A stretch of DNA of 64,000 nucleotides from NCBI GenBank assembly GCA_028875055.1, contig JAPPGG010000049.1, forward strand, positions 1 through 64,000, read 5' to 3'. Each line of letters starts with the position of its first letter. Position 1 is the stretch's first letter. The notes below the pieces were generated by a model. The model did not search any database. It was not told the DNA's origin and was given only the letters and a program-made list of their open reading frames with translations. Both the position numbers and the translations under genes were made by a program. This DNA is from Chloroflexota bacterium. Its GTDB lineage: Bacteria; Chloroflexota; Dehalococcoidia; Lucifugimonadales; UBA3495. Of the stretch, positions 1 to 64,000 are shown piece by piece.

Positions 1-20
1 TTCCGGCATAGCCGGGTCTA

Positions 21-1103
21 TTATATGTAGCTACCCAGCATAATGCAACAGAACCTATCGGTGAAATGGACCACGGCGATGTTGTCTTGGGGCCGGAGAC
101 TCTGGCGGATGCTCTCGGCGGCGGCCCGGGCAATATCAACCCGGTTTCCGTCGGCCATGGACCCCGAAGCGTCCAGCACCAGCGTTACATTCAGGGGCCT
201 GGAGTCATCCCTGAGGTCGGGGGCCTGGAAGGCCACCCTGGCAACGTGCTTCCCGTTGTCCAGGGGATGACGGTAAACGTCGGAGTGGATGGCAAACTCG
301 CCATCCCTGGAGGGCTGGGCGTAGCCGTAGTTGAAGGAGTTAATCCACTCCTCCGCCCTCACCGAGTCCGGCTCCACCTGGTAACCCTGGCTGGCCCAGT
401 TGAGCGCCAGGCGATAGGAAGTGCGGTCGGTGTCCAGGCTGAAAGTGGACACGGCATCTTCGTAAGTGGAGACGGCGGGAATTCTCCAGTTGTCCTGGAA
501 TGTGGTGGCCCCCGGCTGGGACTGCCCCGGACCGCCCCTGGCTGCCGTGGAAGGCGCCGCCGTTGGACCCGGGTGTCCGGACATTGAGGCCGTCGGTCCC
601 TGTGGCCCCTGGGGTCCGGTCGGTTGCGTCGGCGCAGCTGAAGCCGCTTCCGCAGGGGCGCCGGTATATCCCTGTGGGCCGACCGGTCTCCTGGCTTCGA
701 CCGCTCCCGGCGAGCCCTGAGCTCCGACCGGCCCAGCCGGGCCCTGTGCTCCGGCGCTATCCGAGGGACGGCTCAGGGCAAAGCTTTCAATTGGAGGCGG
801 GGATGGGGCAGATTCCTCCGCTGCCATCGTCGGAGATTCCATAGCTGCCGGGGCCGAAGTGGGCCCTGCCACCGTCTCCGGTACAGCCTGATCCGTGTTG
901 CGGCCCCTCTGTGCCGGGGAAGCGTTTGTCAGGGTTTGGGTTGCAGCCGGGGCATAGGGAGAGTCCGCCGGTACCGCCGTCCCGGTCTGGGATTCTTCCG
1001 AAGGCACAGGAGTACTGGGGCCTGAGGCTTGACTGCATGCCACTGCGGCCAGCGCCAAGAGGGCCATTGAGACAACTGCCAGGGTACGTCGTGCAGGAAA
1101 CAT
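21..1103 (-). pseudogene. vWA lipoprotein with collagen-like repeats, C-terminally broken
   Basis: This looks like a secreted, lipid-anchored protein of the YfbK/vWA-containing family. Residues 1-23 form a signal peptide ending in a lipobox-like AVAC. Residues about 115-185 are rich in Gly-X-Y triplets (GAQGPAGPVG, GPQGPQGP), like bacterial collagen-like stalks. Residues about 205-300 match the N-terminal region that precedes vWA domains (TFSLDTDRTSY, RAEEWINSFNY). A vWA domain then begins with the MIDAS motif DASGS near residue 314. It stops after the second strand (NIAVVHFTD), followed by an unrelated short tail and TAA. About two thirds of the vWA domain is missing, so the gene is truncated, frameshifted or cut by an assembly problem near the window edge. 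AGGAGGT lies 11 nt before the ATG. Confidence 0.7.
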
Positions 1104-1934
1104 GTTGACCGAACCTCCTGATGGTTTGCTGTTTACACCCTTTATGACGCACCCCGCCGCGATTTTGTTCCCGGGCCTTTATGTTCGCCTTGCGAAGGGA
1201 CGTGCATCTCCACGCCCGGCGGCGCCGGACAGCAGGGTGGCCCACTCGCATTCCTGTTGACGCTGGTCCGCCTTTTGCTTGGGACAGCCAATGAGTTTCC
1301 CCCGGCCAAACGTATAGACACCTTTTGACTGTACCTCGGATACCAATGCCGGCGTGGGGGTGACCCGTGAGCTTAGTTCACTTTCAGTAACCCCGCGGTT
1401 TCCGCCCGGACAACATGGCCAATCGCTAAGATAGTTCTAATAAATCGACCAAAAATATGTTTTTCTCAAAATTGTCAAAAACTGGCCGTTTCTTCCGTTG
1501 ACACTGTCTTTCGGCAATTGTTAACGTCAACCCAGTGATTGTGGTGAGGGGTTTGTGGGTGGATCACATCTCCGTATCACTCTACTTAACCGCCGTTCGG
1601 GGCTGCTGCAGAGTCCCGCATCGGTCTCTGAAGACTCTCTCGAAACTTCCAAGAGTTGGGAGAGATGTCGATCAATCGTCGGACCGGGTACGGTCGAGTC
1701 GGGACCCAGTGAACCAGGCAATGCCGGTTTGCCGCTTTCGTTCCCCGAAATTTTCGGTGTTTCTGCGTCAGGCGGCCCCGGTAACCCGCTCTACTTCCCC
1801 GGTTATCTGGACAGAGAACGGGGCGTCCCAAAGGAAGATAGTGGTTTCTCTGTCAGCTCATTGGCAAGGAATGTCCGGCCCGGCGTTTCCCTCGTATTAC
1901 ATTCGCCAGCGGCCAGGAGCCCGGTAGGTCAGTT
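1104..1934. other. Intergenic region and long leader before rsmH
   Basis: This 831-bp stretch separates the lipoprotein gene from rsmH. I see no convincing protein; mraZ, which often precedes rsmH, is not recognisable in any frame. An AT-rich segment (about 1430-1490) leads into a promoter-like TTGACA/TTAACG pair, after which about 400 nt of untranslated sequence precede rsmH. Nothing else recognisable was found. Confidence 0.5.
1498..1526 (+). promoter_or_regulatory. Predicted sigma-70-type promoter for rsmH-ftsA-ftsZ
   Basis: A perfect TTGACA at 1498-1503 is separated by 17 bp from TTAACG at 1521-1526. The -10 match is weak. GTTGAC and GTCAAC also form an inverted repeat across the element, so it could be bound by a regulator. 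It is the best promoter candidate upstream of the division genes. Confidence 0.4.
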
Positions 1935-2948
1935 TTGACAGATCAGGCAGAATGGGCAACGGTTCCTTTTCACCTTCCCGTGTTGCTGACGGAGGTATTG
2001 GGTCAGTTGGGGGTACGTCCGGACGGTGTGTTTGTGGATGCTACGGTGGGGGATGGAGGACACGCGTTGTCCTTCCTCCGGGCGTCCTCTCCGCTAGGGA
2101 GAGTGTGTGGTATCGACCTGGACCCTCGTTCTTTAGTCCGAGCTCAGCAGCGCCTGGTTTCCTTCGGAGTGAGGTTTACTCCCGTACTGGGCAGCTACGC
2201 CGAAATGGTATCCCTGGTCCAGGGGGCCTGGGGTGTGGAAGCGAGGGCGGACGGAGTTCTGCTGGACCTGGGGATATCTTCTCGGCAGGTGGACGCTACC
2301 GGATTCGGGTTCAGTTTCCAGCGTGATGAACCCCTGGACATGCGGTTTGATCCGGAAGCGAACATTCCCACAGCGGCGGACATTGTGAACCACTGGTCCC
2401 GGGATGACCTGACCGCCGTTATTCGGGAATACGGCGAAGAGCCGAGGGCCGCAGCCATCGCAGCGGCCATTGTCCGCCAGAGACCCGTTGGGACCACGGG
2501 AGCGCTGGCAAGCCTGGTGGCAGGCGTATTGGGTCGGCGGGCCGCGGGAGGCTCGGGCAGACGTGGTGGCAGAAGGCCCGCCAGGACCCATCCGGCCACC
2601 CGCACTTTCCAGGCCCTGCGCATAGCGGTAAACGACGAACTCAATACCCTGAGCGCGGGACTGGAGGCAGCGGTGGAATTGCTGGCCCCCCAGGGCCGGG
2701 TAGCGGTCATCAGCTACCACAGCCTGGAGGACCGGCTGGTCAAGAACTTTTTGGCTCGGGAGGCGGCGCAGTGCCTCTGCCCGCCGGGGTTGCCGGTCTG
2801 CGTATGCCAGCACCGGCCCAGGCTCAGCCTGGTCAACCGGCGGATTATTCGGCCAGGCGCCGAAGAGGTGGCAGCCAATCCCCGCAGTCGCAGCGCCCGG
2901 TTAAGGGTGGCCCAACGGCTGGCCGAGCAGGGTGGTACGGAGAATTAA
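1935..2948 (+). CDS. rsmH: 16S rRNA (cytosine(1402)-N4)-methyltransferase RsmH
   Basis: RsmH (MraW) methylates N4 of C1402 in the decoding centre of 16S rRNA using SAM. The 337-aa product begins with the family-typical FHLPVLLTEVL. It shows the SAM-binding motif FVDATVGDGGHAL, LLDLGISSRQVD, FSFQRDEPLDMRFD and the late motif ISYHSLEDRLVKNF, then a Cys-rich segment (CLCPPGLPVCVC) usual near the C-terminus. A Gly/Arg-rich insertion (about residues 197-215) is longer than in most relatives. The start is TTG with no strong Shine-Dalgarno sequence, so it is less certain than the identity. It is the first gene of a short division operon with ftsA and ftsZ. Confidence 0.93.
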   Translation: MTDQAEWATVPFHLPVLLTEVLGQLGVRPDGVFVDATVGDGGHALSFLRASSPLGRVCGIDLDPRSLVRAQQRLVSFGVRFTPVLGSYAEMVSLVQGAWGVEARADGVLLDLGISSRQVDATGFGFSFQRDEPLDMRFDPEANIPTAADIVNHWSRDDLTAVIREYGEEPRAAAIAAAIVRQRPVGTTGALASLVAGVLGRRAAGGSGRRGGRRPARTHPATRTFQALRIAVNDELNTLSAGLEAAVELLAPQGRVAVISYHSLEDRLVKNFLAREAAQCLCPPGLPVCVCQHRPRLSLVNRRIIRPGAEEVAANPRSRSARLRVAQRLAEQGGTEN

Positions 2949-3028
2949 GCCTGGGAACATCCGCCCACGCTGGCGGACAGCGCGGATGTACCCATTCAGG
3001 AACTCTGGTTAACAAAGGACGGCACATC

Positions 3029-4294
3029 TTGGCTAGAGAAACTTTCTACACGGCAGTGGATATCGGCAGCAGCAAGGTTGTCACCGTCGTGGCCCGGGTG
3101 GGCAGCGAAGGCGAGCTGAAGGTGCTCGGCACCGGCATCGCACCGTCCCAGGGGATGCAGAAGGGCTGCATCGACAACATGACGGAAGTCAGGGAGGCGG
3201 TTCGCTGTTCCGTCGAGGAGGCCCAGCGATACGTGGGCAAGGGCTACAACCCCAGCGCCTACGTGGTGGTCAGCGGCGGGCACATTCGCAGCACCAACCT
3301 CAAGGATGTAATGGACCATCCCACTGACCTGGGAAGCATTACCTCAGGCGATATGCACCGGTTCATCCAGTCATCCTTCCCCACATTGGGAGAAGGGCAA
3401 GAAATACTTCATATTATTCCCATCGGGTACTCAGTGGATGGACTATCCGGTGTTCGCAATCCTATTGGTCTGCACGCCACCAAGGTGGAACTGGAAGCCC
3501 ACATCGCGGTAGGAGACGCGACTATTCTGAAGAATACCGTTAACGCCGTGGAGGCCAACCGGCTTCCCGTTAACAGTCTCGTCCTCCAGTCCCTGGCATC
3601 AGCAGAGTCCACTTTGACCGCCGACGAGCGGGAAATGGGGGTGTTGTTTATTGACATAGGCAGCGGCACTACCGACGTCACGGTATTTCAGTACGGCAGC
3701 CCCTGGTTCTCTACCGTGCTCCCGGTTGGCGGGAGCCAGCTGACTCGGGACCTGGCGGTTGCCGAGCGTATTCCCTTCCACGTGGCGGAGGAAGCGAAGA
3801 TCAAGCGGGGCAATATCATGCCCGAACTGGTGGACCCGGATGAAGAAGTGCTCCTGTCCGGCGGCCAGGGCCAGCCCCAGAAGCTGGTGAAAAGGCGCCA
3901 CCTGTGCGAACCCCTGAACGCAAGGATGTATGAAATTCTGCAGATGGTGGTGCAGCGCATGTCCCAGGCCGGAATCAACCGGCTGCCCGACGGGGGCGTG
4001 GTATTCACCGGCGGCACCGCCGAAATCGCCGGTCTCCAGGAGTTCACCGAAAGCGTTCTGGGCGAGCCCGTGCGCGTTGCTTACCCCACTGGCGTGACGG
4101 GCCTGCCGACCCAGCTGCGAAAGCCCGGGTTCTCCGCCGCAGTCGGCACTCTGCTCTGGGGAATCAAGCACCAGGGCGAGGGGCGCACTTACCGAGCGCC
4201 CGAGGACTCTACCAGGGGTTACAGGTCCCTGTTCAACATTTTCAAGCGCAACAAGGAGAAGGACACACCCAAGGTTGCCGCGGAAAGAGAATAG
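3029..4294 (+). CDS. ftsA: Cell division protein FtsA
   Basis: FtsA is the actin-like ATPase that tethers FtsZ to the membrane. The 421-aa product has the phosphate-1 motif AVDIGSSKVVTVVARV at its N-terminus, the 1C subdomain, and the second phosphate motif FIDIGSGTTDVTVF at about residue 210. Its C-terminal end (SLFNIFKRNKEK) fits the amphipathic membrane-targeting helix. The frame stays open upstream into rsmH. I chose TTG at 3029 because AAAGGA lies 10 nt before it and it gives the family-usual length and N-terminus. It lies 80 bp after rsmH and 118 bp before ftsZ, with no ftsL, ftsI or mur genes between. Confidence 0.93.
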   Translation: MARETFYTAVDIGSSKVVTVVARVGSEGELKVLGTGIAPSQGMQKGCIDNMTEVREAVRCSVEEAQRYVGKGYNPSAYVVVSGGHIRSTNLKDVMDHPTDLGSITSGDMHRFIQSSFPTLGEGQEILHIIPIGYSVDGLSGVRNPIGLHATKVELEAHIAVGDATILKNTVNAVEANRLPVNSLVLQSLASAESTLTADEREMGVLFIDIGSGTTDVTVFQYGSPWFSTVLPVGGSQLTRDLAVAERIPFHVAEEAKIKRGNIMPELVDPDEEVLLSGGQGQPQKLVKRRHLCEPLNARMYEILQMVVQRMSQAGINRLPDGGVVFTGGTAEIAGLQEFTESVLGEPVRVAYPTGVTGLPTQLRKPGFSAAVGTLLWGIKHQGEGRTYRAPEDSTRGYRSLFNIFKRNKEKDTPKVAAERE

Positions 4295-4412
4295 CTTCGA
4301 CCGGACCGGACCGGGCCAGCCCGGCGGCGCCGGGTAACCCGTCAGGCCCGGACTCATCAGGAAAGCGGAATAAACGAATCTTTGTCCATTTGTACTTCGG
4401 AGGAATGTGATT

Positions 4413-5567
4413 ATGGTATTTGGAAGCTCAGCATCCTGGGAACCCGGCAGAGACAATAACGAAAACTACAACGCCATTCCGGAAATCGCTCGGGGCGTGC
4501 CCATGATCAAGGTTATGGGAGTTGGCGGAGGCGGCAGCAACGCGGTCAGCCGCATGTACAAGGACAAGCTCCCGGTGGTGGAGTACTACGCTCTGAATAC
4601 CGACGCCCAGCACCTCTTCCGGTGCGACGTTTCCCACCGCATCGCCATGGGCCAGAGCCTTACTCGTGGGCTTGGATCCGGCGCTCAGCCCGAGCTGGGA
4701 CGCCAGGCGGCGGAAGAAAGCCGCGCCGAAATTGAAAAGGCAGTGGATGGCGCCGACATGGTCTTCGTAGCCGTGGGCATGGGTGGCGGCACCGGCACCG
4801 GCGCAGCCCCGGTGGTCAGCCAGATCGCCAAGGAAGCCGGCGCCCTCACCGTGGCCGTCGTCAGCCGTCCCTTCTCCTTCGAGGCCGCGGCCCGCCGCAA
4901 GAATGCCGACGAAGGCATCGAGCGGCTGAAGGACCACGCCGACACCGTCATCGTGATCCCCAACGACCGCCTGCTGGCCCTGAACCAGGAAAGGGACCAG
5001 ACCTTCACCTGGGAAGACGCCCTCAAGATGGCCGACTCCGTATTGCACCAGGGCGTGCAGGCCATTGCGGAAGTGGTGACCGTGCCCGGCGAAATCAATG
5101 TGGACTTTGCCGACGTCAAGACCATCCTCGCCAACGCCGGTCCCGCCTGGCTGGCCATCGGCCGGGGCAAGGGCGAAAAGCGGGCCGTTGAAGCGGCCAA
5201 GATGGCCACCCAAAGTCCCCTGCTGGACATTGCCATGGACGGCGCCAAGCGGATACTGTTCGTCATCACCGGCGGCACCAACCTCTCCCTGCAGGAAGTC
5301 CAGGAAGCCGCCGCCGTCCTGGAAGAGATGTCCGACCCCGAGGCCAACATCATCTTCGGCACCAGCCGCGACCCTCGGCTGGAAGACGAGGTGAAGATGA
5401 CCATGGTGGCGGCCGCCTTCCCGGTGCTCCAGGACAGCCAGCGGCAGCGTGAAGCCGAGCTCCAGCAGCTGTTGCAGGACATCCCCCAGGACAGCATGGA
5501 TGACCTCGACGTGCCCAGTTTTCTTCGCCGCCAGTCCGGTGGCAGCCGCCGCGGATTTTTTCGATAA
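4413..5567 (+). CDS. ftsZ: Cell division protein FtsZ
   Basis: FtsZ is the tubulin-like GTPase that forms the Z ring. The 384-aa product carries the N-terminal GGGGSNAV motif, the tubulin signature GMGGGTGTGAAPVV, and the GTP-contacting loops. The C-terminal peptide DDLDVPSFLRR is the conserved tail that binds FtsA and other partners, followed by a short basic end. The frame also opens at GTG 4407, but GGAGGA at 4399-4404 is too close to it. ATG 4413 is 8 nt away and is preferred. Confidence 0.96.
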   Translation: MVFGSSASWEPGRDNNENYNAIPEIARGVPMIKVMGVGGGGSNAVSRMYKDKLPVVEYYALNTDAQHLFRCDVSHRIAMGQSLTRGLGSGAQPELGRQAAEESRAEIEKAVDGADMVFVAVGMGGGTGTGAAPVVSQIAKEAGALTVAVVSRPFSFEAAARRKNADEGIERLKDHADTVIVIPNDRLLALNQERDQTFTWEDALKMADSVLHQGVQAIAEVVTVPGEINVDFADVKTILANAGPAWLAIGRGKGEKRAVEAAKMATQSPLLDIAMDGAKRILFVITGGTNLSLQEVQEAAAVLEEMSDPEANIIFGTSRDPRLEDEVKMTMVAAAFPVLQDSQRQREAELQQLLQDIPQDSMDDLDVPSFLRRQSGGSRRGFFR

Positions 5568-5865
5568 CCCGGAGGCCGGCGACAGTCCCGCCGGCCACCC
5601 AACGGGCCACACCAGGGACTTTGACGGGCTGGCCCGTCGCCAGGAACACCGGCCAGGAGTGTGGTCCAGGATTTGGCACAGGGGAAAGAACTAAAGGAAA
5701 CATAAAACGCAGGAAAACCGGCAAGCTTTCCCCTTGCCGCCCTTTCAGGAGAACTGGTAAGGTATTCACAGATTCCCCACTTGGAGGAATATTCTCGGAG
5801 GCTCCTAGCAGTAGTACATTTTATTCGTATCGCTGACCATTTGAGCGCCGAGAACCTGCTTTAGG

Positions 5866-5905
5866 CCGACCCGAACATCGGGTTGGCCTCCTCTTTTGCT
5901 TTTGC
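5866..5905 (+). terminator. Intrinsic terminator downstream of ftsZ
   Basis: An 11-bp stem (GGCCGACCCGA paired with TCGGGTTGGCC, one G-U pair) around a 3-nt loop occupies 5866-5890 and is followed by a T-rich tail. It probably ends transcription of the division operon. Confidence 0.75.
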
Positions 5906-6178
5906 GCCGGCCACCCAGCCGGCCCGGCTCCCTCCGGTATCCCTGAATTTTTCCCCGCTATCGCCAACCTCGGGGCCAGGGCGGCCTCTCTCTTTTGGCC
6001 CGGCAACTCGCTCTCCGTCCCGGATCGCGGCGCCTGCTGGGCGGCGGGAATCCGGCTAGGCGCTACCTATGTTTTTCCTGCTCCCCTGCCCCTGCCTCGG
6101 CGTCTTTTCGGCGCGGCGGCGCAGACTGAAGACTTGGTGAAAACTCGCAAAAATCGGTTTTGTCTGCTCCAAAATGCC

Positions 6179-6208
6179 TTGACTGAACATTCAGGGTAAG
6201 ACTAGAAT
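6179..6208 (+). promoter_or_regulatory. Predicted promoter of nrdR
   Basis: TTGACT at 6179-6184 and TAGAAT at 6203-6208 are separated by 18 bp and lie 120 bp before the nrdR start. The two NrdR-box-like palindromes lie just downstream, where a bound repressor could block transcription. Confidence 0.55.
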
Positions 6209-6235
6209 CCGGCCTACAAAAAAGTTAAACATCGG

Positions 6236-6282
6236 ATACCATAATTGGTAGGCGAGTTACATCGCAATACCAGATAGGGTAT
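6236..6282. promoter_or_regulatory. Tandem NrdR-box-like palindromes
   Basis: Two 16-bp imperfect palindromes, ATACCATAATTGGTAG (6236-6251) and ATACCAGATAGGGTAT (6267-6282), start exactly 31 bp apart. Known NrdR operators are tandem 16-bp palindromes about 31-32 bp apart, so the geometry fits although the bases differ from the proteobacterial/Firmicutes consensus. They lie between the promoter and the nrdR start, suggesting autorepression. This is inferred from spacing and context. Confidence 0.5.
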
Positions 6283-6327
6283 TTTTCAAACAAGTCTTAA
6301 AAAAGTTTTAGAAAGTGGAAAAGGAAA

Positions 6328-6984
6328 ATGCGGTGCCCCTACTGTGGTTTCTCCGATTCCCGGGTTACGGACTCGAGAAACGTGCAAAACGGCATTCGGC
6401 GCCGCCGGGAGTGCCTGGAATGCCTGCGCCGGTTTACCACCTATGAGCGCATCCATTCCAACGCGGTAATGGTGACCAAGCGGGATAACCGCCGCGAGGA
6501 ATTTGACCGGGAAAAACTTGCCGGAGGCATTCGCAAGGCGTGCGCCAAGCGACCGGTTCCGGCCCACGCTATCGAGAGACTGGTAGAGGAGATAGAGGGA
6601 GAACTTCAGGGGCAGGGTGAGGTGGCCGCCAGCCAGATCGGCGAGGTGGTGATGGAACAACTGAAGAACCTGGACCGGGTGGCTTACATCAGGTATGCCA
6701 GCGTTTACCGGGATTTTCAGGATATCGAGAGTTTCGAAGAGGTCGTCAAGGACTTGCGCGAGGGGGGCGGTACCCAGCTCACCCTTCCGCACATACAACC
6801 GGGACCCAGCAGGCAACGCCGAGGCAGGGCCAGGTCCAGGGGCCGGCAGGAACGGGAAACCGCCGCCACCGACTCCGGACCGGATGCAGGGGAGTTGGGA
6901 TTGGGGCAGATACCAGAGCCCCAGGGCGACGCAGAAACGGGAGAGCTGACCGATCAGGGACCCGGACCGATGGGAGAAGAATAA
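6328..6984 (+). CDS. nrdR: Transcriptional repressor NrdR with long C-terminal tail
   Basis: NrdR represses ribonucleotide reductase genes in response to ATP/dATP. The 218-aa protein starts with the zinc ribbon MRCPYCGFSDSRVTDSR...ECLECLRRFTTYER (four Cys) and continues with the ATP-cone domain (about residues 47-140). The family is usually 150-160 aa. Here about 60 extra residues follow, rich in Arg, Gly and Pro (SRQRRGRARSRGRQERE) and ending acidic, and probably disordered. AAGGA lies just before the ATG. nrdJ, its expected target, is 1.4 kb downstream on the same strand. Confidence 0.93.
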   Translation: MRCPYCGFSDSRVTDSRNVQNGIRRRRECLECLRRFTTYERIHSNAVMVTKRDNRREEFDREKLAGGIRKACAKRPVPAHAIERLVEEIEGELQGQGEVAASQIGEVVMEQLKNLDRVAYIRYASVYRDFQDIESFEEVVKDLREGGGTQLTLPHIQPGPSRQRRGRARSRGRQERETAATDSGPDAGELGLGQIPEPQGDAETGELTDQGPGPMGEE

Positions 6985-7041
6985 TCATCTCGCCTGCCCG
7001 CTTCACCAAGGCGGGTCCGGAACACTGAAGGAGCATTGCAA

Positions 7042-7305
7042 ATGCCTAGCAGCGCCCAGGTTTCTGCCCTGACCCGGCTCTTGAGCCATAACACCCGAGT
7101 CCACGAACTGGAGGACCTGTTGCTCCGGCTGCCCGTTTCCGAAGACATGGTCGCCGAGGACGAGGACTCCCTGGATATTGAAAGCGAACAGTACTCCAAC
7201 CCCATTGCGGACCTCCAGGAAGACATCGACAAGGAGGTCCGGGCCAGCCTGGTGGCCTGCTGGTTCGCCATGCCCATGGAGTTGGACGATCTGAACCAGG
7301 TGTAA
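7042..7305 (+). CDS. Small acidic protein of unknown function
   Basis: This 87-aa product is not recognised. It is acidic (MVAEDEDSLDIESEQ, LQEDIDKE), predicted mostly helical, and has no signal peptide or membrane span. AAGGAG at 7028-7033 sits 8 nt before the ATG at 7042, which is better placed than an in-frame TTG at 7036. It lies 57 bp after nrdR and may be cotranscribed with it. Confidence 0.6.
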   Translation: MPSSAQVSALTRLLSHNTRVHELEDLLLRLPVSEDMVAEDEDSLDIESEQYSNPIADLQEDIDKEVRASLVACWFAMPMELDDLNQV

Positions 7306-7868
7306 CCAGGCAACGGCAGTCCGATAACCGGCCGGGCCACGCAGGAATTACTGGTAGAACAGTCAGGCCCGGCGCAAGACCAGGTTTTACAACATGCGGC
7401 AACAGATGGAATCAACAGTCAGCCATAGCAGCGGCCAAACGACCAGCCTTACCCGTCAATCGGGTACCCCGGCGGAAGCGGGAAACCCTCCGCCGGCGGA
7501 GCTGCTGACAGTTGCCCAGTGTAAAACTGGAACAAATGTGTTAAAACAGTGGGAGGAATCGGGCGAAGATCCATGAAGCCCGGCTCCGGTGTGGCGGCGG
7601 CAACAGCTCCGGTTAACCGCTTCAGAACGGGGTCATGGTTGGCCCCGGTTTGCCACAACAAGTTTTGATCGTCCCGACGGGACGATAGTCTGCATTGACG
7701 TTAGAGATGGGGGTGGAGGTGTTTTCCCTTCGAGCCGAAGGGGGCACCGCTGGGGATTGTGTGAGCATTGCTGCTCAAAACCGGAAGGGACAGTCAAAGC
7801 GCACATAACGGGCGGCCAGCGGGCTGCCCGGCCAAAATCCATCTGACACGGGAGCCAAGCGAAAACAC
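7306..7868. other. Intergenic region with a hairpin-rich probable leader RNA
   Basis: No convincing gene is present. From 7590 to 7829 there is a run of stem-loops: an outer 6-bp pairing 7590-7595/7652-7657, 8-bp ATCGTCCC/GGGACGAT (7668-7686), 7-bp CCCTTCG/CGAAGGG (7726-7742), 5-bp GAGCA/TGCTC (7763-7776), and 8-bp GGGCGGCC/GGCTGCCC with one G-U (7810-7829). I compared it with the cobalamin riboswitch core because nrdJ needs B12, but the B12 box is not visible. Confidence 0.45.
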
Positions 7869-8336
7869 ATGGCTGAACAAACCAAATACATCGTTCACGT
7901 TCAGTGCCAGCCCATGCCCCAGGGGTGTGAGAACCAGTTGACCGCCGAACTGGCCCAGGCCTTTCCGGTGGAGCGATGCTGGACCGAACGTGACTGTCTG
8001 ACAATTGAACTGGTATCCGGCCACCGGCTGGCCTACGGGGCGCTGAAGGACCTGGCAGACGCCATCCAGCTCTCCCTGTCCGGTCGGGGCCTGGAACTGC
8101 GGTCGGGCGTAATCCACCGGATGGTGCTGGGACCCGTAGCGGTGGTAACCAGGTCGGTCATCACCGCGCTGGAGCGCCGGTCGGTGGCCAGGCCCTTCCT
8201 GGCCGGATTGCTGGGGCGAATGGCGGCAAGAATTGCGGGCCCGGCTCGCTGGGTCCCTGAGATGTACTTTCACTGGGGTATAACTCTGGACCTGGCGCTG
8301 GCCGGAAGGGTCAAACAGACCTCGGCAGCCAGCTAG
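7869..8336 (+). CDS. Conserved-looking protein of unknown function upstream of nrdJ
   Basis: The 155-aa product is not recognised. It has several Cys in its first half (VQCQPMPQGCENQ, ERCWTERDC) and a basic, Ala/Leu-rich helical C-terminal half. No signal peptide is evident. It follows the hairpin-rich leader and precedes nrdJ by 68 bp on the same strand, so it may belong to the same transcript. The Shine-Dalgarno candidate (GGGAG at about 7850) is rather distant. Confidence 0.55.
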   Translation: MAEQTKYIVHVQCQPMPQGCENQLTAELAQAFPVERCWTERDCLTIELVSGHRLAYGALKDLADAIQLSLSGRGLELRSGVIHRMVLGPVAVVTRSVITALERRSVARPFLAGLLGRMAARIAGPARWVPEMYFHWGITLDLALAGRVKQTSAAS

Positions 8337-8404
8337 GCTGGTGAAAGAGAATCGTATATTTTTAATGAAGTGGCAAATTGAGCGGCTTGAAGGGGTAGGG
8401 AATA

Positions 8405-10831
8405 ATGGCGACGGTCCAGAATAATGTAGAGATTTCAGGAGAGGAAATCAGGCGGCGCGTCCGTGTGGCAATGGTCGCCTCGGGAATCGCTGAAACGATT
8501 AACAGTCGTTCCACGGAACTCACCGAAAACTCCGAAGTGGTACTCCGGCGACGATACCTGTCCAAGGACAGGGAGGGCAACGTGCTGGAAGACCCGGACG
8601 GCATGTTCCGCCGGGTCGCCCACAACCTGTCGCTGGCTGAACTGAACTATCAGCCCGTTACTGAAGAGGAACGCCAGGCGGTGGAGGACGAGTTCTACAC
8701 CGTCATGCGCCGGCTGGAATTCATGCCCAACTCGCCCACGCTGATGAACGCCGGCCGTGAGCTGCAGCAGCTTTCCGCCTGCTTCGTCCTGCCCGTGGGC
8801 GACTCCCTGGACTCCATCTTTGAGCGCGTCAAGGAAACCGCTCTTATTCACAAGAGCGGCGGCGGAACCGGGTTCTCCTTTTCCCGGCTGCGTCCCGAGG
8901 GCGACGTGGTCGGTTCCACCGGCGGCGTGGCCTCCGGCCCGGTCAGCTTCATCAACGCTTTCGACGCCGCCACCGACGTGGTCAAGCAGGGCGGCACCCG
9001 CCGCGGCGCCAACATGGGCATCCTCAACGTGGACCACCCGGACGTACTGCGGTTCATCCACTCCAAGGAAGACGGCGAGCACCTGGTCAACTTCAACATC
9101 TCCGTGGCCGTCACCGAAGACTTCATGCAGCGCGTGGAACGCGGCCAGTCCTACGACCTGGTCAACCCCCGCACCGGCGACGTAACCGGCCAGCTTAACG
9201 CCCGCGAAGTCTTCCAGGAAATGGTGCAGATGGCCTGGCAGACCGGCGACCCCGGTATCGTGTTCCTGGACCGGATAAATCGCGACAATCCAAATCCCCA
9301 GCTGGGCAGTATCGAAAGCACCAACCCCTGCGGCGAGCAGCCCCTGCTCCCCTTCGAGTCCTGCAACCTGGGCTCCCTGAACGTGGCCCGCATGGTCAAG
9401 TACCTGGACGACAACGTGGTGATGGACTGGGACCGGCTGGCCGGGGCCGTCCGCACCGGCGTCCGCATGCTGGACAACGTCATCGACATGAACAACTACC
9501 CCCTCGACGAAATCGAGGAGATGAGCAAGAAGACCCGCCGCATCGGAATGGGCATCATGGGCTTCTCCGACCTGCTGGTCCAGCTGGGCATTCGGTACGA
9601 TTCCGAGGAAGCCCTGGAACTGGGCGGCCAGGTCATGCGCCGCATCCAGGACGAGACCTACAAGGCCTCGATGGAACTGGCCGAAAAGCGGGGCACCTTC
9701 CCGGCCTGGGATGGCAGCGTCTATAACCAGCCCGGCAACGTCCGGCGCATGCGCAACTCCGCCCCCGTAACCATCGCCCCCACCGGCACCATCAGCATCA
9801 TTTCCGGCGCCTCCAGCGGCATCGAACCCCTCTTTGCCCTGTCCTACGTCCGTAACGTGATGGACAATACCCGCCTGGTGGAGGGCAATCCCTACTTCGA
9901 GGCGGTGGCCCGCAACGAGGGCTTCTACTCCCAGGAACTGATGGAACAGCTGGCCCAGAAGGGCACCCTTCACGACCTGGACGTGCCCGAATGGGTGAAG
10001 GAAGTCTTCCGCACCTCCCATGACATTACCCCGGAATGGCACGTGCGCATGCAGGCCGCCTTCCAGGAATATACCGACAACTCCGTTTCCAAGACCATCA
10101 ACTTCCCCACCAGCGCCACAGTGGAAGACGTGGCCGAGGCCTACCGCCTTGCCTACGAGACCGGCTGCAAGGGCATCACCGTGTACCGGGACGGCAGCAA
10201 GGCCGGCCAGGTCCTCAGCACCGGCGGTACCGACGCCGGTGAAGAAAGCCAGACCGCCCCTGGGAGCGGGACCGCCCGCGTAATGCGGGACCGCCCCCGC
10301 CAGATCCAGGGCGTTACCGAGCGGGTGCATACCGGCCACGGCAATATGTACGTGACCATCAACTTCCAGGAAGAGGGCAAACCCTTTGAGGTGTTCAGCA
10401 CCCTGGGCAAGGCCGGCGGCTGCGATTCAGCCCAACTGGAGGCCATCTCCCGCCTGGCATCCCTGGCCCTGCGCTCGGGCGTAGGCGTCAACGACGTGGT
10501 GGAGCAGCTGAGGGGAATCACCTGCTGCCCCTTCTGGGACGAGGGCACGCTGGTCCGTTCCGGCCCTGACGCCGTGGCCCTGGCCCTGCAGCGCTACATG
10601 GAAGGCGCCGCCGAGACCACCGACCACCCCGAGTCCAAGACCGTGCAGATGCAGTTCGTCCCCGAACCCGTGCATTACAACGGAAACGGAAATGGAAATG
10701 GCAACGGTAACGGCGTAAACGGCAACGGCGCTCTCCCCACCGCTCGCAAGTGCCCCGAATGCAACACCCCGGTCATCTTCCAGGAAGGGTGCCTCATGTG
10801 CGTCTCGTGTGGGTGGAACAAGTGTGAGTAA
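8405..10831 (+). CDS. nrdJ: Adenosylcobalamin-dependent (class II) ribonucleoside-diphosphate reductase
   Basis: This oxygen-independent enzyme makes deoxyribonucleotides using a cobalamin-derived thiyl radical. The 808-aa product has NSPTLMNAGRELQQLSACF with the first active-site Cys, ESTNPCGEQPLLPFESCNLGSLN with the radical Cys, and APTGTISIISGASSGIEPLF. The C-terminal third contains a TSCPD-type domain (about residues 640-725). An Asn-Gly repeat linker (about 758-774) follows, then a Cys-rich tail (CPECNTP, CLMCVSCGWNKCE) likely to shuttle electrons to the active site. AGGGA lies 5 nt before the ATG. No B12-independent reductase is in the window. Confidence 0.95.
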   Translation: MATVQNNVEISGEEIRRRVRVAMVASGIAETINSRSTELTENSEVVLRRRYLSKDREGNVLEDPDGMFRRVAHNLSLAELNYQPVTEEERQAVEDEFYTVMRRLEFMPNSPTLMNAGRELQQLSACFVLPVGDSLDSIFERVKETALIHKSGGGTGFSFSRLRPEGDVVGSTGGVASGPVSFINAFDAATDVVKQGGTRRGANMGILNVDHPDVLRFIHSKEDGEHLVNFNISVAVTEDFMQRVERGQSYDLVNPRTGDVTGQLNAREVFQEMVQMAWQTGDPGIVFLDRINRDNPNPQLGSIESTNPCGEQPLLPFESCNLGSLNVARMVKYLDDNVVMDWDRLAGAVRTGVRMLDNVIDMNNYPLDEIEEMSKKTRRIGMGIMGFSDLLVQLGIRYDSEEALELGGQVMRRIQDETYKASMELAEKRGTFPAWDGSVYNQPGNVRRMRNSAPVTIAPTGTISIISGASSGIEPLFALSYVRNVMDNTRLVEGNPYFEAVARNEGFYSQELMEQLAQKGTLHDLDVPEWVKEVFRTSHDITPEWHVRMQAAFQEYTDNSVSKTINFPTSATVEDVAEAYRLAYETGCKGITVYRDGSKAGQVLSTGGTDAGEESQTAPGSGTARVMRDRPRQIQGVTERVHTGHGNMYVTINFQEEGKPFEVFSTLGKAGGCDSAQLEAISRLASLALRSGVGVNDVVEQLRGITCCPFWDEGTLVRSGPDAVALALQRYMEGAAETTDHPESKTVQMQFVPEPVHYNGNGNGNGNGNGVNGNGALPTARKCPECNTPVIFQEGCLMCVSCGWNKCE

Positions 10832-10855
10832 CCGGGGGAAACGGGAGAAATTTTA

Positions 10856-10890
10856 GGGGCGGAGAGACCAAAACTCTCCGCCCCTTTATG
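10856..10890. terminator. Bidirectional intrinsic terminator after nrdJ
   Basis: A perfect 11-bp stem GGGGCGGAGAG/CTCTCCGCCCC with a 7-nt loop (10856-10884) is flanked by TTTT on the left and TTTA on the right. It lies between the convergent nrdJ and HEPN-like gene and can serve both strands. Confidence 0.8.
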
Positions 10891-10919
10891 TTGGGGGTAT
10901 TGATTGTTGATTCTTTAAC

Positions 10920-11345
10920 CTATTGAATTGGACAGTTGCAGCCATCAGCAGCTTCCCCGGGTGAGTATGCCTCTAATGCTTGCATAAGCCTTCTACCGCA
11001 TTGGAGGGCCAAATCCATGAATTGGACTGGTGTCAAGGATCTGCTTCCGTAGGAAAGGTTTCCCAACTCGTAATCGGCTTTATTCCGCATAATTCTGAGC
11101 CGATTTAATTGCCGGCCTACCATCTGAGACCGGGCATTGGAGGGTGCGTTGAACCTTCGGTGAAGTTCCGCATGCCTTCCGTTTCTGCTTAAGGGAGTAC
11201 CGTTGGGGTTTTCACGGAAATAGCGGCAACGGGCTTCATGATGGAGACCGTAGTATAGTCTGCCAACCACTGTGCGACACTCAGCCTCTGTTGCAACTTG
11301 GGATGCAAGCACCACACCCAAATCATAGAACTCTATAGGTTTCAC
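10920..11345 (-). CDS. HEPN-like protein, second gene of a two-gene module
   Basis: The 141-aa product resembles HEPN-fold proteins: an all-helical sequence with VGRLYYGLHHEARCRYF and, near residue 94, LRIMRNKADYELG. HEPN toxins normally have R-X4-6-H. Here the equivalent is RNKADY without the His, as in many non-nucleolytic HEPN proteins, so activity is uncertain. Its start overlaps the end of the upstream 144-aa gene by 4 nt (ATGA), showing translational coupling. The pair is flanked by a terminator and its own promoter and looks like a small mobile defence or toxin-antitoxin-type unit. Confidence 0.5.
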   Translation of the reverse strand: MKPIEFYDLGVVLASQVATEAECRTVVGRLYYGLHHEARCRYFRENPNGTPLSRNGRHAELHRRFNAPSNARSQMVGRQLNRLRIMRNKADYELGNLSYGSRSLTPVQFMDLALQCGRRLMQALEAYSPGEAADGCNCPIQ

Positions 11346-11776
11346 AATTTAGAGGGAATCATGCCAAAGTAGATATAGCTGGAATAGTCTTCGATTTCCT
11401 CTTCGTTCCACTCTGAAGACCACTCCGCGATCATTTCCGAGAGCCGGCCCTCTATTGCTTCTATGTTATCCCAGTCTGTGTCCACTGTGATGATGAGATC
11501 GAAGACTAACCAGCCTTCCTCTTCCGCTGAAGTTCCCAAGGCAACTTCAGCGCATTCCAACCTTCCATTGCACAGTCCAAGGGCGGCGCAGTAAATGCGG
11601 TTAAGCACGTTGGCCCGAAACTCAGTTTTAAGCGCAGCGGTTTCTTCAGAAAACCGGAGGCCGCCCCACGGCTCAGGAACTGGGCCATCTTGCAGTGTAC
11701 CCTCTGCAGGAAAGCTATCAGAAGCGCCAACATCTGGCTTGCTTGATTTCGCTGGAAACGTCATCATATTCCCCAT
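11342..11776 (-). CDS. Unknown partner of the HEPN-like protein
   Basis: The 144-aa product is not recognised. The N-terminal 40 residues look disordered. The rest is predicted alpha/beta (GWLVFDLIITVDTDWDNIEAIEGRL) with an acidic C-terminus (SSEWNEEEIEDYSSYIYFG). No nucleotidyltransferase GS...DxD motif is evident, so it is not an obvious MNT antitoxin. It is the promoter-proximal gene: an extended -10 (TGATACAAT) lies at 11799-11807 on the minus strand. It overlaps the HEPN-like gene by 4 nt. Confidence 0.5.
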   Translation of the reverse strand: MGNMMTFPAKSSKPDVGASDSFPAEGTLQDGPVPEPWGGLRFSEETAALKTEFRANVLNRIYCAALGLCNGRLECAEVALGTSAEEEGWLVFDLIITVDTDWDNIEAIEGRLSEMIAEWSSEWNEEEIEDYSSYIYFGMIPSKL

Positions 11777-11798
11777 TTGGGATCGCTGTTGGCTACCA

Positions 11799-11807
11799 AT
11801 TGTATCA
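11799..11807 (-). promoter_or_regulatory. Extended -10 promoter of the HEPN-like pair
   Basis: On the minus strand the sequence reads TGATACAAT, an extended -10 element about 22 bp before the start codon, with no clear -35. It matches the pattern seen at many other genes here. Confidence 0.5.
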
Positions 11808-11848
11808 GAGAACGAACGGACCGAGTGTTAAGCGCAAATGTGCACCCC

Positions 11849-12484
11849 TCAGCCAACCTCCTCCCCCGTATAAAACGCCGCCGTCCTTGCCGCCGCAGCG
11901 TTTGCCGCCTCCGGTTCCGTACCCGCCGCTATCTGCGCCAGGCCCCAGCCCTCGCTGCTCCCGTGGATGAACGCCCTTCCATCGGCTGACGTGGCAAACT
12001 CCTCCATGTCCGCCTTGAACCCCGACGGGTCGGCGAGGTGCAGGGCCAGCCCCAGGAACGCCGTCTCCCAGCCTACGCCCACCGCGCCGGCTCCAAACTG
12101 CTCCCAGTGCTCCGACAGCAGGGCGGTGTGGACCAGCGATAGCCCAATTTGACCGGCCCCTTCCTCCCACACCTGGACCTCCACCCAGCTTGTGTCCCCG
12201 CCAAACTCCCAGGTCAGGCCAAAGTGGGACTGGGCTTCGCAGACGACGATAGCGCCGCCAGCGTTGCCTTCCACCTGGTAGCGCCCGCCCGGTTCCAGGT
12301 TGCCGCTGACCGGCGCGAACCAGCGGGGAATGCGGTCGGCGTTGGTCACCGCGTCCCAAAGGTCCTCCAAAGTCGCGACGTAACTGCGGGAAAGGCCCAC
12401 CGCGCTGGCGGGCTGGCCGTCCCGTTCCAGGAAGGCAACGGAGCGGGTAATAGCGGCCAGGTGGGATTCGGGGTTGAAGTTCAT
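11849..12484 (-). CDS. START-like (SRPBCC/AHSA1-type) domain protein
   Basis: This 211-aa cytoplasmic protein has an Aha1/SRPBCC-like ligand-binding fold in its first 140 residues: VGLSRSYVATLEDLWDAVTNADRIPRWFAPVSG, then GGRYQVEGNAGGAIVVCE and GLTWEFGG. Such proteins bind hydrophobic ligands, and no specific role can be assigned. The frame is open for another 120 codons upstream, but AAGGAGG precedes the ATG at 12484 and the family N-terminus fits there. It has no operon partner. Confidence 0.75.
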   Translation of the reverse strand: MNFNPESHLAAITRSVAFLERDGQPASAVGLSRSYVATLEDLWDAVTNADRIPRWFAPVSGNLEPGGRYQVEGNAGGAIVVCEAQSHFGLTWEFGGDTSWVEVQVWEEGAGQIGLSLVHTALLSEHWEQFGAGAVGVGWETAFLGLALHLADPSGFKADMEEFATSADGRAFIHGSSEGWGLAQIAAGTEPEAANAAAARTAAFYTGEEVG

Positions 12485-12640
12485 AGTAAAGATTGCCTCC
12501 TTGAGTAACTGCCTTAAGCGGCATACTATGGGTGGAGAACTTGGGGTTGTCAACGCAGGGAGTCCGAAATGCCAGGGTCTGCGCCCAGTCGTTAAGGTCT
12601 TGAGAGGCAAGGTTGAAGGCTCTTGTTCCGGGCGGGAAGT

Positions 12641-12648
12641 GCTATACT
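12641..12648 (+). promoter_or_regulatory. Extended -10 promoter of the PIN toxin-antitoxin pair
   Basis: TGCTATACT (hexamer 12643-12648) lies 32 bp before the antitoxin ATG. There is no good -35 at the usual distance. Confidence 0.5.
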
Positions 12649-12680
12649 TTGAGCTAGCCATTCCCCGCGAGTCATCGGAC

Positions 12681-12920
12681 ATGCAGGACAAAACCAGGCA
12701 AGCTACCACAGAGCGGCTAATGCGGCTCATTGAGGAACTGACGCCGGAGCAGCAATCGGTCCTGCTGATGTTGCTGGAAACAATGACCTGCGCTTGTAAT
12801 GCCTGCAAGTGTGATATTGAGGAAAAGCTGGCAAAAGCACCCCGGGGTAGCACTCTGGCGGAGGCGGGTATCGACGCCCAGGACTGGGTGGACCATTTGC
12901 GCGGCCATAGATGTGGGTAG
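12681..12920 (+). CDS. Putative antitoxin of a PIN toxin pair, with a cysteine cluster
   Basis: The 79-aa product is small and mostly helical (TTERLMRLIEELTPEQQSVLLMLLETM) with a central Cys cluster CACNACKC that could bind metal. It ends in a segment (GSTLAEAGIDAQDWVDHLRG) like those in short antitoxins. Its last 10 nt overlap the start of the PIN-domain gene, the usual arrangement for type II toxin-antitoxin pairs. The antitoxin role is inferred from position. The ATG at 12681 fits the promoter at 12641. Confidence 0.55.
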   Translation: MQDKTRQATTERLMRLIEELTPEQQSVLLMLLETMTCACNACKCDIEEKLAKAPRGSTLAEAGIDAQDWVDHLRGHRCG

Positions 12921-13357
12921 GCCCATTCCTTGGCACAACGGTCTTCGTCGATACTGCCCCAGTTGTCTATTATGTTGAAGAGAATTCTAAGTACCTGGGA
13001 CTTGTTTCTCCATTCCTCGACGCGGCATTAAACGGGACCCTGTTGGCCGTAACCTCCGTCGTAACCTTGTCCGAAGTGCTCGTGGTTCCATTAAGAAGTG
13101 GACGCAGCGACCTTGCTGAACGTTATCGACGGGTTCTTTCCCCTGTCGGTGGCATTGAAGTGAATTCAATCACGGGGCAAATCGCCGAGGAAGCTGCCCA
13201 GATACGGGCCACCTATCGACGCATTCGTACGCCCGATGCCATCCAGATGGCTACCGCCGTGGCCGCCGGCGCACATTATTTTCTCACTAACGACAAAGCT
13301 CTCCCCGACCTCCCCAATTTACAGATGCTAGTTGTTGATGACCTGGCCCACGCATAG
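12911..13357 (+). CDS. PIN-domain ribonuclease, putative VapC-type toxin
   Basis: This 148-aa PIN domain has VFVDTAPVVYYVE with the first catalytic Asp at residue 14, a Glu in SEVLVVP, IRTPDAIQMATA with the third acidic residue, and FLTNDKALPDLPNLQMLVVDD at the end. PIN toxins cleave RNA using Mg2+ or Mn2+. The gene overlaps the upstream small gene by 10 nt. The acidic residues expected for activity are present, so the toxin appears intact. Confidence 0.85.
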   Translation: MWVGPFLGTTVFVDTAPVVYYVEENSKYLGLVSPFLDAALNGTLLAVTSVVTLSEVLVVPLRSGRSDLAERYRRVLSPVGGIEVNSITGQIAEEAAQIRATYRRIRTPDAIQMATAVAAGAHYFLTNDKALPDLPNLQMLVVDDLAHA

Positions 13358-13399
13358 GTCTTGGTCGCTGCTGCCCTTCCGCCCATTTCTCTTCCCCAT

Positions 13400-13407
13400 G
13401 CTATAAT
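13400..13407 (+). promoter_or_regulatory. Extended -10 promoter of pdxA
   Basis: TGCTATAAT (hexamer 13402-13407, perfect) lies 44 bp before the pdxA start, with no recognisable -35. Confidence 0.6.
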
Positions 13408-13451
13408 TTTCCCGAATCTTTGGCCTATCTGAACCTGGAGCGGTTAGTGTT

Positions 13452-14474
13452 ATGGTTGACGTTGATGCGCAAAAGCCGGCTATCGCCATCACCATGGGCG
13501 ACCCCTGTGGCATCGGCCCCGAAGTGGTAGTCAAGGCCCTGGCCGACCCCCGGGTTTACGATTCCTGCCGTCCCATGGTCATCGGCAACACCTTCGCCAT
13601 GAACCAGGCCGTCAGGGCCACCGGCCTGTCTCTCACCATCCGCGAGACCGACGACCCTACCGCGGCCGGTGAAGACCCGGAAATTGTGGACGTGGTGGAC
13701 ATCCACAACCTGAATCCCGAGGAAATCACCGCCGGCCAGCTGAGCGTCCCCTGTGGCAAGGCGGCCATGGAGTGGGTGACCAAGGCCGGCGAGCTTGCCC
13801 TGGCCGGAATCGTGGACGGCATAGCTACCGCCCCCCTCAACAAGGAAGCCGCCGCCATGGCCGGCTACGAGTCCATCGGCCACACGGAACTTTTGCAGGA
13901 GTTGTCCGGCGCGCGAATCGTGCCCACCATGCTCATGGCCAAAAACCTGCGGGTAGTCCACCTGACCACCCACCGGTCCCTGCGGGTGGCCTGCGACTAC
14001 GTGAAGAAAGACCGCATACTCGACTTCCTGCAGCTGACCCACGATTCCTTCGTCAAGTGGGGCTTTCCCAGCCCCCGCATTGCCGCCGCGGGGTTGAACC
14101 CCCACAACAGCGACGGCGGTCTGCTGGGCAACGAAGAGGCCGACGAAATCGCCCCGGCAGTCCAGGCGGCCCGGGAGCGCGGCATAGATGCCGTGGGGCC
14201 AATTCCGGCCGACAGCGTCTTTCACCAGGCCATTTCGGGCCGGTACGACGCCGTCCTGGCCATGTTCCACGACCAGGGCCACATTCCCGTCAAGGTCTAT
14301 GGCTTCGAGGAGAGCGTCACCGCCAACCTGGGGTTGCCCTTCGTCCGCACCTCAGTGGACCACGGCACCGCCTTCGACATTGCCGGCCAGGGCATTGCCC
14401 AGCACGTCAGCATGCTGGAGTCCATCCGCCTGGCCGTCGAACTGGCCCGCGGCAACGGCCTCTCCGATTTCTAG
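13452..14474 (+). CDS. pdxA: 4-hydroxythreonine-4-phosphate dehydrogenase PdxA
   Basis: PdxA oxidises 4-phosphohydroxy-L-threonine in the DXP-dependent route to pyridoxal phosphate. The 340-aa product shows PAIAITMGDPCGIGPEV at the N-terminus, ATAPLNKEA, the metal-binding His in SIGHTELLQ, and AMFHDQGHIPVK plus LPFVRTSVDHGTAFD near the end. The length is normal. It stands alone behind its own promoter, with no other pdx gene nearby. The PdxA2-type four-carbon acid dehydrogenases are an alternative subfamily. Confidence 0.92.
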   Translation: MVDVDAQKPAIAITMGDPCGIGPEVVVKALADPRVYDSCRPMVIGNTFAMNQAVRATGLSLTIRETDDPTAAGEDPEIVDVVDIHNLNPEEITAGQLSVPCGKAAMEWVTKAGELALAGIVDGIATAPLNKEAAAMAGYESIGHTELLQELSGARIVPTMLMAKNLRVVHLTTHRSLRVACDYVKKDRILDFLQLTHDSFVKWGFPSPRIAAAGLNPHNSDGGLLGNEEADEIAPAVQAARERGIDAVGPIPADSVFHQAISGRYDAVLAMFHDQGHIPVKVYGFEESVTANLGLPFVRTSVDHGTAFDIAGQGIAQHVSMLESIRLAVELARGNGLSDF

Positions 14475-14714
14475 GGAACTATTGGAATGGTCCCGTCCCC
14501 CATGGAGATGAAATGACGGGTTGGGAGAGGGCGAAAAACGACCCCACCTCGCCCACCCTTCGTGCCGGCAAGAGCCGCTTTCCAGTCCCTTTCTATTCTG
14601 CCTGCGGCCCGACTGTGGGCGGCGATGTCCGGGAAATGTCGGGAAGCCTGCCCCGGCGCGAGAACGGCTTTCGCGGCAACTGTTCAGGGTTGATATTCAC
14701 GGAGGTCGGAAGTT

Positions 14715-14811
14715 CGTCATTCCGGCGCAGGCCGGAATGCAGCAAGGCGGATGGTGCATACGGGTCAAGGGCGGCAAGGAGTCCTGGATACCCGCTTTCG
14801 CCGGTATGACG
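14715..14811. repeat. REP/MITE-like inverted repeat
   Basis: The ends CGTCATTCCGGC (14715-14726) and GCCGGTATGACG (14800-14811) are 12-bp inverted repeats with one mismatch. Inside the left end is a perfect 9-bp stem CATTCCGGC/GCCGGAATG. The right part reads CCTGGATACCCGCTTTCGCC. This is the widely dispersed GTCATTCCGGC...CTGGATtCCCGC...ATGACG palindromic repeat type. No transposase is encoded. Confidence 0.75.
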
Positions 14812-14886
14812 GGGCTGGCTGGCCGGGAAATCCCACCAACTCTGAACAGTTACCTTTCGCATAGGAAAAGCCGTCAATTTCCAAAT

Positions 14887-14894
14887 GCTATAAT
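14887..14894 (+). promoter_or_regulatory. Extended -10 promoter of proC-yggT
   Basis: TGCTATAAT with a perfect hexamer at 14889-14894 lies 71 bp before the proC start. No good -35 is visible. Confidence 0.6.
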
Positions 14895-14965
14895 GACACC
14901 CGTTGTCTGGCGCTGTTGATACCAGGCGACTCTTGAATGCCGACTTGCCTGGAAGAGGATGACTT

Positions 14966-15769
14966 ATGAAGTTAGCTTTCATCGGTGGCGGAACCATGGC
15001 CGAGGCCATCCTGGGCGGAGTTCTGGCCGCCGACCTGGCCAACCCTGCGGACGTGGCCATTGGCGAACCCGTCCCCCAGCGCCGCGACTACCTGTCCGAG
15101 CGGTACGGCGTTCACACCCACCAGGACAACCTCAAGACTGCCGAAGGGGCGGACCTGGTGGTCCTGGCCATCAAGCCCCAGGACCTGCCGGTCGTTTTCG
15201 GCCAGTTGGGCGGCAGGCTGGACTCATCCCAGGCTGCCCTTTCCATAATTGCCGGCGCCAGGATGTCCACCCTGTCCCAGGGGCTGCAGCACGACTCCGT
15301 CATCCGCGTAATGCCCAACACCCCGGCCCAGATTGGCTGCGGCATGACCCTGTGGACCTGCTCGGAACCCGTGGCGGAGAGCCAGCGCGAAATGGCCCGG
15401 TCAATGCTGTCCACCGTAGGCGAGGAGATCTACGTCAGCGACGAAAAGTACCTGGATATGTCCACGGCCCTCAGCGCCAGCGGCCCAGCCTACGTCTTCA
15501 TGTTCGTCGAGGCTCTCATCGATGCCGGCGTGTACGTGGGCCTGCCCCGGGACATGGCCCGCACCCTGGCCCTCCAGACCGTTTACGGCAGCACCCGGCT
15601 GGTAATGGAGACCGGCAAGCACCCCGGGGAACTTAAGGACATGGTTGTCTCCCCCGGAGGCACCACTGCGGAAGGCCTCCAGGCCCTGGAAAGGGGCGGC
15701 GTGCCCGCCGCAGTGGTAGATGCGGTCAACGCCGCCTATCTCAAGTCCATCAAGCTGGGCCAGGGCTGA
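14966..15769 (+). CDS. proC: Pyrroline-5-carboxylate reductase
   Basis: ProC performs the last step of proline synthesis, reducing pyrroline-5-carboxylate with NAD(P)H. The 267-aa product has the Rossmann motif MKLAFIGGGTMAEAIL, VLAIKPQDL, IRVMPNTPAQIGCGMTLW, and the C-terminal signature (VVSPGGTTAEGLQALERGGV). The length is normal. An AGAGGA Shine-Dalgarno precedes the ATG. It is followed 21 bp later by yggT, the usual neighbour in many bacteria. Confidence 0.96.
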   Translation: MKLAFIGGGTMAEAILGGVLAADLANPADVAIGEPVPQRRDYLSERYGVHTHQDNLKTAEGADLVVLAIKPQDLPVVFGQLGGRLDSSQAALSIIAGARMSTLSQGLQHDSVIRVMPNTPAQIGCGMTLWTCSEPVAESQREMARSMLSTVGEEIYVSDEKYLDMSTALSASGPAYVFMFVEALIDAGVYVGLPRDMARTLALQTVYGSTRLVMETGKHPGELKDMVVSPGGTTAEGLQALERGGVPAAVVDAVNAAYLKSIKLGQG

Positions 15770-15790
15770 GGATAAGGAGACGTCGTCCAA

Positions 15791-16063
15791 ATGTTCGAAC
15801 CCCTGCAGCTGGTTGACCTGCTGTTCACCCTGATCTACCTGTCCATCCTGGCGCGGATCATACTCACCCTGGTCCTGTCCTTTATGTCCAGCGACCCTCC
15901 GCCGATGCTGGTCAACATTACCCAGGTATTCATCCAGGTCACCGAGCCCATCCTGGCGCCCATCCGCCGGGTACTCCCCACCTTCGGGATGATTGACTTC
16001 AGCCCCCTGGTCGCAATCCTGCTGCTGACCGTAATCCAGCGCATCATAATGGCAGTCCTCTGA
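15791..16063 (+). CDS. YggT family membrane protein
   Basis: The 90-aa product has two hydrophobic segments (about residues 8-32 and 66-90) around a conserved central motif (ITEPILAPIRRVLP-like; here VTEPILAPIRRVLPTFGMIDFSP), diagnostic for YggT. The family sits in the cytoplasmic membrane and has been linked to osmotic stress and cell-shape functions without a fixed biochemical role. It is probably translated from the proC transcript. Confidence 0.9.
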   Translation: MFEPLQLVDLLFTLIYLSILARIILTLVLSFMSSDPPPMLVNITQVFIQVTEPILAPIRRVLPTFGMIDFSPLVAILLLTVIQRIIMAVL

Positions 16064-16244
16064 TGACCTCCCTTTCCCGCTAGCGCCGGCCCGGGGCCGG
16101 CGCCCAAAACCCTGGTCGCCGTCATACCGCCGCCGGCGCGACATTCCCATCGGACCCATCTGCTTCCGGCTCAGCTACAAAAATGCATAGCAATCCAATT
16201 GCAACGGACTGCAAGATTATGTGCATTTATAACCCCAACAAACC

Positions 16245-16272
16245 TTGACGTTTTAGTTATAGTCTGTAATAT
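16245..16272 (+). promoter_or_regulatory. Predicted promoter of tatD-family gene
   Basis: TTGACG (16245-16250) and TAATAT (16267-16272) are 16 bp apart in an AT-rich island, 74 bp before the start. The surrounding 16160-16290 also carries three copies of TGCAT-type words, of unknown meaning. Confidence 0.5.
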
Positions 16273-16345
16273 ATGCATTTAAAATCATACGAGGCTGAAG
16301 GGAACGCCGGCCCTGGCGCCGCGCAAGCCTTTGAAGGAAACAGCA

Positions 16346-17158
16346 ATGGACGGGTCGGAACTACTGCTGTTCGGTGATGCCCATACCCACCTTGACCAGT
16401 ATGGCCCCGAGGAAATCCCAGGGATTCTGGACCGGGCGGCTGAAGCAGGTATCGGGTTTATCGTTTGCGCCGGAACCACCATCGAGTCCACCCGAGCTTG
16501 CATTCGCATGTCCGAAGAGCACTCGGCCTTCTACGCCGGAGTGGGCATTCACCCCATGGAGGCGCACCAGCCGGTGAATGATGCCGTCTATGCCGAGTTG
16601 GAATCCCTGGCCCGGGATAACGCCAGGGTGGTCTGCATCAGTGAAATCGGCCTTGATTACATGCCAACTTCGCCGGACCATGAGGTGCAGGACCAGGTAT
16701 TTCGATCCCAGATCCGGCTGGCCAGGAGCCTCGACCTGCCCATAATTTTCCACTCCCGCGAATCCCATGCCGATGTATTCCGCACCCTGCGGGAAGAAGA
16801 CGCCGGTTCGGTGGGCGGAGTGATGCATTACTTCCAGGGAGACGAAGCCACCGCAAGAGAGGCCATAGACTGCGGCTTCTTTATCTCCATGGCCCGGCCC
16901 CTGACCCGGTTGCCGCATCTCCAGGATGCCGCCCGCGCCATACCGCTGGAAAACATGGTCCTGGAAACCGACGCCTATCCCCAACCCTTCAAGAAATACC
17001 GCCACAACTGGACCGAGCCGCGCCACGTGCGGGAAGTGGCCCATTTTTTGGCCGACCTGAAGGGCATTACCCTGGAGGAGGTTGCCCTGACCACCACCAC
17101 CAACCTGGCGAACCTGCTGGGTTTAACGCCTGCAAAGGAATGGCTGGCCCGGGACTGA
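16346..17158 (+). CDS. TatD family metal-dependent hydrolase
   Basis: This 270-aa TIM-barrel amidohydrolase is of the TatD/YcfH deoxyribonuclease type. Metal ligands are visible: HTH in LFGDAHTHLDQ, Glu in CISEIGLDYM, His in IIFHSRE, His in GGVMHYFQGD, and the late Asp in VLETDAYPQP. Relatives remove 3' nucleotides from DNA, but the substrate here is not certain. TTG 16331 is also in frame, but AAGGA sits 7 nt before ATG 16346, giving the normal N-terminus. Confidence 0.9.
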   Translation: MDGSELLLFGDAHTHLDQYGPEEIPGILDRAAEAGIGFIVCAGTTIESTRACIRMSEEHSAFYAGVGIHPMEAHQPVNDAVYAELESLARDNARVVCISEIGLDYMPTSPDHEVQDQVFRSQIRLARSLDLPIIFHSRESHADVFRTLREEDAGSVGGVMHYFQGDEATAREAIDCGFFISMARPLTRLPHLQDAARAIPLENMVLETDAYPQPFKKYRHNWTEPRHVREVAHFLADLKGITLEEVALTTTTNLANLLGLTPAKEWLARD

Positions 17159-17196
17159 ATGAGGAAACTACGGCAAGACGGATCTGGGGTGGAAGC

Positions 17197-18126
17197 ATGA
17201 CTGCCAGCAGCGTGTTTGGAATCCGTCCGGGCTGGGTTTCAGATCAACTCTTCCCCTTTGAGAGTCGCTTCTTCGAATCTCCTTCCGGCCGTATGCATTA
17301 CGTGGACGAAGGAGCGGGTGAGCCGATTGTCTTCGTTCACGGCAACCCATCCTGGTCTTTTGAGTTCCGGGGGTTAATCGACCGGTTGCGCGGGCAGTTC
17401 CGATGTGTCGCAGCAGACCACATCGGATTTGGCCTTTCCGAGCGCAGTCAGGCGCCTGGAGACCACTCCCCCCAGACCCACGCCAGAAACTTTGCCTCGT
17501 TTCTGGATCATCTGCAGGTGAGAGAAATCTCGCTCTATATGACGGACTGGGGCGGCCCAATCGGCCTGGACTTTGCCAGGCGCTTTCCGGAACGGGTCCG
17601 CCGGATGATCATCGCAAACACCTGGTGCTGGCCCGTCAACACCGATCGCCATTTTGTAATGTTCAGCAGGATGATGTCCAGCCCGGTGGGCCGCTTCCTC
17701 AATCAGCGGCTCAATTTCATCGTCACCCAGGTAATGCCGCGAGCCGTCGGAGACCGTAAGGCTCTGAGTCCGGAGGCAATGCAGCATTACCGTCAGGCTC
17801 AGCCGGACCCGGAGTCCCGCCGCGCCTGCGCCGCCCTTCCCGGTCACATCATAGGCGCTACGGACTGGCTCGATTCCATATGGAGCGCCAGGCAGTCCTT
17901 TATCTATAAGCCTGCCCTGGTCCTTTGGGGCCACAGGGACATTGCCTTTCGTCCACAAGAACTGACCATCTGGGAGTCCGAATTGACGGACCACGTTACC
18001 CGGAATTTTCCCCGATGTGGCCACTTTCTGGCGGAGGAATCCCCGGACACCGTATCCCAATCCATTGCCGAGTTCATGCTGGGCAACCCCCAAAACTGCG
18101 CTGGGAACGGGAGGAAACATGGTTAA
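17197..18126 (+). CDS. Haloalkane dehalogenase-like alpha/beta hydrolase
   Basis: The 309-aa product has the haloalkane dehalogenase arrangement. The HGNPSW oxyanion/halide motif has Asn50. The nucleophile is Asp117 directly followed by Trp118 (MTDWGGPIG), the pair that binds and displaces halide. An acid Asp248 lies in GHRDIAFRP and His276 in CGHFLAEESP. Serine esterases have Ser at the nucleophile position, so dehalogenase chemistry on a haloalkane is more likely, though the substrate is unknown. The start at 17197 gives the family N-terminus; a longer in-frame start overlaps tatD. Its last 8 nt overlap a LysR regulator gene. Confidence 0.82.
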   Translation: MTASSVFGIRPGWVSDQLFPFESRFFESPSGRMHYVDEGAGEPIVFVHGNPSWSFEFRGLIDRLRGQFRCVAADHIGFGLSERSQAPGDHSPQTHARNFASFLDHLQVREISLYMTDWGGPIGLDFARRFPERVRRMIIANTWCWPVNTDRHFVMFSRMMSSPVGRFLNQRLNFIVTQVMPRAVGDRKALSPEAMQHYRQAQPDPESRRACAALPGHIIGATDWLDSIWSARQSFIYKPALVLWGHRDIAFRPQELTIWESELTDHVTRNFPRCGHFLAEESPDTVSQSIAEFMLGNPQNCAGNGRKHG

Positions 18127-19096
18127 CGGGCCAGCCACAGGAACATTTCCGCAGCTCAGGTTTTCATCGGGTGGCGGAAATGGAGGCGGGACGCTCAATT
18201 TCCACCAGTTGTACATTTTCTACGCCGTTGCGTCCCATCACAGCTTTTCCCGGGCCGCTGAGTCCCTGAGCATTACCCAGCCGGCCGTTTCCATCCAGGT
18301 ACAGGAACTGGAAAAATTCCTGGGCGCCGCCCTGTTTCACCGGCGGACCCGCGGTCTCCGGATAACGGAAGTGGGGGAGACGGTATTTGCCTACGCCCAG
18401 CAGATCTTCTCGCTGTCTGGCAAACTTCTGGAAACCCTCGAGGAAATACATAACCTCCAGACGGGACGCTTGTCCCTGGGCGCCAGCACCACCCCCGGCG
18501 AGTACCTGTTGCCCATGGCTGTGGGCCGGTTCCGACAGCTATACCCAGGAATCAACGTTGACCTGTACATAGCCAATACCCGTACCATCACCCAGCGCAT
18601 CCTGAACCAGGAACTGGACCTGGGAATGGTCGGCAGCCACCCCTCCCCGGGCCAGGACGAGCTGGGAGTAATTGATTACATGGAGGACGAAATAGTCCTG
18701 GTGGCCGCCCCCACCCACCCGTTAGCCCAGGAAGACAGCGTTTCCGCGGCGGATGTGGTCAATGCAGGCTTGATTCTGAGGGAACCCGGTTCTGCCACGC
18801 GCAACACCGCGGAAGCTTACTTCAACCAAATGGGAATCACTCCCACGGCGGCCCTGAGCCTGGGCAGCAACCAGGCCCTCAAGCAGGCTGCCATGGCCGG
18901 CGGCGGCGTCGCGGTCATCTCCCGCATGGGCGTAACCGCCGAGACCCGGGCAGGCATGCTGGTAATTCTGCCAGTGGCCAACTGGGACTGCCGGCGCCCC
19001 CTGACTCTGATATACCCCAAGGACCGGCAACTGTCCCCCAGCAAGCAGGCCTTCCTGGAGTACCTGCAGGTGGAGCGGCCCAGCCCTTTGACGTAA
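18119..19096 (+). CDS. LysR family transcriptional regulator
   Basis: This 325-aa regulator has an N-terminal winged helix-turn-helix (LNFHQLYIFYAVASHHSFSR, ITQPAVSIQVQELEKFLG, LFHRRTRGLRITEVGE) after an unusual 27-residue Gly-rich extension. A type-2 periplasmic-binding-like effector domain follows (LGASTTPGEYLLPMAVGRF, LDLGMVGSHPS). GGGAGGA before ATG 18119 fixes the start. It overlaps the dehalogenase-like gene by 8 nt and is probably cotranscribed with it. LysR proteins usually regulate neighbours, but most are divergent, so the target is unclear. Confidence 0.9.
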   Translation: MVNGPATGTFPQLRFSSGGGNGGGTLNFHQLYIFYAVASHHSFSRAAESLSITQPAVSIQVQELEKFLGAALFHRRTRGLRITEVGETVFAYAQQIFSLSGKLLETLEEIHNLQTGRLSLGASTTPGEYLLPMAVGRFRQLYPGINVDLYIANTRTITQRILNQELDLGMVGSHPSPGQDELGVIDYMEDEIVLVAAPTHPLAQEDSVSAADVVNAGLILREPGSATRNTAEAYFNQMGITPTAALSLGSNQALKQAAMAGGGVAVISRMGVTAETRAGMLVILPVANWDCRRPLTLIYPKDRQLSPSKQAFLEYLQVERPSPLT

Positions 19097-19247
19097 TAGA
19101 ACTGCGCAACGTTCGCCTATCCCGGAACCTTTGACCGGGGCCGCCCGTTCCTCTTGCCAAGTGGGGCGCTTCGGGGAGACGGATTCCTCCGGTCAGTCAC
19201 CGCGTCAGATACCTGGCGACTCAACTTCAACCTGGATTCAGGACTGC

Positions 19248-19649
19248 ATGGAACCACGCATCAGCATTGTTACGCTGGGAGTTTCCGACCTGTCCCGCTC
19301 AGTAGCCTTCTACCGGGACGGCCTGGGGCTGACTCTTTACGACGAAAATACCGAATCCATAGCTTTCTTCCAGAACAAGGGGACCTGGCTGGCGCTGTAC
19401 CCCCTGGATGCCCTGGCCGCCGACGTTGGCATTCCCACCGAAGGGAGCGGCTTTTCGGGCGTCATCCTGGCCCATAACCTCCGGTCCAAAGAGGAAGTGG
19501 ATGAATTACTGGAGGTGGCGGTGGAGGCCGGGGCCACCCTGGTCAAGCCGGCCCAGGACACTTTCTGGGGTGGTTATTCCGGCTATTTTTCCGACCCGGA
19601 TGGCTACCTGTGGGAAATTGCCTGGAACCCCTTCTTCTGGATCGAATAG
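19248..19649 (+). CDS. VOC family (glyoxalase/bleomycin resistance-like) protein
   Basis: This 133-aa single VOC module begins RISIVTLGVSDLSRSVAFYRDGLGL and ends YFSDPDGYLWEIAWNPFF, with the two halves of the metal-binding beta-alpha-beta-beta-beta fold. The terminal Glu of the metal site (WEIAWNP) is present. The substrate cannot be told. The longer open frame reaches 19131, but the family N-terminus starts at ATG 19248. Confidence 0.85.
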   Translation: MEPRISIVTLGVSDLSRSVAFYRDGLGLTLYDENTESIAFFQNKGTWLALYPLDALAADVGIPTEGSGFSGVILAHNLRSKEEVDELLEVAVEAGATLVKPAQDTFWGGYSGYFSDPDGYLWEIAWNPFFWIE

Positions 19650-19752
19650 TTGCAGCCTTTCTTAGATCTTCAGGTAGAATAGTCATCACAGGAACTTTCC
19701 AAAAAATCATCCAGAGTCGCTTGCATTAGCATTTATTATCAATTGTTGCCTT

Positions 19753-19760
19753 GGTATAAT
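19753..19760 (+). promoter_or_regulatory. Extended -10 promoter of DUF1802 gene
   Basis: TGGTATAAT, hexamer 19755-19760, is only 5 bp before the first in-frame ATG (19765). Transcription would start near 19767, which argues for the next ATGs at 19780/19783 as the true start. Confidence 0.55.
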
Positions 19761-19779
19761 CGATATGGGAGAGAAAGCC

Positions 19780-20370
19780 ATGATGCCAGACCGCTGCCAG
19801 ATAGCTCTGAAAGAGTGGGCCATAACCGTCGAGGCTTTGGCGCAGGGAGAGCAAATCCTGCTTCTGCGAAAAGGAGGCATCCACGAGTCCGGTAAGGACT
19901 TCAGGGTAATTCACCCGGAGTTCCTGCTGTATTCCACTTACGAGCACCAGCGTGAGGATCTGCTAAAGCCATCCAGCCGCCCAGCCCTGGAGCAGTTGCT
20001 CTCGGCTACTCCAAAGTCAGAGTCCATCACCTTCACTCACTGGGCGAGGGCGGAAGAAATCATCGAAGTGGAAGCCCAGGACAGGGTGGACGACCTGGGG
20101 CCGTTTCATATCTGGACCGACGAGTATGCCCAGTCCCGCCTGCGCTGGAAACCCATGCTGCCCCTGTCAATTCTGCTGTTGCGGGTCTATCGGATGGAGC
20201 AGCCGGTAACCGTTCCTTACATCAAGGAATACGGCGGCTGCACTTCATGGGTGGATATATTGCCCCGCGTGGACCTGGGCCAACTTGAGCCTGTGCTGGA
20301 CGATGGCGAATTCCAGCGCCAGGTGGACGCCATCAAGGGCAGCCTGGGACTGGCGGTGGCGGCGGGCTAG
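19780..20370 (+). CDS. DUF1802 family protein
   Basis: This 196-aa protein matches the uncharacterised DUF1802 family: CQIALKEWAITVEALAQGEQILLLRKGGIHE at the start, FLLYSTYEHQREDLLKP, and a C-terminal GGCTSWVDI segment. No enzyme activity is known for the family. GGGAGAG at 19767-19773 serves ATG 19780. The upstream ATG 19765 would lie before the predicted transcription start. Confidence 0.8.
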   Translation: MMPDRCQIALKEWAITVEALAQGEQILLLRKGGIHESGKDFRVIHPEFLLYSTYEHQREDLLKPSSRPALEQLLSATPKSESITFTHWARAEEIIEVEAQDRVDDLGPFHIWTDEYAQSRLRWKPMLPLSILLLRVYRMEQPVTVPYIKEYGGCTSWVDILPRVDLGQLEPVLDDGEFQRQVDAIKGSLGLAVAAG

Positions 20371-20436
20371 GCATCCCGGCAGACATCTCTCTCCCTCTTC
20401 GGGTATCAAACCCACTCAGCATTGGAGGGAGTGACC

Positions 20437-20685
20437 ATGTCTTATCGCAGGACGCGACGCATTTCCCTTTTCCTCGGAGTTGCGTGGCTGTGTTTTTTGG
20501 CCGTTGTCATTGTCATTCGCGGGGCCGAAATTCCCCTGGGCAGCGTTCAGCCTGAGGCAGTTGCCCTGGTCGGCGGCATACTTGCGATTCCCGGCGTGAT
20601 ACTGACTGTCATTGCCATCGGCGGCACTGCCATTTATGACTATTTTTCCGGCCGGCAAAGTACATCGACTAACTTGGCAAGCTAG
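20437..20685 (+). CDS. Small two-span membrane protein of unknown function
   Basis: The 82-aa product has a basic N-terminus (MSYRRTRRIS) and two hydrophobic segments (about residues 9-25 and 41-65), placing it in the cytoplasmic membrane with short ends. No family is recognised. GGAGGGAG precedes ATG 20437. Confidence 0.6.
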   Translation: MSYRRTRRISLFLGVAWLCFLAVVIVIRGAEIPLGSVQPEAVALVGGILAIPGVILTVIAIGGTAIYDYFSGRQSTSTNLAS

Positions 20686-20768
20686 GGTAAGCGTAGTCAA
20701 CTGATCATCGGGCGCCGGTTAATCAAAGGTTGGCCGGCGCCGTGGTTTCTCCCGCAGGTGTGTCCCAT

Positions 20769-21116
20769 ATGCGTATTCTCATAATAACCCTCGCACTCAT
20801 CCAGTTCCTTTTGGCGGGTTTCACCAGCGCGGTGGGCGGCTTTGCCGACGGCGGCGCGATCTGGGAACGCGCTGTCCTGATGGGAATACATCCCCTTGCG
20901 GCCATCGGCCTGCTGGTAATGGCCTTCGTTCCCCGTCTCAAGCCCGCCGGCCTTAAGATAATCCAGTTCTTGCTGGTAGTGAACATTGCCGCCGACCTGG
21001 TTCTGGCCGCCCTTATCTACGGAGGCGCAGCCCGCGGCGACTGGTGGCTGCCCCTGATTTTCTCGGTTATACCGGTGGTAGGGCTGGGGTATAGTTTCGG
21101 GAGGAAGGCGCGGTAG
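20769..21116 (+). CDS. Small membrane protein of unknown function
   Basis: The 115-aa product has about four hydrophobic segments (starting RILIITLALIQFLLAGF) and a basic C-terminus (GRKAR). It follows another small membrane protein gene by 83 bp on the same strand, and the two may work together. The start at 20769 is chosen because the hydrophobic protein begins there, although the Shine-Dalgarno is weak. Confidence 0.6.
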   Translation: MRILIITLALIQFLLAGFTSAVGGFADGGAIWERAVLMGIHPLAAIGLLVMAFVPRLKPAGLKIIQFLLVVNIAADLVLAALIYGGAARGDWWLPLIFSVIPVVGLGYSFGRKAR

Positions 21117-21220
21117 CGGCGAGTCATCTGCCGCTGTCGTAAGTCAGGGTCCTGTTTCAGCCACGGGAAGCGACCTGCTCTCGTCATCGTCGCTTGGTGG
21201 CGGGCGGTGGCGCTACCGCC

Positions 21221-21226
21221 TATAAT
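21221..21226 (+). promoter_or_regulatory. Possible -10 element of the aldo/keto reductase gene
   Basis: A perfect TATAAT occurs 135 bp before the gene, preceded by CC rather than TG, with no clear -35. It is a weak candidate. Confidence 0.3.
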
Positions 21227-21361
21227 GGTTTCGAAGCTAGTGCATGTCGCAGAGTTGTTGGCTGCGCCAGTCCGGTTATGGCAAAATTCAGCCTCCTGGC
21301 GACTCCAGGGTTGACCTGACAGCAGTCAGCACGAGACGAAATCAAGAGGAATTAACCAACC

Positions 21362-22369
21362 ATGAAATACCGTCCCCTTCCCCGTACCGACCTGGAACTT
21401 TCCGAGGTGGGATTCGGCGTCTGGACCGTGGCCACCACCTGGTGGGGCAAGATTCCCGAGGAGCAACGCGCCGCCCTGCTGGAGAACTCCGTTGAGCTGG
21501 GCGTTAACTTCTTCGACACTGCCGATACCTACGGCGAGGGCTACGGCGAGGAGATCCTGGCCAAGGTTCTGGGCCACCGCCGCCACGACCTGGTCATCGC
21601 TACCAAGTTCGGCTACGACTTCTACGACAAGCTGACGCCCCGGGTCGGCCACCAGGAGCGACCCCAGAAGTTTGACCAGGAGTTTGTCCGCTTCGCCTGC
21701 GAACAGAGCCTCCGCCGCCTCAATTCCGACTACATCGACATCTACCAGATCCACAATCCCCGCATAGACGCCCTGGAGAAGGACGACCTCTTTGAGGTGC
21801 TGGAACAGCTGAAGACCGAAGGGAAGATCCGCTACTACGGCGTCGCCCTGGGGCCTGACATTGGCTGGTTCGAAGAGGGCGAGGCCTCCATGAAGGAACG
21901 CGACGTCCACAGCCTGCAGATCATCTACAGCATCCTGGAGCAGGAACCGGCCAAGGACTTCTTCCCCATAGCCAAGGATTGTGAGGTAGGCCTGTTGTCC
22001 CGTGTACCCCACGCCTCCGAGGCCCTGACCGGTCGTTATACCGAGGTCCCCACCTTCGACGAGAGCGACCATCGTTCCCACCGCCGGATGGAGTGGCTGC
22101 GGGAGGCCCTGCAAAAGGTGGAACAGGTCAAGTTCCTGGCTGATGAAGAGACCGGCCGCACCCTGGCCCAGGCCGCCATCAAGTTCGCCCTGTACCAGCC
22201 CACCATCGTGTCGGTGCTGCCCAACTTCACCAACCTGGACGAACTGCAGGCCTACACCGATGCCGTGGATGTTCCCGATATTACTGACGGTGAGCAGTCC
22301 CTGCTGGACGAACTGTGGGAGTGCAACTTCGACCTGGAAGAAGCTCCGGTAAACCTCACGGAAGTCTAG
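21362..22369 (+). CDS. Aldo/keto reductase
   Basis: This 335-aa NAD(P)H-dependent oxidoreductase has a TIM-barrel aldo/keto reductase fold. Visible active-site residues are Asp and Tyr in NFFDTADTYGEGYGEEIL, Lys in ATKFGYD, and His in IYQIHNPRID. The substrate is unknown. AGAGGAA lies 12 nt before the ATG. It is followed after 91 bp by the nucleoside hydrolase. Confidence 0.9.
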   Translation: MKYRPLPRTDLELSEVGFGVWTVATTWWGKIPEEQRAALLENSVELGVNFFDTADTYGEGYGEEILAKVLGHRRHDLVIATKFGYDFYDKLTPRVGHQERPQKFDQEFVRFACEQSLRRLNSDYIDIYQIHNPRIDALEKDDLFEVLEQLKTEGKIRYYGVALGPDIGWFEEGEASMKERDVHSLQIIYSILEQEPAKDFFPIAKDCEVGLLSRVPHASEALTGRYTEVPTFDESDHRSHRRMEWLREALQKVEQVKFLADEETGRTLAQAAIKFALYQPTIVSVLPNFTNLDELQAYTDAVDVPDITDGEQSLLDELWECNFDLEEAPVNLTEV

Positions 22370-22460
22370 CAGCAGCGCAGCCGCAGGTTTTCTCCAGGAC
22401 AGATATGCTGGCCCCTTCTCCTCCTGGGAGTTGGGCCGGCGATTGAAGGGACTCGCCGCA

Positions 22461-23363
22461 TTGCCCCGAATCATCATTGACACCGACCCGGGCGTGGACG
22501 ACGCCATCGCCATCCTGATGGCCCTGGCTGCGCCGACGGTGGACGTAGCCGGCTTGACCGTGGTGGGCGGCAACGTATCCCACGCCCGCGCTCTCCGCAA
22601 TGCCCGCGCCCTGCTCGAATACGTGGGAAAGTCGGATATCCCAGTGCACCGGGGCAGCAGCCGACCCCTCACCGGCAAATTTGCCAGCGCCCGCAACTTC
22701 CACGGAGGCAGCGGCCTCACCCGCCGACTGCCCAAACCCACCGCCGACATTCCACCACAGGGCGCGGTGGACTTCCTCGCCGAGCAACTGTCGGCGAACC
22801 CGGGGGAAGTCACGCTGGTCTCCATCGGCCCCCTGACCAACCTGGCCAGGCTGGAGCGGCAGTATCCAGGTTCGCTGGCCCAGGCTGCCTCCCTGGTCAT
22901 CATGGGGGGCGCCGTTGACTCCCCTGGCAACATAAGGCCCCAGGCAGAGTTCAACTTCTACTGCGACCCACTGGCTGCCCGAGAGGTAATGACCACCGGA
23001 CTGCCAATGACCCTGGTGGATCTGGCCGCCTGCCGCCAGGTCGCCATGAGCCGCGAAATGGCCAACAGCCTGAAGTCCCGCAATCGCCTGGGCCTGCTGG
23101 CTCTGCAGATTATCCAGAACTGGTTCAAAGCCGACGAGAGTCGGGAGAGCATGCTCTTCTACGACCAGATCGCCATGGCCTCTGCCATCTGTCCCGCGGT
23201 AATGACCACCCGCCAGGTGACGGTGGAGGTTGAAGCGGAAGGCCCGGAGGCAGGAGTCTCCCGGGCAGCGCCCGGGGGCGGACCAGTAGCCCTGGCGGAT
23301 AAGGTCGATTCAGAAGGGTTGCTTGCCCTGACCGGCCAGTGGCTGGGGTGGGAAGCAGCCTGA
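22461..23363 (+). CDS. Inosine-uridine-preferring nucleoside hydrolase family protein
   Basis: This 300-aa enzyme should cleave the N-glycosidic bond of (purine or pyrimidine) nucleosides. The calcium-binding signature IIIDTDPGVDDAIAIL is at the very N-terminus, followed by GPLTNLA and the late FNFYCDPLAA region. TTG 22461 with AAGGGA 9 nt upstream gives the family-typical start; an earlier TTG at 22431 is less well placed. The C-terminal third is divergent and ends in a Gly-rich stretch. Confidence 0.88.
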   Translation: MPRIIIDTDPGVDDAIAILMALAAPTVDVAGLTVVGGNVSHARALRNARALLEYVGKSDIPVHRGSSRPLTGKFASARNFHGGSGLTRRLPKPTADIPPQGAVDFLAEQLSANPGEVTLVSIGPLTNLARLERQYPGSLAQAASLVIMGGAVDSPGNIRPQAEFNFYCDPLAAREVMTTGLPMTLVDLAACRQVAMSREMANSLKSRNRLGLLALQIIQNWFKADESRESMLFYDQIAMASAICPAVMTTRQVTVEVEAEGPEAGVSRAAPGGGPVALADKVDSEGLLALTGQWLGWEAA

Positions 23364-23506
23364 GGAACCTGGAAGCACACCGGCTAGGTTTGGCATAGAA
23401 AGAGAGCAGCTCTCATGGTGGGCCTGGAATACCGAATTCGCGCGAGCTCCGGACCTCCCAACCGAAGGGCGGGCAGGGCAGCAGCACAGGTTTCCGAGGG
23501 CAGGGC

Positions 23507-24817
23507 TCAGGCGGATTGCTGGAGGAAGTCGGGGTAGAGGGGGACGTTTTCGCCGGTCTTGGTCAGTAGGGTGGGGGTTCCCTGGCCCTCAATGGCGTCG
23601 CGGTCCACGATGCAGCGGGCAATGGTCTTGAGGGAGGGCAGCTCGTACATTACGTCGAGGAGGGTTTCCTCGACGATGTAGCGGAGGCAGCGGGCGCCGG
23701 TGTAGTGGTTCAGGGCCCGCTCGGCCGCGGCTTCCAGGGCGCCGTCGGTGAACTCCAATGCCACGCCATCGACGCTGAACAGGTACTGGTACTGCTTCAC
23801 AATGGCGTTCCTGGGCTCGGTGAGTACCCGTACCAGCGACTCCCGGTCCAGGTGGTCCAGGCTGGTCACCACGGGCAGACGCCCCACCATTTCCGGAATG
23901 AACCCAAAAGCCAGCAGGTCTTCGGGCGTAACCTGGGACAGGACGCTGTCCTCTCCATCGGCCCGGTTGCGGGAGCCGCCCAGGAAGCCCAGCTGGGAAC
24001 CGTGGGTTGCAATCCGGCGGGAGACAATCTCGCTGAGACCCTCAAAGGCGCCGCCGCAGATGAACAGGATGTTGCGGGTGTTAATCTGCAGGAATTCCTG
24101 CTGGGGATGCTTGCGGCCGCCCTGGGGGGGAACATTGGCAACACAGCCTTCGATAATCTTCAGCAGTTCCTGCTGGACGCCCTCGCCGGAGACGTCACGG
24201 GTGATGGAGCGGTTTACGCCCTCCTTGCGGGCGATCTTGTCCATTTCATCAATGTAGATGATCCCCTGCTCGGCACGGCCGATGTCCCAGTCAGCGGCCT
24301 GGATCAGGCGCAGGAGAATGTTTTCCACGTCCTCGCCCACGTAACCGGATTCGGTGAGGGAGGTGGCGTCGCAGACGGCGAAGGGTACAGCCAGCGTGCG
24401 GGCCAGGGTTTCGGCCAGGAGAGTCTTGCCGCTGCCGGTGGGGCCCATCAGCAGAATGTTGGCCTTCTGAAGCTCTACTTCCGAGTCGGCGCCGCCGGAC
24501 CAGATGCGCTTGAAGTGGTTGTAAACGGCCACGCTGAGGGTCTTCTTGGCCCGTTCCTGGCCGATTACGTAGTCGTCGAGGCTGGCGTAGATTTCCCGGG
24601 GAACCAGGGGGCCGTCAACGGAGGAAGCGGCGGGGGCCTGAGGGGCCGGGGGTTGGATGAGCTCACCCAGGGCCCTGATACAGTCGTAACAGACGGAAGC
24701 ACGGCCCTGACCGGCCAGCACCAGTTCGTTGCGGGCCCGGGCCTTGCCACAAAAGGAGCACTGCACAGGCCGAGAACCGCTTCTGCCTCGAGTATCCCTG
24801 CCGTCCGGAGTCGCCAT
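23507..24817 (-). CDS. clpX: ATP-dependent Clp protease ATP-binding subunit ClpX
   Basis: ClpX is the AAA+ unfoldase that feeds ClpP. The 436-aa product has the N-terminal zinc finger (CSFCGK...CYDCIRAL), DDYVIGQERAKKTLSVAVYNH, Walker A MGPTGSGKT, Walker B IIYIDEMDKIARK, and the C-terminal D2 small domain. The ClpP-contact loop region and sensor residues appear intact. The zinc finger is followed by an Ala/Pro-rich linker. It is the last gene of tig-clpP-clpX on the minus strand. Confidence 0.96.
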   Translation of the reverse strand: MATPDGRDTRGRSGSRPVQCSFCGKARARNELVLAGQGRASVCYDCIRALGELIQPPAPQAPAASSVDGPLVPREIYASLDDYVIGQERAKKTLSVAVYNHFKRIWSGGADSEVELQKANILLMGPTGSGKTLLAETLARTLAVPFAVCDATSLTESGYVGEDVENILLRLIQAADWDIGRAEQGIIYIDEMDKIARKEGVNRSITRDVSGEGVQQELLKIIEGCVANVPPQGGRKHPQQEFLQINTRNILFICGGAFEGLSEIVSRRIATHGSQLGFLGGSRNRADGEDSVLSQVTPEDLLAFGFIPEMVGRLPVVTSLDHLDRESLVRVLTEPRNAIVKQYQYLFSVDGVALEFTDGALEAAAERALNHYTGARCLRYIVEETLLDVMYELPSLKTIARCIVDRDAIEGQGTPTLLTKTGENVPLYPDFLQQSA

Positions 24818-24901
24818 TAACCTCTACCGCCCACTTAGAAATCGCCCGGGATTGCTGATCCGCGCCTGCGCCGTCGGGCACAGCGCCCGCCTGGGGGAAA
24901 C

Positions 24902-24921
24902 ACCCTCGGATATCCGAGGGT
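24902..24921. repeat. Perfect 20-bp palindrome between clpP and clpX
   Basis: ACCCTCGGATATCCGAGGGT is a perfect palindrome in the gap between clpP and clpX. Without a T tract it is unlikely to be a classical terminator. It could be an mRNA processing or stability hairpin or a protein-binding site. Confidence 0.6.
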
Positions 24922-24929
24922 CAGCCCAG

Positions 24930-25589
24930 CTACTCGCTGGACTCGGCGGAATCCCCGGACTCACCCTCCGGACTGACGCCGAGAATTTCGTCCACCAGGC
25001 CGTATTCCACCGCCTGTTCGGGAGTGAGATAGTAGTCCCGGTCGCTGTCCTGGGCAATGCGTTCGTAGGTCTGCCCGGTATTGTTGGAAAGGATGGTGCG
25101 CAGGCGGTCCTGCAGGCGAAGGATTTCCCGGGCCGCGATTTCAATGTCGCTGGCCTGACCCTGGGCGCCGCCGAGGGCCTGGTGCATGTGGACGGTGGAA
25201 TTAGGCAGGCAATAGCGCTTGCCCTTGGCGCCTCCCGACAGCAGGACCGTGGCCATGCTGGCCGCCATGCCGACACAGACGGTGGACACCTCGGGAGAGA
25301 TCATCTGCATAGTGTCGTAGATGGCCAGGCCGGCGCTGATGACGCCGCCCGGGCTGTTGATGTAGATGCTGACTCCCCGGTCGGGGTCTTCCCGTTCCAG
25401 GTAGAGCAGCTGGGCGATTATGGTGTTGGCAACCGGGTCGGCAATGGGGGTTCCGAGGAAGATAATCCGTTCCCGCAGCAGCAAGGAGTAAATGTCGAAA
25501 GCCCGCTCACCCCGGGGGCTGGTCTCAATGACCATGGGAATAATGCTCTGGGGGACCGCCAGGGATGATTCGTAGGGATTGTACAGCAT
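24930..25589 (-). CDS. clpP: ATP-dependent Clp protease proteolytic subunit ClpP
   Basis: ClpP forms the barrel-shaped serine peptidase. The 219-aa product has [26 protein letters not shown], the catalytic Ser in [17 protein letters not shown], the catalytic His in [19 protein letters not shown], and the Asp in [22 protein letters not shown] place the start at ATG 25589 because AAGGAG (25599-25604) is 9 nt before it. An ATG 18 nt upstream would overlap the tig stop. The C-terminus has a short acidic tail. Confidence 0.95.
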
Positions 25590-25593
25590 GGGG

Positions 25594-27042
25594 TTATGCT
25601 CCTTCATTACTCTCTTCCGATTCCGGCTGGTCTTGCTGGCCGGTCGGGTTCTCCTGTTCAGCCTGGGGCGCTTCAGCTTCGGCAGCGGCTTCCGGCTGGG
25701 ACTCCGATTCCGATTCGTCGGCTTCGGCCTGTTCTTCGGCGTCCGCGGCGGCTCCCGGTTCCAGGCCCTGCACTATTTCCACGAGGCGATTCATTACCTT
25801 CTGGTTCATAAGCGAGGAGCGAATGGACTCAGTCATGCTCTCGGAGTAAAGGGTGCGGCGCATGGCTGCCTGATTCTCGTCGGTGGCGCCGGCCACCATG
25901 GTTTCGATTTCTTCCTGGATTTCCTCGGTGGAGACCTCCAGCTCTTCCTCCTGGGCCAGACGGCGGACCACCAGCATGCGGTTTAGGCGGTCGGCAGCCA
26001 GGGGGCGGAGTTCCTCTTGGAACTCTTCCTCGGTCTTGCCCACGTAGGCGAGATAGGTGTCCATATCGAGGCGCTGGTTGCGCAGCATCCGTTCCCGTTC
26101 TTCCTGCATATTGTCGATTTCCCGTTCCAGCAGCAGGTCGGAGGCGGTAATGGTGGCGCTCTCCAGCAGTGAATTCATGCTCTGTTCCTGGAAGGCGTAA
26201 TTGGACTGGGCTTCAGCCTCGCTGGTTACCCGCTCCAGGATGTGGGCCCTCAGGGCCTCCATGTCGTCGAACCCCTCGCCCACGCCCTTGGCGAACTCGT
26301 CGTCCAGGTCGGCCAGGGCCTTCTCCTTAACAGAAAGGACGTCCACCTTAAAGGCGACGTCCTTGCCGGCGTATTCGGGTCTCGGGTAATCTTCGGGAAC
26401 TGTTATGGTGAAGTCCTTGTGCTCACCCTCTTCCATTCCCTCCAGGAAGGCGGCGAAACCGGGGAAGGGCAGCACATTGGAAGTCTCGGGAATGTAGTCA
26501 ATCTCCTGGTCGTTGACCAGCACTTCCCCGTCCATTTCACCTTCAACGTTCAGGTTCAGCAGGTCGCCGAACGCAACCGGTCGGGTAACCGGCTCCCACG
26601 GGGCCATGTCGCGTCGAATCCGCTCCAGGACCTGATCAACCTCTTCATCGGAAATTTCGACCGGTTCCTTTTCCAGGCGGACACTGTAGAAGTCGCCCAG
26701 GTCCACCGTGGGTTCCAGGGGAACGGTGGCCTTGAAGGAGACGGGTTCCAGCTCGGTAACCTCCACGCGAGGCTCGACGAAGGCCTGGATCTCCTCGTCC
26801 TGGAGGGCCTGGTTGAGAGTTTCGGGAATCATGAAGTCCAGGGCTTCCTGGACCAGGGCGACGCGCCCCACGTAGCTTTCGACAATGGAGCGGGGGGCTT
26901 TGCCCTTGCGGAATCCGGGAATGTTCAGTCGGCCAACAGTGCGACGGTAGGAGCGGTCAATAAACGGGTCTTCGTCCGTTGCGTCCATTTCAACATTGAG
27001 GATAACTTCAACGGGGGTGGACGATTCCTTTGTAACTTTCAC
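25594..27042 (-). CDS. tig: Trigger factor
   Basis: Trigger factor is the ribosome-bound chaperone and prolyl isomerase. The 482-aa product has the N-terminal ribosome-binding signature ([16 protein letters not shown]), a central FKBP-like domain ([30 protein letters not shown]), and a helical C-terminal chaperone domain. An unusually long acidic, low-complexity tail (about 55 residues of Glu, Ala, Ser, Gln) follows. GTG 27042 has GGAGAG 7 nt upstream and fits the promoter at 27113-27121; the open frame continues upstream of that promoter. The stop is 4 nt before the clpP start. Confidence 0.94.
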
Positions 27043-27112
27043 CGAACTACTCTCCGTATCGTGCTGTCCGCCGTGGCACAAGGGGGTATGCCCACTAGAA
27101 GCGGAAAGCAAA

Positions 27113-27121
27113 ATTATAGCA
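27113..27121 (-). promoter_or_regulatory. Extended -10 promoter of tig-clpP-clpX
   Basis: On the minus strand TGCTATAAT (perfect hexamer, 27118-27113) lies about 70 bp before the tig start. A weak TTTTGC occupies the -35 position. Confidence 0.65.
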
Positions 27122-27582
27122 TATTCCCTTTTGGCGCAAAAGCCGGGCGCAACGGCGGAGCAGGGCATTCCCACCATAATCTCCGTTCAAATTTGGCGCG
27201 GACTGGCGGGAAAGACTCGTGCCACTATCAGCTTTCCGAAGGGTAATGAGTCCTGGCCGGAAACCGGGGTCTGGGTCCCGATCCGCGGCTGGAAATTCCG
27301 GACTCAGGAGCTTCGACCTGGCTCGGCATGACACTCATGGGGAGTTACGGTCCAGGTGATATGAGGCCGCTTTCTCTGCTGCACGATCGCGGCTACTGCC
27401 GGCTGGGCCAATCTCTTCGGCCGGGTTTTGGAAACCAGGGCAATCGCGCCTTTAATGGAGGCTGATGCTCTGCACCGTGGTCATGTCGCCCGAGCCAGGC
27501 CGAAGGGATCAGAGTGACAGTCAGTCAAGGCGCCATTGCCCTGGGAGTTGTGGGCGGAAGAAGTTCGGGCCTCGGAACTACT
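27122..27582. other. Intergenic region between tig and the SDR gene
   Basis: This region separates the divergent promoters of tig and the SDR gene. It contains an imperfect inverted repeat with 7-bp ends TGAGTCC/GGACTCA at about 27247-27305 and no credible gene. Confidence 0.45.
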
Positions 27583-27590
27583 GCTATAAT
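27583..27590 (+). promoter_or_regulatory. Extended -10 promoter of the SDR gene
   Basis: TGCTATAAT with a perfect hexamer at 27585-27590 lies 72 bp before the start, with no evident -35. Confidence 0.6.
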
Positions 27591-27662
27591 ACGCCGGCAT
27601 TTCCAGCAGGAATCGAGACCCGCTTCGGGCGGGTATATTTTCAAGCAGAGGGAGGTCAAGAA

Positions 27663-28460
27663 ATGGATCTTGGATTGACCGACAAGGTTGCCATAGTTAC
27701 CGGCGGCAGCGAGGGCATCGGGAAGGCCGCCGCCCAGCGGATGGCGGAAGAGGGAGCCCGGGTAGTCATTGTGGCGCGGGGGCAGGAAAAGCTGGACCAG
27801 GCCGCCCTGGATATTCGCACCGCCACCGAGGGAATGGTACTGCCCCTTTCCGCCGACGTTTCCCACCCGGACAGCGCCGAGCAGGTGGTGCAGACTGCCC
27901 TGGACAACTTCGGAAGGGTGGATATCCTGGTGAACAACGCCGGCGTGTCGCTGGCCAAGCCCTTTGAGGACGTCACCGACGACGAGTGGGAGTATGACTT
28001 CGACCTGAAGGTATGGGGTGCGGTGCGGCTGATTCGCCGCTCCATCCCCGAGATGCGCAAAGTTGGCGGCGGCCGCATCATTAACGTCACCAACCTGGGA
28101 GGCCGGACACCCGGCGCGGGTTCAATGCCCACATCCATTTCCCGGGCCACCGGCATTGCCATCACCAAGGGGCTGTCCAAGGACCTGGCCAAGGACAATA
28201 TCCTGGTAAACACCGTATGCATCGGCATCGTCAAGAGCGGTCAGCACACCCGCCGCTACGACCGGCTGGTGGAAACCAATCCTGACCTGACGCTGGACGA
28301 GTTTTACGAGCAGACGGCCATTGCCCGGGGCGTTCCCCTGGGGCGCATTGCGGAGACGGAAGAAGCGGGCGACGTTATAGCCTTCCTTGCGTCGGAACGG
28401 GCCAGCTACCTGACGGGTATAGCCATCAACATTGACGGGGGGACGTCGCCGGTGGTTTAA
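27663..28460 (+). CDS. Short-chain dehydrogenase/reductase with altered catalytic residues
   Basis: This 265-aa SDR-fold protein has the cofactor motif TGGSEGIGKAAA, the NNAG motif (VDILVNNAGVSLA), and the C-terminal signature (ASYLTGIAINIDGGTS). At the catalytic position, where most SDRs have YxxxK, it reads TSISR (PTSISRATGIAITK), so Tyr appears to be Thr and Lys to be Arg. The upstream Ser region (INVTNLGG) is also atypical. It may use a different mechanism or act on an unusual substrate. GGGAGG precedes ATG 27663. Confidence 0.85.
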   Translation: MDLGLTDKVAIVTGGSEGIGKAAAQRMAEEGARVVIVARGQEKLDQAALDIRTATEGMVLPLSADVSHPDSAEQVVQTALDNFGRVDILVNNAGVSLAKPFEDVTDDEWEYDFDLKVWGAVRLIRRSIPEMRKVGGGRIINVTNLGGRTPGAGSMPTSISRATGIAITKGLSKDLAKDNILVNTVCIGIVKSGQHTRRYDRLVETNPDLTLDEFYEQTAIARGVPLGRIAETEEAGDVIAFLASERASYLTGIAINIDGGTSPVV

Positions 28461-28500
28461 GGGGTCCCAAAAGCGCCGAATTCCTCAGGATTTAACGTTT

Positions 28501-28531
28501 GGGGACAGGCTTTTCGTCTGTCCCCTTTTTT
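28501..28531 (+). terminator. Intrinsic terminator after the SDR gene
   Basis: An 8-bp perfect stem GGGGACAG/CTGTCCCC (28501-28508, 28518-28525) is followed by six T residues. Confidence 0.85.
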
Positions 28532-28602
28532 GCCGTCCGCACCCAAATGGCGGATAATGCAGGGACCAGACTGCTGACGAGCACAAACAGGAGAACCCAG
28601 TT

Positions 28603-29814
28603 TTGACTACCCCCACCTACATGGACGAATTCAATCCTCCCCAGCGGATGCTAATGGGACCGGGGCCCAGCTCCGTAAATCCCCGGGTTTTGCAGGCCAT
28701 GACCTTGCCCGTTCTGGGTCACCTGGACCCCCAGTTTTTCCAGGTAATGGACGAGGTTTGCGAAATGCTGCGGGAGGTGTATCACACGGAGAATTTCATG
28801 ACAGTGCCCCTGTCATCAACCGGCACCGGGGCGATGGAGGCAGCCTGCGCCAACGTGCTGGAGAGGGGCGACAAGGCGATTATTTGCCGCAATGGTTTCT
28901 TCGGCGACCGCCTGGGCGACATCGCAGAAAGGTGCGGTGCGGAGGCGATTATCCTGGACTTCGAATGGGGAGACCCGGTGGACATACAGGTACTGGCCGA
29001 CGCGCTGGAGCAGCACGGACCGGTGAAGGCAGTAGGGGTGGTCCATGCGGAGACCTCTACCGGCGTGCTGACGCCCATGCCGGAGATCGTGGACCTGGTG
29101 CACCGCCACAACGCCCTGATTATCGTGGACGCCGTTACATCGCTGGGCGGCCACGACGTACGGGTGGACGACTGGGACCTGGACGTTTGCTACAGCGCGA
29201 CGCAAAAGTGCCTGGGGTCGCCCCCGGGGCTAGCGCCCATCAGCTTCGGACCTCGGGCCATTGAGGTAATCAACACCCGGCCCAGCAAGGTACAGAGCTT
29301 CTACTTTAACCTCAAGGACCTGGAGAGCTACTGGAACCAGACGCGGGCCTACCACCACACGACGCCCATTTCCATGACCTACGCTTTGCGGGAGTCGCTA
29401 CGGATGATGATGGAAGAGGGGATAGACAACCGGATTCGCCGTCACGCCCGGGTGGCCGGGGCCCTGCGGGCCGGCCTGGAAGCCCTGGGTATTGAGTTGA
29501 TGGCCGCCGACGGGTACCGGCTGAATCCCCTGACCACCGCCCTGATTCCCGAAGGGATTGAAGACACGGCGGTGCGGGGACGTTTGCTGCGGGACTTCAA
29601 CATTGAGATTGGCGGAGGCCTGGGGCAAGTACGAGGGAAGGCCTGGCGAATCGGCCTGATGGGCGAGTCGGCCAAGGAATCGAACGTGTTTGCCTTCCTG
29701 TCGGCCCTGGAGCAGATACTACCGGACCTGGGCTACGAAGTTGCCTCGGGGGCCAGCATGTCCGCCGCCCAGCGCGCGCTGGTTGGTTACGATGATGGGG
29801 GAGTGTTGCCGTAG
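28603..29814 (+). CDS. Class V aminotransferase (alanine/serine-glyoxylate type)
   Basis: The 403-aa PLP-dependent enzyme resembles alanine-glyoxylate and serine-glyoxylate aminotransferases. It has LMGPGPSSVNPRVLQAM at the start, STGTGAMEAACANVLERGD, AETSTGVLTPM, LIIVDAVTSLGG, the PLP-lysine segment YSATQKCLGSPPGLAPIS, and the C-terminal RIGLMGESAKESNV. It may work in glyoxylate/glycine or one-carbon metabolism; the exact donor is uncertain. The start is TTG. Terminators lie on both sides, so it is probably monocistronic. Confidence 0.88.
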   Translation: MTTPTYMDEFNPPQRMLMGPGPSSVNPRVLQAMTLPVLGHLDPQFFQVMDEVCEMLREVYHTENFMTVPLSSTGTGAMEAACANVLERGDKAIICRNGFFGDRLGDIAERCGAEAIILDFEWGDPVDIQVLADALEQHGPVKAVGVVHAETSTGVLTPMPEIVDLVHRHNALIIVDAVTSLGGHDVRVDDWDLDVCYSATQKCLGSPPGLAPISFGPRAIEVINTRPSKVQSFYFNLKDLESYWNQTRAYHHTTPISMTYALRESLRMMMEEGIDNRIRRHARVAGALRAGLEALGIELMAADGYRLNPLTTALIPEGIEDTAVRGRLLRDFNIEIGGGLGQVRGKAWRIGLMGESAKESNVFAFLSALEQILPDLGYEVASGASMSAAQRALVGYDDGGVLP

Positions 29815-29856
29815 GGGGGCGAGCCTGAACACGGGGCCCAGTTTATTAGCGAAAAA

Positions 29857-29886
29857 GGGGACGGCGCTTGTTGCCGTCCCCTTTTC
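29857..29886. terminator. Bidirectional terminator between convergent aminotransferases
   Basis: A 9-bp perfect stem GGGGACGGC/GCCGTCCCC (29857-29865, 29873-29881) has TTTT on its right and AAAAA on its left, so it can end transcription from both directions. Confidence 0.85.
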
Positions 29887-29931
29887 TAATCGCAAATACG
29901 ATGCCTGCCCTCAACCCAAGGGAAGACTAAA

Positions 29932-31095
29932 TTACAAAGAGCTTACAAACTCCCGCAGACCCTCCAGGGCCTTTGTGATGTTTTCCTGGGAGTTGGCGTA
30001 GGAGAGGCGGACGTAGCCTTCGCCGTAGGCGCCGAAGGCGGAACCGGACAGCAGGGCTACGCCGGCCTCGTTGAGGGCTCGTTCCTCAAACTGGCTGCTG
30101 CTTAGGCCCGTTTCCCTGATGCTGGGGAAGGCGTAAAAGGCGCCCTCGGGCTCGGGGCAGTTGAAGCCAGGGATGCTGCGCAGGCCGTCGGTGATGAGGC
30201 GGCGGCGCTGGGCAAACTCGGCGGCCATGGCCTGAACCTCGTCCTGGGGGCCATCGAGGGCGGCGATGGCGGCCCGCTGGCTGAAGGAGGCGGCGCAGGA
30301 AACGCTGTTGACTGCCAGGCGGGTGATGTGGGGCACAAGTTCCTCGGGCATGATGCCGTAGCCCAGCCGCCAGCCGGTCATTGCGTAGCTCTTGGAAAAG
30401 CCGTCCAGGATAACGGTCTGCCTTGCCATGTCGGGGAAGGCGGCAATGCTGAAGTGCTCGCCGGTGTAGAGGATGTCCTTGTAGATTTCGTCGGCCATCA
30501 CGTACAGGTTGCGGCCCCGGGCCAGGTTGGCGACGGTTTCCAGTTCATCCCGAGACAAGGCAGAGCCGCAGGGATTCTCGGGAGAGTTGATGATGATGAG
30601 CCGGGTTCGGTCGGTGATCTTGCTGGCCAGATCGTCCAGGTCGGGATGGTAGTCCTTTTCCTCCAGTAGCTGCATGGGAACCGGGGTGGCGCCGGAGAAG
30701 CGGATCATGGACTCGTAAATTGGGAAGCCGGGGTTGGGGTAGATAACCTCGGCGCCGGGTTCGGCCAGGGCCAGTATGACGTAGAACATGATGGGCTTGG
30801 CGCCGGGAGTAACCACCACCTGTCCAGGGTCGGTGTCTATGCCCCGCACCTCGCGGCTGTTGCGGGCGATGGCCTCGCGCAACTCGGGCAGGCCGGGTGT
30901 GGGGCCATAGTGGGTGTAGCCCTCCTGAAGGGCGCGCACGCCGGCGTCAACGATGTGCCTGGGGGTGTCGAAGTCGGGTTCACCGATCTCCAGGTGGATG
31001 ATTTCCCTTCCCTGGGCCTCGAGGGCCCGCGCCTTGGCCAAAACCTCGAAAGCGGTCTCGGTGCCCAGGTTGTTCATTCTTTCGGCCAGGGTCAT
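29932..31095 (-). CDS. Class I/II pyridoxal phosphate-dependent aminotransferase
   Basis: The 387-aa product belongs to the aspartate-aminotransferase-like fold I group. It has LEIGEPDFDTP at the N-terminus, the GYTHYGPTPGLPELREAI motif, NSPENPCG, and the PLP-lysine in DGFSKSYAMTGWRLGY, with Arg of the carboxylate-binding site in YVRLSYANS. The amino acid substrate cannot be decided; aspartate or aromatic/branched types are possible. GGAGGA lies 3 nt before the ATG. It is the distal gene of the minus-strand run that contains the arginine genes. Confidence 0.9.
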   Translation of the reverse strand: MTLAERMNNLGTETAFEVLAKARALEAQGREIIHLEIGEPDFDTPRHIVDAGVRALQEGYTHYGPTPGLPELREAIARNSREVRGIDTDPGQVVVTPGAKPIMFYVILALAEPGAEVIYPNPGFPIYESMIRFSGATPVPMQLLEEKDYHPDLDDLASKITDRTRLIIINSPENPCGSALSRDELETVANLARGRNLYVMADEIYKDILYTGEHFSIAAFPDMARQTVILDGFSKSYAMTGWRLGYGIMPEELVPHITRLAVNSVSCAASFSQRAAIAALDGPQDEVQAMAAEFAQRRRLITDGLRSIPGFNCPEPEGAFYAFPSIRETGLSSSQFEERALNEAGVALLSGSAFGAYGEGYVRLSYANSQENITKALEGLREFVSSL

Positions 31096-31119
31096 AGTTC
31101 CTCCATTCTTGATTGCGGG

Positions 31120-31503
31120 TTAGTCCAGGGTTATCAGTCCTTCACGGAAATCCAGGGTAAGCCGCTGGCCCCGGAGAAAGTCGAGGCCGAGCAGGCCGTC
31201 AAAGGGAGTTCCAGTGGGCAAATCGTGGCATAAGACGGGCATGCTTAGCCTGTGATGTTCTAGCGCTTCCACCCTCTGGATTGTTACGACTGTCGCGTTT
31301 TCCTCGCCGCTTGCGGTGATTAACTGTACAGACCTGGCGCCAGCGCCCAAGTCATAGCCCATAAAATTCGCTAATTCCCTGCTGATCATTGTTTGTGTCG
31401 CGCCTGTATCCAGAGCAAGACGCGCTCTGGCGTCGCTGGTTAATCCGAAGAGCCTCACGGTAATGGGAAGGAAACTCCCCAATGGGTTGAAAAAGACGCT
31501 CAC
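31120..31503 (-). CDS. Retropepsin-like aspartic protease domain protein
   Basis: This 127-aa single-domain protein has the aspartic protease signature ALDTGATQTMIS near residue 31 and the later hydrophobic-hydrophobic-Gly motif FDGLLGLDFLRG. Like retroviral proteases it would need to dimerise. It overlaps the upstream 75-aa gene by 4 nt (translational coupling) and lies 24 bp before the aminotransferase. The biological substrate is unknown. Confidence 0.75.
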   Translation of the reverse strand: MSVFFNPLGSFLPITVRLFGLTSDARARLALDTGATQTMISRELANFMGYDLGAGARSVQLITASGEENATVVTIQRVEALEHHRLSMPVLCHDLPTGTPFDGLLGLDFLRGQRLTLDFREGLITLD

Positions 31504-31727
31504 AGCGCGAAAACCTTGTCAGCTGAGGTGGTTCCTACATACATTACCGCCGGGTGGACGGGACGCAGCTCGTTTAACTTACTGTAAGCTTCCGCCCGGT
31601 CACTGCTGTGGTAGATCACCCTTCCACTGATGATCTCCTGGGAGCATGTAGTCTCGGGGTCTTCAATCAGCACCCACTCCCCGTCGAAGGCCTCTTCAAT
31701 TTCCGCCCAGGTCATCATTTTGTCCAT
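31500..31727 (-). CDS. Small conserved-type partner of the retropepsin-like protein
   Basis: This 75-aa soluble protein reads WAEIEEAFDGEWVLIEDPE, then GRVIYHSSDRAEAYSKL and ends VMYVGTTSADKVFAL. From memory, such small proteins often lie directly before retropepsin-like genes in other bacteria, but the function is unknown. GGAG lies 8 nt before the ATG. Confidence 0.6.
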   Translation of the reverse strand: MDKMMTWAEIEEAFDGEWVLIEDPETTCSQEIISGRVIYHSSDRAEAYSKLNELRPVHPAVMYVGTTSADKVFAL

Positions 31728-31748
31728 CGGTTACGCTCCTGACCGGCT

Positions 31749-32936
31749 CTACCCCTGCGCCTGGTTCTGGGTCCTTACCGGCAGGCCGAAAATATCGATA
31801 AAACCTGCGGCGGCGGAGTGGTCGAACTGGTCTTCCCGGTCGTAGGTGGCCAAGCTGTAATTATAGAGGGCCTGGGGAGCGGTGCGGCCCACCACGGTAC
31901 AGACGCCCTTGTGCAGCCTGACCCGGACATCGCCGGTAACGTAGCGCTGGGTGCTGCGGATATAGGCGTCCATGTCCAGGCGGTGGTGGGTAAACCAGAG
32001 GCCGTTATAGACCATGTCGGCGTACTGCTGGGATATCTGGGCCTTCAGGCGGGCCTGGTCTTTGCTCAGGGTCAGGGTTTCCAGGGCCTTGTGGGCAGAG
32101 TGCAATGTCACCGCCGCGGGAGTTTCGTAAACTTCTCTTGACTTGATGCCCACCAGGCGGTTCTCCACGTGGTCAACCCGACCGACACCGTGCTGGCCGG
32201 CCAGCGCGTTCAGGTGACGGATCAGGTCCACCCCGTTCATACTCTCGCCGTCCAGGGCAGTGGGAAGACCCTCCTCGAAGCGAATTTCCAGGTAAGTGGG
32301 TTCGTCCGGCGCGCTGCCAACGGGCACCGTCCAGTCATAGGCGTCTTCGGGAGGTTCCAGCCAGGGGTCTTCGAGTTCGCCGGCCTCGGCGCTGCGGCCC
32401 CACAGGTTTTCGTCCACGGAGAAACGGCTGCGGCTGGCGTTGATGGGCAGGTTGCGGGCCTGACCGTACTCGATCTCGTCCTCGCGGCTCATTCCCCAGT
32501 CGCGGATGGGGGCAATGACCTTCAACTCGGGGGCCAGGGCCGCCACGCCCACGTCTATGCGTACCTGGTCGTTGCCCTTGCCCGTGCAGCCGTGGGCCAC
32601 GGCGTAGGCGCCCTCGGAGCGGGCCGCTTCCACCAGGTAACGGGCAATGAGGGGCCGGCCCAGGGCGGTGGCCAGCGGGTACTGCTCCTCGTAGATGGCG
32701 CCGGCCTGCAGGGCGGGGAAGAGGAACTCGTTGACCAGGGTTTCCTTGCCGTCCACGGTAAGGGCCTTGGCGGCACCAACCTGCATGGCGCGTTCCCGAA
32801 TGGACTCCAGGTCCACCATGCCCAGGTCTATGGTCAAAGTGATTACGTCGGCCCCGTACTGTTCCTTTAGCCAGGGTACGGCCACCGATGTATCCAGACC
32901 TCCGCTGTAGGCCAGGACGATTTTGTCGTTTGCCAT
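31749..32936 (-). CDS. argG: Argininosuccinate synthase
   Basis: ArgG joins citrulline and aspartate using ATP to give argininosuccinate. The 395-aa product has the PP-loop KIVLAYSGGLDTSVAVPWL, the second motif AYAVAHGCTGKGNDQVR, and EIEYGQARNLPI. The length is normal. GGAGGT lies 11 nt upstream. argH is not next to it; the downstream neighbour is the retropepsin pair and the upstream neighbour a MazF pair. Confidence 0.96.
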   Translation of the reverse strand: MANDKIVLAYSGGLDTSVAVPWLKEQYGADVITLTIDLGMVDLESIRERAMQVGAAKALTVDGKETLVNEFLFPALQAGAIYEEQYPLATALGRPLIARYLVEAARSEGAYAVAHGCTGKGNDQVRIDVGVAALAPELKVIAPIRDWGMSREDEIEYGQARNLPINASRSRFSVDENLWGRSAEAGELEDPWLEPPEDAYDWTVPVGSAPDEPTYLEIRFEEGLPTALDGESMNGVDLIRHLNALAGQHGVGRVDHVENRLVGIKSREVYETPAAVTLHSAHKALETLTLSKDQARLKAQISQQYADMVYNGLWFTHHRLDMDAYIRSTQRYVTGDVRVRLHKGVCTVVGRTAPQALYNYSLATYDREDQFDHSAAAGFIDIFGLPVRTQNQAQG

Positions 32937-33016
32937 TGGTAGTGGTTTACCTCCGAATTGCTTATCTGGGTAGCCATACGTAAACCTTACTGATAAGGTT
33001 CGAGACTCAGTCTCTT

Positions 33017-33352
33017 TTAATCAAGTTGCCAGAGTGACTTCAAGGTTTCCAGCACTCTGCTCTCATCGACCGGCGCAAGCACGCCCAACCTTCGATCAAC
33101 TAGGCCCTTCTCCAGAGTCGCAAGCTTGTCCAGTCTCACTATAGATGGCAATAGCAACCCAGCCCCTTGCCACTGGAAAATAACCACGTCATGAGTAGTG
33201 CGCGCCGGTTGGCTGGTTATTCGGGCAACGACAATGTCGGCGTCCCCCGTGTCCAATAGTACCAGGGCAGGGCGATTCCTGGTTTCATTGACGTCTGCAA
33301 AGGGGAAGGAAAGCAAAACGGCCTCCCCTCTTCGGAAGCCGGGACGGTTCAC
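33017..33352 (-). CDS. MazF/PemK family endoribonuclease toxin
   Basis: This 111-aa product has the family start RRGEAVLLSFPFADVNETRNRPALVLLD, the ARITS segment and SIVRLDKLATLEKGLV near the end. MazF enzymes cut single-stranded RNA at short motifs. It overlaps the preceding small gene by 4 nt. The pair sits between argD and argG, so it would be transcribed with the arginine genes unless it has an internal promoter. Confidence 0.85.
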   Translation of the reverse strand: MNRPGFRRGEAVLLSFPFADVNETRNRPALVLLDTGDADIVVARITSQPARTTHDVVIFQWQGAGLLLPSIVRLDKLATLEKGLVDRRLGVLAPVDESRVLETLKSLWQLD

Positions 33353-33546
33353 AGGGTGTCGTATACAGAGTCAATCTCCCCGTATCCCTTGGCGAACTCC
33401 TGGGTTACAAGCAAGGCCCAAACCGATTCTTCCGTATCTTCCTCTTCGGGGACAACCACCAGAACCTCTGTGTCCTCATCCAGGAGAACATCAACCTTTA
33501 GCTCCAGCAATCGGTTGCCCTTGTATGTCGCTGAAAAGGTCTTCAT
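33349..33546 (-). CDS. Putative antitoxin of the MazF pair
   Basis: This 65-aa acidic protein (VLLDEDTEVLVVVPEEEDTEES) starts with a short beta-rich segment (TFSATYKGNRLLELKVDV). It is immediately upstream of, and overlaps by 4 nt, the MazF gene, as antitoxins do. GGAGAG lies 8 nt before its ATG. The assignment rests on position, size and charge; it is not a clear MazE or Phd. Confidence 0.6.
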   Translation of the reverse strand: MKTFSATYKGNRLLELKVDVLLDEDTEVLVVVPEEEDTEESVWALLVTQEFAKGYGEIDSVYDTL

Positions 33547-33581
33547 GGGAGTTTCTCTCCGGTAATGCCTGTAACGGTCCC

Positions 33582-34781
33582 CTAAATCTTCTCCAGCGCT
33601 TGTTCCAGCCTGCCGACACCCTCGTCGATCTCGGCGGGGGTGATGTTAAGGGGAGGCATGAAGCGGATGGTGTTGGGGCGCGGGCCGTTGAGCAGAAGGC
33701 CGGCCTCGTTACAGTTGGTCAAGACCTGCCCGGATATGGCGTCGTCGAAGTCCATGGCGGCCAGCAGGCCCTTGCCGCGTACCTCGGTAACAAAGGAGAA
33801 ACGGTCCTTGACGTCGTTCAGCCTTCCCAGCAGGTAAGGTTCCATCTCCTTGACGTGGCCGGGGATGTCGTTGTCGATGAGGAACCTGGTACCGGCGTAG
33901 CCGGCGGCCGTGGTCAGGGCATTGCCGCCGAAGGTGGAACCATGATCGCCGGGGACCAGGGCCTGGCAGTGGGCCTTGGACAGGAAGGCGCCGATGGGCA
34001 CTCCGTATCCCAGGCCCTTGGCAAGGGTCATCACGTCGGGCTCAACGTCGTATTCCTGGTAGCCGAACAGGCTGCCCAGGCGCCCCATGCCCGTCTGGAC
34101 TTCGTCCAGAATCAGCAGAATTCCCTGGCTGTCGCACCACTGGCGCAGGCGCTGCAGGTAATCGTCGTCCGGAATGACTACGCCCGCCTCGCCCTGAACC
34201 GGCTCTACCATTACGGCTGCGGTACGGTCCGAGGTGGCGTTCATAACCCCTTCCACGTCGTTGTAGTCCACGTGGACAAAGCCGGGCAGCAGGGGAGCGA
34301 AGTTTTCCTGGTAATGGGGCTGACCAGTGGCGGCCACGGTAGCCTGGGTGCGTCCGTGGAAGGAGTTGAAGGCCGTGATGATTTCGTAGGCGCCGTCGCG
34401 GTGGAGCTTTCCGTAGCGGCGGGCCAGCTTCATTGCCCCCTCCACGGCCTCGGCGCCGCTGTTGCCGAAGAAGACCAGGTCCAGGCAGCTGTTTTCGATC
34501 AGAGTCTCGGCAAGTTGCAACTGCGGTACGGTGTAGAACTGGTTGGACGTCTGCAACAGCGTTCCGGCCTGTTCGGCAATGGCCTGGGTTATGGCCGGGT
34601 GGCTGTGGCCCAGCTGGTTGACAGCCCAGCCGGCTACGAAGTCCAGGTATTCCTTGCCGTCAGCGTCCCAGACACGGGTGCCCTCGCCTCGGACGATTAC
34701 CACGGGCTGGCGGCGCACCGTCTGCGCATAGTATTGGTTCTCGATGGCGATCCATTCGCTGCTGCTCTTGCCGGTGGTCAT
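33582..34781 (-). CDS. argD: Acetylornithine aminotransferase
   Basis: The 399-aa class III PLP aminotransferase converts N-acetylglutamate semialdehyde to N-acetylornithine; some also act in lysine synthesis. It has the YLDFVAGWAVNQLGHSHPAI segment, FFGNSGAEAVEGAMKLAR, LLILDEVQTGMGRLG, and the PLP-lysine in DVMTLAKGLGYGVPIGAF. The position among argJ, argB and argG supports ArgD over ornithine or GABA aminotransferase. Its start overlaps the end of the UPF0182 gene by 4 nt. Confidence 0.92.
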   Translation of the reverse strand: MTTGKSSSEWIAIENQYYAQTVRRQPVVIVRGEGTRVWDADGKEYLDFVAGWAVNQLGHSHPAITQAIAEQAGTLLQTSNQFYTVPQLQLAETLIENSCLDLVFFGNSGAEAVEGAMKLARRYGKLHRDGAYEIITAFNSFHGRTQATVAATGQPHYQENFAPLLPGFVHVDYNDVEGVMNATSDRTAAVMVEPVQGEAGVVIPDDDYLQRLRQWCDSQGILLILDEVQTGMGRLGSLFGYQEYDVEPDVMTLAKGLGYGVPIGAFLSKAHCQALVPGDHGSTFGGNALTTAAGYAGTRFLIDNDIPGHVKEMEPYLLGRLNDVKDRFSFVTEVRGKGLLAAMDFDDAISGQVLTNCNEAGLLLNGPRPNTIRFMPPLNITPAEIDEGVGRLEQALEKI

Positions 34782-37501
34782 GGTGAGTTACCTCCCAAGG
34801 TGTCACGTAGATTTTGCAGGGACCGATCCAGGTCCTCCAGAGCTTTTTCAAGCTCCCCGATTGTTGCCTCCATTTGTTCCAATTGCTCCAACTGGTCCGA
34901 GGTGACCGATTCCGCATCGAACCCGGATGGCGATGGGGCATCGAAGTCGGCTCCGGTCAGGCGAGCCACGCCCTCCGCCATGGTGTCGGCCATCACCAGG
35001 TTTGTGTTGTCAGCAAGTATAACCTTTTTCAGTTCCGGAAAGTCCAGAAATTCGGACTGCAGATACAGCGGTTCAACGTACACTATTGTATCAGCAATGG
35101 GTACGGCCAACAGGCGCCCCCGAATTATCTCGGAACCAGCTCCCTGCCACAAGGTGAAAAGCTGGGAAAAGTCCTGGTCGTTCTCAATGCGGGCCTCCAC
35201 CTGGCTGGGACCGTCTATCTGCCGGTCGTCCGGGAGATGGTAGCTGCGGAGCTGCCCGTAATAGGGCAGGTCGCTGCGGGCTACCAGCAGGCCCACCAGG
35301 TTCTTCTTCTGACCAGCCGGGGAAAAGGGCATCTGGACTACAAACTCTTCTTTATCCTCGCCTGGCAGTCGCAGGAGCAGGTATGAGGGAGTTACCCGTA
35401 CGCCGTCCTTGCCCAGCCTGGTCTCCAGGGGAACATCCCATTGCTCGGCCTGGTTGAAGAAGACCTGGGAGTCGGTTACATGGTATCGCAGGTAGGTGTC
35501 GGCCTGGGCGGAAAAGAGGGTAATCGGGTACCGGATGTGGGGACGAAGGTCTTCGGGCATTTCTCCGAAGGGCTTGAACAGGGTGGGTAGGGCGTCGCGG
35601 TACATGCTCAACAGGGGCTCGTCAGGCTCCATAACGTAGAGGTCCACCTCTCCGCTGTAGGCGTTAATGACCGCCTTGATGCTGTTGCGGATGTAGTTGA
35701 AACCCTGCTCGCCGGGGGTTGAATAGGGATAGCCGTCGGTGACGGTGTACGCGTCCTGGATCCACCACAACTGACCGTACTCATCAAGCACGGGGTAGGG
35801 GTCCTGGTCCAGCTTCAGGAAGGGGGCAATGGCCTTTACCCGCTGGCCCACGTGGCGATAGAACTGGACGCGGCTGCCCTCGGTCACCTGGTCACTGAGA
35901 AGAATGTTGATGTCACCGAACTTCAGAGCGTACAGAGCGCGACGGAAGAAGGAATCAAGGGGAACGCCACCGTCGCCGTCGTAGTTCCAGGTGTCGGAGC
36001 CGGGATTCACTTCGCGCATGCCGCTGTTGACGATGGCAAACTCGATGGGAGATTCGCCGTAATAGACCTCGGGGCGGCTGACGGGCAGTTCTCCCTTGAT
36101 GGGAATGTCCTGGATGAAGTACTCGGGCCGGCCCTCACCCAGGGTGTAGCCGGTGGCGGGGGTCATGGACACGCCGTAGCCGTGGGTGTACTGGAGGCGC
36201 TGGTTGACCCAGTTCTGGGCATCGCCGGGCAGATTATCCGGGTCTAGCTCCCGAGCCGCGATAAGCACCTGTTGCACTTTGCCGTCCACCAGGTAGCGGT
36301 CCGAGTCCACGTTCAGAAAATTATAGTAGAGCTCCATGAACTGAAGTTGATTGTAGGCATCCTGCAACGGGGCGGCGTCCCAGAGGCGAATGCCGTCTAT
36401 GGTGCTGCGGTGCTGTTCCACCGCCTCCACCGAAAGGGACTCGGCGGCGGGGTATTGAACTTCCACCACGTTTTCCAGGCCGTAGGCGGAGCGGGTGGCA
36501 TCTATGTTGCGCTGGATGTAGGACTGCTCGCGGGCGAATTCGTCGGGGTTGACCCTGAAGCGCTGGAAGAGGGCCGGGTAGAGAATGCCGGCCAGCAGGA
36601 ACATTATCAGCCAGAGGCTGAAGGAGCCGGCCATCAGGCGCAGCCCAACGTAGCGGACGCTGACGCCAAAACCCGCCGCGGCCAGCAGCGCAATTCCGGC
36701 CAGGAACCAGTAAACGGGAATGCGGGCGTTTACGTCGGTGTAGGTGGCTCCTATGACTACACCACCCTCGGACAGGACCAACTCGTAAATGTTGAGGACA
36801 TGATGCAGGGCAAGGACCAGCATCAGCCATATGCCCAGGCCGGCAAGGTGGCGCAAGGTTCGGGGGGCGACGACAAAGTTGAGGCCACGCAGGACGTAAA
36901 TGAAGGCGTGAAGGCCCACCGCAACCCCAATGGAGGTTATGCACAGGGCCAGCAGCCAGACCTGGGACGCCCGCATAACCTGCAGGTCAACGGCATAGAA
37001 GGTGACGTCGCGGCCGAACTGGGGGTCGAGAACACCAAAGGGAGTCTGGTGGAGCAGAAGGAGTACCAGTTCCCAGTGCTGGGCCGCCTGGGAGCCGAAG
37101 ACCAGCCCACAGATGAGGATGGAGGTGTAAATGAACACCTGCATCAACGCCAGGCACAACCGCAGAAAGTCGGCGGGCAGGGGTCGGGATACGGGCCCCA
37201 TGGCCAGGGGCAGGGCTACGTAAAGGTTGAGGGCGATTACCGTTGACGCCAGCAGGCCGGGAATAAGGAACAGCCCCATTCGAATAAAGGTTACGTACAG
37301 GAAGGGGCGGCCGTAACCCAGCTGGTCGTGCCAGAGGTAGTTGGCATACAGGCCAATGGGATACCACAGCGCCGCCAGGGCCAGGCAAGCCACGATTAAT
37401 ATCAGGAACCAGCGCCGGAAGAAGGCGTACGCCCCGGCGGAAAGGCCCGGCAGCGGTGGGCCGGGTACCGGGTCGGCGTCGTTAATCAGGTCGTGGTTCA
37501 C
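34778..37501 (-). CDS. UPF0182 family integral membrane protein
   Basis: The 907-aa product has seven or so transmembrane segments in its first 340 residues (for example WFLILIVACLALAALWYPIG) and a very large, probably extracytoplasmic soluble domain. The C-terminal 45 residues form an acidic coiled-coil (QLEQLEQMEATIGELEKALEDL). It matches UPF0182 in length and in motifs such as QYTHGYGVSMTPATGY. The function is unknown. GTG start. Its 4-nt overlap with argD suggests cotranslation with an arginine enzyme, which is odd and may be chance. Confidence 0.88.
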   Translation of the reverse strand: MNHDLINDADPVPGPPLPGLSAGAYAFFRRWFLILIVACLALAALWYPIGLYANYLWHDQLGYGRPFLYVTFIRMGLFLIPGLLASTVIALNLYVALPLAMGPVSRPLPADFLRLCLALMQVFIYTSILICGLVFGSQAAQHWELVLLLLHQTPFGVLDPQFGRDVTFYAVDLQVMRASQVWLLALCITSIGVAVGLHAFIYVLRGLNFVVAPRTLRHLAGLGIWLMLVLALHHVLNIYELVLSEGGVVIGATYTDVNARIPVYWFLAGIALLAAAGFGVSVRYVGLRLMAGSFSLWLIMFLLAGILYPALFQRFRVNPDEFAREQSYIQRNIDATRSAYGLENVVEVQYPAAESLSVEAVEQHRSTIDGIRLWDAAPLQDAYNQLQFMELYYNFLNVDSDRYLVDGKVQQVLIAARELDPDNLPGDAQNWVNQRLQYTHGYGVSMTPATGYTLGEGRPEYFIQDIPIKGELPVSRPEVYYGESPIEFAIVNSGMREVNPGSDTWNYDGDGGVPLDSFFRRALYALKFGDINILLSDQVTEGSRVQFYRHVGQRVKAIAPFLKLDQDPYPVLDEYGQLWWIQDAYTVTDGYPYSTPGEQGFNYIRNSIKAVINAYSGEVDLYVMEPDEPLLSMYRDALPTLFKPFGEMPEDLRPHIRYPITLFSAQADTYLRYHVTDSQVFFNQAEQWDVPLETRLGKDGVRVTPSYLLLRLPGEDKEEFVVQMPFSPAGQKKNLVGLLVARSDLPYYGQLRSYHLPDDRQIDGPSQVEARIENDQDFSQLFTLWQGAGSEIIRGRLLAVPIADTIVYVEPLYLQSEFLDFPELKKVILADNTNLVMADTMAEGVARLTGADFDAPSPSGFDAESVTSDQLEQLEQMEATIGELEKALEDLDRSLQNLRDTLGGNSP

Positions 37502-37805
37502 AAACAGCTGCCCTGAGTGTCATCAGCGGAAGTTTGGCGGCAAGGTCGGTCCGGTTACAAGCGAAAGACCACGGATTCGGGGCAAGTCACCAGTTTCATG
37601 ACAGAAAAGGACGGAGCCTGCCAAGGACCTCCGGGCACTCAATGGGTCGGAGTGTATCAGAAAGAAATCCAGGTGTTTCGCCCTGGTTGACCAGGCATTT
37701 GACTTTTCCTTTCCGGATACCGACATTCACCTGTATGGCGGGTTAACAGCTCAACAAGCTCGTAATTGTGAATCCGCCGCCAGTCATTTCAAGGCAGGTG
37801 AGCCA
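37502..37805. other. Intergenic region between UPF0182 gene and argB
   Basis: These 304 bp contain a minus-strand extended -10-like TGATACACT at 37651-37659 that could drive the UPF0182-argD part, and a 14-bp inverted repeat CCTGGTTGACCAGG at about 37680. No gene was found. Confidence 0.4.
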
Positions 37806-38603
37806 TCAGCCCAGAATCCGGGTGCCACCGCCCTCGCCTTCGAGGCATTTGAGCAGCACGCCGGGTTCCCGGCCATCCACAATGTCGGCCACCGGGGCGC
37901 TGTCCAGGGCCCTGACGCAGGCTTCCAGCTTGGGAATCATGCCGCCCCGAACCACATCGGAGTTAAGCAGCAGGTTGGCCCGGCGGCGGTCCAGGCGGGC
38001 CATCACCCGCCCGTTGCCGTCCATAACGCCGGGAACGTCAGTGAGGAAAATCAGGTGCTGGGAGCCCAGGGCGTGGGCCAGTTCCCCCGCTACCGTGTCG
38101 CCGTTGATGTTGAGCGCGCCGCCGGCATGCTCGGAGCCGTCGCGCTCCTGCATGGCCAGGGGGGCCAGCATGGGTATGTAGCCGCCCCGGAGCACGGCGT
38201 TGATTGGCTCGGGGTTGACCCGGGTAATTTCGCCCACGTAGCCCAGATCGGGGTTGGCGACGCGGGCCTCCAGAATGCCGGCGTCGATGCCGCTCATTCC
38301 CAGCACCCGGGCGCCGAGACCGTGCATGATGCCGACCAGCTCCTTGTTTACAAGGCCGGTAAGAACTGCCACCACAATGTCCAGGCTGTCGGCGTCGGTA
38401 ACCCTCAGCCCGTTAACGAACCGGGGAATTATTCCCTGGCGCTGCATCCAGCTGGATATGACGGGACCTCCCCCGTGGACTACCACCACATCGAGGCCCT
38501 GCTGCTGCAGCGCGACCAGGTCCTTCAGGCTGGTGTCGTTGTTTCCCAGGGTGCTGCCCCCGATCTTTACGACTATGGGCGGTTTCGAATCCGGGTCGGG
38601 CAC
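37806..38603 (-). CDS. argB: Acetylglutamate kinase
   Basis: ArgB phosphorylates N-acetylglutamate in arginine synthesis. The 265-aa amino acid kinase has IVVKIGGSTLGN at the N-terminus, the Gly-rich VVVHGGGPVISSWM, ALNINGDTVAGELA, and the ATP-site DVPGVMDGNGRV. The starting codon is GTG with GGAGG about 7 nt upstream. It lies 161 bp after argJ on the same strand. Confidence 0.94.
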   Translation of the reverse strand: MPDPDSKPPIVVKIGGSTLGNNDTSLKDLVALQQQGLDVVVVHGGGPVISSWMQRQGIIPRFVNGLRVTDADSLDIVVAVLTGLVNKELVGIMHGLGARVLGMSGIDAGILEARVANPDLGYVGEITRVNPEPINAVLRGGYIPMLAPLAMQERDGSEHAGGALNINGDTVAGELAHALGSQHLIFLTDVPGVMDGNGRVMARLDRRRANLLLNSDVVRGGMIPKLEACVRALDSAPVADIVDGREPGVLLKCLEGEGGGTRILG

Positions 38604-38764
38604 TCCAACCTCCGGGTTGGTTTGTATATATCTGGCAGGAAACTTAAGAATCCCCCCAGCCGCTGGCGTCCGCTTCGCTGGGAGGATTTCAATCTCGGAT
38701 TTAAGGCAGCCTTGAGCAGCCCTGCTGCCGCCGAATTACCGGAAAGGGCAGGCGGCGCATCACC

Positions 38765-39985
38765 CTACGTGGTGTAGGCGCTGTTGATAATCACGTATTC
38801 CTCGGTAAGGTCACAGCCCCAGGCGGTGGCCTCGCCTTCTCCCAAATGCAATCGCAGCCGGAAAGTTACCTCGGGCTGCTTCATCAACGAAACAACCGCG
38901 TCCCGATGGAAGGGAATGGGCTTCCCCGCTTCCATAATACACACGCCATTTATGAACAGGTCCACCTTTTCCTCTTCAGCAGCGGCGCCACTGCGCCCGA
39001 GAGCCATCATCAACCTGCCCCAGTTGGGGTCGGTGCCGTAAACCGCTGATTTGACCAGGTTCGATGAAGCTACGGTTTTGGCGGCCAGCCGGGCATCGTC
39101 GGTACTGGCGGCGCCGTCCACCTCAACGACGATCAGGTGGGATGCTCCCTCACCGTCACGGGCAAGTTCCCGGGTTAGGTGGGTACAGACCTGGCGCAGG
39201 GCGTCCATGAAGGCCTCGCCGGCCATCGTGCCCCCGCTAATCGGGTGATTGTGGGCCGCGCCGTTGGCCATCACCAAAACGGTGTCGTTGGTGCTGCTGT
39301 CGCCGTCCACGCTGAGCATATTGTAGGTCTCGTCGGCAACCTGGCTGAGGCATTGCTGCAGGAAAGCCGGCTCGACCGCCGCGTCAGTGGCAAGGAAAGA
39401 CAGCATGGTGGCCATGTTGGGGTGGATCATGCCTGAACCCTTGGCAATGCCCCCGAGATGGATCTGGCATTCGTCCACTTCGAAGGCAACGGCCACCTCC
39501 TTGGGACGGGTATCGGTGGTCATGATGGCCCTGGCCATGTCGGGGCCGCCATTGCCGTGAAGCTCTATCTGGTCCAGGCCATCACGAATGAGAGCCATGG
39601 GGAGTTCTACGCCGATTATGCCGGTGCTGCAGACCAGGACCTCCTCCGGCATGGCGCCCGTTTTAAGCGCGGCCAATCGGGTCATTTCAACAGCGTCAAT
39701 ATAGCCCTGCTCCCCGACGCAGGTATTGGCGATACCGGCGTTTACTATGAGACCGCGCATGGGGATGCCCTGTGCCAGGCGTTCCTGGTTCACGGTGACG
39801 GTGGAAGACCTGACCGTGCTTCTGGTGAAAACGCCGGCAGCGGCGCAGGGCAGCTCGGAGAACAGAACACAGAGGTCCAGCTTGTCCTCGGCGAAGGTTT
39901 TCAGTCCTGCGTAAGTGGCCCCGGCCATGAACCCCTGAGGGGTGGTAATGGTCCCACCGTCAACAAACTCAATCTCACCGGCCAT
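38765..39985 (-). CDS. argJ: Glutamate N-acetyltransferase/amino-acid N-acetyltransferase ArgJ
   Basis: ArgJ transfers acetyl from N-acetylornithine to glutamate and can also make acetylglutamate from acetyl-CoA. The 406-aa precursor carries the self-cleavage motif KGSGMIHPNMATMLSF, where the Thr before MLSF becomes the nucleophile of the beta chain, and ends with the conserved EEYVIINSAYTT. I chose ATG 39985; the frame is open further but crosses the promoter at 40030-40038. This is the first gene of the arginine run. Confidence 0.95.
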   Translation of the reverse strand: MAGEIEFVDGGTITTPQGFMAGATYAGLKTFAEDKLDLCVLFSELPCAAAGVFTRSTVRSSTVTVNQERLAQGIPMRGLIVNAGIANTCVGEQGYIDAVEMTRLAALKTGAMPEEVLVCSTGIIGVELPMALIRDGLDQIELHGNGGPDMARAIMTTDTRPKEVAVAFEVDECQIHLGGIAKGSGMIHPNMATMLSFLATDAAVEPAFLQQCLSQVADETYNMLSVDGDSSTNDTVLVMANGAAHNHPISGGTMAGEAFMDALRQVCTHLTRELARDGEGASHLIVVEVDGAASTDDARLAAKTVASSNLVKSAVYGTDPNWGRLMMALGRSGAAAEEEKVDLFINGVCIMEAGKPIPFHRDAVVSLMKQPEVTFRLRLHLGEGEATAWGCDLTEEYVIINSAYTT

Positions 39986-40029
39986 GAACGGCGTCCCCCT
40001 AAGAAAAGTCGCTTTTTCAACAGGCGAAA

Positions 40030-40038
40030 AGTATAACA
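40030..40038 (-). promoter_or_regulatory. Extended -10 promoter of argJ
   Basis: On the minus strand TGTTATACT (hexamer 40035-40030) lies about 45 bp before the argJ start and drives the arginine run. Confidence 0.55.
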
Positions 40039-40202
40039 CAGAGGCCCATGGCAAGACAGTTGGGCGGGAAGGACGCAACAAGGGGGGCGCGCCTTGAAGA
40101 GTGTCACGGTGAGGCCTCGTCAGGCTGAAGGCGATATGGCCACTGTTCAAGGTATCAGTCTCCATCTAAGACGCGGTTCACCAGCGGCGGTGGGAGCCGC
40201 CG

Positions 40203-40230
40203 TTGACAACGCAGGGCTAGTCTCTATAAT
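40203..40230 (+). promoter_or_regulatory. Consensus promoter placed for a leaderless mRNA
   Basis: A perfect TTGACA (40203-40208) and a perfect TATAAT (40225-40230) are 16 bp apart. The ATG of the MBL hydrolase is at 40242, only 11 bp after the -10, so the transcript would begin at or within about 5 nt of the start codon. Confidence 0.75.
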
Positions 40231-40241
40231 TCACTGGCACT

Positions 40242-41087
40242 ATGCGACTGGGCAGCGCCGAACTCACCATAGTCAGCGACGGCGTTATGCGCATGGACGG
40301 CGGGTCCATGTACGGCGCAGTACCCAAAGTCATCTGGAGCCGCCGCGATCCCCCCGACCGCAAGAACCGCGTTACCGTGGGCCTCAACTGCTTCCTGATA
40401 CGTCACCGGGGGAAAACGGTGCTGGTGGATGCCGGGGCGGGAACCAAGCACGACCGTCAAGCCCGATCCATCTACGGGCTGAGGGCCGGCAAGCTGGTCG
40501 CCAACCTGCGCCAGCAGGGCGTTCAACCCCAGGACATTGACCTGGTAGTCCTTACCCACCTCCACTTCGATCACGTTGGCGGCTGCACTCGTTACCATCG
40601 CGGTACCAGCAAGGCGGCGCCCGTCTTCCCCAGGGCAACCCACGTGGTGCAGCGGGCGGACTGGGATGAAGCCAACAATTCCAACGAACGCACCCGCCTG
40701 GCCTACCATGCCGATGACTTCGTGCCGCTACAGGACTCGCAACAGCTGGAGTTGCTGGACGGGGACACCGAGCTCCTCCCGGGGCTTTGGGTGCGGCATA
40801 CGGGCGGGCACACGGCGGGCCACCAGATGTTGTACCTGGAGTCTGACGGCGAGAAACTGGCCAGCTTTGGCGACGTCGTGCCCACCGCCGAGCACCTGCC
40901 CCTGACCTACATAACCGCCATTGACCTGTACCCAATGGATACCCTGGCTGCCAAGCGCCGCTGGCTTACCCAGGCGGAAGAGGAAAACTGGCTGCTGGTC
41001 TTCGGACACGGCGTGGGTTCCGTGGCGGGTCGCCTAACCAGGAACGAACGAGGAAGGCTGGTTCTGGCGGCGGAGGAATCAGAGTAA
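40242..41087 (+). CDS. MBL-fold metallo-hydrolase
   Basis: This 281-aa metallo-beta-lactamase-fold enzyme has the HxHxDH metal motif in VVLTHLHFDHVGG, a third His in HTGGHTAGHQM, and Asp in ASFGDVVPTAEHLP, so both metal sites are complete. It resembles N-acyl-homoserine-lactonase and glyoxalase-like hydrolases, but the substrate cannot be assigned. The near-perfect promoter implies a leaderless, probably well expressed mRNA. The N-terminal SAELTIVSDGVMRMDGG is family-typical, supporting the first ATG. Confidence 0.88.
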   Translation: MRLGSAELTIVSDGVMRMDGGSMYGAVPKVIWSRRDPPDRKNRVTVGLNCFLIRHRGKTVLVDAGAGTKHDRQARSIYGLRAGKLVANLRQQGVQPQDIDLVVLTHLHFDHVGGCTRYHRGTSKAAPVFPRATHVVQRADWDEANNSNERTRLAYHADDFVPLQDSQQLELLDGDTELLPGLWVRHTGGHTAGHQMLYLESDGEKLASFGDVVPTAEHLPLTYITAIDLYPMDTLAAKRRWLTQAEEENWLLVFGHGVGSVAGRLTRNERGRLVLAAEESE

Positions 41088-41178
41088 CGCCGGAAGGCCG
41101 GCGGAAGGCCAACCTGCCCGTTCCAGCCCGGGCGCCCTGGCAGCAGAAGGGGGCGCTCCGCACTTTTGAGGTGATGCA

Positions 41179-41517
41179 TTGACCAGCGCGGCGCCTTACT
41201 GCGTTTTTTGCGAAATTGTGGCGGGTCGGGAACCGGCCCGGATACGGTATGTGGACGACGAGATCATCGTCATTGTCAATCGCCTGACCTGGGTGCCGGT
41301 GATGCTGCTGGCCATGCCCAAGAAACATATGAGCCAGCTGGAAATGTGGAGCAGCGGCATTATGGAGAGGCTGGGCACCATAGCAGTGGACCTGGGGTGC
41401 ATGTTCTGTCCCAACGGATTCCGGATACTGTCCAATTTTGGGTATGACGGGCTGCAAAGCCAGAGCCACGGGCACATCCACATTATTGGCGGCACGTACC
41501 TGGGGCATTACGCCTGA
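41179..41517 (+). CDS. HIT domain protein
   Basis: This 112-aa histidine-triad protein has an N-terminal zinc-type motif (YCVFCEIVAG) and the C-terminal triad HGHIHIIGGTYLGH. HIT proteins hydrolyse or transfer nucleoside monophosphates. Start TTG with GAGGTG 5 nt upstream. It follows the MBL hydrolase by 91 bp. Confidence 0.85.
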   Translation: MTSAAPYCVFCEIVAGREPARIRYVDDEIIVIVNRLTWVPVMLLAMPKKHMSQLEMWSSGIMERLGTIAVDLGCMFCPNGFRILSNFGYDGLQSQSHGHIHIIGGTYLGHYA

Positions 41518-41619
41518 GCAGACCAACGTGCGGCCCCGCCCCAACTGGGAGAAGGTCGCCTCCTGGTGTTACACTTCTACCGGAAGTTCCCGCAGCCAGC
41601 ACAAGGAGAGACACCGGAA

Positions 41620-42396
41620 ATGGCAGAAACCGTCCTCTACGAAAAGACTGAAAACATCGTGACCATTACCCTGAACCGGCCCGACGCCCTCAACTCCATC
41701 AACCGGCAGTTGCGGGCCGACTTGGCGGAGGCCATTACCACTTTCGATGCAGATTCCGACGCCCGGGTGGCGATCGTTACCGGCGCGGGCCGGGCCTTTT
41801 GCGCGGGCCGGGATTTGAAGGAACGGGCCAATGACAACGCCGACGGACGCCAGGCCCGGGCGGCGGACAGCATGTACCCGGACCGCCCCTACATGTGGCC
41901 CCAGACGTGGAAACCCATCATCGCCGCCATCAACGGGTTTGCCCTGGCCGGGGGCTGGTCCATCGCCCAGATGTGCGACCTGCGTATCGCCTCGGAGGAT
42001 GCGAAACTGGGGATAACCGAGACCAAGTGGAGTTTGCTGCCACCCTTCGGCACCATCCTGCCCAAGCAGATTGGCCTGGCCGCCACGCTGGAACTGTGCC
42101 TTACCGCCCAGCCGGTGACCGCCCAGAGGGCCTACGATATGGGCTTTTTGAACAAGGTGGTGCCCGCCGATGACCTGCTGGAGGAGGCCATGGGCATGGC
42201 GGCGCAGATTGCGGAGAACGCGCCGCTGGCTGTGCAGTACTTCAAGGAACTGGCCTACCGGGGGCTGAACATGTCCACCCAGGACATTTCATCGCTAACC
42301 TATCATATGTACGACCAGCTACTGACCACCGAGGACTCGAAGGAGGGCCCGAAGGCCTTTGCCGAGAAGCGGAAGCCAAACTGGCAGGGGAGGTAA
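41620..42396 (+). CDS. Enoyl-CoA hydratase/isomerase family protein
   Basis: The 258-aa crotonase-fold protein has TLNRPDALNSINRQL, the oxyanion-hole loops GAGRAFCAGRDLKE and NGFALAGGWSIAQMCDL, and a probable catalytic Glu in GITETKWSLLPPFGT. It likely hydrates enoyl-CoA or acts on a related CoA ester. AAGGAGAG precedes ATG 41620; an in-frame start at 41566 lacks a Shine-Dalgarno. It is followed by a terminator. Confidence 0.88.
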   Translation: MAETVLYEKTENIVTITLNRPDALNSINRQLRADLAEAITTFDADSDARVAIVTGAGRAFCAGRDLKERANDNADGRQARAADSMYPDRPYMWPQTWKPIIAAINGFALAGGWSIAQMCDLRIASEDAKLGITETKWSLLPPFGTILPKQIGLAATLELCLTAQPVTAQRAYDMGFLNKVVPADDLLEEAMGMAAQIAENAPLAVQYFKELAYRGLNMSTQDISSLTYHMYDQLLTTEDSKEGPKAFAEKRKPNWQGR

Positions 42397-42421
42397 AGGG
42401 GAGGTAACCGGACCTGAAGCG

Positions 42422-42462
42422 AGAAGGGACAGGGTGGCGATGCACTCTGTCCCTTGTTCTTG
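42422..42462. terminator. Terminator between enoyl-CoA hydratase and retropepsin genes
   Basis: AAGGGACAG (42424-42432) pairs perfectly with CTGTCCCTT (42447-42455), with an inner GTG/CAC extension, and is followed by GTTCTTG. It lies between convergent genes. Confidence 0.7.
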
Positions 42463-42488
42463 ATAAGCCAGATTCTCCGGTGGCTGGC

Positions 42489-42851
42489 CTATAGCATGTA
42501 CGGCGGGCCCATTTCTTCATCGCCCACACGCTCAAGGGACTGAGTAATGGGGTTCACCCTGAATCTCATATTTTCCAGCAGTTCGTAGCCAATCAAGGGT
42601 ATGGGCGCCACCATGACGGTTGCCAGAAAACCCTGGTCCTCGAGCCTGCCAAACGCGCCGTAGGTATCTCTTTCCACCACGCCGTTGGCCGTAACAAACC
42701 GTCTCCTGCCATTTGGGACAGGGATTAACCCCAGGTTCTCTATTTCGTCTGCAGGAAGTCCAACAAAAACTGCCCCCGTATCCACCAGGAAAGTAAACTC
42801 TCGCTCTGCGTGCGGCCCTATAATTGTAGCGTTAACCTCTGTCTGCCCCAT
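42489..42851 (-). CDS. Second retropepsin-like aspartic protease domain protein
   Basis: This 120-aa protein has the aspartic protease core FTFLVDTGAVFVGLP near residue 27 and IPLIGYELLENMRFRVNP later. It is unlike the 31120 copy in sequence and has no small partner gene. GGGAG lies 5 nt before ATG 42851 and the promoter is at 42879-42887. Confidence 0.7.
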   Translation of the reverse strand: MGQTEVNATIIGPHAEREFTFLVDTGAVFVGLPADEIENLGLIPVPNGRRRFVTANGVVERDTYGAFGRLEDQGFLATVMVAPIPLIGYELLENMRFRVNPITQSLERVGDEEMGPPYML

Positions 42852-42878
42852 AGTTTCTCCCAATGGTGTCGTGGTGGG

Positions 42879-42887
42879 ATTGTATCA
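42879..42887 (-). promoter_or_regulatory. Extended -10 promoter of retropepsin gene
   Basis: TGATACAAT on the minus strand lies about 28 bp before the start, identical to the element at 11799-11807. Confidence 0.5.
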
Positions 42888-42901
42888 ACCGAGAAGCCCT
42901 G

Positions 42902-42946
42902 AAATAGGAAGCATTCCGATGCACTTTGGTATCGCCGTTGTGTTAG
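42902..42946. repeat. Direct repeat copy 1
   Basis: This 45-bp segment is 41/45 identical to 43498-43542. The two copies flank the 115-aa membrane protein gene. Confidence 0.8.
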
Positions 42947-43047
42947 TTTCCCTCAATCCCTTTAAAATGCGAATTCTGTCTTTGAATAGTCAGTCAGCGG
43001 ATTGACCAAGAGGCCTCGAGCCTTATTTGGGAGAGGGTCAACGATGC

Positions 43048-43395
43048 CTATTTGTTTCCGGGTGGAGGTTCGGTGAACTTCTCGCCCTTCTCTGCTGCTT
43101 CAAGGCGGCGGCGATTCCAGTCTTCCCAGAGCTTTTGATTTTCCCTTCTGCCACGTTCCTCTCCCCGCGCTTCCCTTCTCTTCAAGAACTGTTCAGCTAC
43201 CATAGGAACTCCTTCTACCAGTAGTATTGTGTTGGCCGTCGCAGCAATGATTATTGGCGCAACCAGCCTGAAAGATTCCAGCGCCGGGAGTTCCTCTATT
43301 CCTGACAACACACCGAGGGTTCCCAGGCCAGCCAGGTACTGGGCCACAAACAAGGACAGGAACCATTCCTCCCTGCCTGAACTGACCGGAATCAT
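43048..43395 (-). CDS. Membrane protein with charged C-terminal tail, unknown
   Basis: The 115-aa product has two hydrophobic stretches (about residues 12-33 and 43-65), then a strongly charged, helical tail (FLKRREARGEERGRRENQKLWEDWNRRRLE). No family is recognised. It has its own promoter (43475-43483) and is flanked by direct repeats, so it may be a small inserted module. Confidence 0.55.
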   Translation of the reverse strand: MIPVSSGREEWFLSLFVAQYLAGLGTLGVLSGIEELPALESFRLVAPIIIAATANTILLVEGVPMVAEQFLKRREARGEERGRRENQKLWEDWNRRRLEAAEKGEKFTEPPPGNK

Positions 43396-43474
43396 TCGCC
43401 GTACTGTTCATTAACATACAAGAGCCGAATCTATTGCAGCCTTCACGCAAGGATGGTTTCATTTATTTGCCAGG

Positions 43475-43483
43475 AGTATAGCA
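43475..43483 (-). promoter_or_regulatory. Extended -10 promoter of the flanked membrane protein
   Basis: On the minus strand TGCTATACT lies about 80 bp before the gene start. Confidence 0.5.
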
Positions 43484-43497
43484 GTCTGTGGCGCCGC

Positions 43498-43542
43498 AAA
43501 TAAGAAGCATTCCGAGGCACTTTAGTATCGGCGTTGTGTTAG
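43498..43542. repeat. Direct repeat copy 2
   Basis: Second copy of the 45-bp repeat at 42902-42946; weaker similarity continues for about 14 bp beyond it. It lies 55 bp before the alpha/beta hydrolase gene and may include its promoter region. Confidence 0.8.
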
Positions 43543-43597
43543 ACTGCATCAAACCCCAAACAATTGGGAATCCTGATCTGAAGTGGAGGTAAATGCC

Positions 43598-44437
43598 ATG
43601 ACTACGCAGGTACAACCTCAAAGCAAAACAGTATCCGCCAACGGGCACACCCTGCATTACCTGGACTGGGGGAACGTGGGCAAGCCCGTGGCGCTGCTGG
43701 TCCACGGGCTGCGGGGCCACGCTCATTCCTGGGACGATGTGTCCGCCGCCCTTTGCGAAGACTTCCAGGTGCTGGCCCTGGACCAGCGGGGCCGGGGCGA
43801 CAGCGACTGGGCGAAGGACGGCGACTACACCACCGGCGCATACGTGGCCGACCTGGCCGGCTTTGTGGATGCCCTGGGCCTGGACAAGTTTGTCCTGGTT
43901 GGCCACTCAATGGGTGGCCGCAACAGCATGGCCTACGCCGGCCAGAATCCCGGTAAGCTGGAGAAACTGGTAATAGTTGATGTGGGGCCCGTTCTGGACA
44001 GCCGGGGCAGCAACCGCATTTCCGAGGAAATCCGCAACGTGCCGGAGGAGTTCGACTCTTTCGAGGACGTGTTCAACTACCAGAACGCCCAGAACCGCTT
44101 TGCTTCGGAGGAGGTAATGCGGCGGCGGGTGCAGTACTCCACCAGGGAACTGCCCAACGGCAAGATTGGGTGGAAGTATGACATCCTGATCCGGGAGCAG
44201 CGCCGGAATAATACGGTCCCCCCGGCCGATGACCTGTGGCCATCCCTGCCCAAAATCGACTGTCCCAGCCTGGTCGTCCGGGGCGCGGAGACCGACCTGC
44301 TGGCTTCGGACACGGCCCAGCAAATGCTGGAAACCATACCGAACTCCCAGCTGGTGGAAATTCCCCAGGCCGGCCACATGGTGTTTGAGGACAATCCGGC
44401 CGACTTCATAACCGCAGTGAAGGAATTCCTGGGTTAG
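43598..44437 (+). CDS. Alpha/beta hydrolase
   Basis: This 279-aa hydrolase has the oxyanion motif LLVHGLRGHAHSWDD, the nucleophile Ser in LVGHSMGGRNSM, the Asp in VRGAETDLLA and the His in IPQAGHMVFEDNP. The Ser nucleophile distinguishes it from the dehalogenase-like protein at 17197. The substrate is unknown; ester, C-C bond or lactone hydrolysis are possible. GGAGGT lies 7 nt before ATG 43598. Confidence 0.9.
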   Translation: MTTQVQPQSKTVSANGHTLHYLDWGNVGKPVALLVHGLRGHAHSWDDVSAALCEDFQVLALDQRGRGDSDWAKDGDYTTGAYVADLAGFVDALGLDKFVLVGHSMGGRNSMAYAGQNPGKLEKLVIVDVGPVLDSRGSNRISEEIRNVPEEFDSFEDVFNYQNAQNRFASEEVMRRRVQYSTRELPNGKIGWKYDILIREQRRNNTVPPADDLWPSLPKIDCPSLVVRGAETDLLASDTAQQMLETIPNSQLVEIPQAGHMVFEDNPADFITAVKEFLG

Positions 44438-44476
44438 GTACTGTCGCGTTTCCACTGATTTCAGAAGTTCCAGGAA

Positions 44477-44511
44477 CGACAGGGGCGGGTTTGAAACCCG
44501 CCCCTGTGTCG
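44477..44511. repeat. Long palindrome (GGGGCGGGTTT repeat type)
   Basis: Perfect 14-bp arms ACAGGGGCGGGTTT (44479-44492) and its complement (44494-44507) flank one base, with CG pairs further out. There is no T tract. It resembles dispersed palindromic repeats and may also weaken read-through from the hydrolase gene. Confidence 0.75.
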
Positions 44512-44604
44512 TATGGGCTTATTATTTCCGGCATAGATAACAGGTAATGAAAGCCTAACGGCGAATTTCCATAGCTTGACAAGGTTACTGGCAAGAACAG
44601 GTAC

Positions 44605-44642
44605 AATAGAGGAGAGCGAAATACTCTCCTCTATTTCTTTCT
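44605..44642 (+). terminator. Terminator or attenuator directly before ppcA
   Basis: AATAGAGGAGAG (44605-44616) pairs perfectly with CTCTCCTCTATT (44624-44635) around a 7-nt loop, followed by a pyrimidine-rich TCTTTCTC tail. It ends about 20 bp before the ppcA start, so it could terminate upstream transcripts or act as an attenuator in the ppcA leader. A TTGACA at 44576-44581 with TACAAT at 44602-44607 lies over it with a long 20-bp spacer. Confidence 0.7.
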
Positions 44643-44663
44643 CTGCCGCCATCGAGGTACACC

Positions 44664-46145
44664 ATGTTATTTGTCCCCAAGGTGATGAGCACCCAGCATC
44701 CGGACAACGCCACCCCTTCGCCCTTTGCCGACGAATCCGGAGTAATTCGGGGCGACGGCGAAGTGCAGGAGGCCGCTGATATTTTTTCCCTGGGCTGCAA
44801 CGAACAGATGTGGGACTCGGAGGGCAAGGACGCCGACAACCAGGTGGTCCGGAAGCTGCTGACGGGCTACCCCGACTTTTTCCAAAGCCAGCGCAGGCTG
44901 GGGAAGGATGTTGTCCTGACCCTGCGGGTGCCCAATCCCGGCATTGAGAGAGACATGCGCAAGTCCATGGTGGAAGCGCTGCAGAGCGTGCCATCGGCGT
45001 GGGACATGGCCCGCAACTTTTACGGGGATGGCACCGACGAGACAGCTCCCATCCAGGAAGTGATCCTGCCCTTTACCACCTCGGCCGAGGAGCTTGCGCT
45101 GGTGGAAGCCTATTACCGGCATGTCATTGTCGGCCAGGAAGCGCATACGCTGCTGGGGGAACGGCTGGTTAAGGACTGGGTAGGCGAATTCTACCCAAAG
45201 CAGCTGCGGGTTATCCCCCTTATCGAGGACATGGAGCACCTCTTTTATTGCGATCTCATCGTGGAGGAGTATCTGAGGGGACGAGATCTGCCGGCCCAGC
45301 GGGTATTCCTGGCCCGCAGCGACCCGGCCCTGAACTACGGCATTGTGGGGGCCGAACTGGTGCTGAAGGTGGGGCTGGCGCGCCTGTATGACCTGGAAAG
45401 GCGGCTGGGCATACCTCTATATCCCATAATCGGGGCCGGTTCGGTGCCCTTCCGGGGCCACCTGACGCCTATAAACATTGAGCGCGCCCTGACCGAATAC
45501 CCGAGCGCCCACACCTTCACCGTCCAGTCCGCGTTCAAATACGACTACGACAAGGATACGGTTCGCGACGGGATCGCCCAGTTGCGTGCCCACGAGCGCA
45601 GGGAACCGGCGCCAATTGACCAGGACCGGGCCCGCGCCATAATTGACAAGACGACGGCCGAGTACCAGAACCAGGTGCGGCGGCTGATCACCATTATCAG
45701 CGCCGCTTCCCGCTACGTGCCACGCCGTCGTGACCGCAAGCTTCACGTCGGCCTCTTCGGCTATGGCCGCACCCTGGATGGAGTGGGAGACGAGGTTACG
45801 CTGCCCCGGGCCATTGGCTTTGCCGCGTCCATGTATTCCATAGGCATACCGCCGGAACTGCTGGGGCTGACCGCCCTCGACCAGGACGACCTGGCCTTCC
45901 TCCGGGAGGTCTATCCCAGCCTGGACGGGGACCTGCGAGCGGCCCTGAGGTACACCAACGAGCGGCACGTCAAGGAACTGCTGGGAGACGAATACCTGGC
46001 CCTGGTGGGCAAGTTTGCCGGCGAGATAGACCGGGTCCACGAAGGCCTGACCAGCGCCATCCGGGCGGGGATGGACACCCATACCCATGTGAATATTTCC
46101 CAGTATGTGGGGGAGGCGGGCCAGCTGCGGAAGTTCCTGGGGTAG
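44664..46145 (+). CDS. ppcA: Archaeal-type phosphoenolpyruvate carboxylase
   Basis: The enzyme carboxylates PEP to oxaloacetate for anaplerosis or CO2 fixation. The 493-aa length and motifs (MSTQHPDNATPSPF at the start, VRGDG-like IRGDGEVQEAADIFSLGC, RSDPALNYG, TVQSAFKYDY) match the short archaeal-type PEPC rather than the roughly 900-aa bacterial enzyme. Most archaeal-type enzymes are not regulated by acetyl-CoA. GAGGT lies 9 nt before ATG 44664. It is monocistronic behind a hairpin. Confidence 0.93.
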   Translation: MLFVPKVMSTQHPDNATPSPFADESGVIRGDGEVQEAADIFSLGCNEQMWDSEGKDADNQVVRKLLTGYPDFFQSQRRLGKDVVLTLRVPNPGIERDMRKSMVEALQSVPSAWDMARNFYGDGTDETAPIQEVILPFTTSAEELALVEAYYRHVIVGQEAHTLLGERLVKDWVGEFYPKQLRVIPLIEDMEHLFYCDLIVEEYLRGRDLPAQRVFLARSDPALNYGIVGAELVLKVGLARLYDLERRLGIPLYPIIGAGSVPFRGHLTPINIERALTEYPSAHTFTVQSAFKYDYDKDTVRDGIAQLRAHERREPAPIDQDRARAIIDKTTAEYQNQVRRLITIISAASRYVPRRRDRKLHVGLFGYGRTLDGVGDEVTLPRAIGFAASMYSIGIPPELLGLTALDQDDLAFLREVYPSLDGDLRAALRYTNERHVKELLGDEYLALVGKFAGEIDRVHEGLTSAIRAGMDTHTHVNISQYVGEAGQLRKFLG

Positions 46146-46236
46146 GACGCCGAGGCTGATAAGTCACCCGGCCCGTCCCTGGGGTTTGCATACCTTCCCC
46201 GAACCAGGGCCCGCATTTGGGGCCGGAACCTGATGT

Positions 46237-46244
46237 GCTATCAT
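46237..46244 (+). promoter_or_regulatory. Extended -10 promoter of flavin monooxygenase and selenoprotein candidate
   Basis: TGCTATCAT, hexamer 46239-46244, lies 41 bp before the monooxygenase start and could drive it together with the next gene. Confidence 0.45.
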
Positions 46245-46285
46245 TCGCAAAACCCGGACCTTCAAACCTGCTGCGGGAGAGCGCC

Positions 46286-47512
46286 ATGAAAGTCTCCTTC
46301 TTCCATTTGATGCCCTATCAGCATTTGCCCCAGGACTTTGAGTCGAAGCACCACAGCGCATGGGTGGACCTGCCTAACGAGAACTTCGACCCCGAACTGG
46401 GTCAGCAGCACTACACCGACTACCTGGAAGAGCTGCAATTCGCCGACAAAATGGGCTTTGACGGGGTGTGCGTCAACGAGCATCACAACAACGCCTACGG
46501 CATAATGCCCTCGCCCAATCTGATTGCCTCGGTCCTTTCCCGCTCCACCTCCCGGGCCGCCCTGGTGGTGCTGGGCAACAGCCTGGCCCTGTACCAACCG
46601 CCGCTGCGGGTGGCCGAAGAGATGGCCATGCTGGACCTGATGAGCGGCGGTCGCCTGGTTGCCGGCTTCCCCGTGGGCACCTCCATGGACACCACCTTTT
46701 CCTACGGCCAGGTTCCGGTGACCTTGCGGGAGAAGCACACCGAGGCCCACGACCTGATTATGAAAGCCTGGTCGGAGCGGGAGCCCTTCATCTTCAACGG
46801 CAAGTACAACAAACTGCGGTACGTCAGCATCTGGCCCCGACCCCTGCAGCAGCCCCACCCGCCGGTGTGGATCCCCGGCAGCGGCAGCCTGGAGACCTGG
46901 GACTGGGTCCTGGACCGGGACTACGTTTATTGCTACCTGAGCTACTTTGGCTACCTGCGGGGCAAGCGGGTGGTGGATGGGTTCTGGCATCGAGTGGCCG
47001 AGCGGGGCGTTGACGACAACCCGTACCGGCTTGGCTTCCTGCAACTGATCTGCGTTTCCGAGACCGACGAGTCGGCCAAGGAGGAGTACCAGGACCACGT
47101 CAAGTATTTCTATCAGAAGATGCTGCGCATTCACGCTCCCTTTGCGGAGGCCCCGGGCTACCGCTCTATCGCGTCGGTACGGGAGTCGGTGCGGCCCCAG
47201 ATTGGCGAGGAGGCGCAGAAGGCGGCAGGGGAACTGGAGTGGGAGGACTTCGTTGAGCAGGGCCACGTGATAGCCGGCAGCGCGGAAACCGTCCGACGGA
47301 AGCTCACAGAAGCCATTGAAATGCTGCGGGTGGGACACCTGATGTGCCTGCTCCACATCGGGACGATGCCCAAAGAACTGACCCTGAAGAACACGGAACT
47401 CTTCGCCAAAGAGGTAATGCCTTACATCAAGGACATCTGGAGCGATTACGAAGACCCCTGGTGGCCCGAGGGCGTGGCCCAGGATGCGGTGCCCGCAGCC
47501 GCCGACGATTAA
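46286..47512 (+). CDS. LLM class flavin-dependent oxidoreductase
   Basis: This 408-aa luciferase-like monooxygenase has a TIM barrel that binds FMN or F420: GFDGVCVNEHHNNAYG, LGNSLALYQPPLRVAEEMAMLDLMSGGR, FPVGTSMD and PVWIPGSGS. The substrate is unknown. GAGAG lies just before ATG 46286. The selenoprotein candidate follows after 31 bp, so they are probably cotranscribed. A peroxide-reducing partner would suit a flavin oxygenase (inference). Confidence 0.88.
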   Translation: MKVSFFHLMPYQHLPQDFESKHHSAWVDLPNENFDPELGQQHYTDYLEELQFADKMGFDGVCVNEHHNNAYGIMPSPNLIASVLSRSTSRAALVVLGNSLALYQPPLRVAEEMAMLDLMSGGRLVAGFPVGTSMDTTFSYGQVPVTLREKHTEAHDLIMKAWSEREPFIFNGKYNKLRYVSIWPRPLQQPHPPVWIPGSGSLETWDWVLDRDYVYCYLSYFGYLRGKRVVDGFWHRVAERGVDDNPYRLGFLQLICVSETDESAKEEYQDHVKYFYQKMLRIHAPFAEAPGYRSIASVRESVRPQIGEEAQKAAGELEWEDFVEQGHVIAGSAETVRRKLTEAIEMLRVGHLMCLLHIGTMPKELTLKNTELFAKEVMPYIKDIWSDYEDPWWPEGVAQDAVPAAADD

Positions 47513-47543
47513 AGCCAAGGCAAACCCCAAAGGAGGCAAAGCC

Positions 47544-48044
47544 ATGGACAAACTGCAACAGGGAGACCGGTTTCCGTCAATGACGTTTAATACCGTGGAC
47601 GGCCAGCAGATTCGCATACCCGAGGACATGACCGGCCGATACGCGGCGGTGCTGTTCTACCGGGGCCACTGGTGACCCTACTGCATGCGGCAGTTGGCCG
47701 CGTGGGAAGAGAAGAAGGCCGAACTGGAGGGACTGGAAGCCTCCATTTACGCCGTAAGCACCGACAACTTGGAGCAGGCCACCGAGGTGGCGGGCAAGGG
47801 CCTGAGCTTCCCCGTCGCGTACGGGGCCACCAAAGAGGACGGCGACAAGATCGGCGCCTGGTGGTCGGAGGACCACGACGGCTACATACAGCCATCGGAG
47901 TTTCTGCTGGGTCGGGGCGGGGTGGTGCTGGGCGCCATGTACGCCTCCGGGCCGGTGGGGCGCATGGGAGCCGACGAGGCAGTGCGGGCCATCACCAACC
48001 GGGAGCGGCGTCGGCTGGAGCAGGAATCCCAGCAAGGCAGCTGA
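47544..48044 (+). CDS. Selenocysteine-containing peroxiredoxin/thioredoxin-like protein (candidate)
   Basis: Read through one in-frame TGA (47673-47675), the frame encodes 166 residues of an AhpC/TSA-like thioredoxin fold. The usual motif YRGxWCPYC appears as FYRGHW-U-PYC, with U at residue 44 and the second Cys at 47. AAAGGAGG precedes ATG 47544, and the reading frame is intact and protein-like on both sides. An 8-bp stem with an AGTTG loop lies 16 nt after TGA. TGA is a normal stop in other genes here (proC, yggT, tatD), so general recoding is excluded. The alternatives are a nonsense mutation or sequencing error. Selenocysteine would make this a thiol peroxidase or disulfide reductase. No selA, selB, selC or selD is in the window. 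A terminator follows at 48074. Confidence 0.8.
47684..47704 (+). promoter_or_regulatory. Putative bacterial SECIS element
   Basis: CATGCGGC (47684-47691) pairs with GCCGCGTG (47697-47704) through 8 bp with one U-G pair, around the loop AGTTG (47692-47696). The apical loop begins 16 nt after TGA and has a G within its first two bases, as in bacterial SECIS elements bound by SelB. Confidence 0.7.
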
Positions 48045-48073
48045 GGCGGGCCGCTTTGCAGCATCAGACTTTC

Positions 48074-48100
48074 AAGCCCCCGGCAATTGCCCGGGGGCTT
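48074..48100 (+). terminator. Hairpin terminator after the selenoprotein candidate
   Basis: AAGCCCCCGG (48074-48083) pairs perfectly with CCGGGGGCTT (48091-48100). The tail is only TT, so it may be a moderate terminator. Confidence 0.65.
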
Positions 48101-48226
48101 GCCGGTTACCCAGCGATAATTCTCCGGATTGCAGACATTTGACAGGGGCATTTTTCGGTCACGTCGAATAAAATGGCTGGCGAGCAGGATATCTCGCGTG
48201 CCGCACCCAACATTCAGGAGCAAATG

Positions 48227-48715
48227 ATGACTACCGTATCTCCTATTCCACCGGGATTTCGCACTGTAACTCCCCACATGACCATCAAGAACGCCGGAGA
48301 GGCCATGGACTTTTACGTCAAGGCCTTTGGGGCGGTGGAGATTTCCCGGTTTGAAATGCCGGGTATGGGCCTGCTGGCCCACGGCCTGCTGCAGGTTGGG
48401 GATTCCTTCGTAATGGTGGCCGATGAGATGCCGCCGGAGTTTTGCGCCGACGCCCTGTCGCCCGCCACCGCCAAGGGCACGACGGTCGCACTGCATGTTT
48501 ACACCGAAGACGTGGACGGTATGTACCAGCGGGCGCTGGCGGCCGGCTGCGAGACTGTGATGGAGCCGATGGACGCCTTCTGGGGCGACCGCTACGGTAT
48601 GGTGCGGGACCCTTACGGCCATCACTGGGGCCTGGCCACCCACATCAGGGACTTGACGCCCCAGGAGATGGCCGAAGCCGCCGCCGCGGAGTTTTCGGGT
48701 ATGCCGGGGAACTAA
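48227..48715 (+). CDS. VOC family protein (PhnB/glyoxalase-like)
   Basis: This 162-aa protein of the PhnB-like VOC branch begins VTPHMTIKNAGEAMDFYVKAFGA and ends with WGDRYGMVRDPYGHHWGLATH, plus a helical tail (TPQEMAEAAAAEF). The substrate is not known. AGGAG is 6 nt before ATG 48227, one codon after another ATG that is too close. Confidence 0.85.
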   Translation: MTTVSPIPPGFRTVTPHMTIKNAGEAMDFYVKAFGAVEISRFEMPGMGLLAHGLLQVGDSFVMVADEMPPEFCADALSPATAKGTTVALHVYTEDVDGMYQRALAAGCETVMEPMDAFWGDRYGMVRDPYGHHWGLATHIRDLTPQEMAEAAAAEFSGMPGN

Positions 48716-48731
48716 GAAACCTCTGAATAAG

Positions 48732-48830
48732 TCCCCTCTCCCCCGGCGGGAGGGGGTCAGAGTGAGGGGGATGGGACGTTGGCAAGCCATCACCCCCATC
48801 CTAACCTTCCCCCATCAAGAGGAAAGGGAT
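48732..48830. repeat. REP-type inverted repeat (CCCTCTCCC...GTGAGGG family)
   Basis: Two related arms of about 40 bp in inverted orientation (48732-48772 and 48789-48830) each contain a small hairpin of the CCCCTCTCCC...GGGAGGGGG type, then a GTGAGGG-like end. This is a widely dispersed non-coding repeat; the same family appears once inside fdhA at 52132-52174. Confidence 0.7.
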
Positions 48831-48891
48831 TCTATTACCCACCCCAACCTGCCATTGGGGAAAATCCTTGGATAAAAGGAGGGGACCGGAA

Positions 48892-49560
48892 ATGAACCTG
48901 CTGTCCACCAACAAACTTGGCGCCATTTCCCTGGTAGTCGGGCCAGCCTTGGCCTTCATCATGTTCCTCATCCAGCCCGGCGGCCTTTTAATCGACTCTA
49001 CACCCGGGTCTGACAGCGTGGGTCTCATCGGGGTGTGGCAGGCCAATGCCGTCATGGTCAAGATCACCTCCGGTTTTGTCATGCTGGGACTGGCCCTCAT
49101 GGCATTCGGCCTTTACGAGGTGCATGTCGCTCACCGGGGAAGTCGCGGTGACGGGCTGAACATGGCCGGCCTGGCGTTGATCTCCGTAGGGGTCATAGCG
49201 TGGTTAGGGGTGCAGTCCCTGACGATTACGCTGGCCAGCACCTTTCCTCCGCAGGAAGCCTGGATGCCCGTTTACGCTATCCGAACTTCCCTGCTGTTGA
49301 CCGGCGGGGTGGCAGTAGGCCTGGGTATCCTGCTGTTTGCCCTCAGCGTTCTTATCGATACCCGGGGTATCGTGTTCACAATTTTGACCTGGCTGGCAGC
49401 CCTGGCCGGCCTAGTTGGAATGGCGGAATGGATCGTGGCCATCTTCAACGCCGACGCCATGGATTCGGCAACCACCGTGGCCCGCAGTATGTACATCGTC
49501 TATGTAGTATGGCTGATTACCCTGGGGGTGCGGCTGGCGAGGGAAGAGGAAGCGGAGTGA
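48892..49560 (+). CDS. Integral membrane protein of unknown function
   Basis: The 222-aa product has about six hydrophobic segments (first about residues 10-32, last about 195-215) and a charged C-terminus (RLAREEEAE). No family is recognised. AAAGGAGGGG lies before ATG 48892. It ends 17 bp before the convergent TIR gene. Confidence 0.65.
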   Translation: MNLLSTNKLGAISLVVGPALAFIMFLIQPGGLLIDSTPGSDSVGLIGVWQANAVMVKITSGFVMLGLALMAFGLYEVHVAHRGSRGDGLNMAGLALISVGVIAWLGVQSLTITLASTFPPQEAWMPVYAIRTSLLLTGGVAVGLGILLFALSVLIDTRGIVFTILTWLAALAGLVGMAEWIVAIFNADAMDSATTVARSMYIVYVVWLITLGVRLAREEEAE

Positions 49561-49577
49561 CGCGCTTTCGCCCTGGT

Positions 49578-49973
49578 TCAACGGGCTTCGCGCACTCGTC
49601 CCAGCAGCCTATCGGCCGCCGCGCCATTTCCCAGGCCGACTAAATCAACGTACTCCACCCCCGGCAGCGTGCCCTCTACATCACACTGCCGGACCCGCAC
49701 GGGAACAAGGATGCCCAGGGCGCCGGTGGGGTCCTGGGCGTGGGCGGCCTGCCACTCGGGCCGGTCAAGATTTTCGGCAAGGAAATCGGGGGAAAGGACG
49801 GCAATGGTGGCGTCGGCCACAGCGCTGACGGCGAACATCTCCAGGATCATGCTGGAGCGGGCCCAGTAGTCGTAGGACTGCAGCTCAACCGTGTATCCGG
49901 CTTCCTGGATTCGCTCGCCGATCCACTCGGCCCATTTCTGGTCGGCGGCGTGGTAGGCAACAAAATAGTCCAA
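49578..49973 (-). CDS. Stand-alone TIR domain protein
   Basis: The 131-aa product is a nearly complete TIR domain: YFVAYHAADQKWAEWIGERIQEAGYTVELQ, then IAVLSPDFLAENL, PEWQAAHAQDPTGALGILVPVRV and VEYVDLVGL. It resembles the TIR modules found at the N-terminus of STAND/TPR proteins, in which many are NAD-degrading effectors or signalling domains. Here it has no sensor or partner domain. The Glu in PEW is a candidate catalytic residue, but activity is not proven. It is only 8 bp after fdhA on the same strand and starts at TTG. Confidence 0.75.
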   Translation of the reverse strand: MDYFVAYHAADQKWAEWIGERIQEAGYTVELQSYDYWARSSMILEMFAVSAVADATIAVLSPDFLAENLDRPEWQAAHAQDPTGALGILVPVRVRQCDVEGTLPGVEYVDLVGLGNGAAADRLLGRVREAR

Positions 49974-49981
49974 ACCTGCCG

Positions 49982-52888
49982 CTACTCCGCAGCTTCCACC
50001 CGAACGGCGCAGACCTTGTACTCGGGAATCATGGTATCGGGATCGTGGGCCGAGTTGGTGAGGAAGTTGGCGGCCGACTCGGAAAGCTTGACAAAGGGAA
50101 TGAAGATTTCCCCGGCGCGCATGCGGTCGGTGAACAGGGCCCGGCCGGTAAGTTCGCCCCGGCGGGAGGTGACGCGGACGGTCTCCCCGTCGGCAATCCC
50201 GAACTTCTCTCCATCGGAAGGGTTGAGGGAAACCTCGAGATCGGGGGCTCGGGCCAGCAGGCCGGACACCCGGCGGGTCATGGTGCCGCCATGCCAGTGG
50301 TAGAGGACGCGGCCAGTATTCAGGATGAGAGGATAACGCCGGCTGGGGCGCTCGTCGGACAAGGGGCCCTGCTCGTAGCCGATGAATCTGGCCCGTGGGC
50401 CTCGGGGGAAGGAGTCGGCGTACAGGTAGGGGGTACCCGGGTGGTCCGGATCAGGACAGGGCCACTGGATGCCGCCTTCCTTTTCCAGGCGATCGTAGCT
50501 GATCCCCGAGAGAATGGGCGTAAGGCGGGCCATTTCGTCGAAAATCTCCGACGGGTGGCTGTAGGTGAACTGGTCTTCCAGGGGCAGGCCCAGCTTGCGG
50601 CAGATGCGGCGACCCAAGTCGCAGATAATTTCCCAGTCGGGGCGACTCTGGCCCCGAGGCTCCACCGCCTTGCGGATGCGCTGCACCCGGCGTTCGCTGT
50701 TGGTAAAGGTGCCGTCCTTTTCGGCAAAGCTGGTGGCCGGCAGCACCACGTCGGCGATCTGGGCCGTCTCATGCAGGAAGATATCCTGCACCACCAGGAA
50801 CTCCAGCTTCTCGAAGAGTTCGGCGGCCTCGTTGAGGTCCGGTTCACTGAGCAGGGGATTCTCGCCGGTGACGTACATGGCCTTGACGCCAAAGTCCTCG
50901 GCGATGGACTGGACGATCTGGGTGATGACCAGGCCGCGAATACCGGGCAACGGTACACCGCCCCAGGCACCCTCAAACTTCTCCATCACTTCCTGTAGGT
51001 AGCCCTGGTACCCCGGCAAATTGTCGGGAATGCAGCCGGCATCGCCGCAGCCCTGGACGTTGTTCTGTCCCCGCAGGGGCGAGACACCGCTGCCGGGACG
51101 CCCCAGTTGCCCCGTGACCAGGGCCAGGTTCAGCAGGCCATGGGCGTTAGGGGTGCCATTGGTGTGCTGGGTTATGCCCATGCCCCAGATCAGGCAGGAG
51201 CCGGCGTAGGTCCTCAATTCCGACTCCTCATCCCGTGCCAGAGGGGTGACGGAGGGCTGTCCTGAGGAGAAGGGGACCTGGTCCGGAAGTGGCGGACGGG
51301 CGTACATACGCGCGGCCAGCCGCAGGTCCCGGGCGGGAACGCCGGTGATTTCTTCCACCCGTTCGGGAGGATAGTTTTCAACCACCCGCTTCCAGTCCTC
51401 GAAACCCTCGGTGCGGTCTGCTACGAAGGCCTCGTCCACCAGCCCCTCGTCCAGGATTATCTTGGCCAGGCCGTTCATGAGGGCCACATCGGTGCCCGGA
51501 AAGGGACGCAGCCACAGGTCGGCGTAGTCGCACATATCTATGCGGCGGGGGTTGATTACAATGAGCTTCGCGCCCCGTTCCACCACGGCCCGGCGCATGC
51601 GGGAGGCGGCCACGGGATGGTTGGACGTGGGGTCGCAGCCGATTACCACCAGGCAGCCGGCGTTCTCGTAGTCGGTGTAGGAGTTGCTGGTGGCGCCGCT
51701 GCCCAGGGTGGCCAGCATGGCCTCCACCGAGGGCGAGTGGCACAGGCGGGTGCAGTGGTCGATGTTGTTGGTCTGCATCAGCAGGCGGGCAAACTTCTGC
51801 TGGATGTACCCGTCCTCGTTGGTGGCCTTGGCGGAACAGAGGGTGCCAAAGTTGTCATCGCGGTAGTGGACCAGTTTCTCGGCAACCAGGTCAAGGGCTT
51901 CGTCCCAGGTGGCCTCGCGAAGCTCCCCGTTCTCGCGAACCAGGGGCGTGGTCAGTCGGTCGGGATGGTGGACGAAGGAGGCTCCGAAGCGTCCCTTCAC
52001 GCACAGCATGCCGGCGCTGGAAAGGTTGTCTGGGTCGTCCTCCACCGCCACTATTTCGTCCCTGTCGCTGATTTGCATCTTGATGCCGCAGCCGACCCCG
52101 CAGTAAGGGCAGGTGGTGGAAACGCTCTTTTCGACCCTCACCCCCGGCCCCTCCTCCATGGGGAGAGGGGAGACAGCGTCCTGAGGGACAACTGATTCGA
52201 CGTCGTCAGGTTGGGGAGGAATGGAACCGGAAATGGTGGCCTTGGGTTGGATGGCACCGGTGGGACAGACGGACAGGCACTGGCCGCAAGTGGTGCAGAT
52301 GGACTCGGCCAGGGGCTTGTCCATAAAGGTCCCGATGCGGCCGCCCTCTCCGGCCCCCAGGAAATCTATGGCGCCGATAAACTGGTGCTCTTCCTGGCAG
52401 GCGTTGACACAGCGGGCGCAGAGGATGCAGGACTCCATGCCGATGGTGAAGACCGGGTTGCTGGCGTCCGTCACCTCCCGGGGCCGGGGCTGCCACCGGG
52501 AACTGTCTATCCCGTAGTGGCCAGCAGCGCGGGTCAACTGGCCGTACTGGCCCTCGCCTCGAATGGCCGAGGTTACCACCGGCTGTGTGGGGCTGTCGGA
52601 CGGCAGCATCGCCAGGGTGAGTTCCAGGACCCCGGAGCGGATACGTTCCACTTCCGGGGTATCGGTGCGCACCACCATGCCGTCGCTGGCGGGGACAGAA
52701 CAGGAAGCGGGAAAGCCGCGCATCCCTTCAATCTGGACCAGGCAGGTGCGGCAGGCGCCGATAGCCTTCATGTCGGGGTCCTTGCAAAGCTGGGACAGGT
52801 AGATCTGGGAGGCGTTGACAGCGTCAAGAACGGAAGAACCGTCGGGCACCTGCACGGTGCGGTCGTTGATGGTAAGGGAGATGGTCAT
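49982..52888 (-). CDS. fdhA: Formate dehydrogenase alpha subunit, molybdopterin type
   Basis: The 968-aa product has a 2Fe-2S ferredoxin domain (LCKDPDMKAIGACRTC), a NuoG-type His/Cys region and two 4Fe-4S sets (CILCARCVNAC, CTTCGQCLSVCP). A catalytic domain follows, with CPYCGVGCGIK and the active-site region CTRLCHSPSVEAML, where Cys383 stands where some FDHs have selenocysteine. It oxidises formate, probably passing electrons to NuoE/NuoF-type subunits (55822-57851) and NAD. A REP-type repeat supplies about 13 residues (SPLPMEEGPGVRV, about 239-251) in the linker. ATG 52888 has a promoter at 52952-52960. Confidence 0.88.
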   Translation of the reverse strand: MTISLTINDRTVQVPDGSSVLDAVNASQIYLSQLCKDPDMKAIGACRTCLVQIEGMRGFPASCSVPASDGMVVRTDTPEVERIRSGVLELTLAMLPSDSPTQPVVTSAIRGEGQYGQLTRAAGHYGIDSSRWQPRPREVTDASNPVFTIGMESCILCARCVNACQEEHQFIGAIDFLGAGEGGRIGTFMDKPLAESICTTCGQCLSVCPTGAIQPKATISGSIPPQPDDVESVVPQDAVSPLPMEEGPGVRVEKSVSTTCPYCGVGCGIKMQISDRDEIVAVEDDPDNLSSAGMLCVKGRFGASFVHHPDRLTTPLVRENGELREATWDEALDLVAEKLVHYRDDNFGTLCSAKATNEDGYIQQKFARLLMQTNNIDHCTRLCHSPSVEAMLATLGSGATSNSYTDYENAGCLVVIGCDPTSNHPVAASRMRRAVVERGAKLIVINPRRIDMCDYADLWLRPFPGTDVALMNGLAKIILDEGLVDEAFVADRTEGFEDWKRVVENYPPERVEEITGVPARDLRLAARMYARPPLPDQVPFSSGQPSVTPLARDEESELRTYAGSCLIWGMGITQHTNGTPNAHGLLNLALVTGQLGRPGSGVSPLRGQNNVQGCGDAGCIPDNLPGYQGYLQEVMEKFEGAWGGVPLPGIRGLVITQIVQSIAEDFGVKAMYVTGENPLLSEPDLNEAAELFEKLEFLVVQDIFLHETAQIADVVLPATSFAEKDGTFTNSERRVQRIRKAVEPRGQSRPDWEIICDLGRRICRKLGLPLEDQFTYSHPSEIFDEMARLTPILSGISYDRLEKEGGIQWPCPDPDHPGTPYLYADSFPRGPRARFIGYEQGPLSDERPSRRYPLILNTGRVLYHWHGGTMTRRVSGLLARAPDLEVSLNPSDGEKFGIADGETVRVTSRRGELTGRALFTDRMRAGEIFIPFVKLSESAANFLTNSAHDPDTMIPEYKVCAVRVEAAE
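52132..52174. repeat. REP-type repeat translated in frame within fdhA
   Basis: On the minus strand, CCCCTCTCCCCATGGAGG followed by a GGGGTGAGGG end matches one arm of the repeat at 48732-48830. It is read as the linker residues SPLPMEEGPGVRV. Confidence 0.7.
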
Positions 52889-53230
52889 GGCTGTAGCACC
52901 CCGAATGGCAGGCAAACGTGCTTCGGCTTACTGTTGCATCGGATTTTCCTAATTGTAGCACCTGCCCATACGCGGGGAATATATCGCGCAGCAAGGCCCG
53001 GGATTGTGGCGTTATCGGGCATCGGTGACAGCCGTCCCTCAGAAAAACCTCGTTTCACCAGCCATATCCGCTCATCTTCACTCATTTTGTATCTGGGCAA
53101 GCCATGCTGACAGGAGAACTGCTTACCCTTTGGCGGCAGGTCTTGGGCGGAGCTTTGTCTTGACGCCATCCCCCGGCCTATAGAGAATAGGGGCACCGGA
53201 ACCAAGCCAACAAACCAGTAAGGAGCAACC
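52889..53230. other. Divergent intergenic region of fdhA and cupin gene
   Basis: These 342 bp hold the fdhA promoter and a weak plus-strand promoter candidate (TTGACG at 53160-53165, GAGAAT at 53183-53188). The open frame across it is not protein-like. Confidence 0.5.
52952..52960 (-). promoter_or_regulatory. Extended -10 promoter of fdhA
   Basis: On the minus strand TGCTACAAT lies about 64 bp before the fdhA start. Confidence 0.5.
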
Positions 53231-53602
53231 ATGCCTAACTTTGTACGATGCTACACCGGCGCCGATGGCCAGTCTCACCTGGAAGACCTGAACCCGCCCT
53301 TCGAGTCCTTTGTGGATACCGAAGGCGCCTATGGCGAGGGTACGCCGATGCAGGGGGCCAGCGGAGTGACCATCCGGATCGCCCAGCCTGGCTACCTACT
53401 GGAGTGGCACTGCGCCCCCCGCCGCCAGTACACCATCACCCTGGCCGGCCGGGCAGAGGTGGAGGTGGGAGACGGAACCAAACGCGAAGTGGGACCCGGC
53501 GATGTGCTGCTGGCGGAAGACATGACGGGGCAGGGCCACATTACCCGCGTCATCAGCGACGAACCCCGCTATTACATCGTGGTGGCCCTGGACGACGATT
53601 AG
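53231..53602 (+). CDS. Cupin domain protein
   Basis: This 123-aa single cupin barrel has GYLLEWHCAPRRQYTITLAGRAEVEVGDG and GPGDVLLAEDMTGQGH, the two cupin motifs. The metal-ligand His pattern is partial (WHCAPRRQY, GQGHITR), so it may bind metal weakly. Its function is unknown. AAGGAG lies 7 nt before the ATG. It is divergent from fdhA. Confidence 0.85.
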   Translation: MPNFVRCYTGADGQSHLEDLNPPFESFVDTEGAYGEGTPMQGASGVTIRIAQPGYLLEWHCAPRRQYTITLAGRAEVEVGDGTKREVGPGDVLLAEDMTGQGHITRVISDEPRYYIVVALDDD

Positions 53603-53653
53603 CTGACAAAGACGCGGGGCCAACCGATTGGCGGTCAAGTCCCGTTCGGGCCA

Positions 53654-54811
53654 TCAGGTGACATTTGAAGTGCGGCCGGAGACCATTTCCCGCAAGCGAG
53701 GAATGAGTTCCCGGCCGTATTCACGAGCATCGTTAAGCGGGTCAAATCCCCGGATGATGAAGGTGGTGCAGCCCAGGTCGTAGTAGGCCAGCAGCGACTC
53801 GGCCACCTGCCCCGGGGTGCCCACCAGGCAGGTGGTACTGCCGGCGGCGCCGCTGGCCGCCGCCACCGGCATCCACAGCCGGTCATCGTGGATGTCGCCC
53901 TGGGCGGCGAACTTCAGCAGCCGCCGGGACCCTTCCGATTGAAGCCGGGCGGGCTGACCCGGCACGATGCTTCCCCTGGTCGCCTCCTGTACCCGCTGAA
54001 GGATACCCTCGGCCCTTTCCCACGCCTCATTCTCGGTGTTGCCCAGGATCGGTCTCACTGACAGGCTGAACTGGATGTCCCTGCCGCACTTGCGGGCAAG
54101 CTGGCGGATGTGGGACACCCGCTCCTCAATTGCCGACCGGGGCTCTCCCCACAGGGCGAAAACGTCGGCGCGCCGGCTGCCCACGTCCAGGGCAATGTCC
54201 GACGCTCCGCCGAAGAAGAGGGGCAGGTGAGGCCTCTGGAGACAGCGGACCTGGCTGCTGGCTCCCTTCAACCGGTAGAACTCGCCCTCGTAATCGAAGG
54301 GTTCACCGGAAATCCAGGTCCTGCGGAGAATCTCCATGTACTCGTCGGTGCGGCGGTAGCGGGCGTCGTGGTCCAGAAAGTCGCCGTCCCGCTCCTGCTC
54401 AATGTCGCTGCCGCCGGAGATGATGTGGAGGGCGATACGGCCGCCCGTGAGCTGGTCCAGGGTTGCCGCTTTCCGGGCCGCCAGGGTGGGGGCCACAAAC
54501 CCGGGACGGTGGGCGATGAGGTAACCCAGGCGAGTGGTGCGCGCCGCCGCATAACCGGCTACCTCGAAGCCGTCGGGTGTGCTGGAGGAATAGCCCGTCA
54601 GCACCATGTCGAAGCCGGCGTCTTCGTGGACCCAGGCGAACTCCAGGATATAATCGCCGTCCACCCCCGACGGGACCTCGGCGCCCGGGTTGATGCCCCC
54701 GCCAAAAACGCTGAGGGTCGCGCCGGAAGTGGCCGCCGCCTCGCGGGTGACGCCAATCATGCCGACGATGCGCACGGCGCCAGGCGTTTGCTGCTGTTCG
54801 TTCAATGGCAT
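53654..54811 (-). CDS. LLM class flavin-dependent monooxygenase, SsuD-like
   Basis: This 385-aa luciferase-like monooxygenase is close to alkanesulfonate monooxygenases: LEFAWVHEDAGFDMVLTGYSSSTPDGFEVAGYAA, LIAHRPGFVAPTLAARKAATLDQLTGGR, IISGGSDIEQERDGDFLDHDARY and the late STTCLVGTPGQVAESLLAYYDLG. It probably releases sulfite from a sulfonate or oxidises a related compound with reduced FMN. The partner reductase is not adjacent. GGAG is just before ATG 54811; TATACT at 54894-54899 (minus strand) is a possible -10. Confidence 0.87.
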   Translation of the reverse strand: MPLNEQQQTPGAVRIVGMIGVTREAAATSGATLSVFGGGINPGAEVPSGVDGDYILEFAWVHEDAGFDMVLTGYSSSTPDGFEVAGYAAARTTRLGYLIAHRPGFVAPTLAARKAATLDQLTGGRIALHIISGGSDIEQERDGDFLDHDARYRRTDEYMEILRRTWISGEPFDYEGEFYRLKGASSQVRCLQRPHLPLFFGGASDIALDVGSRRADVFALWGEPRSAIEERVSHIRQLARKCGRDIQFSLSVRPILGNTENEAWERAEGILQRVQEATRGSIVPGQPARLQSEGSRRLLKFAAQGDIHDDRLWMPVAAASGAAGSTTCLVGTPGQVAESLLAYYDLGCTTFIIRGFDPLNDAREYGRELIPRLREMVSGRTSNVT

Positions 54812-54993
54812 TGGCTCCAATAATTGCCTTTCCGGCAATCTTCTGCGCTGTATGCCCGAAAAGTTGCCAGGCAGGGAGGTCGAGATTGCTGGCAGTATAC
54901 ACGAACCGGTGAGACCTGAGCCTCGCAACCCGAGTTTGACAACCTCTTTGCCCTTGCTTAACCTCGATTTAGACGAAACGGCAGGAGCAGGCC

Positions 54994-55302
54994 ATGACCA
55001 CTGAACCCATGCCTGCATTCATTGAGGAAGCCAACGAGCTATACCTGACCGACCCTGCAGGCGCCGTGGCAGTACTTTATAAGGGCACTCGTGAGCTGCG
55101 GGAGAAGGTCTCCAGAAAGAGACAACCGGAGTCGACGAGCGAGCGAAGCAAGCAATTGTTTATCCTGGAGTCGGCTCATGGATTGATGGAATACTTGCGC
55201 GAAGATGCGGCAGAGGGAATTTATCCAGACCCTCTTGAATGGGAGTTAGACATTGGGGTAGCACAGGATATAGTACGCATTACCACAGAATATGGAAGCT
55301 GA
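54994..55302 (+). CDS. Unknown partner of a second HEPN-like protein
   Basis: The 102-aa product is helical and charged, with no recognised family (FIEEANELYLTDPAGAVAVLYKGTRELREKVSRK). AGGAG precedes ATG 54994. It overlaps the next gene by 11 nt, so they form a coupled pair. Confidence 0.55.
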   Translation: MTTEPMPAFIEEANELYLTDPAGAVAVLYKGTRELREKVSRKRQPESTSERSKQLFILESAHGLMEYLREDAAEGIYPDPLEWELDIGVAQDIVRITTEYGS

Positions 55303-55765
55303 AACCAATCTACAGTTAGTTTACAGCATTCTTTCCCAGAACCGTCTGGACTCGGCTGGAAGTTTGTTGCGCCAGAACCCGGACTGCCCGACAGACCTCA
55401 GTCTGGAAGTTACGATTACCAGATGTAACATAGCGATGCAGGTGTGGACCGCAGCTGTCGATATAGGCTCCTCTCTAATGATTCCAGAAGAGCGTAGAAT
55501 ACCAACTGGTAGCTCGAGGGAAATTACCCTTTATGTCACGCGAACGGTGGCCCGGCAATTTCCGACGCTGGATCTGCGAACTATGTGGCGTCGCCTTTTG
55601 TGGCTGCATAACGTCCAGCACCGTGCTGACCACGGAATTGAGCGTTTTGTAACTTCCTGCCAAGTTTCTTTCGACGCTTTCGCCCGCATCAATGAGATTC
55701 TTGCCCCCGGGAGCCGACTTGCGCCCCAGACCTATGAGTGGCTGGAAAGTGTAGGAATTACGTAA
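55292..55765 (+). CDS. HEPN-like protein, second copy of a two-gene arrangement
   Basis: This 157-aa all-helical protein contains LRTMWRRLLWLHNVQHRADHGIERF (about residues 100-124), resembling the HEPN core, with RADH in place of the R-X4-6-H. It is distinct in sequence from the HEPN-like protein at 10920 but has the same arrangement: it is the second gene of an overlapping pair. A toxin or defence role is an inference. Confidence 0.45.
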   Translation: MEAETNLQLVYSILSQNRLDSAGSLLRQNPDCPTDLSLEVTITRCNIAMQVWTAAVDIGSSLMIPEERRIPTGSSREITLYVTRTVARQFPTLDLRTMWRRLLWLHNVQHRADHGIERFVTSCQVSFDAFARINEILAPGSRLAPQTYEWLESVGIT

Positions 55766-55821
55766 CCGAGTCTTACGTAAATTCGCTGCCGGGGCCGCTC
55801 GTTTTGTGTTTCGAACGGGCT

Positions 55822-57393
55822 TCAGGCAAATTCTCCCCCGAAGAACTCCAGCAGGCTGTTGACCGGGCCGCCGGCCATTTGTCCCAGCCCGCAGAGAGAT
55901 GCTCCTCCCACTATGTCTGCCAGGTAGCGCAATTGCTCAACGTTAGCGGTTGAATCCCTTCCCGAGGCCAGCCGGTCCAGAGCTTCCACGATTCGGGGGG
56001 TCCCTTCGCGACAGGGGGTGCATTTTCCACAGGACTCGGCGGCGTTGTAGGCAGCGAGACGGCGGGCGACTTCAATGGCTGAGGCCGACGAGTCCAACAC
56101 CATTATTCCGCCCGCACCCATAACCACGCCGGAAGAGTGGAGCATTCCCGGCTTCAGTTCCAGGTCCAGCTCAGAGGGCGGGAGAAGGCCGCTGGAGGGA
56201 CCGCCCACGGCCACCACGCCAATGTCCTTGCCCTCGGGGGGGCCGCCACCGATGTCGTAAATTACCTGCCGCAGGGAAGAGCCCATGGGAACTTCGGCCA
56301 GGCCAGGCCTCTTTACCGCGCCGCTGAGGCACACGAGCTTCGTGCCGGGAGATGATTCCATTCCCACTTGGCCGTAGCGGCCTGGCCCCCGCTGCAGCAC
56401 GTAAGGGAGGTTGGCCAGGGTTTCCACGTTGTTTATAACCGTGGGCCGGCGGAACAGGCCCGATTCCACGGGGAATGGCGGGCGCAGCCGGGGTTCACGA
56501 CGCCGGCCTTCGATGGTGTTCAGCAGGGTGGTCTCTTCGCCGCATACGTAGCCGCCGGCGCCCCTCCTCAATTCCACTTCGCAGTGAAATCCGGACTGCA
56601 GGATGTCTTCACCCACCAGGTTATGGCTGCGAGCCTGTTCCAGCGCAGCTTCTACTCGTTCGGCAGAAAGGTGGGCTTCGGCGTTGATGTAGATGAAACA
56701 GCGGGACGCGCCGGTGGCGTAGGAAGCGATCAGCGCTCCTTCAATCAGGCGGTGGGGAAGCCCCTCCATGATGTGGCGGTCTTTGAAAAGGCCTGGTTCG
56801 CCCTCCTCGGCATTGACTACCAGGAAACGGGGTTCGGGAAAGGCGCGGGCGCCCTGCCACTTGCGGGCCGGCGGGAAGTAGGCGCCGCCCCTCCCCTGCA
56901 GGCCCGACTCAAGCACCTGGTCAATGACCTCCTGCGGGGTGTGGGAGAGGGCGTCGGCCAGGCTGGCGTAGCCTCCAACACCCACGTATTCGTCAACGTC
57001 GGCGGGGTCCAGCTGGCCGCACCAGGACAATACCTGGAGGTGCTGGGGAGTGAAGAATGATTCCAGTTCGGCGGACGGCCGCTGGCCATGTCCGGCTCCA
57101 ATGTCAGCGGCGATGGCTGGAACGTCGGAGGCGGCAACCCTGCTGTAATAGCGGGTGGCGCCCCGGGATTCCTGGACCACTACCTGGGGCGCGGCGAAAC
57201 AGGCTCCATCACATCCGGACACCACGAGGTAGCAGTCGTCTCGGCAGGCCAGCGCTTCTCGCATTGCGTCCGCCACCGCGTCAGCGCCCACTGCCTGGCT
57301 GCACTGGCCGACCTGGACTGTGACGCGAGTCCCGGTCGCGTCAGAGGCGGCCCGACGCTTTCGGGCATCGTTGAGGATTTCTTCGAAGGTCAT
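55822..57393 (-). CDS. nuoF: NuoF-like NADH-binding flavoprotein subunit (formate dehydrogenase beta)
   Basis: This 523-aa diaphorase subunit has an N-terminal thioredoxin-like 2Fe-2S part (GQCSQAVGADAV, VSGCDGACFAAP). The FMN/NAD-binding core follows (GRGGAYFPPARKW, GLQ-type loops, GAYVCGEETTLLNTIEG-like GGYVCGEETTLLN), then the C-terminal 4Fe-4S site (ESCGKCTPCREG, SLCGLGQ). The N-terminal fusion is typical of soluble NAD-dependent formate dehydrogenases and hydrogenases. With no other Complex I genes nearby it is most likely the NAD-reducing partner of FdhA. The start at 57393 overlaps the NuoE stop as ATGA. Confidence 0.9.
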   Translation of the reverse strand: MTFEEILNDARKRRAASDATGTRVTVQVGQCSQAVGADAVADAMREALACRDDCYLVVSGCDGACFAAPQVVVQESRGATRYYSRVAASDVPAIAADIGAGHGQRPSAELESFFTPQHLQVLSWCGQLDPADVDEYVGVGGYASLADALSHTPQEVIDQVLESGLQGRGGAYFPPARKWQGARAFPEPRFLVVNAEEGEPGLFKDRHIMEGLPHRLIEGALIASYATGASRCFIYINAEAHLSAERVEAALEQARSHNLVGEDILQSGFHCEVELRRGAGGYVCGEETTLLNTIEGRRREPRLRPPFPVESGLFRRPTVINNVETLANLPYVLQRGPGRYGQVGMESSPGTKLVCLSGAVKRPGLAEVPMGSSLRQVIYDIGGGPPEGKDIGVVAVGGPSSGLLPPSELDLELKPGMLHSSGVVMGAGGIMVLDSSASAIEVARRLAAYNAAESCGKCTPCREGTPRIVEALDRLASGRDSTANVEQLRYLADIVGGASLCGLGQMAGGPVNSLLEFFGGEFA

Positions 57394-57851
57394 TCCCGCA
57401 GCCATCCGCCCAACTGTTCCAGGGTCTGGGAGGCCAGTTCCCTGCCCTGCCAGACGCCGTCAACTTCAACCAGGGGAGCCAGGGGGCAGCGGTAGGCGCA
57501 GGGGGTTTCCTCCAGGGTTACCGGGCATTCAGTATTGGCTTCACCGGAAACCGCGTTCAGCTTGTCTCTCAACTGGGAAAGCAATTCCCGGCCCCCTCCG
57601 TGCCAGCAGCTAAGTCCCGTGCACACACGCAGGAGGTGCCAGTTGGGCTGCTGAATGCGTAGCTCGGTGTAGCTGGTGGCGGCGCCGTAAACGACGCTGG
57701 CGGGTGTGCGCAGGTGCCATGCGACCACCTGTAGGGCCCACTCCGGCAGGTACCCCAACTCTTCCTGGAGAAAGTGAAGGGCGGGCAGCAGGTAGGTGCG
57801 CTGCGGGGGGAATTTTTGGCGGAGAATGGGCCTGAGTTTTTCCCTTTCCAT
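57390..57851 (-). CDS. nuoE: NuoE-like 2Fe-2S subunit (formate dehydrogenase gamma)
   Basis: This 153-aa thioredoxin-like ferredoxin has the four ligands in CTGLSCWHGGG and TPCAYRCPLAP and a helical N-terminus (LLPALHFLQEELGYLPEWAL). It relays electrons between FdhA and the flavin of NuoF. It is translationally coupled to nuoF by an ATGA overlap. Confidence 0.9.
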   Translation of the reverse strand: MEREKLRPILRQKFPPQRTYLLPALHFLQEELGYLPEWALQVVAWHLRTPASVVYGAATSYTELRIQQPNWHLLRVCTGLSCWHGGGRELLSQLRDKLNAVSGEANTECPVTLEETPCAYRCPLAPLVEVDGVWQGRELASQTLEQLGGWLRE

Positions 57852-57907
57852 ATCGCTCGAACACGGACGCCTCGCCGGTGTTCCCGGCCAGCGCCCGCAT
57901 TTACCGG

Positions 57908-58294
57908 CTATTGCTCGTCAGGCTCAGGGGGAGGGATTCTGAAGATGACGCTTCCGTCCTCATCGTGGGAATGGGACATTATGGCCTGGTGAAGGTTCCT
58001 GATCTGCTCGCGGGTTCTTTCACCCTCGGAACGAATGAGTTCCTCGTTGTGCCGGATCAGTTCTTCGTTCCTGCGAAAGCGTTGATCGGTGAGGTGTTCA
58101 TTCTGTTCAATTCGGTCGTAAATGCGCTGAATCTCAACGCGGATGCTCTGGAATTCGCCCTGCATTTCATTGGGCAGTCGGTTGGTAGCTTCAGTGAGCT
58201 TACCAATGCGGTATATTGCGGTGGCGGCAAGGCCGATGGCCGCAATAATGACGGCTACCAGACCGGCTGTGGCTGTGATTTCCGCTGCTTCCAC
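57908..58294 (-). CDS. Membrane-anchored coiled-coil protein, unknown
   Basis: The 128-aa product has one N-terminal hydrophobic segment (about residues 9-30, GLVAVIIAAIGLAATAIY) followed by a long charged coiled-coil (residues 45-105) and a Pro-rich tail. No family is recognised. It lies between the NuoE gene and the aldehyde oxidoreductase on the same strand. Confidence 0.6.
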   Translation of the reverse strand: MEAAEITATAGLVAVIIAAIGLAATAIYRIGKLTEATNRLPNEMQGEFQSIRVEIQRIYDRIEQNEHLTDQRFRRNEELIRHNEELIRSEGERTREQIRNLHQAIMSHSHDEDGSVIFRIPPPEPDEQ

Positions 58295-58386
58295 TTGGGG
58301 GGAGCTCCTGATGATGAACTGTTTCAGGGAGATTTTACCCTAAAGGGCACTCCGCCCGCATTACAGCGGTACGCAAGGTAGTTTGC

Positions 58387-60267
58387 CTATCTTCCAGCGC
58401 CCTTATGGGCCGCCAGCTCCTCCAGCCCCAGGTCCGCCAGCTTTCCCGCCGGTATCAGTCCGTCAGGCGTCCAGCCCCTGGCCCGGTAGTAGCCTTCAAT
58501 CATGAAATCCAGATCTTCCCGGGACAGGCCCACGCCGGCGGCCACCCCATTGGGCAGCGGTTCCTCCAGGGTTCGCGGGGGCAGGGTATCGTCAACGCGA
58601 GTCCAGCCCTCGCGGATGTTGAACAGCTTTTTCAGGTTGGATATGCGTTGGCCGGACCTTCGCAGTTCGTCCGCAGTCATTTGCCACCCCGTTACCATGG
58701 TGTACACCTGGGCAGATTCCTGGTAGAAGTCGTGAAAGGCCTTGCGCAGGAACTTGCACCAGATCAGGGAGTCCAGCACCGCTTCAAAGTCTTCACTCTC
58801 CGCAGCAATCTTTCCGCGGCCCTCGTCAACGGAAAGCCGGTCCACCCGGTTTGAGAAATCTGCTTCGTAGGCCGATGAGCGGTTATGGCAGGCGCCCCGG
58901 GGGGTTATCGCCAGCCCAAGGGCCATGGTCTTGAGGCTGCGGGGTTCGTAGCCAGGCATTTCCAGACCCTTTACGTGCATGGCCCAGTTTGCCGAATCCC
59001 GGCCGACATGGGCGGCGGCAGCCCGGCTTCCCTCGGCCAGCAGGTTGCCGATGCCTCGGCGATGACCGATGTCTTCCAGCACCTGCAGCAGCGCGGCACC
59101 GTTGCCGAAACGCAATTCGATTCCACCGCAGTCTGCCCTGGTCAACAGGCCCCGTTCGTAGCACTCCATGGCCCATGCCACGGTGGCGCCGGCGCTGATG
59201 GTATCCATCCCCAGGTCGTCGCAGAGGGCGGCGGCGCGAATCACGATATCGGGATCGGAAATTCCGCACAGCGGGCCAAGAGCGAACAGGCTCTCGTATT
59301 CCATTCGGGCGCCGCCCTTGCTCTTTTCCTTCTTGTTCCGCTGGTCGCTGGTCACCAGGATGCGCTCACAACCGATGGTGCAGTTGGCGCAGCCGGCGTT
59401 CCGGTGAAGGTGGTTTTGGTGCAGCTCCTCGCCGCTGACGCGGTCCGCGCCTTCGAAGGTGGACTCGCGGAAGTTGCGAGTGGGGAGAGCGCCCAGGCGG
59501 TTGAAAACAGCCACGTTGGCCATGGTACCCAGGTTCCGGTATTTCTCAGTGGCGGCGCCCAGGCTGCGGCGGCTGAGATCGCGACCAAAACTGCGCACCG
59601 TGTCGGGTTCGGCAACTTCCACCGGCAAATAGCCGCGCAGGGCCACTGCCAGCAAGTTCTTGGAACCCATTACCGCCCCCAGCCCGCAGCGCCCCGCCTG
59701 GCGTCCGCCGTCGTTGCTGATGGAAGCAAACTTGACCTGGGCCTCGCCGGCAGGGCCGATGCAGGCTACGCGATAGCGCGTGTCGCCCAATTTCTTCTTA
59801 ACTGTAGCTTCCTTTTCGGCGGCCCCCATACCAACCAGTTCGGTGGCGTCTTCGAATTCGACGGACACCTGCTCCGGCTCAAGAGCGTCACCTTCGATGC
59901 GCAGCAAGGTAGGAGTGGCAGCCCGACCCGTAATGATGAGGGCGTCGCCGCAGCACTTCTTAAGTTCAGTGGCCAGGTGGCTGGAGGACAGGGAGTCGGC
60001 TATGAAGCCCGTCAGGGGCGACTTGGTCAATACGGCGAACTTGCTGGAGGTGGTCAGGCGTGTGCCCACCAGGGGGCTGCCGACAAACAGAAGGGGATTT
60101 TCGGGCCCGAGAGGGTCGGCCCCGGGAGGGCAGTAGCGGTAAAGGAGGAATGTGCCCAGGCCAATGCCGCCGATGAACTTGCGGAGGTCATCCGGCGCTA
60201 TCGCATCCCATCGGTGGGTGCGGCTGGTCAAATCCACTACTAGCGCTTTGCCGTGATAGCCGTACAT
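58387..60267 (-). CDS. Aldehyde ferredoxin oxidoreductase family protein
   Basis: This 626-aa tungsto- or molybdopterin enzyme would oxidise aldehydes to acids with ferredoxin. It has the N-terminal MYGYHGKALVVDLTSRT, the cofactor-binding GRQAGRCGLGAVMGSKNL, the 4Fe-4S set CANCTIGCE (about residues 290-300) and the late GACHNRSS region. The family start is at ATG 60267; the frame runs further upstream. MoaD and MobA genes lie directly upstream on the same strand, consistent with a need for the pterin cofactor. Confidence 0.9.
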   Translation of the reverse strand: MYGYHGKALVVDLTSRTHRWDAIAPDDLRKFIGGIGLGTFLLYRYCPPGADPLGPENPLLFVGSPLVGTRLTTSSKFAVLTKSPLTGFIADSLSSSHLATELKKCCGDALIITGRAATPTLLRIEGDALEPEQVSVEFEDATELVGMGAAEKEATVKKKLGDTRYRVACIGPAGEAQVKFASISNDGGRQAGRCGLGAVMGSKNLLAVALRGYLPVEVAEPDTVRSFGRDLSRRSLGAATEKYRNLGTMANVAVFNRLGALPTRNFRESTFEGADRVSGEELHQNHLHRNAGCANCTIGCERILVTSDQRNKKEKSKGGARMEYESLFALGPLCGISDPDIVIRAAALCDDLGMDTISAGATVAWAMECYERGLLTRADCGGIELRFGNGAALLQVLEDIGHRRGIGNLLAEGSRAAAAHVGRDSANWAMHVKGLEMPGYEPRSLKTMALGLAITPRGACHNRSSAYEADFSNRVDRLSVDEGRGKIAAESEDFEAVLDSLIWCKFLRKAFHDFYQESAQVYTMVTGWQMTADELRRSGQRISNLKKLFNIREGWTRVDDTLPPRTLEEPLPNGVAAGVGLSREDLDFMIEGYYRARGWTPDGLIPAGKLADLGLEELAAHKGAGR

Positions 60268-60380
60268 AAGCCTTTTGTGAATCAGGAATGGAAGCTGGAA
60301 AATGGCTGATTTCGGTTTCCCAAAGTCACCGGCGAAGCCAGTGCCGGAAAGGGAAGAAAACTGTCGCCGCCACTTGCGGC

Positions 60381-60680
60381 TCACCCCCCGGCCTGGCTGG
60401 AAATCAACAGGAGGAAGTCCCCGTCCTCAACAGTAAATTCACCGTCGCCAACAAAGGCCAGGCCATTGCGGTTGAAGACGTACCCTTCTTCCAGATTGGT
60501 CAGGTCATCCCTCAGACCGTGTCCCACCAGGGAGGGACACCGTTCTGCCAGGGCCGCAATCAGGTTCTCGCGGCTGACTGGGGCCGGCACTGCCAGTTCG
60601 ACGTCTTTCGCTCCGCCCAGAATGCGGGGGGAGCCGAACAGTTCGACAGTGATGCTTATAGTCGCGGCGGAGCTGGTCAT
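60381..60680 (-). CDS. moaD: MoaD/ThiS family sulfur-carrier protein
   Basis: This 99-aa ubiquitin-like protein ends in the diglycine QAGG needed for thiocarboxylation. It has the ENLIAALAERCP segment and ends with a beta-strand FTVEDGDFLLLISS. MoaD donates sulfur for molybdopterin synthesis. The location next to an AOR suggests a role in its pterin, though the ThiS branch cannot be excluded. It overlaps mobA by 4 nt. Confidence 0.85.
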   Translation of the reverse strand: MTSSAATISITVELFGSPRILGGAKDVELAVPAPVSRENLIAALAERCPSLVGHGLRDDLTNLEEGYVFNRNGLAFVGDGEFTVEDGDFLLLISSQAGG

Positions 60681-61312
60681 TGTTCGCCGACCGCCAGTTC
60701 CCGGGCCTGTTCCAGGTCCTCGGGAGAGTTGACGTTGAAGAAACTGTGCAGTGCGGGGTCGAAGCGCTCGATTTCGCCCTGCGCCAGGTATTTGACCCTC
60801 ACCTGATCGAAGAATCCGGATATCTTGAGGTCATTGGCCCGCAGCCTGGCTTCCATGCTGGGAAGACAGCCCTTGGAATAGAGGGCGTGGGTTGGTTCGG
60901 GGTAGGAGCCTGGCTGGGGAACCACGGCATCCCAGCCTTCGCGCTGGGCCAGCATGTGCTGCAGCAGGCTCCGGTTGAGGAAGGGCATATCACAGGCCAC
61001 CACCAGGCCCCATGAGTTTTCGGCTGCGGCGAGTCCGGAAAATATGCCGCCCAGCGACCCGCCTTCCGGAAAGATGTCCACGGCTATCCGGTGGTCGGAG
61101 TCCAGCGGCAGGGATGCTCCGCGGGCGTTGTCGGCAACCACCACCACTATTTCGCTGGTCAAGGGAGCTACCCGCTCAATCACACGACGGATGAGGGGCT
61201 GGCCGCCGAAAGGCTCCACCGCCTTGTCCCGGCCCAGTCTTCGGCTGCGGCCACCGGCAAGAATTATGCCGGTAACGGGTCCCTGGCCCGGGGCTTCCGT
61301 CGGGTGAACCAC
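60677..61312 (-). CDS. mobA: Molybdenum cofactor guanylyltransferase MobA
   Basis: MobA attaches GMP to molybdopterin for MGD enzymes such as FdhA. The 211-aa product has the nucleotidyltransferase loop GIILAGGRSRRLGRDKAVEPFGG and Asp in VVACDMPFLNRSL. It overlaps moaD and is the first gene of this run, with a promoter at 61476-61484. Confidence 0.9.
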   Translation of the reverse strand: MVHPTEAPGQGPVTGIILAGGRSRRLGRDKAVEPFGGQPLIRRVIERVAPLTSEIVVVVADNARGASLPLDSDHRIAVDIFPEGGSLGGIFSGLAAAENSWGLVVACDMPFLNRSLLQHMLAQREGWDAVVPQPGSYPEPTHALYSKGCLPSMEARLRANDLKISGFFDQVRVKYLAQGEIERFDPALHSFFNVNSPEDLEQARELAVGEQ

Positions 61313-61691
61313 GGATGCAACCTCGAAACTGTCAGGAGATCAGATGAATTGCCCAGGGGCAGCCATATCGCTCACCAATGAACACCGCGCCGGAAGGCCG
61401 CATGCTTTCCTTCCTGGAAGGGCCCGATTGGAAGGCGTCAACCTCGGCAAAGCTTTCACGCAAGCGCCTGCGTTGAGTATAGCACAGGGGGTTCTTACTA
61501 CCTTCATTCCTGTTGGGACCCCTGAGAAACAGGGATGCATTAGAGGGTTGCCCTTCTCCTCATTCCGTGGAGTGACAGAGGGGCCGTTGACGGCTTGGAT
61601 GGCCGATATCTAGCGTAAATATTGTCGAGACCGGCCTGGGTTATGGGTCGGTCTTTCCCATTGGGGAAAGCAATGGTTGGGAGGTACTCAT
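61313..61691. other. Intergenic region before the phage-type genes
   Basis: These 379 bp contain the mobA promoter, short hairpins (GACCG/CGGTC around 61630-61655) and REP-like fragments (TCATTCCGTGGAGTGACAG at about 61560). No gene was found. Confidence 0.5.
61476..61484 (-). promoter_or_regulatory. Extended -10 promoter of mobA-moaD-AOR
   Basis: On the minus strand TGCTATACT lies about 165 bp before mobA. Confidence 0.45.
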
Positions 61692-61913
61692 TTGGTTTGT
61701 CGTCGTTGCATGTCGGATCGCTTGATTCGCCTGGCGGTCATGCACCCCTCGGACAACCCCGTGCTGCGCTGCCTGGAGTGCGGGTTCCTGTTCAGTCCCG
61801 GTGCGCCGAACGCCGTCCCGCCGGGGCCAGAGGGGAGCCGGCCCGGTTTCCGAAACCAGGCAGGGGCCAGTCCCGGTAATCGTCTGCCAGTCTCGGGGCC
61901 TGAATCTCCATGA
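61692..61913 (+). CDS. Small zinc-ribbon protein upstream of terminase
   Basis: This 73-aa protein has two Cys pairs (CRRC...CLEC) around residues 3-32, a probable zinc ribbon, and a disordered Pro/Gly-rich tail. GGAGGT is 6 nt before TTG 61692. It overlaps the terminase start by 4 nt, so it may act in the packaging module, for example as a small accessory. Confidence 0.6.
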   Translation: MVCRRCMSDRLIRLAVMHPSDNPVLRCLECGFLFSPGAPNAVPPGPEGSRPGFRNQAGASPGNRLPVSGPESP

Positions 61914-63292
61914 GGGACTGGGGAACGAATGCTGAAGCTGGGGAAGCTCCGGTCATCTCTCCGGTGGACTTCGCCCAGCGGGTGCTGCGGGTTGAGCTGT
62001 GGGCCAAGCAGGAAGAGGTCCTGACCGCCCTGGCGGAGCATTCGCGGGTTGCCGTCAAGTCGGGGAACGGGCTGGGCAAGGGATTCAGCGCAGCGGCGGC
62101 CGTTCTGTGGTTCCTGCACACCCACGACCCCGCCGTTGTGCTCACCACCGCGCCCACTTTCAGACAGGTGCGGCACCTGCTGTGGAGGCAGATTCACAGC
62201 CTGCACCGAAGGGCCGCGGATGAGCTGGGAGGGAAGTTGCTGGATACCCGCTGGGAACTGGGCGAAGACCGGTATGCCATGGGCCTCTCCGCAGACTCGG
62301 CGGACCAGTTCCAGGGCTTCCACAGCCCCAACCTTCTCGTGGTAGTTGACGAGGCGGAAGGGGTCAGCGACCTCATATACGAAGCAGTGGAAGCGGTGAT
62401 GACCTCCGCCGGATCCAGGCTGCTGTTGATCGGAAACCCGACAACCACCTCGGGCATTTTCAGGCGGGCCTTTCACGAGGAACGGAGCATTCACCACTGC
62501 ATCACCATTTCCGCCCTGGACAGCCCCAATGTCCAGTCGGGGCGGGCAATCATTCCCGGCCTGACTACCGGTAAGTGGGTCGAGGAACGGGGTCGCATCT
62601 GGGGCGAGGACAACCCCCTGTACCGGTCGCGGGTGCTTGGGCAGTTCCCGGACCTGGCGGACAATTCCCTGATCCGGTTGTCCGACATTGAGGCGGCCGT
62701 CCAGCGCTGGCAGGAGGTTCAACTGGCAATATCGACAGGCGCCCTGGCCAGTCCCCCCGAAGGAGACGTGGTGATTGGCGTGGACGTGGCACGATACGGG
62801 TCAGACCACAGCATCATCCTGCGCCGGAGGGGAAATCGGGTGGAGGAAATCCGGGCCTTCAACGGGCTGGACACGATGCAGGTGGCCGGCCTGGTGGCGG
62901 CCGCCATCCGCGAGCACCAGCCCATTCAGACCAGCGTGGACGAGGTGGGAATCGGGTCGGGCGTGGTGGACCGGCTCAGGGAGCTGGGGCTGGGAGTGCA
63001 CGGCGTAAATGTGGCCCGTCCCGCCCGGGAGAAGAAGGTGTTCGCCAACCTGCGGTCTGAAGGTTTCTGGCGGGTGCGGGAGCTGTTTGCCACGGGCGAA
63101 ATCTCCATACCTCCGGACCAGCAGCTAATGGGAGAACTGGCAGCCCTGACCTACAAGTACGACAGCCAGGGCTGCTTGCTCATGGAATCGAAGGAGGACC
63201 TGCGGAAGAGGGGCGAGGCCTCGCCCGATCGGGCCGACGCGCTGATGCTGGCTTTCGTTATTCCCCTCAGCCGCCCCAGGCTGTGGACGTGA
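61910..63292 (+). CDS. Phage terminase large subunit
   Basis: TerL powers and cuts DNA during phage packaging. The 460-aa product has the Walker A-like VKSGNGLGKGFSAA, the Walker B LLVVVDEAEGV, a coupling motif near GNPTTTSG, and the RNase H-type nuclease acids in VIGVDVARYG, VDEVGIGSGVVD and ASPDRADALM. It is therefore probably intact. It belongs to a prophage or gene-transfer-agent-like locus that continues past the window. Confidence 0.88.
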   Translation: MRDWGTNAEAGEAPVISPVDFAQRVLRVELWAKQEEVLTALAEHSRVAVKSGNGLGKGFSAAAAVLWFLHTHDPAVVLTTAPTFRQVRHLLWRQIHSLHRRAADELGGKLLDTRWELGEDRYAMGLSADSADQFQGFHSPNLLVVVDEAEGVSDLIYEAVEAVMTSAGSRLLLIGNPTTTSGIFRRAFHEERSIHHCITISALDSPNVQSGRAIIPGLTTGKWVEERGRIWGEDNPLYRSRVLGQFPDLADNSLIRLSDIEAAVQRWQEVQLAISTGALASPPEGDVVIGVDVARYGSDHSIILRRRGNRVEEIRAFNGLDTMQVAGLVAAAIREHQPIQTSVDEVGIGSGVVDRLRELGLGVHGVNVARPAREKKVFANLRSEGFWRVRELFATGEISIPPDQQLMGELAALTYKYDSQGCLLMESKEDLRKRGEASPDRADALMLAFVIPLSRPRLWT

Positions 63293-63418
63293 CCCGCTGT
63301 CGCCAGGAATTGTGACAGGCAGCGCGGGCAGGAAGAAGAAAAAATACTCCCGCGCCGCCTGTCCCCGGAAAATACGCTGGAACCCAATTAACAGATTGCC
63401 AAGAGGGAGTGAACAACA

Positions 63419-64000
63419 GTGAAGACAGTCAAAGACAACCTGCGGAACATGCTGGGCCCATGGGCCCGAAGGGGAGGGCGCTCTGACGGCGCTCACGGGG
63501 AAACGGCTCGCCGCAACCCTTCCGGGAACCTGGTGCAAAGGCGCAATCGCGCCGGAAACGCCGACCTGGATCCCATGACAGAGACTTTCGGAAGGGGAGC
63601 GGGCTGGGCCAACCCGGAGTACGGTAACTACTACGCTTCTTCGGTGTCGGTTTACGCTGCCATCAAACTGCGGGCCGATGCCGTCAGCCGGCCGGCGGTG
63701 CACCTTTACCGGACTACTTCCGATGGCTCCAGGCAGCTGGTAGGGCCCGAGCATCCGGCCCGTCAACTGCTGGACCGGGTCAATCCCTGGTACACCCAAG
63801 GAGACCTGTGGCAGGCGACGGAGATTTACCTGAACCTCTGGGGGCAGGCTTTCTGGGCCCTGGAACGGGACGAAAACGGTCGTCGGGAAATCTGGCCGCT
63901 GCGCCCGGACCGAGTGTCCGTGCTGCCCGACCGGCGCAACTACATCCGGGGGTTTGTGTATCGGGGCCAGGGGGGCACACCCGTGGCCTACGCGGCGGAT
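63419..64000 (+). CDS. Phage portal protein (partial, HK97-type)
   Basis: The frame from GTG 63419 remains open to the end of the window (194 residues seen). After a basic N-terminus it reads YASSVSVYAAIKLRADAVSR, RQLLDRVNPWYTQGDLWQATEIYLNLWGQAFW and IWPLRPDRVSVLP, which match HK97-type portal proteins. AGAGGGAG lies about 9 nt upstream. The portal forms the DNA channel of the capsid and normally follows terminase, as here. Confidence 0.85.
   Translation, partial: MKTVKDNLRNMLGPWARRGGRSDGAHGETARRNPSGNLVQRRNRAGNADLDPMTETFGRGAGWANPEYGNYYASSVSVYAAIKLRADAVSRPAVHLYRTTSDGSRQLVGPEHPARQLLDRVNPWYTQGDLWQATEIYLNLWGQAFWALERDENGRREIWPLRPDRVSVLPDRRNYIRGFVYRGQGGTPVAYAAD

Follow-up and report, generated by a model that had tools for sequence, protein, structure and literature searches.

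A probable UxxC selenoprotein gene of peroxiredoxin fold, with an in-frame UGA and a SECIS hairpin, in a Chloroflexota genome

A single TGA interrupts a gene for a peroxiredoxin-like protein

A gene with a stop codon in its middle may be broken, or it may encode a complete protein in which this codon is read as selenocysteine (Sec). We asked which of the two applies to one gene in the window, that is the whole stretch of 64,000 nucleotides that was analysed. By combining the sequence with a read-through translation, we found an open frame from 47544 to 48041 followed by a TGA stop (48042-48044), with another TGA (47673-47675) as the sole interruption. This internal triplet takes the position of the first Cys in a CxxC-type motif, YRGHW-U-PYC (residue U44), and the second Cys, C47, is retained. 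A first, sequence-only reading had described exactly this, a continuous frame broken at the first Cys with the second one kept, together with a strong Shine-Dalgarno sequence; both observations are confirmed (Table 1). The read-through protein matched the Pfam families AhpC-TSA (E 1.2e-16) and Redoxin (E 3.1e-12) over residues 5-129, with 61.2 bits for PF00578 (cut-off 26), and no signal peptide was seen in the 166-residue product. Taking all the observations below together, we consider it about 90% probable that the locus is a complete selenoprotein gene of the UxxC redox type, a figure that excludes the choice between two possible chemistries.

Downstream (3') of the gene, a strong G+C hairpin, AAGCCCCCGG ... 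CCGGGGGCTT, was noticed by eye at window positions 48074-48100. It could be the transcription terminator of the gene.

Table 1. Features at and around the locus (window positions) and further candidates of the same genome
Feature	Position	Strand	Basis and remarks
Luciferase-like (LLM) flavin monooxygenase gene	46286..47512	+	Pfam Bac_luciferase E 1.3e-33; 31-nt gap to selenoprotein gene; possible operon partner
Shine-Dalgarno AAGGAGG	47530..47536	+	7 nt ahead of ATG; directly visible in sequence
Putative selenoprotein gene, 166 codons + stop TGA, AhpC/TSA-family UxxC redox protein	47544..48044	+	Read-through translation; Pfam AhpC-TSA E 1.2e-16; 86 distinct same-TGA homologues
Predicted UGA codon for selenocysteine, U44 of YRGHWUPYC	47673..47675	+	Sequence; Cys (TGC/TGT) at matching column in 10 homologues
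Putative bacterial SECIS hairpin, 8-bp stem 47684-47691 with 47697-47704, apical loop AGTTG 47692-47696	47684..47704	+	Fold, covariation, conservation, absence from Cys forms, criteria of PMC13188914
Candidate selenoprotein loci elsewhere in the genome: L177, L178, L182, L183, L185, L186, L001, L002, L022			

The genome encodes the selenocysteine machinery

The host genome is a 3.75 Mb draft (98% complete, 75 contigs). We searched it for selA, selB, selC and selD and found all four. selC was detected by ARAGORN as a tRNA-SeC with anticodon tca and by Rfam RF01852 with 67.5 bits, while selB scored 345 bits (cut-off 242), selA 542 bits and selD 385 bits, the latter with an in-frame TGA of its own (CAG-U). 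On contig C71 of genome G000, the minus strand carries the tRNA-Sec gene and, some 50 nt away, a thioredoxin gene that has no in-frame stop (25495-25587 and 25636-25935).

The TGA is conserved in homologues that keep an intact frame

With a threshold of E 0.001, 106 of 147 related genomes had a homologue, and about 60 carried one with TGA at the U44 codon. From the tables we compiled by hand a list of 62 Sec-form genomes: selA was above cut-off in 56 of them, and the remaining six are drafts of 67-88% completeness. Another 80 loci came from scanning named genomes. Almost all of them belong to Dehalococcoidia, SAR202 or unspecified Chloroflexi assemblies, and a few to Alphaproteobacteria. Over all sets, the codon in the U44 column is TGA in 86 distinct sequences, TGC or TGT in ten, and TCA in one. 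Identity among the TGA homologues falls to about 35%, and their frames are intact before and after the codon; relatives are not truncated at the same place. In nearly all copies the U44 codon is the only TGA within the domain, the exception being a frame-shifted copy (L091). A UxxU motif was considered for the copies listed with two TGAs and rejected, as the second TGA either terminates the gene normally or falls beyond the domain.

The TCA (Ser) codon belongs to the second copy of locus L158, at about locus position 6667, where the tandem neighbour keeps TGA. This copy may be an altered paralogue or contain a base error.

In the tree, five Cys forms make up one clade nested within the Sec forms. 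Two of these five genomes still have selA. Loss of the machinery therefore does not by itself explain why Sec gave way to Cys, and we rejected a strict coupling between the two. Four alphaproteobacterial Sec forms (L164, L165, L167 and L168) likewise group as one clade inside the Chloroflexota set. Their genomes contain a full selA in three cases and a contig-end fragment in the fourth, and the stem of the L168 hairpin is compensated (CCGTC-AGTTG-GACGG). Their nesting and the selA genes in the same genomes make horizontal transfer, and not contamination alone, the likely origin of these forms. A search of plasmids returned only distant matches, below 36% identity.

A covarying hairpin follows the UGA

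The sequence-only reading had also pointed to a SECIS-like hairpin after the TGA, with an 8-bp stem starting 9 nt and a loop AGTTG starting 16 nt downstream. We recovered all these values. According to the published bSECIS model, the upper stem has 4-16 bp and the loop 3-9 nt with a G within its first two positions, at 16-37 nt from the UGA and with a minimum free energy of at most -7.5 kcal/mol (PMC13188914). The hairpin agrees with each of these rules (8 bp, 5-nt loop with G as second nucleotide, 16 nt, -13.1 kcal/mol). Folded alone, it had a z-score of -3.85 and none of 200 shuffles was equally stable; folded with its flanks, z was only about -2, so folding energy by itself is moderate evidence.

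We then compared the stem with shuffles and with slid partners in 40 distinct sequences. Pairing occurred in 80.6% of cells against 70.2% in shuffles and at most 40% for slid partners. The covariation score was 0.291, compared with 0.131 after shuffling and no more than 0.089 after sliding the partners. The covariation test counted 37 doubly changed paired cells, and pair 15-29 alone occurs as GC in 19, UA in 8 and CG in 7 sequences. On the whole alignment RNAalifold predicts the three innermost pairs only, so that the outer stem rests on the test of the named structure, and the stems of several relatives have one or more mismatches. The hairpin signal above chance therefore lies in conservation and covariation rather than in energy. 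Codon choice in the loop is also constrained: 64 of 65 genes use TTG or TTA for the loop Leu, whereas these two account for 184 of the 981 Leu codons in the rest of the same genes, and the Gln codon before the loop Leu is always CAG. Judging from these counts, the hairpin confines the loop leucine to codons that are otherwise rare (TTG/TTA). In the Cys homologues both stem and loop are lost, and the fold of one of them (L142) shows no such hairpin. Together, agreement with the published rules, covariation and loss in the Cys forms support the idea that the hairpin acts as a SECIS element.

These data bear on two ways of reading the locus without selenium. If the TGA were a real stop, the gene would be a pseudogene, or the triplet a TGC misread in sequencing or assembly; in-frame stops do usually signal decay, and the window comes from a draft in 75 contigs. 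However, decay or a base error hardly fits an identical TGA shared by 86 distinct homologues, some only about 35% identical, in which the flanking frames are intact and the hairpin is conserved and covaries, and we rejected this explanation as next to impossible. A TGA reassigned genome-wide, or read through by a near-cognate tRNA as Cys or Trp, would still give a full-length protein, and the Cys homologues show that Cys works at U44. Yet TGA ends 17 of the 42 long ORFs in the window, so the genetic code is not altered, and we discarded that variant. Moreover, reassignment or read-through leaves aside the complete Sec machinery, tRNA-Sec included, and the fact that the hairpin is confined to genes with TGA at this codon; we consider it very improbable. 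Selenocysteine insertion at UGA 47673 is instead predicted with near certainty from the machinery, the conserved UGA and the SECIS covariation. The claim of a genuine selenoenzyme is thus supported by the sel genes, by the homologues with TGA (86) or Cys (ten) at U44 and by the covarying hairpin.

The active site departs from that of canonical peroxiredoxins

An AlphaFold2 model of the protein (pLDDT 93.5; 31-row alignment, with Cys modelled for Sec) has a peroxiredoxin fold of the BCP/AhpE type (best Z 20), with BcpB as a match (5epf, Z 20.2 over 151 residues, 2.5 A). ResA-type structures also match the model (4nmu, TM 0.83 on target). When aligned by HMMER to the peroxiredoxin 6q5v, U44 takes the place of the active-site Thr and P117 that of the catalytic Arg; C47 coincides with the peroxidatic Cys. 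Hence the canonical PxxxT/SxxC motif and catalytic Arg are replaced by R40, U44, C47 and P117, and only the Cys is kept. P117 is invariant among homologues and stands, by sequence position only, where the cis-Pro of ResA/TlpA is expected. Since the window protein stays below the cut-off of every NCBIfam model, its function is deduced solely from fold and motif.

Given that the canonical peroxiredoxin residues are absent and that U44 and C47 resemble a thioredoxin CxxC, we infer a selenenylsulfide chemistry. SelB and selenocysteyl-tRNA would read UGA 47673 as selenocysteine with the hairpin 9 nt downstream as SECIS, and the identical triplet at 48042 would act as an ordinary stop and end the protein. 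The product would be a 166-residue redox enzyme of peroxiredoxin fold and of the "Prx-like UxxC" selenoprotein type. Its U44 selenolate would attack a disulfide or a peroxide, C47 would resolve the intermediate into a U44-C47 selenenylsulfide, and thioredoxin or another thiol would then reduce it. From these residue positions, we moderately favour thioredoxin-like thiol:disulfide exchange as the main activity; that the protein works mainly as a peroxidase (a selenol peroxidase) is the less probable, yet tenable, choice.

One specific form of the latter is a true peroxidase, a Sec peroxiredoxin that mainly removes peroxide, for instance from the adjacent flavin monooxygenase. The fold is that of a peroxiredoxin, and the LLM gene ends 31 nt upstream on the same strand, with an orthologue (71-94% identity) upstream in two genera. 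Against this, the Pro, Thr and Arg of canonical peroxiredoxins are replaced, and an LLM gene is found upstream in only 17 of the 80 named loci (an orthologous one in about 14), often with an intervening gene. We therefore consider a true peroxidase rather unlikely.

A possible association with the upstream monooxygenase is seen mainly in two genera

The sequence-only reading had proposed a pairing between the selenoprotein and the upstream flavin monooxygenase. The counts just given refer to LLM genes on the same strand within the fetched flanks, and in most of the 80 named loci no LLM gene was seen within these flanks. About 14 of the 17 upstream LLM proteins share 71-94% identity with that of the window and three share 32-36%. 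As far as locus correspondence shows, the loci with the orthologous LLM come from the genus of the window and one other genus of the family, and in many of the 17 another gene intervenes. By clustering neighbour ORFs, we found the LLM family of the window in 14 loci besides the window itself. Neighbours in other relatives include HpaB-type hydroxylases, a maleylpyruvate-isomerase-like protein and an MFS-type transporter, which was recognised by eye. The proposed pairing is thus weakly supported: an operon with LLM is conserved in part of the loci only, and a dedicated partnership of the LLM and Sec enzymes in the two genera only is possible from gene order.

LLM monooxygenases are proposed to oxidise recalcitrant organic matter in Dehalococcoidia/SAR202. 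A broader scenario, in which the Sec enzyme would be a dedicated redox partner of these monooxygenases in Dehalococcoidia/SAR202 and would make ocean carbon oxidation by these bacteria selenium-dependent, appears improbable.

The protein fits a known kind of selenoprotein by domain and motif

A 2008 survey of the GOS marine metagenomes listed 225 sequences as "Prx-like 1, pfam00578, UxxC" (PMC2398784), and a 2026 review includes a "Prx-like thiol:disulfide oxidoreductase, PF00578, UxxC/UxxU" among its high-confidence predictions (PMC13188914). Our protein has a PF00578 match and both UxxC (UPYC) and CxxC (CPYC) homologues. It shares with Prx-like 1 the PF00578 domain, the UxxC motif type, the marine bacteria and the known Cys homologues, and its domain and motif are those of this kind. 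As judged from the published descriptions, the group of the window differs from Prx-like 1 by its signature YRGxW-U-PYC...IQPxEF...MYASGPVGRM and by being mostly from Dehalococcoidia/SAR202; Chloroflexota are not mentioned in the text of either paper (PMC2398784, PMC13188914).

Other known systems are less close. Sec peroxiredoxins (Prx, TxxU) share the fold and a Sec at the redox active site, but there Sec replaces the peroxidatic Cys, which our protein retains, its own Sec standing in the place of the Thr. The likeness to ResA/TlpA (CxxC, cis-Pro) concerns the place of the CxxC-type motif, the similar fold and, by position in the sequence, the invariant Pro, which precedes the strand that faces the motif in ResA. 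Unlike these proteins, the window protein has no visible signal peptide, carries Sec for the first Cys and is overall closer to BCP/AhpE-type peroxiredoxins. The SelL-related family NF040769 is also thioredoxin-fold and Prx-like, and 26 of 31 members match it weakly, but the window protein scores 21.6 bits (cut-off 120) and its motif is UxxC. The SelL motif is UxxU.

In its category the biology is already known, and the chief question is what the enzyme reduces. Annotation easily misses or splits such a gene, which here represents a large and mostly uncultured group, since the Sec form occurs in about 60 of the 147 related genomes. Because one family contains Sec, Cys and Ser forms, it also offers a natural series for testing the benefit of selenium to the enzyme. 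In the searched library, no paper treated selenoproteins together with SAR202; the single pertinent paper that names both SAR202 and selenocysteine notes SelA and SelB in sponge symbiont bins of various phyla (PMC5649159). The selenium dependence of SAR202, an abundant marine lineage, looks under-described.

Further candidate selenoproteins

No convincing second selenoprotein gene was found within the window. Elsewhere in its genome, sampled by family searches only, we found about nine further candidates with an in-frame TGA at redox positions (Table 1): two TxxU peroxiredoxins (L177 and L178), two UxxC ResA/TlpA-like proteins, two TUINC/CUINC thioredoxin-like proteins, two glutaredoxin-like proteins and SelD. 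An in-frame TGA also occurs in one of 17 carboxymuconolactone-decarboxylase-type matches (genome G000 contig C68: 115055-115279, minus). In relatives, lipoprotein-like UxxC genes stand in tandem, three in a row in L092 and two each in L093 and L095. Finally, L094 has a single read-through frame with two UTYC domains, possibly a double-Sec protein.
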